Positions 1-40,156 of a stretch of DNA of 40,156 bases are shown one piece after another. The stretch spans positions 1 through 40,156 of the forward strand of contig JAFXUD010000077.1 of NCBI GenBank assembly GCA_017535315.1, given 5' to 3'. The number at the start of each line of letters is the position of its first letter. Position 1 is the first letter of the stretch. Under the pieces are notes generated by a model. That model was not told the origin of the DNA. It worked only from the letters and a program-made list of their open reading frames with translations, and made no database searches. This DNA comes from Victivallales bacterium. GTDB lineage: Bacteria; Verrucomicrobiota; Lentisphaeria; Oligosphaerales; Oligosphaeraceae. A program made the position numbers and the translations under genes.

Positions 1-29
1 CCCTCCCGTCCCTCCTGTCCCTCCCGTCC
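1..29. repeat. Short 9-bp tandem repeat at the contig start
   Basis: About three copies of a CCCTCCCGT-like unit run from the first base. The array is in frame with the following LamG fragment and would encode Leu-Pro-Ser/Leu-Leu-Ser repeats. It may be genuine coding repeat, or an intergenic array wrongly joined to the gene at the end of the assembly. Confidence 0.6.
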
Positions 30-218
30 TTGGCCTGGAAGCCAGGTCTGCGCCAGCTTTATGTCGATGGCAGGCTTCTTGTTGAAAGTAAAGCCCCCTA
101 CTCCGTCCCCAACCTCAGCACCGCCTTCTACACCCTTGGTGCCGCCTATCCAGGCGATCGACGCTTTACCTTCAACGATGCCTTTGACAACCTCAAAATC
201 TGGAACCATAGGAAATAG
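3..218 (+). CDS. C-terminal fragment of a LamG/concanavalin A-like domain protein (5' truncated)
   Basis: The frame is open from base 3 to the stop at 216-218, so the gene starts outside the window. The visible part is the last strand region of a LamG-like jelly roll: a LYVDGRLL turn followed by an FDNLKIW ending, typical of the final strands of LamG/Laminin-G_3 domains. Such domains bind sugars or act as spacers in secreted Lentisphaerae proteins, and the 3900-7037 protein here also has one. The first ten codons lie in a low-complexity repeat and may not belong to the domain. A small hairpin follows the stop. The function of the full protein cannot be told. Confidence 0.6.
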   Translation, partial: LPSLLSLPSLAWKPGLRQLYVDGRLLVESKAPYSVPNLSTAFYTLGAAYPGDRRFTFNDAFDNLKIWNHRK

Positions 219-220
219 AA

Positions 221-241
221 GATAACGGCGATAGCCGTATC
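221..241 (+). terminator. Possible hairpin after the LamG fragment
   Basis: GAT-A-ACGGC pairs with GCCGT-ATC around a GATA loop, giving 8 bp with one bulge. It starts 3 nt after the stop. No T tract follows, so termination is only a guess. Confidence 0.3.
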
Positions 242-313
242 GACGTGCCATCTACCGACTCCGAATAAAAATTGCTCGCAAAAACTATCAAATAAATAGG
301 GAGAAGCAAACGA

Positions 314-1987
314 ATGGATAATCTAAATTTGAATGGAATGTGGCGTTTTGCCTTCCATGACGCGAAAAAACTGGAGGAAATAGACCTCACGGAAGAGCGA
401 CTTGAAGAATTGATGTGCGTGCCTGGCTGTTTTGACAGCCTGCCGAATCATTATTGCCAACGCGGATGCGCGGTTTACTCACGGGATTTCACATTGGAGG
501 AAGACTGGCGGAATTGCTGGCTTCGCATCGATGGCATGGGACTTCGCGGCGCTTTCTATATTGATGGCCGCCCCTTGGGTGAATGCGCCCTGCCCTATTC
601 CGCATTTGAACTGGAATGTGGTTCATTGTCCGCTGGCGTGCATCATATAACGGCACTGCTTGACAATAATTTCGACCCAGAGAAAATGAAGCTGTTCTGG
701 CCCTATTACGATTTCTATGCATTTGGCGGCTTCTATCATGGGGTCTCCCTGCGCTTGAGCAAGGAGGAAAATCCGCTTGACCGCATTTTGGTCAGAACGT
801 TGGACTACCGCACTGGAAAACTGGAGCTGGAGTTCGTTTTCAAGCACGCAACTCCTGAACACTTCACCGTTCGCCTTGCAATCAACAATGAGCCCGAAAA
901 AGAATACGAAATTAGTCATTGCCGCATGGAATTGGAACGGCCAGACTTGCCCCTATGGTCTCCTGAATCGCCTGCTTTGCATTCACTTAGTGCACGAGTT
1001 GGGACTGACCTCGTAAGGGAGAGTTTTGGCATCCGTGAAATACGCGTCGAAGGGGCAAGGCTACTCCTGAATGGCAAGAGGATTTATCTGAAGGGCTTCA
1101 ATAGGCACGAAAGTGCCCCAATATGCGGTGCAGCAACCACACTGCAGCAAATGCTGGTGGACTTGCAGCATCTCAAGTCCCTCAATGCCAATTTCATCAG
1201 AGGCTGCCACTATCCTCAATCCCAGACCTTCTTGGAGCTTTGCGACAAAATGGGCTTTCTCGTCTGGGAGGAAAGCCTGGGTTGGGGAAACCGAAAAGAG
1301 CAGGCGCAGGACAGTCAATTCTGCGAATTGCAGCTAGAGCAGACACGCCTCATGGTGCGCAACAGCTTCAATCATCCCTGCGTAATCATCTTCGCGTTTC
1401 TAAATGAGATTGCCTCCCAATGGGACGAATCAGTTGAACTCTGCCATAAACTGGCAGATGCCATACGCGCTGAACAATCTGGCAGGCTGGTAACCTTTGC
1501 AAACTGCACCAACTATCAGGACCGCGCCCTGGAATACATGGATGTGCTGACCTACAATACATATCCTGGCTGGATTCAAGCTAACCAGGATGCGGACCCC
1601 TTGGTTGAAATTGAACCGAACCAGGAAAAACTCCTGCAGCATTTGCGACAGCTTCACGGCAAAGACAAGCCAATCATTGTCAGTGAAATGGGATGCTGCG
1701 GCATATTCGGGCAACATGATGAAGCGGCAGCGCAATGGACCGAGGAATTCCAGGCGGACTATCTCGCTAAAGTCATCGATACCGTCATATCGTCACCAGA
1801 AATTACTGGCCTTTCCTTATGGCAGATGAATGACGCCAAAAGCTATCACCGTTACGGCTCCATTATCCGCTGCAAACCCCTGGCGCAGAATCTGGCAGGT
1901 GTTTATGACCAATATCGCCGCCCGAAACTCGCAGCACAGGTCGTCAGAGAAAGATATGCCAAAATAGACGACGGGATGGGAAAATAA
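314..1987 (+). CDS. Glycoside hydrolase family 2 enzyme (beta-galactosidase/beta-glucuronidase-like)
   Basis: A 557-residue enzyme predicted to hydrolyse terminal beta-glycosides with retention. Domains in order: N-terminal jelly roll (about 5-150), immunoglobulin-like sandwich (about 155-245) and TIM barrel (about 250-545). GH2 hallmarks are present: GFNRHE near 261, a RGCHYP motif near 296 and WEES near 318. The acid/base is Glu365 in FLNE and the nucleophile Glu458 in VSEMG. It lacks the long C-terminal domains of LacZ, so it resembles the shorter glucuronidase/galactosidase class. There is no signal peptide, so it is probably cytosolic and acts on imported oligosaccharides. The ATG has a GGGAGAAG ribosome site 8 nt upstream. 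It stands alone, and a double palindrome follows the stop. The exact sugar is unknown. Confidence 0.9.
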   Translation: MDNLNLNGMWRFAFHDAKKLEEIDLTEERLEELMCVPGCFDSLPNHYCQRGCAVYSRDFTLEEDWRNCWLRIDGMGLRGAFYIDGRPLGECALPYSAFELECGSLSAGVHHITALLDNNFDPEKMKLFWPYYDFYAFGGFYHGVSLRLSKEENPLDRILVRTLDYRTGKLELEFVFKHATPEHFTVRLAINNEPEKEYEISHCRMELERPDLPLWSPESPALHSLSARVGTDLVRESFGIREIRVEGARLLLNGKRIYLKGFNRHESAPICGAATTLQQMLVDLQHLKSLNANFIRGCHYPQSQTFLELCDKMGFLVWEESLGWGNRKEQAQDSQFCELQLEQTRLMVRNSFNHPCVIIFAFLNEIASQWDESVELCHKLADAIRAEQSGRLVTFANCTNYQDRALEYMDVLTYNTYPGWIQANQDADPLVEIEPNQEKLLQHLRQLHGKDKPIIVSEMGCCGIFGQHDEAAAQWTEEFQADYLAKVIDTVISSPEITGLSLWQMNDAKSYHRYGSIIRCKPLAQNLAGVYDQYRRPKLAAQVVRERYAKIDDGMGK

Positions 1988-2043
1988 TCTGGGATATAAA
2001 AAGACAACCCTTCCCCACGCAAGGCGACTCAACCTGTTTTGTA

Positions 2044-2098
2044 CCCTGCGCTTTAGCGCAGGGAGTAGCAAAGCCGTGACGACCTTGCTACTCCCTGC
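2044..2098. repeat. Two overlapping palindromes between convergent genes (REP-like or bidirectional terminator)
   Basis: A perfect 8-bp hairpin (CCCTGCGC, loop TTTA, GCGCAGGG; 2044-2063) overlaps a perfect 14-bp inverted repeat (GCAGGGAGTAGCAA at 2058-2071 with its complement at 2085-2098). The two stems share GCAGGG and cannot form together. The element sits between the convergent GH2 and Gfo/Idh/MocA genes. It could stop transcription from both sides, but has no T tract. The paired design recalls REP/BIME elements. Confidence 0.6.
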
Positions 2099-2104
2099 AG
2101 CTGC

Positions 2105-3124
2105 TTATTTGAACATATCCTCGACCTTGACGGGCTGACCGCCCAGGGCCGCAGACTTGGCAGCCGCCAGCGCGGTGGCAACGGTCTTGGCACCTTCATA
2201 GACATTGGTCAGAACTGGCTTGTCGTTGAGGATGCAATCGACGAACTCGTTGATTTCCGCCGAGACATTGTGGTTGGCGATATTGACGGGAAGCGTCGCC
2301 CAATCCAGTTTACCCTGCATGAGCTTGTTGCTGCAGATCTGGATGGTGGGACTGGTGTTGTCGGTGATGATGGTTCCCTGCGTTCCATAGAAGACGCTGC
2401 GCATCGTGTAGGGACGCACGCATCCAATGGAGGTCATGGACTTGCCGATGACATTGTTCGGGAACTTGATGATGGCAATGGTGCAGTCGTTGACTGGCCA
2501 GTCTTTCAGGCACTTGTGGTTGGCAAAACCACAGACTTCGATTGCGTCGCCCGCAATCCAGCGGAGCAAATCCACGGCGTGGCAGCCACCGCCGACCATC
2601 GGCTCGCGGCGCGCATCCACACGCCAGTCGCCAACGCCACGAGCATGCCCATAGTTGTGGGCATATTCGCTCTCGACAAAGTAGAGTTCGCCAATCATTC
2701 CGTCATCGATAAGACGCTTCGCCAGCATGAAGCCAGGCGCGTAGCGGCAGACCTGCCCGATCATGAATTTCGCCTTGCCCTTCTCGACCTCGGCGATAAT
2801 GCCCTTGGACTGCTCCATGGTCAGTGTCATGGGCTTCTCGCACATCACATGCTTGCCCGCCTTCAGCGCGGCGATGCAGTGCTCGGCATGAAAGTAGTCG
2901 GGGGAGGCCACGGAGATGATGTCAATGTCGGGATCATTGACGATGTCCATATAGTTCGTGGTGGCGAGACGTGCGTTGTACTCCTTCTTGCGCTGCTCCA
3001 ACAGGGCTGGTGTCGTGTCGCAGACAGCCGCCACCTCGCAATGCGGGTTGTCCCGATAGCCAATGCAATGCGAATTACCCATCCGCAGTCCAATCACGCC
3101 AGCTTGAAACTTACCATCTTTCAT
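2105..3124 (-). CDS. Gfo/Idh/MocA family oxidoreductase
   Basis: A 339-residue NAD(P)-dependent dehydrogenase of the glucose-fructose oxidoreductase/inositol dehydrogenase family. The N-terminal Rossmann fold opens with GVIGLRMGNSH, a slight variant of GxGxxG, and ends with the conserved EKPM (96-99), whose lysine is a catalytic residue in the family. The C-terminal alpha/beta domain carries GGGCHAVDLLRW (178-189) with the usual substrate-site His182. No signal peptide, so cytosolic. It lies 30 nt downstream of the cyclophilin gene on the same strand, with an AAAGGAG site 9 nt before the ATG, so the two are probably cotranscribed. Substrate cannot be predicted; sugar or inositol oxidation fits the setting. 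Confidence 0.88.
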   Translation of the reverse strand: MKDGKFQAGVIGLRMGNSHCIGYRDNPHCEVAAVCDTTPALLEQRKKEYNARLATTNYMDIVNDPDIDIISVASPDYFHAEHCIAALKAGKHVMCEKPMTLTMEQSKGIIAEVEKGKAKFMIGQVCRYAPGFMLAKRLIDDGMIGELYFVESEYAHNYGHARGVGDWRVDARREPMVGGGCHAVDLLRWIAGDAIEVCGFANHKCLKDWPVNDCTIAIIKFPNNVIGKSMTSIGCVRPYTMRSVFYGTQGTIITDNTSPTIQICSNKLMQGKLDWATLPVNIANHNVSAEINEFVDCILNDKPVLTNVYEGAKTVATALAAAKSAALGGQPVKVEDMFK

Positions 3125-3154
3125 CGTTTCTTCTCCTTTACGACTAAACTAACC

Positions 3155-3634
3155 TTATTCTTTGACATCTGCGGCGACTTGAATCTTCACGATTTTGTCA
3201 GGTCCACTGACAGAGCCGTTTGCGCGCGGGTCGCCCTTTTTGATATTGTCAACAAACTCCATTCCGCTGGTGACCTTTCCCCAGACCGTATATTGGCGGT
3301 CGAGGAACCTGGCATCAGCAAAGCAGATAAAGAACTGGCTGTCCGCCGAGTTCGGATCCATTGCCCGTGCCATGGAAACCGTGCCGCGAACATGCGGCTC
3401 ATTGTTGAACTCTGCAGGAAGTTTCTTTCCACTGCCGCCAGTTCCGTTGCCAAGGGGATCGCCAGTCTGTGCCATGAAGCCGTCAATCACACGGTGAAAA
3501 ACAATGCCGTCATAGAAGCCCTGTCGCACCAGTTCCTTGATGCGTGCCACATGCTTCGGGGCAACCTTCGGCAACAATTCGATGACCACGCGGCCATCCT
3601 TCAAATCCAGATACAATGTGTTTTCTTTGTCCAT
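3155..3634 (-). CDS. Cyclophilin-type peptidyl-prolyl cis-trans isomerase
   Basis: A 159-residue single-domain cyclophilin that would speed cis-trans isomerisation of Xaa-Pro bonds in protein folding. The active-site block FHRVIDGFMAQTGDP (46-60) supplies Arg48, Phe53 and Gln56. GTVSMARA (84-91), SADSQFFI (96-103) and the QYTVWGKV segment with Trp118 complete the pocket. There is no signal peptide, so it is the cytosolic, PpiB-like size class. A GGAG site lies 10 nt before the ATG. It precedes the dehydrogenase gene by 30 nt. Its place in a sugar locus is unexplained and may be incidental. Confidence 0.93.
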   Translation of the reverse strand: MDKENTLYLDLKDGRVVIELLPKVAPKHVARIKELVRQGFYDGIVFHRVIDGFMAQTGDPLGNGTGGSGKKLPAEFNNEPHVRGTVSMARAMDPNSADSQFFICFADARFLDRQYTVWGKVTSGMEFVDNIKKGDPRANGSVSGPDKIVKIQVAADVKE

Positions 3635-3751
3635 TATGCCATTACTCCATTTTTAAGGACCTTGAATAATTTACACTCCTCTAATAAAGTTTCAAACAAA
3701 CAAGGCGGATTATCCCAGACTTAAAACTTAATCAACTGCAATGCCTCACCA

Positions 3752-3888
3752 ATTGAATTAGCAATTAGAAATTAGCAATTGACTATTGACAATTGGAACT
3801 ATTCACCTATGGAGAACATTCACTCCTTTTTGCTGCTCAATTGCAAATTGCAAATTGCTAATTGCTAATTGATAATTGCTAATTCAAT
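3752..3888. repeat. AT-rich low-complexity inverted repeat
   Basis: Two arrays built from AATTAGCAATT-like words face each other. A 16-bp perfect arm (3752-3767 against 3873-3888), then a 2x2 internal loop, then 11 more pairs (3770-3780 against 3860-3870) could form a long hairpin. Words such as CAAATTG and CTAATTG repeat inside the arms. It begins 12 nt after the stop of the upstream minus-strand gene and may serve as its transcript end. The rest of the 3635-3899 gap shows no gene. Confidence 0.7.
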
Positions 3889-3899
3889 CGGTCGGTCAA

Positions 3900-6800
3900 C
3901 TATTGCACAACAAAAGTCGCCTGTGCCTCCTTTCCAGAGGCCAACTCCTTGACTGTGACCGTCACCTTGCCAAGACTCATGTTCGGAGCCAGGACATCCT
4001 GGACGACAAGCCGTCCGTTCTGCGCGGCATAGAAACCAGTCCCTGGCAGGGGATTTCCATTGGCATCCAGCAGAGAAACCTCCAATGGAACCACTGCCTG
4101 AATCACACCTCCTTTCTCATCCAGCACAGCACACTCAATGGAAAAAGTGCTCTTTCTGACCAACTCTGTCGCCGCCAGTTTCAGCGTCACAGAGGCAATC
4201 CGTTGATTCTTCAGCAGCAGCAACATCCGTCCATCGCCAGGAGCCAAATCGACATCAAAAGAGATGCCCTTGCCCGTCTTCGTGAACTCCAGCGGAGAAT
4301 GCCTGACCAGGTCATACGCGGCCTTAACAGGATGGTCGATGCCCACGGTGCCAGTTGTCTGCACGCCCTTTTCCATCACCCTCTTCCAAGGGCCAAGATA
4401 ATCGCCGAAAACGCGCTTGTCATTCGCAATGAAAAGATAGTCCGCATCATCCGTTCCCCTGCGGCGCAGGATAATGTCCTGGTCGGTTGCAGTAATAGGG
4501 GAATCATAATGCCCCTTCAGCAGAGCTGCAATCTCCAGTCCTAGTTTCTGGAGTTTTTCCTTGGTCTCCTGCGGATTGATGAGACGCTTGACAGATTCAA
4601 TCCTCACGTCAGGCATCAAGGCGGGCAACGTGTATTCATCGCCGACGAGGATGACACCCTTATGCTGCAACTCCTTGAGTTTCTTGAGCACATCCTCGCC
4701 CAGCACTTCGCCCCCAGGCAGCAGGATGACCTTGACATTCTCCATCTTCCTGCCCGTCAAAAGGTGTTCCTCGTAAATAACGGAAGGCTGGATATGCGCC
4801 CACTGGAGTGCCAGATGCAAATCAGCCGCCCATCCCTTACTCCATCCAGACGTCGCATGCTCTGGCGCGTAGATGGAAGAGGTGAAACTCTCCAGAATGG
4901 CCACTTCTGGCAGACGTTCAGGAATGAGCTTGATGACGGGGCCAAGGGGCCTCAGCACATTGAGAGCCATCTCCTTGAAAGCAAACTTGGTGTCAGGGTT
5001 CGTATATCGGTAGCTGGAGGTCGGCTCGTCGGGGAACAGACAACCAGAACCATGGAACATCAGGCATTGGACGCGGTGCGAAATGTCACACCAAATCGCC
5101 TCGCGCAAACAGTCTGGCGGAATGGTGATGTATTTGGCATCGGGTTCCCGCTCCACCCAGTCAGGCATGTTTGCGGGCTTTTCCCCAATGGGAGCCGTCT
5201 GGTTGCGGTACCAGATAATCTGCGTTTCCTTGAAAATCTCCTGATGCTCATGCTCGTCGGCCATGGCGCGCAACTCATCGAAGGCCTGGTTGATTTTGAT
5301 GGGGTCGGGGTTGGTGTATGTCCATTGTGAAATGGTATCGGTGCGTCCCCCTGAGCCCCACTGCGGCGGATTGCGCACGGCTGGTTCGAAGAAGGTCGTA
5401 TGGTGGTGGGTAAGGTATTTGTGCGCGATGTCGCTCACAAGGGAGTGGACGTTGTTCCAGCCGTCGCCATTGCCCCAGAGCCAGCGATAGTAGGTGAGCA
5501 GCTTGTCATTTTCAGGCAGAACATGTTCCCACGAGAAGTTGGGATTTCCCTTGTAGGATTCAGGATACTTGCCAGTTACCTCCCTGGGGACAGGGAAGCC
5601 AGCATATTTTCTGAAGTTCTCCTCCTCCACTCCACCGAAGGCGGGCTGCATACTGTCGCGCACCTCGGAATTGATGACCGCCAAATCCCAGCCAGGGTGC
5701 TCACCTACTTCCTTTGCGCACTGCTCTGTCAAGGCACAGATTTCCCTGACCAGTTCAGGATTGCTCACATCCAGCGGATTGTTCGGATAGAGTTCACCAT
5801 TGCGGTTCTTTCGCAAGTATTTGGCATCTTCCTTGCTTTTCCCGAAGAAAGAGACGGGTCTAATATAGAAGACCTGGTAGAGGCCATGGGCAAGCGCGGC
5901 ATCCAGCCCCTCGTTCATCTTAATCCGATTCGCCTCATTGATGCCGTTGCGGCTAGGAACCAAGCTGCCTGTAGAACGGAAATGGGTGAAGCCAAACTCC
6001 TTGACTTTCTCTGGTTTTCCCCAGCCAGTCAATGCCACAGGCAGGAAATCGCCGTATTTGGGCGCGATAAAATAGGGCATTTCGCCCGACCAAAGCTCCT
6101 TCCCATCGGAAGAACACAGCGTGCCATGGACTTCATAGCGTCCTGGAAGCAATAGAGTATCCAGAGGAATCTCCTGATCCAGGGTTTCCCCCTTCTTCAG
6201 TTCGTCTATCGTCACCGTGGTCATCTCGTCATTGTTCTGCAAGGTCAGTTTGGCATTCCTTAAATCCTCGCCAGAGTTGTTGAAGACAACATAATGAAGC
6301 GTCGCCTTCTTCTCTCCACGTTCAAAGGCTTTCCGATACAAGGCATTGGCATAGACCGTGAATAAAACAGAACGTTCCTCATAGATGGCAAGTTTCGCAA
6401 TGCCTTTCCCGAAATGACAGCAGGTAGAGGAATAGCGGTCGCCGACACAAGCGACATGGCGCGCCTTCGCAATGCTTCCAAGCATCACCTTACCCTGCCC
6501 TGCCCCCTGCCCGTTGACAAAAAACTGCACGCTTCCAAGCCCCGTGAAAAGCATTCTCAAGGTATGGCGCTTTCCCTTTTCCAGCTTGACCGTAGTCCCC
6601 AGGACAGGGCAGTTCGCCCCGAAGCCAAAAGAAGCAAATGGGCAATACAGGTCGTTGCCAAGCGTCCGCAAGGCCAGCATAAAGCCTCCTGCAGGCGTGT
6701 CAGTGTAGTTGTACTTGTTGTCGAAGAGCATCTTGTAATGGACTGCCTTCATATCATCCACCTCGAATTCCGCCAAAACACTGAAGGCACCCTTCATGTC

Positions 6801-7037
6801 CAGTTCTGGATGTATTTTGTAGGTGGTGGCACCGCCAGGTACATTCAACTCTGTCGGCTGCGAATTAAGAAGACCATCCTCCACCTTGGCCCCCTTGCGG
6901 AGTTTTAGGGGGAAGGGTCCCGCTGTCAGCACGTCGGGTTTCGAGAAATCCCACTCCGCAACCAGTTTGGGATACTCATCCGCGAAGGCACAAAGAACAG
7001 CCGCCAGAACAAACGCTATAATTCTACCCATATTCAT
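3900..7037 (-). CDS. Secreted LamG-TIM barrel glycosidase-like protein with GATase-like domain
   Basis: About 1045 residues. A signal peptide ends near AFA-DEY (about residue 20). Then come a LamG-like jelly roll (about 60-222), a linker Ig-like region, a TIM-barrel-like region (about 330-690), a beta-galactosidase trimerisation/GATase-like fold (about 708-812) and a beta-rich tail. Within the barrel, AVINSEVRD offers a candidate acid Glu458, as in clan GH-A enzymes; the nucleophile is not clear. This domain order suggests a GH42-related enzyme, but the family is not one I can name. The start is taken at the ATG at 7037 because GAGGTG lies 6 nt upstream; a GTG at 7046 would add three residues. 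It follows the lipoprotein gene closely, as last gene of a three-gene operon. Confidence 0.75.
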   Translation of the reverse strand: MNMGRIIAFVLAAVLCAFADEYPKLVAEWDFSKPDVLTAGPFPLKLRKGAKVEDGLLNSQPTELNVPGGATTYKIHPELDMKGAFSVLAEFEVDDMKAVHYKMLFDNKYNYTDTPAGGFMLALRTLGNDLYCPFASFGFGANCPVLGTTVKLEKGKRHTLRMLFTGLGSVQFFVNGQGAGQGKVMLGSIAKARHVACVGDRYSSTCCHFGKGIAKLAIYEERSVLFTVYANALYRKAFERGEKKATLHYVVFNNSGEDLRNAKLTLQNNDEMTTVTIDELKKGETLDQEIPLDTLLLPGRYEVHGTLCSSDGKELWSGEMPYFIAPKYGDFLPVALTGWGKPEKVKEFGFTHFRSTGSLVPSRNGINEANRIKMNEGLDAALAHGLYQVFYIRPVSFFGKSKEDAKYLRKNRNGELYPNNPLDVSNPELVREICALTEQCAKEVGEHPGWDLAVINSEVRDSMQPAFGGVEEENFRKYAGFPVPREVTGKYPESYKGNPNFSWEHVLPENDKLLTYYRWLWGNGDGWNNVHSLVSDIAHKYLTHHHTTFFEPAVRNPPQWGSGGRTDTISQWTYTNPDPIKINQAFDELRAMADEHEHQEIFKETQIIWYRNQTAPIGEKPANMPDWVEREPDAKYITIPPDCLREAIWCDISHRVQCLMFHGSGCLFPDEPTSSYRYTNPDTKFAFKEMALNVLRPLGPVIKLIPERLPEVAILESFTSSIYAPEHATSGWSKGWAADLHLALQWAHIQPSVIYEEHLLTGRKMENVKVILLPGGEVLGEDVLKKLKELQHKGVILVGDEYTLPALMPDVRIESVKRLINPQETKEKLQKLGLEIAALLKGHYDSPITATDQDIILRRRGTDDADYLFIANDKRVFGDYLGPWKRVMEKGVQTTGTVGIDHPVKAAYDLVRHSPLEFTKTGKGISFDVDLAPGDGRMLLLLKNQRIASVTLKLAATELVRKSTFSIECAVLDEKGGVIQAVVPLEVSLLDANGNPLPGTGFYAAQNGRLVVQDVLAPNMSLGKVTVTVKELASGKEAQATFVVQ

Positions 7038-7062
7038 ACTGTTCACCTCTGCTCTAATCAGT

Positions 7063-7953
7063 TCATTTCAGGATTTCCACATGGACGGGCTTGAAGATGC
7101 CGCCATCGGCTGCTGTATCCAGTACACGCACCACCATTATATTCTCCTCGCCCCAGCGAATCTCCTTCCTGCAATCCAGCGCAAAGGGGGTGTTCCAGCC
7201 ACCAGGACCGATGTCATGGCAGCCCAGATAGACGCCGTTCAGCCACACCCACGCTGATTCATCCACGGCGGAGAAGGCCAACTCCACGGCGTTGCAGTCC
7301 ACCTTTTCAGGCATCGTGAAACGGATTCGATACCAGGCCAACCCATCGTAGTCATAGCCCTGCTTCTCCCATTCTCCCAGTTTGATGGGTGCCCAATCCG
7401 CGTCATTTAGCTTCTCCAGATACCACTTGTTGTTCGACATGTGTCCGATTCCGCGTGGATCCAACTTGAATTTCCACTGGTCGTCAGGAATCTGGAACTT
7501 GTTGAGCACCACGACTTCGTGGTCCCAGTTCGGGTCGTTGCGAATCAAAAGCACATCACGATGGAAAGGCCAGGCCGCATCGGCGGCCAATTTGGCGACC
7601 TGGCGGCTCTTGTCCTTGGCGGCCACTTCAGTCAATAGTTCCTGCACGTCAGCATCGCTTTTGCTGAAATGCAGCAAAGCACCAAGGGCCGTCAAGCGTA
7701 CCTGTTCATTCGCGTCCTTGAGATAGACCTTATAGGTGGCCTTCGCCTCCGCACCCTTCTGCTTTGCGAGACAATAAAGGGCATACCTGCGGATCTCCGC
7801 ATCGGGGGAGGCCAGATAGAGTGTTGCCTTTTCAGGGTGCCCATCCAAATCTCTACGAAATTCCTGCCGTGCCGTTATCTCATCCTTCGGCACACTTCTG
7901 CAAGCACTCAACACCAGGCAACTAACGCAAAAAACTAGAAACAACCTGCCCAT
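7063..7953 (-). CDS. HEAT-repeat lipoprotein with galactose-binding-like C-terminal domain
   Basis: A 296-residue lipoprotein. The N-terminus ends in the lipobox LSAC with acylated Cys18. Residues about 40-130 form HEAT-like helical repeats (patterns such as PDAEIRRYALYCLA and NEQVRLTALGALL). Residues about 150-296 resemble the sugar-binding jelly roll of GH2/GH-associated modules, with WYRIRFTMP, ESAWVWLNGVYLG and GEENIMVVRVLD. It may hold carbohydrate or a partner enzyme at the membrane. A perfect AAGGAGG site lies 5 nt before the ATG, implying strong translation. It lies between the heparinase-like gene (74 nt) and the LamG glycosidase gene (about 25 nt). Confidence 0.75.
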   Translation of the reverse strand: MGRLFLVFCVSCLVLSACRSVPKDEITARQEFRRDLDGHPEKATLYLASPDAEIRRYALYCLAKQKGAEAKATYKVYLKDANEQVRLTALGALLHFSKSDADVQELLTEVAAKDKSRQVAKLAADAAWPFHRDVLLIRNDPNWDHEVVVLNKFQIPDDQWKFKLDPRGIGHMSNNKWYLEKLNDADWAPIKLGEWEKQGYDYDGLAWYRIRFTMPEKVDCNAVELAFSAVDESAWVWLNGVYLGCHDIGPGGWNTPFALDCRKEIRWGEENIMVVRVLDTAADGGIFKPVHVEILK

Positions 7954-7961
7954 ATATCCTC

Positions 7962-8000
7962 CTTGATTGAAGGTACTATACTTGATTGCAAGGTACTATA
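7962..8000. repeat. Adjacent 19/20-bp direct repeat
   Basis: CTTGATTGAAGGTACTATA (7962-7980) is followed at once by CTTGATTGCAAGGTACTATA (7981-8000), and GTACTATATA recurs just after. The first copy overlaps the ribosome site of the lipoprotein gene. It fits a slipped duplication in the 74-nt gap inside the operon. Confidence 0.8.
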
Positions 8001-8027
8001 TAAGTACTATATAACTACCTCTTGACA

Positions 8028-10925
8028 CTAATCGGCTGGAAGATCAACCGAGAAGGCACTTGGGAAGAGAACCTCGTCGCCAGGGCCGCACTCGGAAACC
8101 CAGTAGTCTTTGTTCAACTCCAATGGCTTCTCGGATTTTACAGTGGATTTATCCCTTTCCAGACGGCTGACAAACTCACCCGTTTCAGAGTAGATCGACA
8201 TTCCAGACTTCGCCAGCACGATATTTGGCTGGGAGGCCCCTTCATTGTCCTTGCCTTTAGAATAGGCAAATAGTCGGAAGCGTCCGCGAATGGTGCTCTG
8301 ATCCCTCAATTTAACCACCCTGCCCTCGATTTTGTCGGCGATGTAGGCATAGTTTCCGACACGGAACATGCGTCCCGCCAATTCGGAGGGTGCCTCCCTG
8401 TCCAACGTGATGGTCTCTTTGAAGAGGTCAACCTCGGCCACCTTGGCGGAAAATCCCTTATCGGGCTGCTCCAGTCTCCTTCCCCGATACACGATACTGC
8501 CCGAACCCGCGATATAGGCAAAAACTCTGTCTGAAACCAGCAGGGCTCCCGCCTTTCCGCCGAACTCGATTCCGTCGTAGGAGAAAGTAATGTTCTCCTC
8601 CGCATCGAAGAAGTAGAGCAGGCGTCCGTCCTTGAAGGTTATCTTGGCGGCGGCAACATTGGCCTGCGTGGAAATCGGCTCCACCCTCTCAATGTCATAG
8701 TGGGCAATCTCATCGGAGGTGGATTCCCAGACAGTGGAGAACATGCTCTGGAGGTTCTCGTCCTTGGCGGTTCTGCGGCGCGTCATAAAGACCACATGCT
8801 TCTGCGGATTCCGCTGCGTCCGCGGGGGCATTCCATGACTGAAGAAGATGGTTTCATCCTTGTCCAAAGGATAGATTTTCAGAGCCGCGCCAGGATTGGA
8901 TTTGAAGCGCGAGTTGCTGGCCGCCTGGAAGACGATGGGAGTTCCAGGCAGGGCCTCGCCCTTGGATACATCCGTCAGGAACTGGTAGCCGCTGCCGCGG
9001 TATCCCGCATAATCCCGACTGCTTTTCGTCTTCATCGCTTCGTGTTTGGGACTGTCGAAGAACATTCCGTATGGGACATCCTCGCCAGCCAGCGTGCCTG
9101 TGTGCTGCTTGGTCACTTTCTGCTCCCACTGGAACTTATTGCCACAGCTGTGCATGAACCAGTCATGCTGGTGGCCTCCCTTCACACGAAACACGTCGAA
9201 GACAATGGTCTTGCCTGGTGCAGCCTCAGCAACCATCACGCTTCGCCGATAGAGGCTTGCCTCTTCATACACGCCCGTGCAGTCAGCCACCATCCGCTGG
9301 ATAACGGGACCGCGGTCATACTCCAGTAGCCTTCCTGGATGGCCCTCTTGACGATGAGCATTGACGACGACCGTGTTGTGCGCAACGGTGTTGGCATAGA
9401 ACGGTCCGCGCGTGGGATCGTCGCCCGAGGCGGACTCGGGATAGCCGAAATCGGGGACCAAAGGCACGTTTTCCGCGAAAAACTGCAAGTCCAGGCTGTC
9501 CGAGTGGCGATGTCCAAGGTATGCAGGGAAGGCCAACACCACTGCTGTAGGGTGTTCACGATTTCCGTTCTGAAGGTTGGCCATGCCGTATGCGCTCAGC
9601 AGGTTGCTCTCATAGCCGAAGTTAGTGTCGGCCAGATTCTTGGCATCCTTGGCACTTTTTTCTCTACATAAGAGAAGGCTGGCGGCCTGCGGGGTTGGGT
9701 CGTGCTCAAAGGCGAATCTCTGCACATTGGAGTTGGCGCAGTAGATGCCTGTGTTCTGCATACTGCCTGTATCACCCGAAGAGACCGAGAACCTGCCGCA
9801 GAGCACCATCTTGGCGGAGTAGGTGTAGAGCCGTTTTGCGCTTGGAAACTGGGACAACGTATCAATGTCATTTTCCATCAACGATATGAGTATATTGCCG
9901 ATATTGTTTAGCCAACCGCAGTTGTAGCCTGGGGACTCCATGGGTGCGCCATCGCCGAAGATATTGGTGGTGAGAGCATAGTTCAATGGAGCGGAGCAAC
10001 TGTGCCCAGTCGTGCTGAAGTCCGTTACCCAGTTCTTCATCGTCTCGTCACCGAGACATTTTGCGATGGCGAGGAGGGCCGTCTGGTGCATCCCGTAGTT
10101 GCCACGGTTCTTACCGTTTTCATTCATAATGTCACTGGCCATGACGCGGAGCATGTTCTCCTCTATGGTCTGCTTGATTTGTGCCATGGATTTTCCAAGG
10201 ATCTGCTCCAATTCTGGATCGGGCGTCTCCAGGTAGGGCATGACCCGATAGTAGGCTTCCGCCAGGCGACGCGAGAGTCCAGTCTCCCAGATGGCGTTGA
10301 GAATGCGCCCATTGTAACTTCTATTAATCTCCTCTGCATAGCGCGACTGCGTGTTGTAGTTGAAGTCGGGATAGCGTTCGGCGTATTTATATAGAATCGC
10401 AAGAGTACGTCGTGCGAAAGCCGCCTCCCCAGTGCGCTGGTAGGCGATGGAGTTCAGTTCATAGCTCCTGTCCTTGCTGAATACCCAGTGCGCGTAATAG
10501 GCGACAAACCAGTATTTCGGCTCGCCAGGCTTGGGTCGCCAGCCGCGTCCATCATCGACCACCTTGCCTGTCAGCAGGCTCTTGTCCTTGAACCCCGATT
10601 TCCAGTAAGCCTCGAAGTCATTGTCGGGAAAGACGCTCTTGCATTCGGGACACTGGAGTTTGAAGGGCTTGGCAGGGTCCATAATCCAGCTGTAACTGCC
10701 ATGCTTCTTGATGCCTTCGCCGCAGACAGGACACCCCAGGCGATGCACGTCAAAGGCACGGGGGATCTCTGGCGGGTAGATGGTGCTCAGGTATTCGGGG
10801 ATGCTTTTCTGAAGCAACTGCTGTTCATCAGTGGTCAAGTCAACGGCGTTCATGGTCAGTGAAACAATAAAAGCAAAAAAAACAACATGCAAACGAAATG
10901 AGTGGAATGATTTTTTTAAACTCAT
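8028..10925 (-). CDS. Secreted heparinase II/III-like polysaccharide lyase
   Basis: A 965-residue protein with an N-terminal hydrophobic signal (about 11-27). Residues 65-68 (CPVC) and 92-95 (CPEC) form a zinc-ribbon-like pair ahead of an alpha-toroid domain (about 120-400). The toroid has NYGMHQ with His280 and ESPGYN with Tyr334, at places matching the catalytic His and Tyr of heparinase II. The beta-sandwich heparinase II/III domain holds GHRHSDSLDL (His472, His474) and NTVAHNTVVVN (His516). Such enzymes cleave uronic-acid-containing polysaccharides (heparan, alginate and others) by beta-elimination. Substrate here is unknown. First gene of the operon leading to the lipoprotein and LamG enzyme. 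Its Shine-Dalgarno is weak. Confidence 0.85.
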   Translation of the reverse strand: MSLKKSFHSFRLHVVFFAFIVSLTMNAVDLTTDEQQLLQKSIPEYLSTIYPPEIPRAFDVHRLGCPVCGEGIKKHGSYSWIMDPAKPFKLQCPECKSVFPDNDFEAYWKSGFKDKSLLTGKVVDDGRGWRPKPGEPKYWFVAYYAHWVFSKDRSYELNSIAYQRTGEAAFARRTLAILYKYAERYPDFNYNTQSRYAEEINRSYNGRILNAIWETGLSRRLAEAYYRVMPYLETPDPELEQILGKSMAQIKQTIEENMLRVMASDIMNENGKNRGNYGMHQTALLAIAKCLGDETMKNWVTDFSTTGHSCSAPLNYALTTNIFGDGAPMESPGYNCGWLNNIGNILISLMENDIDTLSQFPSAKRLYTYSAKMVLCGRFSVSSGDTGSMQNTGIYCANSNVQRFAFEHDPTPQAASLLLCREKSAKDAKNLADTNFGYESNLLSAYGMANLQNGNREHPTAVVLAFPAYLGHRHSDSLDLQFFAENVPLVPDFGYPESASGDDPTRGPFYANTVAHNTVVVNAHRQEGHPGRLLEYDRGPVIQRMVADCTGVYEEASLYRRSVMVAEAAPGKTIVFDVFRVKGGHQHDWFMHSCGNKFQWEQKVTKQHTGTLAGEDVPYGMFFDSPKHEAMKTKSSRDYAGYRGSGYQFLTDVSKGEALPGTPIVFQAASNSRFKSNPGAALKIYPLDKDETIFFSHGMPPRTQRNPQKHVVFMTRRRTAKDENLQSMFSTVWESTSDEIAHYDIERVEPISTQANVAAAKITFKDGRLLYFFDAEENITFSYDGIEFGGKAGALLVSDRVFAYIAGSGSIVYRGRRLEQPDKGFSAKVAEVDLFKETITLDREAPSELAGRMFRVGNYAYIADKIEGRVVKLRDQSTIRGRFRLFAYSKGKDNEGASQPNIVLAKSGMSIYSETGEFVSRLERDKSTVKSEKPLELNKDYWVSECGPGDEVLFPSAFSVDLPAD

Positions 10926-10945
10926 CTGTAGGGTTCCAAGAGACT

Positions 10946-10990
10946 AGGGGCTAATGGCTAGAGGCTAGAGGCTAATGGCTAGGGGCTAGT
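10946..10990. repeat. CTAG-rich low-complexity direct repeats
   Basis: A 16-bp word (AGGGGCTAATGGCTAG at 10946-10961; AGAGGCTAATGGCTAG at 10967-10982) repeats with a 21-bp period, followed by a partial third copy. GACTAGG (10942-10948) pairs with CCTAGTC (11006-11012) around the array. It fills the upstream region of the heparinase-like gene, where I see no convincing promoter. Confidence 0.75.
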
Positions 10991-11029
10991 TATCTGGCGG
11001 TTATTCCTAGTCCCTGTCCACCAAGCACT

Positions 11030-11064
11030 AAAAAAGACACAGGTTCTATAGAAGGAGCCTGTGC
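11030..11064 (-). terminator. Intrinsic terminator of the pseudopilin-like gene
   Basis: On the minus strand GCACAGGCTC pairs with GAACCTGTGT (10 bp including a G-U and one C-A mismatch) around an 8-nt loop, and TCTTTTTT follows. It starts about 37 nt after the stop codon. Confidence 0.85.
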
Positions 11065-11100
11065 CTTATCACCTCAACTACGCATGGATGAAACAAGTGT

Positions 11101-11766
11101 CTAATTGCAATAGCCTTCAGGGTGATAGTAGTGGGCCTTAATGGCATATGCATTGGCATTGACCCAGTCGGTCTTGACGGTTTCGGCATGACCATCCATA
11201 TGAAGCATATTCGTGTTCACGCCGCTGTGGCGTTTGGTCTCCCAGATATAATTGGCACCTTGACTCTTCAAACCACAGTCGGCCTTGCAGAGCCAACGGG
11301 AGTAGTTGTTGCGTCCATCCAGGAGATTGATGACTCCAGAAGGTTCCTTCACGATGACCATAGACTTGCTAGCAAGATAAATATTGCGGGTATAGTTCAC
11401 ACTGTAGCCGAAATCCGCCTTGGAAGAGGTCTGGCCGCCAGTCTGAACGCCACTCGCTGTGGCGGCAGGGCAGTCAAAACACTTCGGATCAACCAGGCCG
11501 AGTTCATTGAACAGGGTGAACCACTCCTTGTGCGCCAGATTCTCAGGAGTCACATAGCCAGCGCAAGGCGGGTTGACGGAGTTGTAGTCATCCGTGTACA
11601 TGGCCCAGACCAGGCCATTCTGCTTCAGGTTGCTCACGCAAGAGATGGAACGCGCCTTCTCGCGCGCCTTGCTCAGCGCAGGAAGCAACATCGCCGCCAG
11701 AATAGCGATGATAGCAATGACCACCAATAATTCAATTAAGGTAAACAAACTTTCACTTTTTTTCAT
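11101..11766 (-). CDS. Type II secretion pseudopilin-like protein (prepilin N-terminal domain, H-X-DG type)
   Basis: A 221-residue protein of the abundant PVC/Lentisphaerae class. The N-terminal segment [20 protein letters not shown] is a prepilin cleavage/methylation helix, followed by [12 protein letters not shown] and the SNLKQ motif. The C-terminal globular part ends with RHS...MDGH (His180, Asp191-Gly192), an H-X10-DG variant of the usual H-X9-DG motif. Glu12 is at position +5 of the presumed mature protein, as in pilins. The residue before the expected cut is Leu7, not the usual Gly. Role: surface or periplasmic pseudopilus-like protein, exact function unknown. AAAGGA lies about 8 nt before the ATG. 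It is transcribed alone, between a strong promoter and a clear terminator. Confidence 0.9.
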
Positions 11767-11790
11767 ACTTAATTCCTTTTTGTTTTTGGG

Positions 11791-11828
11791 AGAGATACCC
11801 CCCCAAAAAAGATTTTGGAGTTATCTCT
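11791..11828 (-). promoter_or_regulatory. Hairpin in the pseudopilin 5' leader
   Basis: On the transcript AGAGATA pairs with TATCTCT, enclosing a second stem CCAAAA/TTTTGG with a small loop. It ends about 25 nt before the ATG, so the ribosome site stays free. It could stabilise the mRNA; regulation is a guess. Confidence 0.45.
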
Positions 11829-11867
11829 GGATGATTCTATCACTAAACTTATGTTAACCTCAACATT

Positions 11868-11895
11868 ATTATACAACATTTTTTTATTATGGCAA
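11868..11895 (-). promoter_or_regulatory. Sigma70-type promoter of the pseudopilin-like gene
   Basis: TTGCCA (-35, 11890-11895) and a perfect TATAAT (-10, 11868-11873) are 16 nt apart on the minus strand. Transcription should start near 11861, giving a leader of about 95 nt. Confidence 0.75.
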
Positions 11896-11919
11896 GCATT
11901 AATCTGAAAAATAAGCCCC

Positions 11920-11935
11920 CAAGTCAACTGACTTG
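11920..11935. promoter_or_regulatory. Possible operator upstream of the pseudopilin promoter
   Basis: CAAGTCA and TGACTTG form a 7-bp inverted repeat with a 2-nt centre, too tight for an RNA hairpin and more like a dimer-binding site. It lies 25 nt upstream of the -35 box. A 12-bp part recurs with one change at 35486-35497 over another -35 box. Confidence 0.35.
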
Positions 11936-11988
11936 AATTTTGGAGCATGGGATGCGTCTGTCGTTCCATGTTCCCCGTCTCGCAGGCT

Positions 11989-13227
11989 CTACACTTCCCA
12001 GTTGTCAAGGGAATACTTGCCTTTCAACGATTTCCCGCGGTTGATCCAGGCGCCATTGGTGAAGTCGGGTATCGGGACAGGCGCGCCGCCCATCGCGACG
12101 GAATCCTCGCTCAATGCCGTGATGGACATCCAAGCGGCGGTGTCATAGACGTCAATCGGCGTATCCGTTCCGTTCTTGACAGCCTCCACGTAGGCGCGCA
12201 GCACCAGCCAGTCCATGCCGCCGTGCCCCCCTTTCACGCCGTCGTTTCTGAACTTGACCCAAAGTGGATGCTCATACCGTTCATAGTAGTCGTTGAGGTT
12301 CTCCCAGATGTCATGCTTCGGGCTGATGCCATCGAAATAGACTCCATGCTTGTCCTCCTGCCAGATGCCCTTGGTACCCTGAAGGAGATTGGCACGGCTG
12401 TAGGGACGTGGCAAGGTAGTGTCATGGAACAAGGTGATGGTTTCACCATGGGCGCACTTGATGATAGTGGTAACAACATCGCCCATGGCGAAATGTGTCT
12501 GCGTATAGTCCTGATCGGCCCCCTTGTGGACTTTGTTCCAGGCGTTCAGGCCGACCGCCTTGCTGGCGATGGAAACCAATGAAAGCATCCTGTTGCCCCT
12601 GTTGATGTTCAGGTACTTGGCGATGGGCCCCAGGTCATGCGTCGGATAGACATCGCCGTTGCGGTTCAGGTAGTTGTCCAGGCGGTAGTGGCGGTTCACA
12701 TGCCCCAGGCTGATTTCATCACGCAGGTCGTGGCGATAGCCACCCTCCGCATGGACGAGTTCGCCGAAAAGCCCCTCTTTGATCATGTTGAGGACGGTCA
12801 TCTCTTCACGTCCGTAGCAGCAGTTCTCGAGAAGCATGCAAGGTTTCCCCGTACGATGCGACGTACGCACCAGCTCCCAGCACTGCTCAACACTGCAAGC
12901 CCCCCCAACCTCCGTGGCCGCATATTTGCCAGCATCCATCGCGTCAATAAGAATCTGTACATGGGATGTCCAGGACGAAGGTGTTAGAATGGCATCCAAG
13001 TTCTTGATTTCAAGGATGTCGCGGTAATCCAACGAGGCCTTCGGAGCCTTTCTTCCCGCATCGAGGCACTTTTTCACGGCGGTATCAACCCTGTCCTGAT
13101 AGAGGTCGCTGACACCGACAATCTCCACATCCTCCATCTCCAGCAGCAATCCAAGAAGACCTCTTCCACGACCACTGACACCAATAACACCTAACCTGAC
13201 TTTTCTTTTCACCGTAAAATTCTCCAT
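11989..13227 (-). CDS. GH109-like Gfo/Idh/MocA family protein (putative NAD-dependent alpha-N-acetylgalactosaminidase)
   Basis: A 412-residue protein. The Rossmann domain opens with GVIGVSGRGRG (13-23), and the EKP motif is replaced by TEVGGA (105-110), as in GH109. YPTHDLGPIAKYL (194-206, with His197), YEHPLW (318-323), GGHGGMDWL (333-341) and DTAAWMSI match GH109 enzymes, which hydrolyse alpha-GalNAc with transient NAD-dependent oxidation. No signal peptide is visible, whereas some characterised GH109 proteins are exported. The ATG at 13227 has no clear ribosome site. A GTG at 13212 has GGAG 9 nt upstream and could be the real start. The gene is divergent from the 13439-20792 cluster. The family is fairly sure; the activity is inferred. 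Confidence 0.8.
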   Translation of the reverse strand: MENFTVKRKVRLGVIGVSGRGRGLLGLLLEMEDVEIVGVSDLYQDRVDTAVKKCLDAGRKAPKASLDYRDILEIKNLDAILTPSSWTSHVQILIDAMDAGKYAATEVGGACSVEQCWELVRTSHRTGKPCMLLENCCYGREEMTVLNMIKEGLFGELVHAEGGYRHDLRDEISLGHVNRHYRLDNYLNRNGDVYPTHDLGPIAKYLNINRGNRMLSLVSIASKAVGLNAWNKVHKGADQDYTQTHFAMGDVVTTIIKCAHGETITLFHDTTLPRPYSRANLLQGTKGIWQEDKHGVYFDGISPKHDIWENLNDYYERYEHPLWVKFRNDGVKGGHGGMDWLVLRAYVEAVKNGTDTPIDVYDTAAWMSITALSEDSVAMGGAPVPIPDFTNGAWINRGKSLKGKYSLDNWEV

Positions 13228-13268
13228 TTATTGTTTTGATTGATGGTTGATGACCCTTGCAAAATAAG

Positions 13269-13297
13269 ATAATGCACTGATGAAATTTTAAAAGCAA
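13269..13297 (-). promoter_or_regulatory. Candidate promoter of the GH109-like gene
   Basis: On the minus strand TTGCTT (13292-13297) and CATTAT (13269-13274) are 17 nt apart, about 45 nt before the ATG. Two -10 bases differ from consensus. Confidence 0.4.
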
Positions 13298-13324
13298 CAT
13301 GGGATAAAAAAACTCCCAATGGGG

Positions 13325-13353
13325 TTGCAAAATTATAGCTGGGTATATATTAA
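13325..13353 (+). promoter_or_regulatory. Candidate promoter of the 13439-20792 gene cluster
   Basis: TTGCAA (13325-13330) is followed after 15-17 nt by TATATT or TATTAA in an AT-rich stretch, about 85 nt before the first ATG. Spacing and -10 are not ideal. Confidence 0.3.
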
Positions 13354-13438
13354 TGCATCATTCACTGAGGGATTAGTACTCTTAAGCAATTTGAAATAAT
13401 CAACCAACATTCCTCACACCAAAACCAAAGGACCTCCC

Positions 13439-14095
13439 ATGATCAAACCTCTAACTGGCTCCACTTCCATCGGCTCGGCATTCAACAAGGGATTGCAGAT
13501 CTACAAAGAAAACTTCGTGCTCATCTTTCTCGGCTATTTGATAGCATGTCTTGTTTCGGGTGTCACCTGTGGCATCTGCAGCGGTCCGATGATGTGCGGC
13601 TTTATCGGTATTCTTCTGTCCCTGCTGCGCAACAATAATCCCAAGCCGCAGGTCAGTGACCTATTCAACGGCTTCCAGAAATTCCTGCCTGCCTTCGTCA
13701 CCATGTTGGCGTTCGGTGCCATCAGTTTCGTTGCCCAGATCGTTAATATCATTCCAATTCTCGGACAGCTTGCCGCCATCGTAATTGCTTGTTTCATCTT
13801 GCCAGCAGTAATGCTCTGGGCGTTGTTTTTTGTCCAAGACCAGAACGCGACAATCGGCGAGGCCATTGTCGAGCCCCTCAAACTAGTCACCCAAAAGCCG
13901 TTCTGGACGGTTATGCTTGTTGTTTTCGTTGCAGGTCTGCTTGGCGCGGTTGGCTGTATCGCATGCGGTATCGGCGTTCTTTTTACAATGCCGCTCAGCT
14001 TCTGTATGGTTGCAGCCGCCTACGAGGAGGTCTATGGCGATTCTACCCAACTTGACGTTCCCGCCGCAGCATCTCCTGCACCACCCGCGTTGTGA
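13439..14095 (+). CDS. Multi-pass membrane protein, DUF975-like
   Basis: A 218-residue hydrophobic protein with about five or six membrane segments (roughly 25-48, 50-66, 82-104, 106-128, 154-178, 180-200). The opening ASFxxGxxxYKxNF-like pattern (IGSAFNKGLQIYKENFVLIF) resembles DUF975/glycerophosphoryl-diester phosphodiesterase membrane-domain proteins. Function unknown. An alanine/proline-rich tail ends it. AAAGGA lies about 8 nt before the ATG. Its stop overlaps the start of the DUF2752 gene (shared GTGA), which suggests translational coupling, and a very strong hairpin begins 20 nt after the stop. First gene of the plus-strand cluster. Confidence 0.7.
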   Translation: MIKPLTGSTSIGSAFNKGLQIYKENFVLIFLGYLIACLVSGVTCGICSGPMMCGFIGILLSLLRNNNPKPQVSDLFNGFQKFLPAFVTMLAFGAISFVAQIVNIIPILGQLAAIVIACFILPAVMLWALFFVQDQNATIGEAIVEPLKLVTQKPFWTVMLVVFVAGLLGAVGCIACGIGVLFTMPLSFCMVAAAYEEVYGDSTQLDVPAAASPAPPAL

Positions 14096-14502
14096 CAAAC
14101 GAACACAACCAGTCCAAGCACGCCGCCTCCCGCCAGAGTTGCTGGCGGGAGGCGGCGCGCTTGTTTTCCGCACTGTTGTTCGTGGCAGCCATCATCCTGC
14201 TGGCATATTCGCTCGGAATCGTCCTATGTCCTCTTAAGAGATTCACAGGCATACCATGCCCGACTTGTGGTTCCACGCGTGCTGTTCTTCGAGCCTTGCA
14301 CGGTGATTTTCGCGGTGCCTTTATGCTTCAGCCACTGGTAATGACATTAGCCGTCGCATCTATCCCAGTAGCGTTGGTAGCTGTATTGTCCAAGCGAGTA
14401 AAACATATTCTGAAAGTTGCTTTCCACCACCCCTTGACCTGGTTTCTTGCCGCTCTGGCAATTGCAGCTAACTGGGTTTATGTCATTATGAATGGAAATT
14501 GA
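14092..14502 (+). CDS. DUF2752 family membrane protein
   Basis: A 136-residue protein with the DUF2752 signature CPLKRFTGIPCPTCGSTRA (46-64) between membrane helices (about 22-44, 80-99, 115-133), followed by HGDFRGAF. Function of the family is unknown; the cysteine cluster may bind metal. The GTG start overlaps the previous stop. A second candidate start, TTG at 14161 (codon 24), has GGGAGG 8 nt upstream and begins right at the first membrane helix. That GGGAGG lies inside the 3' arm of the strong hairpin at 14115-14163, so this start would be hidden unless the hairpin is opened. Start choice is therefore open. Confidence 0.8.
   Translation: MTNEHNQSKHAASRQSCWREAARLFSALLFVAAIILLAYSLGIVLCPLKRFTGIPCPTCGSTRAVLRALHGDFRGAFMLQPLVMTLAVASIPVALVAVLSKRVKHILKVAFHHPLTWFLAALAIAANWVYVIMNGN
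14115..14167 (+). terminator. Very strong hairpin with T-rich tail inside the start of the DUF2752 gene
   Basis: CGCCGCCTCCCGCCAG (14121-14136) pairs perfectly with 14142-14157 around the loop AGTTG. After one A-C mismatch, CAAGC (14115-14119) pairs with GCTTG (14159-14163), giving 21 of 22 pairs. TTGTTTT overlaps and follows. It has the form of an intrinsic terminator or attenuator just after the first gene of the cluster, yet lies within codons 8-25 of the next ORF. Confidence 0.65.
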
Positions 14503-14541
14503 GTAGCCCCCAAAAAACACATCAAGTAAAGGAGGTGCTGT

Positions 14542-15444
14542 ATGAACACTAGCATCATAGCCATTGGTTATTGTGGATTGGACAGACTATGCCTTCTCCC
14601 GCACATTCCCATAGATGACAAGGTCAAAATCGACGAATATCTGGAACAAGGTGGTGGGCCAGCCGCTACAGCCGCGTTTACCGCAGCACGCCTTGGCATC
14701 AAGACCGCCTTCGTCGGGGTGGTCGGCGATGATATGGCAGGCAGCATCATACGCAAAGGTCTGGATGATGTCGGCATCGACACACACTATCTAGTCCAAC
14801 GTCCAAACTCCACCTCTCCACTGGGATTCTGCTGGGTTGATCAGAAAACGGGCAAACGCAGTATAGCCTGGACACACGGTAATGCCCTTCCCTTGGAACC
14901 AGGAGAAATTCCCCTGGCAGCCATTCGTGACGCAGATGCCATTCACCTGGACGGGCACCAAGGCGATGCTGCGCTCGAAGCTTCAGAGCTGGCCTCCCAT
15001 ACTGCCACACACGTTTCCCTTGACGCTGGCACCATCGTACCCGATATCGAACGGCTGTTGGAGCTTTCGGACATCATTATCGCCTCGGAAAAATTCGCTA
15101 CCACCGTCACAGGCTCTGGCGACCCCAAGGAGGCCGTCAAAATCCTATTCAAAATAGGCTTCACGAACTTTGCGGGCATCACGCTTGGTGAAAAAGGTTC
15201 CCTTGGCTATGACGGTGCACAACTCTTTTTCCAACCCAGCTTCAAAGTCGATGTCAAAGACACCACTGGTGCAGGAGATACCTACCACGGTGCCTTCCTC
15301 GCCTCATACGTGAAATGCCTCCCTCCCCAAGAGTGCATGAGACGTGCAGCCGCCGCTGCCGCTATCAAATGCACAGCCCTTGGCGGACGCACTGCCATAC
15401 CAGACATGACCACTCTTGAGCGTTTCCTGAAACAACATGAATAG
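14542..15444 (+). CDS. PfkB family carbohydrate kinase
   Basis: A 300-residue ribokinase-fold enzyme that would phosphorylate a sugar or sugar derivative with ATP in the cytosol. The substrate-binding GGGPAATAAFTAARLG (37-52) is a version of PfkB signature 1. DTTGAGDTYHGAF (240-252) is signature 2, with catalytic base Asp246 and the anion hole GAGD. Length is normal for the family. AAAGGAGGT lies 5 nt before the ATG, the best ribosome site in the cluster. It follows the DUF2752 gene by 39 nt and precedes the phosphatase-fold gene by 55 nt. The substrate cannot be told; closeness to ribokinase/2-keto-3-deoxygluconate kinase types leaves several options. Confidence 0.9.
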   Translation: MNTSIIAIGYCGLDRLCLLPHIPIDDKVKIDEYLEQGGGPAATAAFTAARLGIKTAFVGVVGDDMAGSIIRKGLDDVGIDTHYLVQRPNSTSPLGFCWVDQKTGKRSIAWTHGNALPLEPGEIPLAAIRDADAIHLDGHQGDAALEASELASHTATHVSLDAGTIVPDIERLLELSDIIIASEKFATTVTGSGDPKEAVKILFKIGFTNFAGITLGEKGSLGYDGAQLFFQPSFKVDVKDTTGAGDTYHGAFLASYVKCLPPQECMRRAAAAAAIKCTALGGRTAIPDMTTLERFLKQHE

Positions 15445-15499
15445 ATATTGTGTAGCATTCTGCCTTCCATCATAACAATCAACATATAAGGTCTTAAAC

Positions 15500-16324
15500 A
15501 TGAATTACCCTGAAAACGACTCTGATTTCCGTTGCATCACCTGCCTCACCCCCACCGTCTGCCAACTGTTCGGTGTGCGCCTGCCAGCTCAGAACAACGA
15601 CACTCCCATCCAGGCTGTACTGGACGCTGCCAAGAAAGAACTCGGCGACGAGCCAGTCCAGAAAATGCTGATATTCGCTCCCGATGCCGTCGGCATCCAG
15701 CTATGGGAGAAGTATCCAGAAAACCTGCCGCGTGTCCAGAACCTTGCGCCAGTCCGCGTACCCATCCGCTCCGTTATGCCGAGCGTCACGCCAGTCAACT
15801 TTGCCTCGATGTATTCTGGCGCCTTGCCAGAGGTGCATGGTATTCAGGCATATGCCAAGCCTGTTTTGACCTGCGAGACCCTTTTCAACGTCTTCCCCGA
15901 GTGCGAGAAGAAGACCGCCATCTGCTCCACCAACAACTGCAGCATCGACACCATCTTCCGCAAGCGCAAGGTCACCTATATCTCCTCGCGAACGGATGCG
16001 GAAAGCGCCGACTTCACCGAGATGCTCCTCCGCAACTACGACTATGACTTCATTTTGGACTACATGGGTGACTATGACTCCATCATGCACAAGACCGCCC
16101 CATTTGCACCAGAGGCCATCCGCGCATATGAAATCTGCATCGAGACATTCGAGAGGCTCGTCAAGCTCACCGATGAAATCTGGAAAGGATACAACCGTCT
16201 TGTGATATGGTCGCCCGACCACGGCTCGCACCTCCGCGACAACGGCCACGGCACCCACGGCTCCGATCTCCCCGAAGACCTCCTCGTCTATCACTTCTAT
16301 CGCGTCAAGAAGGGAATCAAATAA
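15500..16324 (+). CDS. Alkaline-phosphatase-superfamily hydrolase (phosphodiesterase/nucleotide pyrophosphatase-like)
   Basis: A 274-residue protein with the metal-binding core of the alkaline phosphatase superfamily: Asp62 in FAPDAVG, nucleophile-like Thr97 in PSVTPVNFASM, DYDSIMH (Asp193, His197), PDHG (Asp240, His241) and GHGTHG (His253). Threonine as nucleophile points to a type I phosphodiesterase/nucleotide pyrophosphatase rather than a sulfatase, which would need a formylglycine Cys/Ser. It is shorter than most secreted relatives and has no signal peptide, so it is probably cytosolic. AAGG lies 8 nt before the ATG. It sits directly between the sugar kinase and the large DUF6259 enzyme, suggesting work on a sugar phosphate or phosphodiester product. 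Confidence 0.8.
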   Translation: MNYPENDSDFRCITCLTPTVCQLFGVRLPAQNNDTPIQAVLDAAKKELGDEPVQKMLIFAPDAVGIQLWEKYPENLPRVQNLAPVRVPIRSVMPSVTPVNFASMYSGALPEVHGIQAYAKPVLTCETLFNVFPECEKKTAICSTNNCSIDTIFRKRKVTYISSRTDAESADFTEMLLRNYDYDFILDYMGDYDSIMHKTAPFAPEAIRAYEICIETFERLVKLTDEIWKGYNRLVIWSPDHGSHLRDNGHGTHGSDLPEDLLVYHFYRVKKGIK

Positions 16325-16337
16325 GATATCAAGAACT

Positions 16338-19300
16338 ATGACTAGATTATTTGCTGTAATAAGCCTGATTGCTCTTTTGTCGGAAGCCGCCTTCCGTCTC
16401 GAGGTCCAAAACGGCAAGTTTGAGAAAATGCAGGAGGTGGTTAATACCACCCTTTCACCCGAACACTACGCAGAAGTGAAAGGAGAGGTTCTTTATGAGC
16501 AGACCGAAGATGGCAGATTGCAGCCTGTGCCTTGCAACATCTGGAAAAAACATGACAGCAGTGTTGTAGTGTCTTGGCTCATGCCTGGCCTGACTCGTGC
16601 AGAGGCGAAGCGCTCATTCGTCTTCAAGCCTGGCAAGCCGATGGATTTGGAGGGCGGCATATCGGTGTTGGAAGATGATGATTCCTACCGCATCTCCAAC
16701 CAGTACTTCTCTCTCTGTCACTACAAGAAGGGGCACGGCGGTCAGCCACAGGAAGTCAGCTTCGCCAATTCAGGCAATCTGGAGAAGAGCATTGCTTTCT
16801 ACGATCGCGTTCACACCAGGGATATAGGTACATTCTACACGCTTTATGACGTGAACGCCACCGTCTCACTCGTATCCAACACGCCGTTGAGCGTGATTTT
16901 GGAGGCAAAGACAGGCTATTACAAGTCATCGGGCGAAGCTGCGCCAGGCAATCTGAAAGCCACCTACCGTTACACCTACTACGCCTTTTCGCCGCGTGTC
17001 AAAGTAGAGGCATTCATCGAACGCGAGGACGAGGCTCTATGGAAGGAGCTCCACTTCCTTCACCCCGTCCACCCCAAGCGTGTTTTCGACCGCTTCGTCA
17101 TCGGCAACGCTCCCGACGCTCCTCCCGTCATCCACGATTTTCTGCCGCCAAAGTCAAACGACAGGCAGGACCACAGCGGCAGTGACTGGGGCGTGATGGC
17201 AAACAGCAGCGACGCCATTGGCGTCAGCGGAAAGGTTTGCTGTTGGGACGCCTCCAGCCAGTTCGTCTATTACATCCGCTCCATGCAGAAAACAACCTTC
17301 CAGGAAAAATCTGCTTCGCTTACAGGGTACATCTATCTCGGCCCCGCCAGCAACTCCCCCAACTGGTACGCCAGTTGGCTTTCGCCATCCGCCTTCCCTA
17401 CCATCACCATTCACACTGGCAAGAACGATGAGGAGAAGCCGCACCCCCTTACAGCAACGCACTTGCTTGAGGCTGACGGACTGCGCATCGGTTTTGCAGG
17501 GGCCGACAAGGGCTTTGCCATCCAGGGCATCCAGTCCAAAGATGGTTCTGGCCCGCTCTTCTGCGACGCAGCAACCGAGCTATCTCCACTTTGGATGCTT
17601 TCCTTCGCCGAAAATCCCAGCAGCCCCACCAAGCTCTTCGTCGATTCCACGCAGACCATCGGTACAATGGAGCAGCAAGGCAACAGTATCATCTTCCGCT
17701 GGAAGGATGTGCCCGTCAAAAACAGCGGCACGGTTGATGTCACCGCTACGGTCCGCATAGCGGGCAGACGCGCCGAATGGACGCTGGAAATCGCCAACCA
17801 CAGCAACGTTTATGGCCTGTATGAAAGCGAATACCCCATTCTGCCACCCATCCTTGAGAGCGGCACGGCAGATGTGATTCTGCCCACTGGCAACTGGGGT
17901 GGCAAGCTATGTCGCAACAACCGTAGTGGTTACAACGGCAACTATCCCACGACGAACTGTCCATTGCAGATGATGGCAGTTCTCCGCAACAGCCACGGCT
18001 TCTATTTTGCCGCGCACGATGGTGGCGCACGCCCCAAGAACCTCATCCTCAAGGGAAACCAGAGCGCAAGTGTCTGCCTGCTTGCAGAGAACGCAGGCGT
18101 GCCAGGCAGTGGTCAGAAGGCAGCCTTTCCCGTTGTGACCGAATTGTTTGAAGGGGAATGGTGGGATGCCGCCAAGCTCTACCGAACCTGGGTTGCAACC
18201 GCTCCATGGACTGCCCAGGGACTGATACGCGATAATCCAAACTACCCCAAAGGCATCACCGACCTCGGCTTCTGGTATCTGCTCTCAGGACCGCCTGCCA
18301 CCGTCGAGACAACCATGGATGAGGCGTATTATAAACGCGCAACTGTCCCGCATGGTGTCCACTGGTACAATTGGCACGAGATACCCTTCGACAACAGCTA
18401 TCCAGAATACTTCCCCACCAAGGAGGGAGTACCCGAGGCAACGCAGCGCATGACAACACGTGGACAAGTCGTCATGCCCTACATCAATGGCCGCCTTTGG
18501 GATCAGGACATCCCATCCTTCGAGACTGCAAAGCCTTACACAGCGATGATGCCCGATGGAAAGTACAAGATTGAAATCTACAGATCCAAGCGAAACCTGG
18601 TTCCCATGTGCCCCTATACAGAGCTATGGCAGAACAAGATACAGGAGATTTGCCACCGTTTGATGGACGAGTGCCACGTCAACGCCATCTACCTTGACCA
18701 GATTGGCGCGGCACGCCCCATCCCATGCTACAACAAGGAGCACGGACATCCTCTCGGCGGCGGTACGCACTGGGTCGATGGTTATCGCAAGATGCTTTCC
18801 GCCATCCACAAGGAAGCAGCCACCAAGGGCTTTTTCTTGACCACGGAAAATACCTCTGAGCCCTATATGGACAACATCCAGGGCTTCCTCGCCTGGAACG
18901 AGCGCTTCGAGACGGACCTTCCCCTCCTCCCCGCCGTCTATTCAGGCTACACCACCTATTTCACCTCGCCCCAAAACAAAAACGATGACCTTGATGCCTT
19001 CCGCCTGATGCAGGGGCGCGATTTCACCTGGGGCTGCCAACTAGGCTGGAACCATGTGTGGATACATGACGACGCCCATCGTAAGATGTTCGACTTCTCG
19101 ATGGATTTGGCGGAGCATCGCCTCGCGCTTAAGGATTTCATGGTCTATGGCGAGCTCATCGCTGACGTGAAGCCTCTGTGCGATGTACCTTTGATGACCG
19201 TCACCTGGGGTTACCGCAAGCCACACTCCGCCACGCTGCCATGCATTCAGGGCAAGCTCTGGAGGGACAAGACGAACAACCTCTGCCAGGTCATCGTCAA

Positions 19301-20792
19301 CTGCAGCGACAGGCTTCAGGAGTTCACCTATGCGCTGCCGTCTTTGAGTGAAGGCCGCTACCTCTATTCGCGCGTGACGGGTCACGGGAAAGCTCCTCTG
19401 GCCGTCCTTGATTCCACGAAAACAAATTGGACATTGCGCCTTGAGCCAGGAGAAGTCTATGCCCTCGTGATTTCTCCCTTGGCAAAAGGCGATGAAAAGA
19501 AGATTTCAAAGCAGGCACAGACCTTCCTCACAGGCAAACACGATGCACGGCTGGTCAGCACGGCACAGGCATTCCTCTTCAACGAGGCCGTTCCCATCAG
19601 TGTTTCCATTCCTCCCTGCATAAACAAAGTTCGCGGAAAACCGTTAAAATTGGACTACAGTATCCGCAACAACGGAACCGCCACCAAACTCTTCGTCGCC
19701 TGGCCAGATGGGTTCGAAAACATCAAAACTCTTCCAGCAAAAAAGGATTCCTTCTTCTCCGAGACAATTACGACTAGCGATGCGGTCAAGCTGAAGAACT
19801 ACGTGGAGTTGAGTACCTCTGACAAGAAGCTCTCCAAACGCATCCCCATAACCATCGTCGAAAAGGAGCCGATTGAACTGGCGGTGGAAACACCCTCTCA
19901 GATCTTTGCAGGGGAGGAGGCGATAGGTACCCTGTTCATCACTAACAATTCCTCCAGCCCCACGAATGCGGAAATTCTTCTTCAAGTTCCTGACAAATGG
20001 ACAGTTGCACCTGCCTGTCACTTTTGCTTCACTAGCCTAAAACGAGGCGAACGCCGCATCGCCTCGTTTACATTCCGCCCAGCGCAAAGTCGGACACAGA
20101 CAAGCGCCTCCATCCGCGCGATGCTCATTACCCACGGCGCCCAGGCATCCATTACGGTGCAGCCAGAACGCCCGCGCATCGTTGCAAAACGCGCCAAGGG
20201 GATTGTCATCGATGGCAAGCTGGACGAATGGCAGTCCTATTCCGCTATCACCCTAGGCGAGAACACCCCCGCGCAACAGCACTTCACCGACAAGTACGAT
20301 GGAGACAAGGACTGTTCAGCCAAGCTACACTTTGCCTGGGACGAGCAATTCCTCTATGTTGCCGCCAAGGTGCAGGACAATCACCATAACTCCCCTGCGC
20401 GCGACGGCAGCATCTGGAACGGTGACTGCATCCAGTTTGCAATGCGACGCAACGGCCCAGCCCCGATAACCAGCAGTCCCGATGGCATCAACGAATTTGC
20501 CTTTGCAGCCGATGCCCAAGGCGCCTTCATCCATAGTTGGGCGGGCGGACAGCAGTCCGCCGAGAAGGAGCTGAAGGTGGCTTCCGTTCTCACAAAAGAC
20601 GGCATCACCTACGAGGCTGCCATCCCGTGGCGGTACATCGGCCTCCCGAATGCAACCGCCTCCATGCAATACGGTTTCTCCTTCGTCGTCGCTGACAACG
20701 ATGGCAAGGGCCTTCACGGCTGGCTGGAGTGGACCCCTGGCGTCTTCGGCTCCAAAGCCCCGTCCGCATTCGGCTGGCTTATGATGGAATAG
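16338..20792 (+). CDS. Very large secreted DUF6259-type putative glycosidase with NEW3-like and CBM9-like domains
   Basis: A 1484-residue protein with a signal peptide (about 1-17). Residues about 20-640 are beta-rich. A TIM-barrel-like domain resembling DUF6259 spans about 650-960: VHWYNWHEIPFD near 672, NAIYLDQIG near 780 (its Asp a candidate catalytic residue) and LTTENTSEPY near 833. Then a beta region, an NEW3-like beta-sandwich (about 1175-1280) and a C-terminal CBM9-like domain starting at IDGKLDEW (about 1290), with LHFAWDEQFLYVAAKVQD. DUF6259 is related to GH-D/GH36-like barrels but has no firm activity. The start is 13 nt after the phosphatase stop, so it is the last gene of the cluster. 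The ribosome site is weak. Confidence 0.8.
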   Translation: MTRLFAVISLIALLSEAAFRLEVQNGKFEKMQEVVNTTLSPEHYAEVKGEVLYEQTEDGRLQPVPCNIWKKHDSSVVVSWLMPGLTRAEAKRSFVFKPGKPMDLEGGISVLEDDDSYRISNQYFSLCHYKKGHGGQPQEVSFANSGNLEKSIAFYDRVHTRDIGTFYTLYDVNATVSLVSNTPLSVILEAKTGYYKSSGEAAPGNLKATYRYTYYAFSPRVKVEAFIEREDEALWKELHFLHPVHPKRVFDRFVIGNAPDAPPVIHDFLPPKSNDRQDHSGSDWGVMANSSDAIGVSGKVCCWDASSQFVYYIRSMQKTTFQEKSASLTGYIYLGPASNSPNWYASWLSPSAFPTITIHTGKNDEEKPHPLTATHLLEADGLRIGFAGADKGFAIQGIQSKDGSGPLFCDAATELSPLWMLSFAENPSSPTKLFVDSTQTIGTMEQQGNSIIFRWKDVPVKNSGTVDVTATVRIAGRRAEWTLEIANHSNVYGLYESEYPILPPILESGTADVILPTGNWGGKLCRNNRSGYNGNYPTTNCPLQMMAVLRNSHGFYFAAHDGGARPKNLILKGNQSASVCLLAENAGVPGSGQKAAFPVVTELFEGEWWDAAKLYRTWVATAPWTAQGLIRDNPNYPKGITDLGFWYLLSGPPATVETTMDEAYYKRATVPHGVHWYNWHEIPFDNSYPEYFPTKEGVPEATQRMTTRGQVVMPYINGRLWDQDIPSFETAKPYTAMMPDGKYKIEIYRSKRNLVPMCPYTELWQNKIQEICHRLMDECHVNAIYLDQIGAARPIPCYNKEHGHPLGGGTHWVDGYRKMLSAIHKEAATKGFFLTTENTSEPYMDNIQGFLAWNERFETDLPLLPAVYSGYTTYFTSPQNKNDDLDAFRLMQGRDFTWGCQLGWNHVWIHDDAHRKMFDFSMDLAEHRLALKDFMVYGELIADVKPLCDVPLMTVTWGYRKPHSATLPCIQGKLWRDKTNNLCQVIVNCSDRLQEFTYALPSLSEGRYLYSRVTGHGKAPLAVLDSTKTNWTLRLEPGEVYALVISPLAKGDEKKISKQAQTFLTGKHDARLVSTAQAFLFNEAVPISVSIPPCINKVRGKPLKLDYSIRNNGTATKLFVAWPDGFENIKTLPAKKDSFFSETITTSDAVKLKNYVELSTSDKKLSKRIPITIVEKEPIELAVETPSQIFAGEEAIGTLFITNNSSSPTNAEILLQVPDKWTVAPACHFCFTSLKRGERRIASFTFRPAQSRTQTSASIRAMLITHGAQASITVQPERPRIVAKRAKGIVIDGKLDEWQSYSAITLGENTPAQQHFTDKYDGDKDCSAKLHFAWDEQFLYVAAKVQDNHHNSPARDGSIWNGDCIQFAMRRNGPAPITSSPDGINEFAFAADAQGAFIHSWAGGQQSAEKELKVASVLTKDGITYEAAIPWRYIGLPNATASMQYGFSFVVADNDGKGLHGWLEWTPGVFGSKAPSAFGWLMME

Positions 20793-20829
20793 TGGTTAAT
20801 TGCATTTCCATCCATTCCTTCCCCTCGCC

Positions 20830-20872
20830 GTACTGAAGTGCAGTACAAAGAACAGACGTATCCCCAGTCTGT
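20830..20872. repeat. Pair of small hairpins between convergent genes
   Basis: GTACTG-AAGTG-CAGTAC (20830-20846) and ACAGAC-9 nt-GTCTGT (20852-20872) are perfect 6-bp stems set side by side. They may act as a weak two-way terminator. The paired layout recalls 2044-2098 and 28326-28378. Confidence 0.45.
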
Positions 20873-20881
20873 CGTCACCCG

Positions 20882-23386
20882 TCAATCTTCTATTCGGAAG
20901 AGAGACGATCCACATTCGGGATGGTCATATGAGATAACGTCGGTTGGTTGGAGTATCCTACGTTCTGGGAGGAGCTGCTCGATCTTCTTGGGCACCTTCG
21001 GAAGCCAGATGTTCGCGGGACCAGCTACCTTGCGATGAATGCCGACAAGACCGCGCGATGCGAAAAGAACGGCGTCTATGTCATCCGTATAGCAGTGGAC
21101 GCCCCTTGCAACCAGTAGCTTGTGGAAATCATAGCGTGTGAGGGACTTGTTGCCTGCGAACATGACATTCGGCACATCCTTCAGCATCGGTTCCAGATCA
21201 GGGGCGCAGATGAAGACCAGCGTCGCCCCCTGCTCAATAAGGCGTCTCACGGCGTTGAGCTTCTTCTCGGTGAGATGGACGAGATTGTAGAAGACGTAAA
21301 TTTTATATTTTGGGGTGTTCGGGTTATCCAGGTCTTCCATCAGGATGGTGTCGAAGGGGGCGCCTGCATAGTACATCTCATGCGTAGTCTTGCTGCAAAT
21401 ATCATTGGTGAACTTGTTCGGATTCACAGCGGCGGTGTGGAATGGGATGCTGTCGAAGTCGCAAACGCCTGCCATTTCGGAGATTCTTGTGGCGTCGGGC
21501 TGCTCGTTCCAGATTTTCACAAACTTCGGGAAGAGCTCGTAGTATTCAGGGTAGTCATACCAAAAATTCTCGAAGTCGTAGTACCACATGGCCGCGCCTT
21601 TTGTCAGTGCGTTGCAGAACTCGCGCGTAATCTGGCCAAGAGAATCCTCCTTCGTCTTGCAGGAGCTGGGAATGGTTGCCTGGTGCGTCCTGTTGTCCGC
21701 TTCCAAGAGCCCAACCTTGCCATTGAGCGCGTATGACTCAAACACTGCCCTTGGCAGACCGCTAGAGCCGCTGTTCCTGAAGGAATAGCTAAACGGCGAA
21801 GACTGGTAGTCGGAGACGTCCATCCGCAGAATTTCAGGTGTCCGTGTCTGGTAGGCGACGGCTGGATACGCCATCCCGAAGAAATAGCCCGTGTAGTTGC
21901 CAATGATGACGCGGCGTCCGCTCGCCTTGCGTGCCGTCGTGTTGAAGAAGGCCTGGCAGGTGTTGACGGCTTTGGCGACACAGTCGTAGAAGTCCTGACA
22001 GCGGCAGTCTTCGCCAACGCGGACAAGCACGCCGTCCGTCTGTTTCAGGCGAATTTCGGGGTTTGGGATGCGTGCGGTCACAAGCGTGATGGCCTCATCT
22101 TTCCAGGCATTCTGAATGCCCTTGTCATCGGCGTACTTCTCGCGGAGATATTCTGCGAAGGCGTCCTGCATCGGCTTTCCCGTGTCAGGCATCTGGTTCG
22201 CCATGCCATAGTAGTGCCATTCGGCATAAACACCATAGTTTATATGGTAGGCAATGATTCGCTTGCTGCATTCGTTGCGCTCGAAGTTCTCAATGACACG
22301 AGTGAGCGCATCGCCCGCCTTCTCCATCCAGAGCTTGGAGGCCATCGAGGGGCGTCGGACGGGGGTATTGATGACATCGCCTCTGTCCGACAGCTTGTCG
22401 CTGGCACCATAGCCGATGAGCTCGTCTGGATACTTGTCCAAAAACCAATTCGGCGGGTCGAGCCTGATGCACATAATGATGTAGGCGTCGGGGAAGGCGG
22501 CAAGGAGGTTCAAAAGCCTGTTTTCAGGTTCGCGTGTATCGACCGTGCCGTCTTCATTCCACACTTTCCACATCGCCGTACTTGCCATCGCGACCTGGTA
22601 GCCGACTCCCGCATAGCGTTTTACCCGCTCGTAGTTCAGCGCGTTGAGCGTATTGATGGCGCAGGTGTTGATGTAGGGTGCGCCAAGCAGTTTTCTGCCA
22701 TCGTCCAAGCTGATGAAAGGCACGTTGTTGCGACGGACAAACTCAGCCTTCATCGGCTTCGTCTCCATCGCCAGCTTTGCCCGAAGCGCCGCCAGGTCGC
22801 CGTCAATCAGCGTCTGAACCCTGATGCGTTCGGCCTCCACAATCTGGAACTCCTCCTTTGTGAGGAAGTCGCCGACTTTGATGAGGTTACGCCAGACGAA
22901 CTGGTCCGTGACTCCACGCAATTCGACAGCGTTCTCCCAGTTGCTGTCGTCAAAGCCAGGCTTCTCCCAGCCGTCCGTGATCATAACCGACCGCCTGACC
23001 TTCCAGCTCTTGTCGGTCTTCACGATGACGGTCTTTCCACCAACCTGCAGTTCGCCATAGACGAGAAGCCCCGCGCAGGAAGTGTCGTTGCGGATGCGAG
23101 ACGCCAGGATGTTAGCGCCCGCCTTCAGCTTCTTGACATCAACCGTCTTTGTCCCGAAGCCGTTGCTGAAAAGCATCTCGCCGTTGAGGTAGAAGGTTTC
23201 CTGGTCATCGCCCACGACATTGATGAATCCGCCATCGGGCACGGCATCCAGCGTCAGCACATACCTCGCATAAAGAATTTCACCGTTCATGGCCGTTCCC
23301 TTGCGCCATATCCACCTTGCCTGGCTGTCAAGCGCTTCTACTGACAAAACCGCCAGAAACATCAATGCCGTCAACAAACTTTTCAT
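20882..23386 (-). CDS. Secreted GH42-like beta-galactosidase-type enzyme
   Basis: An 834-residue protein with a signal peptide (about 1-18). An N-terminal jelly roll (about 22-160; RWIWRKG, GDDQETFYLNGEMLF) resembles sugar-binding modules of rhamnosidases and galactosidases. The TIM barrel (about 215-640) has Glu389 in YGVYAEWHY as candidate acid/base and Glu562 in LLEADNRTHQ as candidate nucleophile. The 173-residue spacing is close to that of GH42 enzymes. Residues about 660-790 form a GATase-like fold (KIYVFYNLVHL, GATLVFICAPD), the GH42 trimerisation-type domain. GAGG lies about 8 nt before the ATG. The gene is alone, divergent from the GH-A gene. GH42 itself or a sister family is likely; substrate unknown. 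Confidence 0.8.
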   Translation of the reverse strand: MKSLLTALMFLAVLSVEALDSQARWIWRKGTAMNGEILYARYVLTLDAVPDGGFINVVGDDQETFYLNGEMLFSNGFGTKTVDVKKLKAGANILASRIRNDTSCAGLLVYGELQVGGKTVIVKTDKSWKVRRSVMITDGWEKPGFDDSNWENAVELRGVTDQFVWRNLIKVGDFLTKEEFQIVEAERIRVQTLIDGDLAALRAKLAMETKPMKAEFVRRNNVPFISLDDGRKLLGAPYINTCAINTLNALNYERVKRYAGVGYQVAMASTAMWKVWNEDGTVDTREPENRLLNLLAAFPDAYIIMCIRLDPPNWFLDKYPDELIGYGASDKLSDRGDVINTPVRRPSMASKLWMEKAGDALTRVIENFERNECSKRIIAYHINYGVYAEWHYYGMANQMPDTGKPMQDAFAEYLREKYADDKGIQNAWKDEAITLVTARIPNPEIRLKQTDGVLVRVGEDCRCQDFYDCVAKAVNTCQAFFNTTARKASGRRVIIGNYTGYFFGMAYPAVAYQTRTPEILRMDVSDYQSSPFSYSFRNSGSSGLPRAVFESYALNGKVGLLEADNRTHQATIPSSCKTKEDSLGQITREFCNALTKGAAMWYYDFENFWYDYPEYYELFPKFVKIWNEQPDATRISEMAGVCDFDSIPFHTAAVNPNKFTNDICSKTTHEMYYAGAPFDTILMEDLDNPNTPKYKIYVFYNLVHLTEKKLNAVRRLIEQGATLVFICAPDLEPMLKDVPNVMFAGNKSLTRYDFHKLLVARGVHCYTDDIDAVLFASRGLVGIHRKVAGPANIWLPKVPKKIEQLLPERRILQPTDVISYDHPECGSSLFRIED

Positions 23387-23433
23387 GCCATTGCCTCTTT
23401 TGTTATAATTCTACAAACAAAACAATCTAAACA

Positions 23434-23530
23434 ACCTAAACGACACAAATGACGCAAGTAATACAAAACTATGCACATTACCCACTGCCCTTTCTTCTTA
23501 TGCCCTTTGCGTCGTTTGGATCCTTTAGGT
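23434..23530. repeat. Low-complexity inverted repeat in the divergent gap
   Basis: Arm 23434-23457 and arm 23507-23530 are reverse complements at 20 of 24 positions, around a 49-nt loop. The arms are made of drifting words such as ACCTAAA, CAAACGACG and GACGCAA. The layout matches the AT-rich element at 3752-3888, though the words differ. Confidence 0.65.
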
Positions 23531-23598
23531 CCATCGGGGCCTTTTTTTAGAACATAACTTTTATTTTGGCTTTTACAAGTCAAAAATAGACAATAGCA

Positions 23599-23626
23599 TT
23601 GCTTTTTACAAATAGATCAATATAGT
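23599..23626 (+). promoter_or_regulatory. Candidate promoter of the GH-A/sialidase-fold pair
   Basis: TTGCTT (23599-23604) and TATAGT (23621-23626) are 16 nt apart in an AT-rich stretch, about 65 nt before the preferred ATG. Confidence 0.5.
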
Positions 23627-23690
23627 ATTTCTAGTTAATACTTCATTAGCCAACTCTTTTTTTATGGCATTTTCTCACAAGGTATTCTCC

Positions 23691-25028
23691 ATGGCACAGG
23701 AACTAAACACACATCTAAAACGAATCGGAACCTTGAAACTCAACCCCAATGCAGCGCAATTCGGCAGTTGCTGGATGCTGGGCTGTGAAACCCTGGACCG
23801 TGACTTCGCGGATTTCAAGAAATACAAGGACTACCTCCCTGCCCTCGGCATCCCGCTGATCCGCCTTCAGTCTGGCTGGGCCAAGACGGAAAAAAGCAAG
23901 GGTGTCTATGACTTCTCCTGGCTGGACAGCATCGTCAACGACGCCATGGAATTGGGATTGAAGTGTCTGCTGGAAACCGACTACGGCAACCCCATCTATG
24001 AAGGGGGCGGTGGCTGGGACCTCGCTGGCGGCTTTCCAACATCCGAGGAGGCACTGGCCGCCTGGGACGCCTGGGTTGAAAACCTCGTCCTCCACTTCAG
24101 GGACAGAGTGGATGAATGGGCCATGTGGAACGAACCCGACATCTCCAAGGAAAACTCTATGGATGCCATTGTCGATTTCAACATCCGCACGGCAACCATC
24201 GTCCGCAGACTTCAGCCCAACGCCAAAATCGCAGGACTTTCCCTGGCACGTTCAGACGCCTCCTACTTCGAGCAGTGCATCTTCAAACTCAAGGAAAAAG
24301 GAGGGGACAACCTCTTCGACTCCTACATCTACCACGGTTATAGATACAACCCCGACGACGCATCCGATATGGGACTGCTCTTGAAGGGTGTCCTCAAGAA
24401 GCACAGCATACGCGGTGCACTTCGCCAAGGCGAAAATGGCTGTCCTTCCGAGGAGACCCAGAAGTTCGCCCTCCGCAACTATCCATGGTCGGAAATCAGC
24501 CAAAGCAAGTGGGATCTGCGCCGTTTTATCGGCGACTACTGCACAGGTGTCAACACCTCTGTCTTCACGGCATGCGACTTCAACCACATAGGCCGCCAAA
24601 TCAATCGAAAAGGACTCCTGATGGCGGATGAAAACCACAATGTGCTCCGCCCGAAGATGGTCTATGAAGCCATCCAGAACATGACCACCTTGTTCAACGA
24701 CCTGCTCAAACCCGTTGCTGGAGCAGGAACTATCCGCTACGAGAACAAAACTCAGTTCTTCACATTCAAGCACCCCAACGGCAACATGGCCGTCTATTGG
24801 GACCGTTCCGCCACGCCAACCGATGAGCTGACCACGGGCAAGGCTGATATCTTGATGCGCACTTTCCCAATTGTAAATCCTGTTCTTATCGACGTCCTAT
24901 CGGGTGCCATTTACCAGATACCCCAGGCTGCCGTCCATACCTGTGGAGAATTGACCATTTTCGCTGACATCCCCTGCGCTGATTCACCATTTGTCCTTGC
25001 CGACAAAAATGTCATTGAAATCAGATAG
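23691..25028 (+). CDS. Clan GH-A glycoside hydrolase (GH39/GH5-like), cytosolic
   Basis: A 445-residue TIM-barrel protein counted from the ATG at 23691. WAMWNEPD carries the acid/base Glu148, and LRQGENG carries the likely nucleophile Glu248. The 100-residue gap and the IRLQSGWAKTEKSKGVYDFSWLD opening fit GH39 or a related clan GH-A family. A beta-sandwich tail (about 355-445) follows. No signal peptide, so it should act on imported oligosaccharides. An earlier ATG at 23664 lacks a ribosome site, while AAGG precedes 23691 by 9 nt, so the shorter form is preferred. It is followed 9 nt later by the sialidase-fold gene, almost surely one operon. The exact family is uncertain. Confidence 0.8.
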   Translation: MAQELNTHLKRIGTLKLNPNAAQFGSCWMLGCETLDRDFADFKKYKDYLPALGIPLIRLQSGWAKTEKSKGVYDFSWLDSIVNDAMELGLKCLLETDYGNPIYEGGGGWDLAGGFPTSEEALAAWDAWVENLVLHFRDRVDEWAMWNEPDISKENSMDAIVDFNIRTATIVRRLQPNAKIAGLSLARSDASYFEQCIFKLKEKGGDNLFDSYIYHGYRYNPDDASDMGLLLKGVLKKHSIRGALRQGENGCPSEETQKFALRNYPWSEISQSKWDLRRFIGDYCTGVNTSVFTACDFNHIGRQINRKGLLMADENHNVLRPKMVYEAIQNMTTLFNDLLKPVAGAGTIRYENKTQFFTFKHPNGNMAVYWDRSATPTDELTTGKADILMRTFPIVNPVLIDVLSGAIYQIPQAAVHTCGELTIFADIPCADSPFVLADKNVIEIR

Positions 25029-25037
25029 GAGTGGATC

Positions 25038-26171
25038 ATGCATTTTTCCCAAGTCAAATACCAACCAGAACGTTCTAAAGCCTACATCGGGAGCCCCAGC
25101 CTCGTCCGTCTGCCAGACGGTGCCCTGCTCGCCAGCCACGACTACTTCGGACAGCTTCGCACGCTGGAGGGCGAAAACGGCCTGACCAGCATCTACCGTT
25201 CAGAGGACAATGGACAGACCTGGGAGAACATCACCCATATCATCAACGCCTACTGGGGCACGATGGTCTCCCTGCCAGATGCCGTCTATCTCCTCGGAGT
25301 AACCCGCGACTATGGCGACATGACCGTGCGCAAAAGCACCGACGGCGGCTTTACCTGGTCCATCCCCAAAGACGAGAAGAGCGGAATCATCATGCGCGGT
25401 ACCCCCGCCAACGAGCCACATCATTTCCGCATTGAAACCTCAGGCACCGAACTCGTCCACAACGGCATCCTATACAAGGGATTCGACAAGCACATCATCG
25501 AGCCGAACGGCCCTGAATGGCGTGCGGATAAGTTCGCAACTGGCATCATCTCAGCTGACATCCACACGGATTTGCTCGACGCCTCCAACTGGACCATCAC
25601 CGAACAGCTCCGCTTTGACTACACCAAATGCCCAGACCCGTCCCTCGCCACGTTAGGCAATGGCTGGCTGGAGGGAACGCCCGTTCCAGGACCTGACGGC
25701 AAAATCCATGAGCTAATCCGAATGCATCTCCAAAAGCCCAACAAAGCTGGCTTTCTGACCTTGAGCGACGACCGCAGGAAGCTTGACTTCAGCTATGAGG
25801 ATGGCATTATCGACTTTATCGGAGGCCATAGCCGCTTCACTGTCCGCCTTGACGGGCAGACTGGCCTCTATGTCACCTTCACGAACTATGTGACAGAAGG
25901 CGAAAAATATCCGACAAATCGCAATCTTCTCTCGCTGGCCGTATCCAAAGACTTGCGCCACTGGCGCCGCGTGAAGGAGATGCTTTTCGACGACACAGGC
26001 CTTATGCCGCAATACTCCGCCATCCTGACGGGCTTCCAGTACTGCGCCTGGCACTTCGACGGCGATGACATCATGCTCCTAAGCCGCACCGCCTACCGTG
26101 GCGCCCACAATTTCCACGATGCCAATCGCCTGACCTTCCACCGATTCGAGAATTGGCGCAGGTACCTTTAG
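25038..26171 (+). CDS. Sialidase-fold (BNR/Asp-box) protein, putative cytosolic exo-glycosidase
   Basis: A 377-residue six-bladed beta-propeller. Two Asp boxes are clear: S55-x-D-x-G-x-T-W62 and S100-x-D-x-G-x-T-W107. Further blade repeats are weaker. SPSLVRLPDGALLAS near the start resembles the first blade of GH33-like proteins. I do not see the full RIP arginine motif of true sialidases, so the activity may be another exo-hydrolase on this fold. No signal peptide. AGGAG lies about 7 nt before the ATG, and the gene is 9 nt after the GH-A gene. It likely removes terminal sugars from the same imported oligosaccharide. Confidence 0.8.
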   Translation: MHFSQVKYQPERSKAYIGSPSLVRLPDGALLASHDYFGQLRTLEGENGLTSIYRSEDNGQTWENITHIINAYWGTMVSLPDAVYLLGVTRDYGDMTVRKSTDGGFTWSIPKDEKSGIIMRGTPANEPHHFRIETSGTELVHNGILYKGFDKHIIEPNGPEWRADKFATGIISADIHTDLLDASNWTITEQLRFDYTKCPDPSLATLGNGWLEGTPVPGPDGKIHELIRMHLQKPNKAGFLTLSDDRRKLDFSYEDGIIDFIGGHSRFTVRLDGQTGLYVTFTNYVTEGEKYPTNRNLLSLAVSKDLRHWRRVKEMLFDDTGLMPQYSAILTGFQYCAWHFDGDDIMLLSRTAYRGAHNFHDANRLTFHRFENWRRYL

Positions 26172-26256
26172 GTTGCCCTATCTCCGCTCCGACACAGCGC
26201 CTTAGGATAAACGCCGCACACTGAATACGCAAGCTTCAGAACGTCTGCCCTATGCA

Positions 26257-26272
26257 CAGAGCCTTAGCCCTG
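26257..26272. terminator. Small hairpin between convergent genes
   Basis: CAGAGC and GCCCTG can pair with one G-U around CTTA, inside a wider 7-bp repeat (TGAATAC 26222-26228, GTATTCA 26274-26280) that overlaps the stop of the minus-strand gene. No T tract is seen. The rest of the 106-nt gap shows nothing. Confidence 0.3.
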
Positions 26273-26277
26273 GGTAT

Positions 26278-28302
26278 TCAGTAATGCAGCACCACCATTT
26301 GATGGCAGGTGAAGCTATCAACACGGAAGGAGATATAGCCGTCATCTTCGCGTTCGAACAGGACTGGGATACCCTGTGGTTCCAGCGTTGCCTTGCGAAC
26401 GGCTTTAAGGGGCTTGACTTTAACTGTCGTATTGACGAGAGGCAGCAGTTCTTCGATGACCATGCCATTTCCGCGCACCTGAACACCATCCACCGTGCTT
26501 GCGCCTCCCCGTGGCAATACCCCCGCATAGAGCAGATGCACAATGCTGCGCTTTTTTGATGGCTGATCCATCATCGTCACACGAGCGGCGGAAGGCAGGT
26601 TGCAAGTCAGGCGAGGCGGTTCGCCCAGGGCCAGGCTGACCACCTTGCGGAGATATTGCGCCACTGGCACGCATCCCCAGCCACGGTAGATGGCGAACAT
26701 CGGATGAGCCAGATAGACGATGTTGCCGAACTGCACACCCGAGTCGTAGCCAGATTGATCTGGCGGGTACGGTGTCTGCTGATGCGAGCAGAAATGGTAG
26801 TGGTCGGTACGGTTGAAATAGGAGTCGTATGTCACGCCAAGGCTTGTTCCCTTGGTAACTTTCATCCGCTGGCTAGGTAGATACATGACCATAGGGGAAT
26901 CCACATCTGGGGGCTGAAGCTTTTCAATGGGAAGCAGATAATCGGGCGCAAAGGGATTTTTCCCATCAAATTTTGCTCCCATCTCGAATAACGGTTGGCC
27001 GTCCTTGTCCAAGCCACTTGTTCCCGTCAAAAGCAACCTGCCTCCTTTGGCCATATAGGTGTCAAGGCGCTTCTTGAGCTTTGCGTCAATGGAGACGGCA
27101 TCAGGCAAAATAAGGAGGCGATACTTGCCGAAATCGGCATTCAGGTCAATGATATCAAACAGGAAATGCCCTTCCAGGAGAAGCCGCCCGACCCCCACGT
27201 CACTTGACTCGTCACGATTGGTGTCCTTTTCAACCGCCTGCTTGGGCAGGATGGCGATGTCCGCGATGCTGTTGACATGGTCGCACCATGCCTCCTTTGC
27301 TTCGACCTCAGAATAGGCCTTGCCGATGATGCGGTAGGTGGAGGAATCCAACTTGCCACATGGATGCAATTGATCGCCGATGCTGCATTTTGATCCGTAT
27401 GCCAGCATGGCGGAACACTCATAGCGAAGGGCGTTCGGATGCTTGTAGCCGCCGAATTCGCCCCAGGTCGTGTGGAATTTTCCTGTCATGCCCAAGTGGT
27501 CCATTCCGACAGTCTGGGCGTACTTCGCCGCCAGCGGGTAGTGGTCGTACCCCCAACCGCCTGTCGGGAGGGACTCAATCTCCTGATGCGAGAAGTACTC
27601 GTTCAGAAGAGCTTGGTTGCCTGGCTTCACAAAGCCTCCATTGTGGAAAAGGGGCATTTCGGGGTCAATTTCCATCACAGCCTTGGTCGTCATCTTGAAA
27701 TAGCGTTCCTGTGCCATCTGCTGACAGATGACCAGATCCTCGTATTTGGTCGGGTCAAGCCCGTTTTCACGCATAACCTTCATACAGTGTTCACAGGCGC
27801 AGACGGGCTGCTTGACAATGTCCAGAAAGATACCATTGCAGTTTGGGAACTGCTCCATAACCTCCTGAATCTCTTCAATCAGATGATCCAAGTAGGGGGA
27901 GTTGAAACAGGCACGATGGAAGCCAGCCCGCAGGTTGCTCGGGATTCTGACCTCCATTGTCTTTGGATCGACAAAGATGTTCTTCCAGCCAGGGTGCTCC
28001 ATCATGGTGATGTCGTCATAGCCAGCGGAGATATAGATGGGGGCATTGATGTCAGCCTCCTTGCAGGCGTCGAACTGGGCACGTAACAGATCAAATCCAA
28101 GGGATGGATGCATCTTGCCAATCTTCGTGTCGTGGTAATGCCAGCCATGATGACATTTGGCAAACAGCGTGATGGAGTTGACGTGCGCGTCCTTGAGAGT
28201 GTGTATCCACTCATCCTTGTCAAACCCAAGCCCAATGCCAGGGATATTCCCAGATGTATGAAAATCCAAGTGAATCTGGCGGAATCTCAGATGATGAGCC
28301 AT
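26278..28302 (-). CDS. GHL6-like putative glycosidase with GATase-like domain
   Basis: A 674-residue protein counted from the ATG at 28302. The opening RQIHLDFHTSG and LFAKCHHGWHYHDTKIG with HP match the Pfam hypothetical glycosyl hydrolase 6 family. A TIM barrel (about 5-380) has GIFLDIV (Asp161) and a CACEHC cysteine cluster (168-173), which in related barrels binds metal or is structural. A GATase-like domain follows (about 390-450; YRLLILPDAVS, GGRLLLTGTSG), as in GH42 trimerisation domains. No signal peptide. The longer frame would start with TTG at 28332, but AGGAG lies 8 nt before 28302, so the ATG is chosen. Last gene after the two DUF4091 genes; enzyme activity unproven, alpha-fucosidase- or galactosidase-like work is possible. 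Confidence 0.75.
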   Translation of the reverse strand: MAHHLRFRQIHLDFHTSGNIPGIGLGFDKDEWIHTLKDAHVNSITLFAKCHHGWHYHDTKIGKMHPSLGFDLLRAQFDACKEADINAPIYISAGYDDITMMEHPGWKNIFVDPKTMEVRIPSNLRAGFHRACFNSPYLDHLIEEIQEVMEQFPNCNGIFLDIVKQPVCACEHCMKVMRENGLDPTKYEDLVICQQMAQERYFKMTTKAVMEIDPEMPLFHNGGFVKPGNQALLNEYFSHQEIESLPTGGWGYDHYPLAAKYAQTVGMDHLGMTGKFHTTWGEFGGYKHPNALRYECSAMLAYGSKCSIGDQLHPCGKLDSSTYRIIGKAYSEVEAKEAWCDHVNSIADIAILPKQAVEKDTNRDESSDVGVGRLLLEGHFLFDIIDLNADFGKYRLLILPDAVSIDAKLKKRLDTYMAKGGRLLLTGTSGLDKDGQPLFEMGAKFDGKNPFAPDYLLPIEKLQPPDVDSPMVMYLPSQRMKVTKGTSLGVTYDSYFNRTDHYHFCSHQQTPYPPDQSGYDSGVQFGNIVYLAHPMFAIYRGWGCVPVAQYLRKVVSLALGEPPRLTCNLPSAARVTMMDQPSKKRSIVHLLYAGVLPRGGASTVDGVQVRGNGMVIEELLPLVNTTVKVKPLKAVRKATLEPQGIPVLFEREDDGYISFRVDSFTCHQMVVLHY

Positions 28303-28325
28303 TGTGTGTCTCCTATTATTGTTAT

Positions 28326-28378
28326 TGCACAAGGTGGCACTTGTGCATCTTCACGATTTCGCAAGGCAGAGCTTGCGA
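28326..28378. repeat. Two related hairpins between DUF4091 and GHL6-like genes
   Basis: TGCACAAG-GTGGCA-CTTGTGCA (28326-28347) and TCGCAAG-GCAGAG-CTTGCGA (28359-28378) are perfect 8- and 7-bp stems with 6-nt loops. They share the core CAAGGYRGMRCTTG, so they look like two copies of one small palindromic element. They may end or stabilise the DUF4091 transcript. Confidence 0.6.
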
Positions 28379-28393
28379 TTCGCAACGCAATAG

Positions 28394-31300
28394 TTATTTT
28401 GCGAAGAGCGTGATCTCGGTGGTGCCGATGGTGCGGTTGGATTTCAGGTCAACCAGCTTGGCGCAAAGGCCATCCAGAGGCGAGAAGGCACCTTTGTAGA
28501 GAGTCACGTCGAAGCGGGAGTTCCTACCCGTCTTGAGTCTGGTGATCTGCTTGGGGTTGGAGATTGTCCATATCTGAAGCTCCAGCTTCTCGCCAGCGTC
28601 CTGCAGGTAGTCAATCGTCATGGATGCCTTCCAATCATCCCCGACGAAAGGCGACGAAACGAATATGCTCACGGGCGACTTGACGTCGCGACGCACAACC
28701 TGTTTCTCAAGCTGTTCTCTCTTAGCGTTCTGGATAGTAACCATTACCTCCAACTCGCCCGCTTGCGCCAGGCGCGTCGGAAAGCTCAGTTCGGCGGTCT
28801 TCTTGCCAGGGACGGCCTTCTTGGAGGTCTTCTCCTCGGCCAGCACCGTCTTGCCGTCCAAGAGCTTCCAGGCAGTCTCGACGGTCAGCTCGTCATCGTT
28901 GGCATTTGGGTTGATGACGCTGACGTTGATGCTGCCCTTGCCGACAATAGCGGTATCGACGTTGACGCTACGAATCCAGGTGGAGCCCATGCTGGCGAGT
29001 CCAAAGCGGGCAGGTTGTCCGAAGGAGCTGCCTGTCGGCGACCAGCAGGATAGTTCGAAGACCTCCAGCGGCCTGCGCTCGCGGCAGACATTAAAGCCGA
29101 AGGAGCTGCCCGCCAGCTTCAGGTCCTTCAGGGGCATGGACAGCTCCACGAACCATCGGTCGGTGCCCTTCAGCGCGGAAACCTTAACATCGGGGTTCCA
29201 GCCTCCCAGCGTCCCGCCACAGTAGATGGCGCCAATCGGGTTCACGGAGAGCTGGTAGAAGCCCTGCATCTTCAAGGTCGGGTCGAAGAAAAACTCCACG
29301 CAGTCGTCGTTATAGACGGGACCGTTCTTCTCGGAGATGTTGGCGGTGATGTGTCCCATGAACTCCTCCTCGGCCTCCGTGGCAATATAGAGCTTCTCGC
29401 CGTCGGTGGCAATCCATGCCTTCGTCTGCGCCTTCGGCTTGCCGCCGATGTTTATGCTGAAGTCCTGCATGAGACCAGCGGTCTGCCAGCAGTCGTCATC
29501 CAGCTTGCCATCAATCACAGGGGCGTTTTTGCAACGTGTGATTGCCACCTTGTAGGAGTTGCGTGTTGTCGGTGCCGCATCGGCGTAAACAGGCGCGCTG
29601 TCCGAGGCGGCAAGATTCAGTACGGGTGCTTTCGCGCCTTTCGATGCATCCTTCACGCCCAGCAGGGTCTCAATCTGCGTGGCGATGATTTCACGCGCAT
29701 GGTCATAGTCCTCCAATGTCCACCCAGTCTTCAGGTTGAAGACACCCGTCACCTGGTTGTCGCCATTGGGAGCGACTGGCAGCGTCTTGAAGGCACCTGC
29801 GTTGCGAATCTGCGTGAAGTAGCGAATGCTACCGAGAATCTCGTCTAGTACCTTCTGCGCATAGTCGGCCTCTTTGCCAGGCTTCTGCTTGATGAGAGTC
29901 TGGAGATAGCGTATGTAGCGAAAGTCGTCAATGCCTTCGCGGAAGGAGAGCATGCCGATGCCTGGGCCGCCAGGGCGGGTGCTGTCGCCTGGATAGAAAT
30001 TGGTTGTATCGCCATAGCGACTGTCAAAGTCATTGAAAGGGCTACCGCCGTAGCTGCGCATCGCCCAGTTGAAGACACCATTCGCCTTGGAACGCGCCAT
30101 GAAGAAGCCCGCGACATAGCGGCTGGTGGCGGGACGGTAACTCTCCACATCGTTGTTGTAGAGGGCAACCAGACGCCCCTCCTTCGCCAGCTCCACCATC
30201 TTCTCAGGGGCGGCGACGCAGCCGTTGAAGTTCCAGACATCGGAGTACGGGCCAGCCTGCGTGTAGAAGTAGGAATCGCCAGGACCATCCTCCTCGGTAC
30301 GCATCCCAGGAATCTCCTTCAAGTACTTCAGGAGCTGAACGTTGCGCTTCTGGATTTCCGACGAACGCCAGCCTGGTTCATCCTCGGGCTGGACAATCAG
30401 TTCGGGCCAGTTGCGCGCCTTGCACTCCGCCTGCATCGCCTTCCAGAAGGTCTGGTAGCAGGTCTTGTATTCAGGCGAGAACTCCTTGAAGCCCAAGTGC
30501 AGGGCAAACTTGTCGCCTGGGTCCGCCAGCAGAATGACAGGGCATGGGTACTTGTGCTTGACATAGAGGTCCATAAAGACGACGAACATCTCGTCATCCA
30601 GGAATTTGATGGTAACCTTGCCGTCCTTGTAAACGCACTTGGAGATGTCAAACGAATGGCAGAATCCAACGGAGGTAAAGTTGAGCTTGCGCATGAGCGC
30701 CATGTCGTGTTCGTATTGGGCAACTTTGTCTTCAAATGTCTTGACGAGGCCGCGCGGATAGGTGAGGTATTCGCCGAACATCATGTCCGTCGCCTCGGGT
30801 GCCACAAAGGATCGCACCTTCAGCTCGTAGGGAATGTTCTTGGACTGGCCGTCCAACGTCAATTGCACGCTGCCCTTGTAGAGGCCTGGCTTGGCGTCTG
30901 CGGGCACGTCAACATCAATCCAGAAGGATTGCGATTCATTGGCTTTGACGGCGATGGACTCGCGTTTCTCAAGCAGCATTGGAATCTGTTTGTAGTAACT
31001 GAGCGACTGGTAGGTTGGACGCTTGTCCAGATAACCAAGATATTGGATGGTAAAGGAAGACGGCGCGATTTCACCGCCATCGGCGCTCTTCAGCGGGGCA
31101 GGCACCGTGACCTTTGCGCTGGCGATCTCCTTCTGGGCGTGGAGGGAGAGCATGACAGGCTCTGCCTCGCCAGGGCAGGCAGCCGCCTTCAGAACGGGAT
31201 TGGGGTCATCCGAGGGCAACGGCTTCACGTTGCGGAAGATGTGCTCCATCCACGTGCGACTGAAGAGCTGGGCACCAAACGCCTTTTCCGCGTCCGTTGG

Positions 31301-31855
31301 TGCGCGATGACCTTTCGGCGGGACATAGACGATAGGCTTGAACTTTGCCATCCCGTTAATCAGCTTGAAGTTGTCAAACCACACCGTCGCATCCTTCCTC
31401 GGGCAGCGGCGGTAGATGAAAACCGCCTTGGGAAGCTTGACATTACCATCGGCGTTCTTGAAGTAGAGCGGGATTTCAATGGGCTGCTGTGTCTTTGGGG
31501 AGATGGAGAAACCAGAGAAGGTGGATTCACCTTCGTAGTAGTCGATGCGGATAGACATTTCCAGCCGTCCGCTATCCTCCTGCCATGCAGAGAAGAGCAG
31601 CGTATTGTTCTCCTTTATCTCATCTTCTGTAAAGACAAGCTTGAAGCCAGGCCAGCTATCCTTGAGGCTTCCCTTGAAGAGAACCTTCGCCGCTGATTTT
31701 CCATGGCTGGCATGCTCCTGCACAATCGTGAAGTCCTGCTTTTTGGCCTCGGGTACCCGCTTCGCCCAGTTTGCATCTTCAAAAGATGTCAAATCCAGGG
31801 CAAATGCGGAGACCGTCGTCAAGGCTCCCGCCATCAACAGTGTCTTGATTTTCAT
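28394..31855 (-). CDS. Secreted DUF4091/GH123-like putative glycosidase with CBM9-like domain (copy 1)
   Basis: A 1153-residue protein with a signal peptide (about 1-19). Order: N-terminal jelly roll (about 20-170; FDNFKL ending), beta-sandwich linker (about 200-350), DUF4091/GH123-like TIM barrel (about 355-720), CBM9-like domain from VIDGKLDDDCW (about 780-960) and a beta-rich tail. QPEDEPGW holds an Asp492-Glu493 pair matching the catalytic Asp-Glu of GH123 beta-N-acetylgalactosaminidases, which use substrate-assisted hydrolysis. It is a full-length paralogue of the next gene upstream, 94 nt away. The ribosome site is weak (GAGAGA). Secretion and CBM suggest action on polymeric glycan. Beta-GalNAc specificity is inferred from the family only. 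Confidence 0.82.
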   Translation of the reverse strand: MKIKTLLMAGALTTVSAFALDLTSFEDANWAKRVPEAKKQDFTIVQEHASHGKSAAKVLFKGSLKDSWPGFKLVFTEDEIKENNTLLFSAWQEDSGRLEMSIRIDYYEGESTFSGFSISPKTQQPIEIPLYFKNADGNVKLPKAVFIYRRCPRKDATVWFDNFKLINGMAKFKPIVYVPPKGHRAPTDAEKAFGAQLFSRTWMEHIFRNVKPLPSDDPNPVLKAAACPGEAEPVMLSLHAQKEIASAKVTVPAPLKSADGGEIAPSSFTIQYLGYLDKRPTYQSLSYYKQIPMLLEKRESIAVKANESQSFWIDVDVPADAKPGLYKGSVQLTLDGQSKNIPYELKVRSFVAPEATDMMFGEYLTYPRGLVKTFEDKVAQYEHDMALMRKLNFTSVGFCHSFDISKCVYKDGKVTIKFLDDEMFVVFMDLYVKHKYPCPVILLADPGDKFALHLGFKEFSPEYKTCYQTFWKAMQAECKARNWPELIVQPEDEPGWRSSEIQKRNVQLLKYLKEIPGMRTEEDGPGDSYFYTQAGPYSDVWNFNGCVAAPEKMVELAKEGRLVALYNNDVESYRPATSRYVAGFFMARSKANGVFNWAMRSYGGSPFNDFDSRYGDTTNFYPGDSTRPGGPGIGMLSFREGIDDFRYIRYLQTLIKQKPGKEADYAQKVLDEILGSIRYFTQIRNAGAFKTLPVAPNGDNQVTGVFNLKTGWTLEDYDHAREIIATQIETLLGVKDASKGAKAPVLNLAASDSAPVYADAAPTTRNSYKVAITRCKNAPVIDGKLDDDCWQTAGLMQDFSINIGGKPKAQTKAWIATDGEKLYIATEAEEEFMGHITANISEKNGPVYNDDCVEFFFDPTLKMQGFYQLSVNPIGAIYCGGTLGGWNPDVKVSALKGTDRWFVELSMPLKDLKLAGSSFGFNVCRERRPLEVFELSCWSPTGSSFGQPARFGLASMGSTWIRSVNVDTAIVGKGSINVSVINPNANDDELTVETAWKLLDGKTVLAEEKTSKKAVPGKKTAELSFPTRLAQAGELEVMVTIQNAKREQLEKQVVRRDVKSPVSIFVSSPFVGDDWKASMTIDYLQDAGEKLELQIWTISNPKQITRLKTGRNSRFDVTLYKGAFSPLDGLCAKLVDLKSNRTIGTTEITLFAK

Positions 31856-31933
31856 TGTGTTGTCTCTCTTTTTTGGGTTATATAATCTAGCTAGCTTTCT
31901 ATGGGACGATGGGACAGAGAAAACTCGGAAAAC

Positions 31934-31948
31934 GCAAGGCCTGCTTGC
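31934..31948. repeat. Small hairpin after DUF4091 copy 2
   Basis: GCAAG-GCCTG-CTTGC lies 2 nt after the stop. Its GCAAGGC...GCTTGC outline resembles the hairpin at 28359-28378 after copy 1, so the element may have been duplicated with the gene. The rest of the 94-nt gap holds a short GATGGGAC repeat and AGCTAGCT. Confidence 0.4.
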
Positions 31949-31949
31949 C

Positions 31950-34900
31950 TCACTTCGCGAAAACAGGCTTGGTGACGGCGTAGATCACCTTGCCAGATTT
32001 CTTCTCGACGAGAGAAACTGTCACCCTGTCCAGCGTGGCGAAGCTGCCTTCCGCGACAGCCAACTTGAAGTGGCGGTCCTGCTTGACAGGTTGCTTGAAC
32101 ACCTGCTTCGGATTGGAGGCGGCAGCCACCTGGAGTTCCAGTGGCGCATTGGTGGGCGAGTTGTAGTGGACGCTCAGCCGCGCACGCCACTTGTCCCCCG
32201 CAAACGAGGTGAAGTCATCGAACGTGACAGGCTGCGGCATGTTGCGTCGCACCGTCTGCTTCTCCTGTATCTTGCCTGACTTGTCTCTGACGGAGATGAT
32301 GGCCTCAAAGTCGCCGATCTCCTTCAGAACAGCGTTAAAGCAAAGCCTCTCCTCACGCTTTTCTGGTGCCACTTCCATACGGGACATGCCGCTGTCAAGC
32401 ACCTTCTTCCCCTGCGTGAGCTTCCAGGCGGCCTCCACGGTCACCTTTTCGTCATCCTGCTTGGGGTTGACGATGGTCGCATAAAAGGGGCTCTTGCCCA
32501 GCACAACATCATCCGCCGAGGTGGCACGGAACCACGCCATGCCCAAGTTGGCGGCGCCAAAACGAGCGGGCTGCGCGAAAGGCCCGCCTGTGGGCGACCA
32601 GCAGGAGAGCTCGAATATCTCAATGGGACGGCGTTCACGGCAGACGTTCAGTCCAAAAGTCGTGCCCTTGATTTGAAGCTCACCCATGGGGATGGCTATC
32701 TCGACAAACCAGCGGTCCTTGCCACGGGTGGCAGCCGAATTCAGCTCGGGCTTCCACTCCTTTCTGTCGCCACGCAACGTGGTGTAGAAGCCGAGCGCGT
32801 TGATGCCAATCTGCTTGTAGCCACGGTTGTCGTGGGCGGGGTCGATGAAAATCTCCACGCAGTCATCCTCAAAGACGTTGCCCTGGTTCGCGGTGGTGTT
32901 GGTGATGATCTTGTCAATGTACTCCTCCTCGCACTCGATGCCGAGGTAGAGGCATTCGCCGTCGGTCAGGATGCGGGCGGTCGTCTGTGCCAGCGGCTTG
33001 CCCTCGCCTACGTGAAGTGAAAAGTCGCGCATGACACCCGCGCTGGCCCAACAGGGGTCATCCAGCACGCCATCGATTTTCGGGGGAATCTTCAGCATGG
33101 GCACCAGAACGCTGTAGGCATTCTTTTTGGCAGTGGCAACCTCCTGCACTTTAGATGCTTCCGCCTTGCGTGGCTCCAGCTTCAGTGCAACTGGCTCCGA
33201 CTTGTCAACCGCCTTGTCGCCCGCCAGCAGGATTTCAATCTGCCTGGCGATGATTTCGCGTGCGCATGCGTAGTCCTCCAGCTTCCAACCGTTTTTAATG
33301 TTGCAGACGCCCGTGACTTGGCTGTTGCCCTCTTCGTCGTTGCTCGCCTTTTCGAAATCGGCGGTGTCGCGCAACTGGACGCTGTAGTTCAGACTCTGGT
33401 AGATGGAATCCAAAACCTTTCTGGCGTAATCAGCCTTTGGGCCTGGGTACTTCTCTATCAACGAGTTGAGGTAGCTTACATAGTTGTAGTCATCGATGCC
33501 CTCGCGGAATGCGACAAGCCCGATACCAGGGCCGCCCGCATACTTGGCGTTGCCAGGAAAGAAGTTGGTGGTGTCACCGTTCTTGGAATCCAGGTCGTCG
33601 AAGACATCTCCCGCATAGCTCTTGAGCGCCCAGTTGAAGCAGCCATCCGCCTTGGAAAGCAGTTGGAAGAAGCCTCCCATGTAGCGGCTGGTGGCGGTGC
33701 GGTAGCTCTCCACGTCGCAGTTGTAGAAGACCGCCAGCTTGCCCTGTTTCTTGAGCATGGCCATCTGCTCGGGCGACCCAACGCGCCCGTTGTAGTTCCA
33801 GACATGCGCGTAGGGGCCTGCCTCGTTGACAAAGTAGCCATCGCCTGGGCCGTCCTGTTCCGACCTCATGCCAGGGATTTCCGCCAGATAGGCCAGCAGG
33901 GTCTTATTGCGCTCCTTGGCCTCCACATCCTGCCAGGCGGGCTCATCGACAGGCTGCACGATGAGTTCGGGCCACCCGCGCCGCTTCGCCTCCTGCTGCA
34001 TCGCGCTCCAGAAGGCCTGGTAGCACGCCTTGTATTCAGGACTCTTGTAGCCCTTCTTGGTTCTACCCGCGAAGCCCTGCCCCACGTCGCTCAACAGGAC
34101 GACTGGCTGCGGATAGCCGTTCTTGACGTATGCGTTCATGGCGGTGACAAAGAGGTCGTCCTCGTTCATCTTGACCACGCATTTACCATCCTCGTAGGTG
34201 AACTCCTTGGTGTCGAAGCCATAGCAGATGCCGACCGAGGTCATGCCGAGGGCGCGCATATAGGCGAACTCCTCCTCGACCGTCTCCTTCATTTTCGTCT
34301 GTGAGACCTTTGGGGGTGTCAGGTACTCGCCAAACAGCTTGTCCCCCGCCTCGGGAACCGTGAAGGAGCGCACCTGGAGGGAAATCGGCAGCTCGAAGCG
34401 CGCACCATCCATCGTGAGCGTCGCGGAGCCTGTATAAAGCCCAGGTTTCGCATCTTTCGGAACGGTGGCATCAACCCAGAAACTCTTGGAGGTGTTCTCG
34501 GACAGTTTGATCTTGTTGGAACGGTCCAGTACCATCGGCACATCAACATAATAGGTCTTGGAGGGGTAGCTCGGACGCTTGTTGATGCACAGGATATTCA
34601 TGACCTGCAACGCCTCGGCGGGAATAACATCCCCCGACGCGCTCTTCAGCGGGGAGGCTATACCCAGCGTGACATTGGAAAAGCTCTTCAACGCATAGAT
34701 GGAGACAGTCATCGGTTCCGCCTCGCCAGGGCAGGCAATCGCCTTCAATGTGACCTCTGGGGCATCCGTCGGTTGCGGCTTCACGTTTTGGAAGACATGC
34801 TCCATCCAGTTACGCTGGAAGAGCTGGAAGCCACGCGACATCTCATCGGCGGTCGGCTGACGCCACCCAGCAGGGGCCTTGTAATAGATGGGCTTAAAGT

Positions 34901-35414
34901 CCTGCTTTGTCTTCCCGATCCTGAAATTGTCCAGCCAGACGGTCACGTCATTGCGCGGCATCCTGCGGTAGATGACCAGCCGCTTCGGTATCCGACGCTT
35001 CCCGTCCTCCATGGGTACCGTGTCAAAGAGAATCTCGCTGGTGCTCTTGATTTTGGGATACAGCTTAACGCCCCCCCAGCCCGATGCGCCCACGTTGTAG
35101 TCTATGCGGTAGTTCAGCGAAACGGCCGTCTTTTCGTCATGCCAGCCATCGAAGAAAAATGCATTGTTGCCCGAATTGTTTTCGAAGAGGCTGGGCACCA
35201 GGATGATGTTGAGGTCGGGCCACGTGTCCTCCACGCTTCCCTTGTAGAAGACCTTGAGCGCATGCTCGCCATCCGTGGCGTGCTCCTTGACAATCTCCAT
35301 CTTGGCGCCACCGAAAAACCGTCCTTTCAGGTTCTCGGTAGGCTCAAATGAGACGATCTGCTGTGCAAACAGCCCAGCCCAAACCAACAATGATGATAAC
35401 AGTAATTTCTTCAT
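31950..35414 (-). CDS. Secreted DUF4091/GH123-like putative glycosidase with CBM9-like domain (copy 2)
   Basis: A 1154-residue paralogue of the 28394-31855 protein with the same order: signal peptide (about 1-18), jelly roll, sandwich, DUF4091/GH123-like barrel, CBM9-like domain from KIDGVLDDPCW (about 780) and beta tail. The catalytic-type pair is Asp490-Glu491 in QPVDEPAW. Shared blocks include the CPGEAEP region, GPGDxYF, YNNDVESYR/YNCDVESYR and FREGIDD, but large parts have diverged, so the duplication is not recent. It has its own candidate promoter (35464-35492) behind an upstream terminator and no clear ribosome site (ACAAGCC before the ATG). It heads the three-gene run down to 26278. 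Divergence may mean different linkage or substituent preference. Confidence 0.82.
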   Translation of the reverse strand: MKKLLLSSLLVWAGLFAQQIVSFEPTENLKGRFFGGAKMEIVKEHATDGEHALKVFYKGSVEDTWPDLNIILVPSLFENNSGNNAFFFDGWHDEKTAVSLNYRIDYNVGASGWGGVKLYPKIKSTSEILFDTVPMEDGKRRIPKRLVIYRRMPRNDVTVWLDNFRIGKTKQDFKPIYYKAPAGWRQPTADEMSRGFQLFQRNWMEHVFQNVKPQPTDAPEVTLKAIACPGEAEPMTVSIYALKSFSNVTLGIASPLKSASGDVIPAEALQVMNILCINKRPSYPSKTYYVDVPMVLDRSNKIKLSENTSKSFWVDATVPKDAKPGLYTGSATLTMDGARFELPISLQVRSFTVPEAGDKLFGEYLTPPKVSQTKMKETVEEEFAYMRALGMTSVGICYGFDTKEFTYEDGKCVVKMNEDDLFVTAMNAYVKNGYPQPVVLLSDVGQGFAGRTKKGYKSPEYKACYQAFWSAMQQEAKRRGWPELIVQPVDEPAWQDVEAKERNKTLLAYLAEIPGMRSEQDGPGDGYFVNEAGPYAHVWNYNGRVGSPEQMAMLKKQGKLAVFYNCDVESYRTATSRYMGGFFQLLSKADGCFNWALKSYAGDVFDDLDSKNGDTTNFFPGNAKYAGGPGIGLVAFREGIDDYNYVSYLNSLIEKYPGPKADYARKVLDSIYQSLNYSVQLRDTADFEKASNDEEGNSQVTGVCNIKNGWKLEDYACAREIIARQIEILLAGDKAVDKSEPVALKLEPRKAEASKVQEVATAKKNAYSVLVPMLKIPPKIDGVLDDPCWASAGVMRDFSLHVGEGKPLAQTTARILTDGECLYLGIECEEEYIDKIITNTTANQGNVFEDDCVEIFIDPAHDNRGYKQIGINALGFYTTLRGDRKEWKPELNSAATRGKDRWFVEIAIPMGELQIKGTTFGLNVCRERRPIEIFELSCWSPTGGPFAQPARFGAANLGMAWFRATSADDVVLGKSPFYATIVNPKQDDEKVTVEAAWKLTQGKKVLDSGMSRMEVAPEKREERLCFNAVLKEIGDFEAIISVRDKSGKIQEKQTVRRNMPQPVTFDDFTSFAGDKWRARLSVHYNSPTNAPLELQVAAASNPKQVFKQPVKQDRHFKLAVAEGSFATLDRVTVSLVEKKSGKVIYAVTKPVFAK

Positions 35415-35463
35415 GGCTTGTTCGTATTTTGAAATAGAAGATGAAAATCAATCACTTTAACGT

Positions 35464-35492
35464 AATACAACTACTACTATTTTCAAAGTCAA
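35464..35492 (-). promoter_or_regulatory. Sigma70-type promoter of the DUF4091 gene pair
   Basis: On the minus strand TTGACT (35487-35492) and TGTATT (35464-35469) are 17 nt apart, about 50 nt before the ATG at 35414. It lies just after an intrinsic terminator, so a separate transcript starts here. Confidence 0.55.
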
Positions 35493-35542
35493 GTGACATT
35501 ATTATGTTTAGATAACTTCCCTCTCTGGAAACAGAACGTAAC

Positions 35543-35590
35543 AAAAAGGACGGAATCCCCATGAAGATTGCAGATGTGGCGATTCCGTCC
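35543..35590 (-). terminator. Intrinsic terminator of the ceramidase-like operon
   Basis: On the minus strand GGACGGAATC and GATTCCGTCC form a perfect 10-bp stem. After a G-G mismatch CCA/TGG extends it, and TTTTTGTT follows. It begins about 44 nt after the stop of the ceramidase-like gene. Confidence 0.85.
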
Positions 35591-35633
35591 AAACAGAGAC
35601 TAAGCACTTTATACTGAAAAGTATCAACTGATA

Positions 35634-37094
35634 TTAGAACAACTTGTTGATTTCAGCAACGGTAAGATCGGCTAATTTGAAACCAGCGTCGTGCCCGCAC
35701 TGCCCATTGATAATGCAGCCACCATAGCCGCCGAACTTCTCAGCATCGGGGCTGGGCAAATAGCCTGCGCCGCGCGAGGCGCCCGCCGCCAGCTGCACCA
35801 AGAAGGTCTGTTGGGACTTCGTGCGCGCCTTGATGTTCTGGCCGTAGTAGAGGTACAGCTCGAATGGGTTGTCGGCGATAGCGATGTCACCCAGACGTAT
35901 GACGTTCATGTTGAAAGAGATGTTGGGTTCCGCGTCCTGGTCCTCATAGCGTGTGATGACCGCCTTGGCATTCTGGATAAGCACAAAGTGGTGAAGTTTG
36001 CTGTCATACGGGCCAGGGCCGTCCAGCTTCTCGTTGGCGTGCGTCTCGTCGCAGAAGGCCTTGAATGCCTCTTTTTCAGGCATGATGGCAGTCAGGCGGG
36101 CTACTTCAGCTTTGGCGGCTATGTAGTCCGTGTAGGAGGCGCGTCGGCGCGGCAACGTGACCACAACCTTCGAGTGTTTCAGCACAGGAGTGAACTCCGC
36201 TGGCCAGAGCGTCGCGTTCTCCACGGCGTTCAGAAGGCGTTTCGCCAGCACGGGCACGCCGTCCTCGTGCCAGAAGTCAGGCTCCGTCGTGTAATGACGC
36301 ACCAGGTCACGCGGGGACTGGCAGCCAGCGGGGCTGATCTGGTAGATGGTATGGAAATCCTCGCCGAACTTCTGCTTAAGCAGCTCGCGCGTGGCTCCAG
36401 CGAAGTCGGAGGAAACCTTGTAAGTCGATTCCATATTCTGAGACGGGCAGGCCACGTTCAGCAGCATGCCAGTGCGCTTGCCGCTTTCGTCGCAGGTGAA
36501 GAGCATCTCCACGCCTGAATCCTCGCCAGCCTCCATGCCGACGAAATCGGGGCGCGTGGTATCGCCGTACATCTCCGCCAGGCCATTGCTATAGACAGCA
36601 CGCCTGCAATGGCCGATGCGGGCGTTTCCAAAGCCACGAATGATGCCACCAGGGCGGCGGTTCCGCCAGGCATTCACAAAGTTCTGCGCCATAATCGGAA
36701 CGACAAAATCGACATACTCCTGCGAGGAGAGAATCTGCCGCTTCTCCTCCACCAGATCCTCCACATCCTTCCAGCGGGTAATCTTCATCGTGATGGAAGG
36801 CGCAGAGTGTGTATGGATAGCGTGGAAGAAGATGTTTTCGGGCGCGATGGCAGGCTCGATGGCATGGACCGCCTCGCAGACCTTCTCGTGGAAGGCGCGA
36901 TTGACGCCAACGTTGTCGATGGAGGCCTCCAGGAAATATTCATCTCCAGAACTGATGGCAACGGCAACAGTCTTCAAACGTGAATGGATTTCATGCGTCA
37001 AACGCTCGTAGTACTGCCCCATCAAGGGAATCCACTTGTCGGTCACGGGCGTGATGTCCGCCTCGCTCCAGCCAATCATTAGTTTTTCGGTCAT
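35634..37094 (-). CDS. Neutral/alkaline ceramidase-like hydrolase
   Basis: A 486-residue protein that opens with IGWSEADITP, the start seen in neutral/alkaline non-lysosomal ceramidase-like proteins of Planctomycetes and Lentisphaerae. HTHSAP (His94, His96) matches the zinc-binding motif of that family. It lacks a signal peptide and the C-terminal domain of true ceramidases, so it is probably a cytosolic amidase-type enzyme of unknown substrate; a sugar N-acyl group or other amide is possible. AAGGAG lies 11 nt before the ATG. It is 15 nt after the CBM9-TIM barrel gene and ends in a clear terminator, so the two form an operon. Confidence 0.78.
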   Translation of the reverse strand: MTEKLMIGWSEADITPVTDKWIPLMGQYYERLTHEIHSRLKTVAVAISSGDEYFLEASIDNVGVNRAFHEKVCEAVHAIEPAIAPENIFFHAIHTHSAPSITMKITRWKDVEDLVEEKRQILSSQEYVDFVVPIMAQNFVNAWRNRRPGGIIRGFGNARIGHCRRAVYSNGLAEMYGDTTRPDFVGMEAGEDSGVEMLFTCDESGKRTGMLLNVACPSQNMESTYKVSSDFAGATRELLKQKFGEDFHTIYQISPAGCQSPRDLVRHYTTEPDFWHEDGVPVLAKRLLNAVENATLWPAEFTPVLKHSKVVVTLPRRRASYTDYIAAKAEVARLTAIMPEKEAFKAFCDETHANEKLDGPGPYDSKLHHFVLIQNAKAVITRYEDQDAEPNISFNMNVIRLGDIAIADNPFELYLYYGQNIKARTKSQQTFLVQLAAGASRGAGYLPSPDAEKFGGYGGCIINGQCGHDAGFKLADLTVAEINKLF

Positions 37095-37109
37095 GGTTTT
37101 GTTTTCTCC

Positions 37110-39929
37110 TTATTTAATGACAAAAATGTTCGTCTTAAAGCCGTCAACAGTCACGGTAACTTTGTTGCCAAGCTGCTTGCCGTTGTCGTTGTAAAGTTGC
37201 TTTCCATCAGGAAGCGTCACCTCGAAGGAATAGTCGCGCGGCTTGTCCTTCATATTCATCAACACCACGAGGAAATTGCCCTGGCCATCGCCCAGCACCT
37301 CGTATTCGGCGGCATCCACGCCTGGCATCTTCAGCATCTCAGGCACACGAATCCCAGTCGTGAAGAAGGGCTCGTATTTTGAGAGCACCTTGGAGACTTC
37401 GGAGATGGCGAGGAAGGAACGTCCATCCAACGTCGGGTATTCGTAAATCAGAAAACCCTTTGTGGCATCGCAACAGCGTCGCATGAGCGTGGACGCACGA
37501 GCCGCCTGCGGAGCGATGCGCAGTTCGCGCTTGTAGGGGTAAACCAGTTCTCCCAACACCAGTCTTGTTTTCTTAAAGCAAGCCTGCGTCTCCTTCAGAT
37601 CCTTCACCGTGCGGCCATAGCCGCACATCGCGATATCCATCATGCCCTCCATCAGCGACCAGTCGATACCGTAGATCAGTTTCGTCCTGTCGCTTTGATA
37701 CCCAGAATAAACGGAGAGGAGGACGCCTGGGAGTTCCTCATGGATGGTTCTGCACAGCAAGGCGGCAAAATCCGCCACGCGGCGATGACAGTAGGCCTGC
37801 CACTTCTCCAGATGCTCCTTGTTGACGTTTTCACTCGTCAGGCCTTCTGCGCTGATGCCAGCAAAACTCGCGAAATCCGTCAGGCAGTCTTTGCAGTAGC
37901 AGGACATATAGCTGTTCTTGACGGGTTCCTCGTAGTCCCAATCGATATGGCTACTGCTGCCCCAACGCTCATGCCATGGCTTCATGTTCTTTTTCAGGAA
38001 TGCCGCAAAATCTGGATTCTTCACCATGTTGCGGGAGCAGACCACCAACTTGCTGACTTTCCCGCTGTATTCCACCTGCGCCTGTTCAGGATGCGCCTTG
38101 ATATACTCCTCGCAATTGAAGTTCCAGACGGCGAAATTGAATAAGATGACGCCCTTGAGACGCGTGTAGTTGGTGAGGCCACCTGTAATCTCGTTCACGC
38201 CAGCGTCCGCCATATAATCGTACACCTTCCGCTTCAGTTCCGCATCATCCATTGACTTGTGCCAGCCACCCCACATCTCAATGTAGGCATCTTTGGGTTG
38301 CACGCCCCTGGCAGGCGCGATGATGTGGGCGGCAAAACTATTCGGCAGTTCAAAGGCATTCCCCTGCTTGCTATCGGCATAATAGAAGATTTGCGTCTCA
38401 TCCATGGCGATTGCCTCGTCGATTGCAATCAGCACGGCAATCATCTCGTGGCTCTTCCGCTGCTCAATATACGGAATAGTCTTTTTCACCGTAATCGCAT
38501 ACTTGGTGAACTCTACGCCGTCGCGCACAACGGTGCCAGCAGTCCTGGTCTCCAGCGGAAACAGGTTGTAATACCCCGAGACACCAACAAGCGTGATGCC
38601 CTTGGGCAATTCGAATGTCATCGTATAGTCCGAAACCTTCTTCCCAGGGATTCCCTGCGGGAAATAAAGGATCTGCTGCAAACCACCTCGGTTCAAGTAG
38701 ATGCCATTGACATGCCAGTTGGGCCAGACAACGGATTTCTCGCACAGGACACTCAGCCTTTCAACACCGTCCTTTCCCTTAATCCAGCCCTCTGGATAGG
38801 GGATGGAGGTACCCGCAACCGTCAAGGCAACTTCTGCCCCCTCCCCTGCCTTCAATTCAAACTCGTTCACGCCCGTCTTCAACGGGAGACTGCCCGACAC
38901 GACGACACCATTGACCGTGAGTTCCGCCTGGTTCAGCTTCGCCTCCAGCACGCGCGTGTTCACATGGCACTTGTAGTCAGGCGAGCGGAAATAGACCGTG
39001 CTTCCCTGAGAGAGGTACCAACTGAACACAAAGTCCCCGCTCTTGTCCAGGTTGAAGGGAAGTTCGCCCCTCTCCTTGCCAATCTGCTGCTTTGCCCTGA
39101 TGACATCCCGATCAAAGGCCGCGCTGCCATTCAGGTGTGCAGGCATCTCGTTGGTCTTCGCAACCTTTAGCGCATTGGGGCCAGGTAGGAATTCGGGAAA
39201 AGAAGTGATGCAGATGCCTGGCACCCTTTCCAAAAAGACAAGCTTCCCCAGATAAGCATTCAAATGGATGCCGCCGCTGATGATGGCCTGAAGCGAACTC
39301 TGCTCCTTGGACGCGCATTCGCGGCGTGAGGCAAGCACCTTCCAACTGTCGCCCATCTTGGGAACACCCCCAAGAGCACTCCATGGCAACGCCATCTCGA
39401 CGCGCCAATGCGCATTCTTGCCGCCGTTGTCAATCCCGACTGCAACCTTTGCGTTGGACTGCCAGCTATGATCGCGGTTCGACCAGTACTCTGCCGCATC
39501 CAGCGAGCTCACACAGTCGCAGACAACGCCAGAAGCCGAGACAATGACATCATAAAGCTTGTTATTCGCCCCGTTCCCAAGAAGCACCTCCACCATGTCG
39601 CTGGAATAGACCTTGTCGCTGTCCGTCTCTTGGAAACCGTTCTTGAAGTCGTGCAAACGGTTCTGTAACGGATCCAGCGCACCCTCCATGCACTTGAACG
39701 CCACATAAAGGTTCTCGTCATCCCATAGAAAACTCACCGTAGTCTGCTGCTGTGCAAAACTGTTTGTGAGATTCAGCAGGAATGGACCGCAGGCGATGCT
39801 CTCCTTCCAGGCAGCATCCCCCAGGTTGCCGTCGATTTCAGGTGTCCCGCGCCCCGCCGTAATATACACGGGGTCAGCCGCCAAACACCCAAGACACAAG
39901 ACAAACAAAACCAAACACAGTTTTTTCAT
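37110..39929 (-). CDS. Secreted CBM9-TIM barrel putative glycosidase
   Basis: A 939-residue protein with a signal peptide (about 1-18). A CBM9-like domain spans about 24-235, starting at EIDGNLGDAAWKES, with SFLWDDENLYVAFKC. A beta-sandwich region follows to about 550. The TIM-barrel-like part (about 560-870) has WDYEEP (664-669) with Glu667 and Glu668 as candidate catalytic residues. A CYCKDC cluster (677-682) recalls that in the GHL6-like protein. Then comes LSVYSGYQSD and a C-terminal beta domain with FLVVLMNMKDKPRDY. The family cannot be named. GGGAAA lies 8-12 nt before the ATG as a weak ribosome site. First gene of the operon with the ceramidase-like hydrolase. Confidence 0.75.
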   Translation of the reverse strand: MKKLCLVLFVLCLGCLAADPVYITAGRGTPEIDGNLGDAAWKESIACGPFLLNLTNSFAQQQTTVSFLWDDENLYVAFKCMEGALDPLQNRLHDFKNGFQETDSDKVYSSDMVEVLLGNGANNKLYDVIVSASGVVCDCVSSLDAAEYWSNRDHSWQSNAKVAVGIDNGGKNAHWRVEMALPWSALGGVPKMGDSWKVLASRRECASKEQSSLQAIISGGIHLNAYLGKLVFLERVPGICITSFPEFLPGPNALKVAKTNEMPAHLNGSAAFDRDVIRAKQQIGKERGELPFNLDKSGDFVFSWYLSQGSTVYFRSPDYKCHVNTRVLEAKLNQAELTVNGVVVSGSLPLKTGVNEFELKAGEGAEVALTVAGTSIPYPEGWIKGKDGVERLSVLCEKSVVWPNWHVNGIYLNRGGLQQILYFPQGIPGKKVSDYTMTFELPKGITLVGVSGYYNLFPLETRTAGTVVRDGVEFTKYAITVKKTIPYIEQRKSHEMIAVLIAIDEAIAMDETQIFYYADSKQGNAFELPNSFAAHIIAPARGVQPKDAYIEMWGGWHKSMDDAELKRKVYDYMADAGVNEITGGLTNYTRLKGVILFNFAVWNFNCEEYIKAHPEQAQVEYSGKVSKLVVCSRNMVKNPDFAAFLKKNMKPWHERWGSSSHIDWDYEEPVKNSYMSCYCKDCLTDFASFAGISAEGLTSENVNKEHLEKWQAYCHRRVADFAALLCRTIHEELPGVLLSVYSGYQSDRTKLIYGIDWSLMEGMMDIAMCGYGRTVKDLKETQACFKKTRLVLGELVYPYKRELRIAPQAARASTLMRRCCDATKGFLIYEYPTLDGRSFLAISEVSKVLSKYEPFFTTGIRVPEMLKMPGVDAAEYEVLGDGQGNFLVVLMNMKDKPRDYSFEVTLPDGKQLYNDNGKQLGNKVTVTVDGFKTNIFVIK

Positions 39930-39972
39930 GTGACTTTTCCCAATAAAATGTTGATATGATTACCGCAATCCC

Positions 39973-40156
39973 CCTAGCAGACCTACACTAGCAGACCTAC
40001 CCCCTAGAAGACATAGAGGACTTAGCAGACTTACCCTAGCAGACCTACCCTAGCAGACCTACCCTAGCAGACCTACCCCCTAGCAGACCTACCCTAGCAG
40101 ACCTACCCTAGCAGACCTACCCTCGCAGACCTACCCTAGCAGACCTACCCTAGCAG
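39973..40156. repeat. 14-bp tandem repeat running off the contig end
   Basis: About a dozen copies of CCTAGCAGACCTAC, a few 16 bp long and one region degenerate (near 40003-40033), fill the region upstream of the CBM9-TIM barrel gene to the last base. Units abut directly with no spacers. The 43 nt between the array and the ATG hold only a weak ribosome site. Confidence 0.9.

Follow-up and report, generated by a model that had tools for sequence, protein, structure and literature searches.

The first codons of a DUF2752 membrane-protein gene contain a long hairpin with a U-rich tail, which we tentatively read as a leaky intrinsic terminator, that is, an attenuator inside an operon (probability about 0.48). 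The hairpin lies in the analysed 40,156-nt stretch of Victivallales bacterium DNA (contig JAFXUD010000077.1, hereafter the window), shortly after the overlap of two membrane-protein genes. The features concerned are:

13439-14095, + strand: upstream gene (ORF), encoding a 218-aa multi-pass membrane protein, first of the pair
14092-14502, + strand: DUF2752 membrane protein, 136 aa from GTG14092 (PF10825, E = 7e-17)
14092-14095, + strand: GTGA, where upstream stop and DUF2752 start overlap by 4 nt, seen in the sequence
14115-14163, + strand: hairpin found by folding (synonymous-recoding z = −6.1; first in stability among 218 closely spaced starts)
14137-14145, + strand: apex codons S16, C17 and W18, the proposed equivalent of an SxW(D/E) motif in relatives
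14147-14152, + strand: GGGAGG, Shine-Dalgarno-like, in the 3' arm and fully paired (predicted pairing; N-terminal lengths of relatives)
14161-14167, + strand: U-rich tail TTGTTTT, a weak terminator tract encoding L24-F25, where membrane helix 1 begins
14542-15444, + strand: PfkB-type sugar kinase, downstream neighbour (PF00294, E = 3e-45)

Gene Pair and Hairpin Geometry

The Pfam match confirmed the DUF2752 identity that had been proposed for the second gene from the letters alone. The genome carries this single DUF2752 gene, and the literature collection searched contained no publication on DUF2752. The label "DUF975-like", previously given to the upstream gene, was unsupported: its product, judged to be a multi-pass membrane protein from its sequence, matched no Pfam family and gave only a weak, sub-threshold match to the BPSS1780-type membrane family (BPSS1780_fam). 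The −4 stop/start overlap of the GTGA type is typical of translational coupling. No Shine-Dalgarno sequence was visible ahead of GTG14092. Among relatives, the junctions were TGATG overlaps at three loci (L072-L074), and in several others DUF2752 started at +6 to +15. A fusion of the two proteins by frameshifting or stop read-through was dropped as a candidate, as no slippery site was evident and the two genes differ in relative frame from one relative to another.

The hairpin has two arms of 22 nt (14115-14136 and 14142-14163) with 21 paired positions, a 5-nt loop (14137-14141) and a sole mismatch, A14120 × C14158. Both the position and the pairing of the 21-of-22-bp hairpin with a T-rich tail, first noticed in the early DUF2752 codons by the sequence-only reading, were thereby confirmed. 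The predicted energy was −47.1 kcal/mol for the hairpin alone and −38.2 kcal/mol for its perfect, GC-rich 16-bp core (14121-14157). In its 141-nt context, the energy was −65.6 kcal/mol (z = −5.3), and 0 of 200 dinucleotide shuffles were equally stable. The stem begins 19 nt after the upstream stop codon (TGA, 14093-14095); the distance had earlier been given as 20 nt, and here the proximity held and the figure did not. Counted from GTG14092, the hairpin covers codons 8-24 of the DUF2752 ORF and lies 24-72 nt into it. The tail, TTGTTTTCC (14161-14169), passes a permissive terminator scan, with a maximum run of 4 T compared with 7 T in the nearest ortholog pair (L054).

Hairpin Stability Relative to Chance and to the Genome

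Excess structure was evaluated against synonymous recoding of up to 150 nt before the CP motif, using the locus's own codon use. The hairpin is far more stable than protein coding needs (z = −6.1), with 0 of 150 recodings reaching the observed stability. Among 218 same-strand starts with close spacing, surveyed over 0.84 Mb of the genome, it was also the most stable hairpin, by 15 kcal/mol.

In the 0.84 Mb survey, where gene ends rest on crude longest-ORF gene calling, stems below −25 kcal/mol within 90 nt after the stop were found at 12 of 236 convergent or far-tandem (gap >100 nt) gene ends, compared with 2 of 246 closely spaced tandem pairs. The latter two were the window hairpin and a stem between genes with an over-called start. 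Because of this difference, the window stem appears to be of the kind placed at transcription-unit ends, here located within a gene.

A repeat or mobile palindrome (REP/MITE-like) was rejected as an explanation, as the hairpin is single-copy in the 4.9 Mb genome. An Rfam search of the hairpin gave no family at gathering score, and only chance-level, microRNA-like matches far below threshold were obtained.

Other palindromes were recorded as well. Genome G000 contains a dispersed palindromic element built on AGGTAATTTCAAAACTAGCGC, with stems of 13-34 bp and mostly intergenic, at contigs C78 (51525, 89734, 257541, 362268), C46 (94389) and C49 (92773); it looks like a REP/MITE-like family of this genome. 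On C78 of G000, a 14-bp AT-rich hairpin (175233-175268) lies within a minus-strand gene (175042-175948) confirmed as a sigma-70 family member. In the window, the adjacent stem-loops CCCTGCGCTTTAGCGCAGGG and GCAGGGAGTAGCAA...TTGCTACTCCCTGC occupy positions 2041-2098 between convergent genes at 314-1987 (+) and 2105-3124 (−), and could form alternative folds because bases are shared between both.

Nearest Ortholog Pair and the Sugar Kinase

The nearest ortholog pair, L054, comes from rumen MAG RUG11875 of another family; its proteins are 52% and 48% identical to those of the window, and gene order is the same. The DNA alignment places its element, CCGCCGCCGG...CCGGCGGCCGG-TTTTTTT, on the hairpin and tail of the window: the 5' arms share ACGCCGCC, the 3' arms share GGCGGC, and TTGTTTT lies opposite TTTTTTT. 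The L054 stem is shorter than the window stem and sits at homologous DUF2752 codons. Since the T-tract also falls on homologous helix 1 codons (L-F versus F-F), the protein sequence dictates part of it. The terminator scan gave a match in the window and in L054 alike, each reached in 5% of synonymous recodings. A terminator would be conserved at most between these two loci.

These data divide one proposal of the sequence-only reading, an attenuator for the sugar kinase cluster. Its form is borne out by the hairpin and U-tract at the homologous codons of L054. The kinase as target fares poorly, because it has its own strong Shine-Dalgarno sequence, AAGGAGG (14529-14535), and no kinase follows the L054 pair. 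With no conserved kinase link seen, a kinase-operon attenuator was rejected. The natural target of an attenuator would be DUF2752 itself, rather than the sugar kinase; a terminator at this position would also reduce any read-through into the kinase.

At an E-value cut-off of 1e-10, none of the 28 further genomes in the family to which the window belongs contained the upstream gene. As the gene is missing from its own family and its best relatives are in another, the pair may have been acquired by horizontal transfer.

Proposed Leaky Terminator Within DUF2752

We infer that polymerase leaving the upstream gene would make the GC-rich stem and then a weak U-rich stretch, so that some transcripts should end near 14164-14170. 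Termination would reduce the output of DUF2752, and of any co-transcribed gene further on, compared with the upstream membrane protein. A ribosome following the polymerase closely, either stopping at TGA14093 or re-initiating at GTG14092, may cover or melt the 5' arm and so permit read-through. The output of DUF2752 would then track translation of its upstream partner.

In E. coli, the trailing ribosome tunes terminators that lie 8-30 nt beyond a stop codon, where its repression is increasingly lifted (PMC4824070). Terminator efficiencies of 0.12 and 0.8 were reported at 17 and 18 nt in two series, the effect being sequence-dependent, and terminators inside the first 100 bp of a coding region also work (PMC4824070). 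A ribosome-gated leaky terminator is the reading we favour because the position of the hairpin, 19 nt beyond the stop and at nt 24-72 of the ORF, falls within the range of that work. Also in favour, ordinary terminators occur within 140 nt of the stop at 11 of 50 upstream-gene loci where DUF2752 is not next. Several points count against a terminator: the U-tract is weak, with only TTTTCC after the full stem or CGCTTGTTTT after the core; the 22-bp stem exceeds the usual terminator length; many strong gene-end hairpins of this genome have few T; and terminator-like matches over the pair loci barely exceed the recoding expectation.

Structure in DUF2752 N-Terminal Codons Across the Phylum

Whole-genome searches identified the upstream gene followed by DUF2752 at about 35 loci in many families of the phylum. 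At the 34 pair loci other than the window, the DUF2752 N-terminal codons had a mean z of −0.95, versus −0.10 in 140 control regions of the same loci (Mann-Whitney test on rounded z values, p = 3e-4; p = 1e-4 after thinning close relatives). Values of z ≤ −2 were observed in 8 of 34 pair loci and 5 of 140 controls. The excess peaked around the codons for RPxSxWxxVxVH (z = −1.35; −1.17 without the window), where 8 of 20 alignable loci, window included, had P < 0.05. The hairpin apex lay on or beside the SxW codons in L155, L183, L188 and L221. We propose that the window apex, S16-C17-W18, represents the same SxW motif, although the automatic alignment did not place the window W exactly there.

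The register of the pair-locus stems varied, and most had no T-tract. Terminator-like matches over the 35 pair loci numbered 3 versus 1.9 under synonymous recoding; with no clear excess, a phylum-wide terminator was rejected. As the pair-locus structures mostly have no U-tract, support for a terminator is confined to the window locus and L054.

The wider signal bears on a different role, in which the stem acts on translation or mRNA life, either by limiting or pacing coupled DUF2752 translation or as an RNase III-type processing or protecting stem. We consider this role, the main rival to the leaky terminator, unlikely, if worth serious attention. The tendency to structure at the 34 loci is consistent with it, as are the hairpins without U-tracts and the stop/start overlaps in several relatives; in one screen, cited by a review, structure just past the upstream stop lowers coupling (PMC12548453). 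However, registers and apex positions vary by lineage, a minority of loci are individually significant, and DUF2752 genes without the upstream partner show little local contrast (−0.64 versus −0.46). Common ancestry among the loci makes the p-values optimistic, and the null itself reaches about −0.5 in other parts of these genes; the wider structure signal is modest and no more than suggestive.

A broader proposal, which we regard as doubtful, is a phylum-wide dual-coding RNA element in the N-terminal codons of partner-following DUF2752 genes, often centred on SxW, that would control protein ratio or membrane insertion. The window stem would be its most extreme form.

Individual loci contained further hairpins. 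In L072, L073 and L074, a 12-15 bp hairpin lies about 53-100 nt after the upstream stop, in helix 1 codons just before the CP motif. In it, C-G is replaced by T-A through synonymous changes on both sides; the hairpin was not significant against synonymous recoding. In L177, two copies of GGGCGCCCG at 31-61 nt past the upstream stop form a 12-bp hairpin that encodes a repeated G-R-P stretch beside the SYW motif. In L067 (G234), a close relative where no DUF2752 is next, the interval from +24 to +79 after the upstream stop holds a long GC hairpin (CTCCGCCCGGCA..TGCCGGGCGGA) that lacks a T-tract.

Start of the DUF2752 Coding Sequence

GGGAGG (14147-14152) was found 8 nt before the in-frame TTG14161, as described earlier, and all these bases are predicted to be paired. 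Two interpretations had been attached to this region: a translational switch that opens the buried second start, and a plain terminator combined with a misjudged DUF2752 start. In relatives, 31-45 residues precede the CP motif; for the window protein the count is 45 from GTG14092 and 22 from TTG14161. In the DUF2752 frame of L054, TTG802, ahead of the hairpin, is the only start before helix 1, and the next is an ATG behind that helix. In L070, an ATG 11 nt past the upstream stop is the sole start before the CP motif. L071 shares this ATG, and its one other start is a TTG deep within helix 1. In both L054 and L070, no start codon is present from the hairpin to the end of membrane helix 1. Codon statistics of the hairpin segment favoured no single frame.

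Given the starts in L054, L070 and L071 and the N-terminal lengths of relatives, translation most likely runs through the hairpin. The start at GTG14092 is probably not misjudged, and GGGAGG is probably a by-product of the stem. The switch to a second start is therefore not supported, since TTG14161 leaves too short an N-terminus and L054 and L070 have no such start. A softer version, in which ribosomes at the upstream stop or the overlapping GTG may keep the hairpin unformed, remains part of the best explanation, the leaky terminator.

The same comparisons disfavour a plain terminator of the upstream message, with DUF2752 beginning at TTG14161, TTG14176 or GTG14182 and expressed from elsewhere or hardly at all. 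We judge this arrangement improbable, even though 19 nt after a stop is a typical terminator position, GGGAGG is well spaced ahead of TTG14161, and some relatives without DUF2752 have terminators there. GGGAGG and TTG14161 are buried in the stem, and a polymerase ending there would not reach DUF2752. Least probable is a functionless stem, arising when GC-rich Ala and Arg codons happened to become complementary or when a tolerant N-terminal tail took in a palindrome: the tail is poorly conserved, such codons pair readily and the element is single-copy, but the recoding result, the wide gap in stability to other gene starts of the genome and the presence of a terminator-like element at the homologous codons of L054 all stand against it.

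Comparison with Known Systems

The favoured leaky terminator resembles the ribosome-tuned terminators of E. coli (tR2 constructs and pyrBI-type attenuation; PMC4824070) in its GC stem and U-rich tract, its location 19 nt after a stop and its place in the first 100 bp of an ORF. It differs from them in its much longer stem (22 bp), its weaker U-tract and the natural 4-nt gene overlap. As with the internal operon terminators that set unequal expression, described in an archaeal Term-seq study (PMC10450193), a site between two operon genes would make the second product scarcer; unlike those, the window site lies inside the coding sequence of the second gene. In E. coli, Term-seq has mapped RNA 3' ends inside ORFs, including some predicted intrinsic terminators (PMC7815308), and the likeness is the ORF-internal position; the window site is predicted from sequence, and its hairpin has no Rfam match.

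The 4-nt overlap without a visible Shine-Dalgarno sequence also recalls termination-reinitiation coupling at overlapping genes, where junction structure affects coupling (PMC6728339, PMC12548453). The window stem differs in lying downstream of the start, rather than over the ribosome site of the likely start.

If the leaky terminator is real, it would be a natural case, outside model bacteria, of a terminator placed in the coding sequence of the next gene at a ribosome-sensitive distance. A protein ratio would then be set by RNA folding without a leader or intergenic space. The element would offer a first handle on the control of an uncharacterised membrane pair containing DUF2752, and the structure excess across the phylum may represent a testable dual-coding element.
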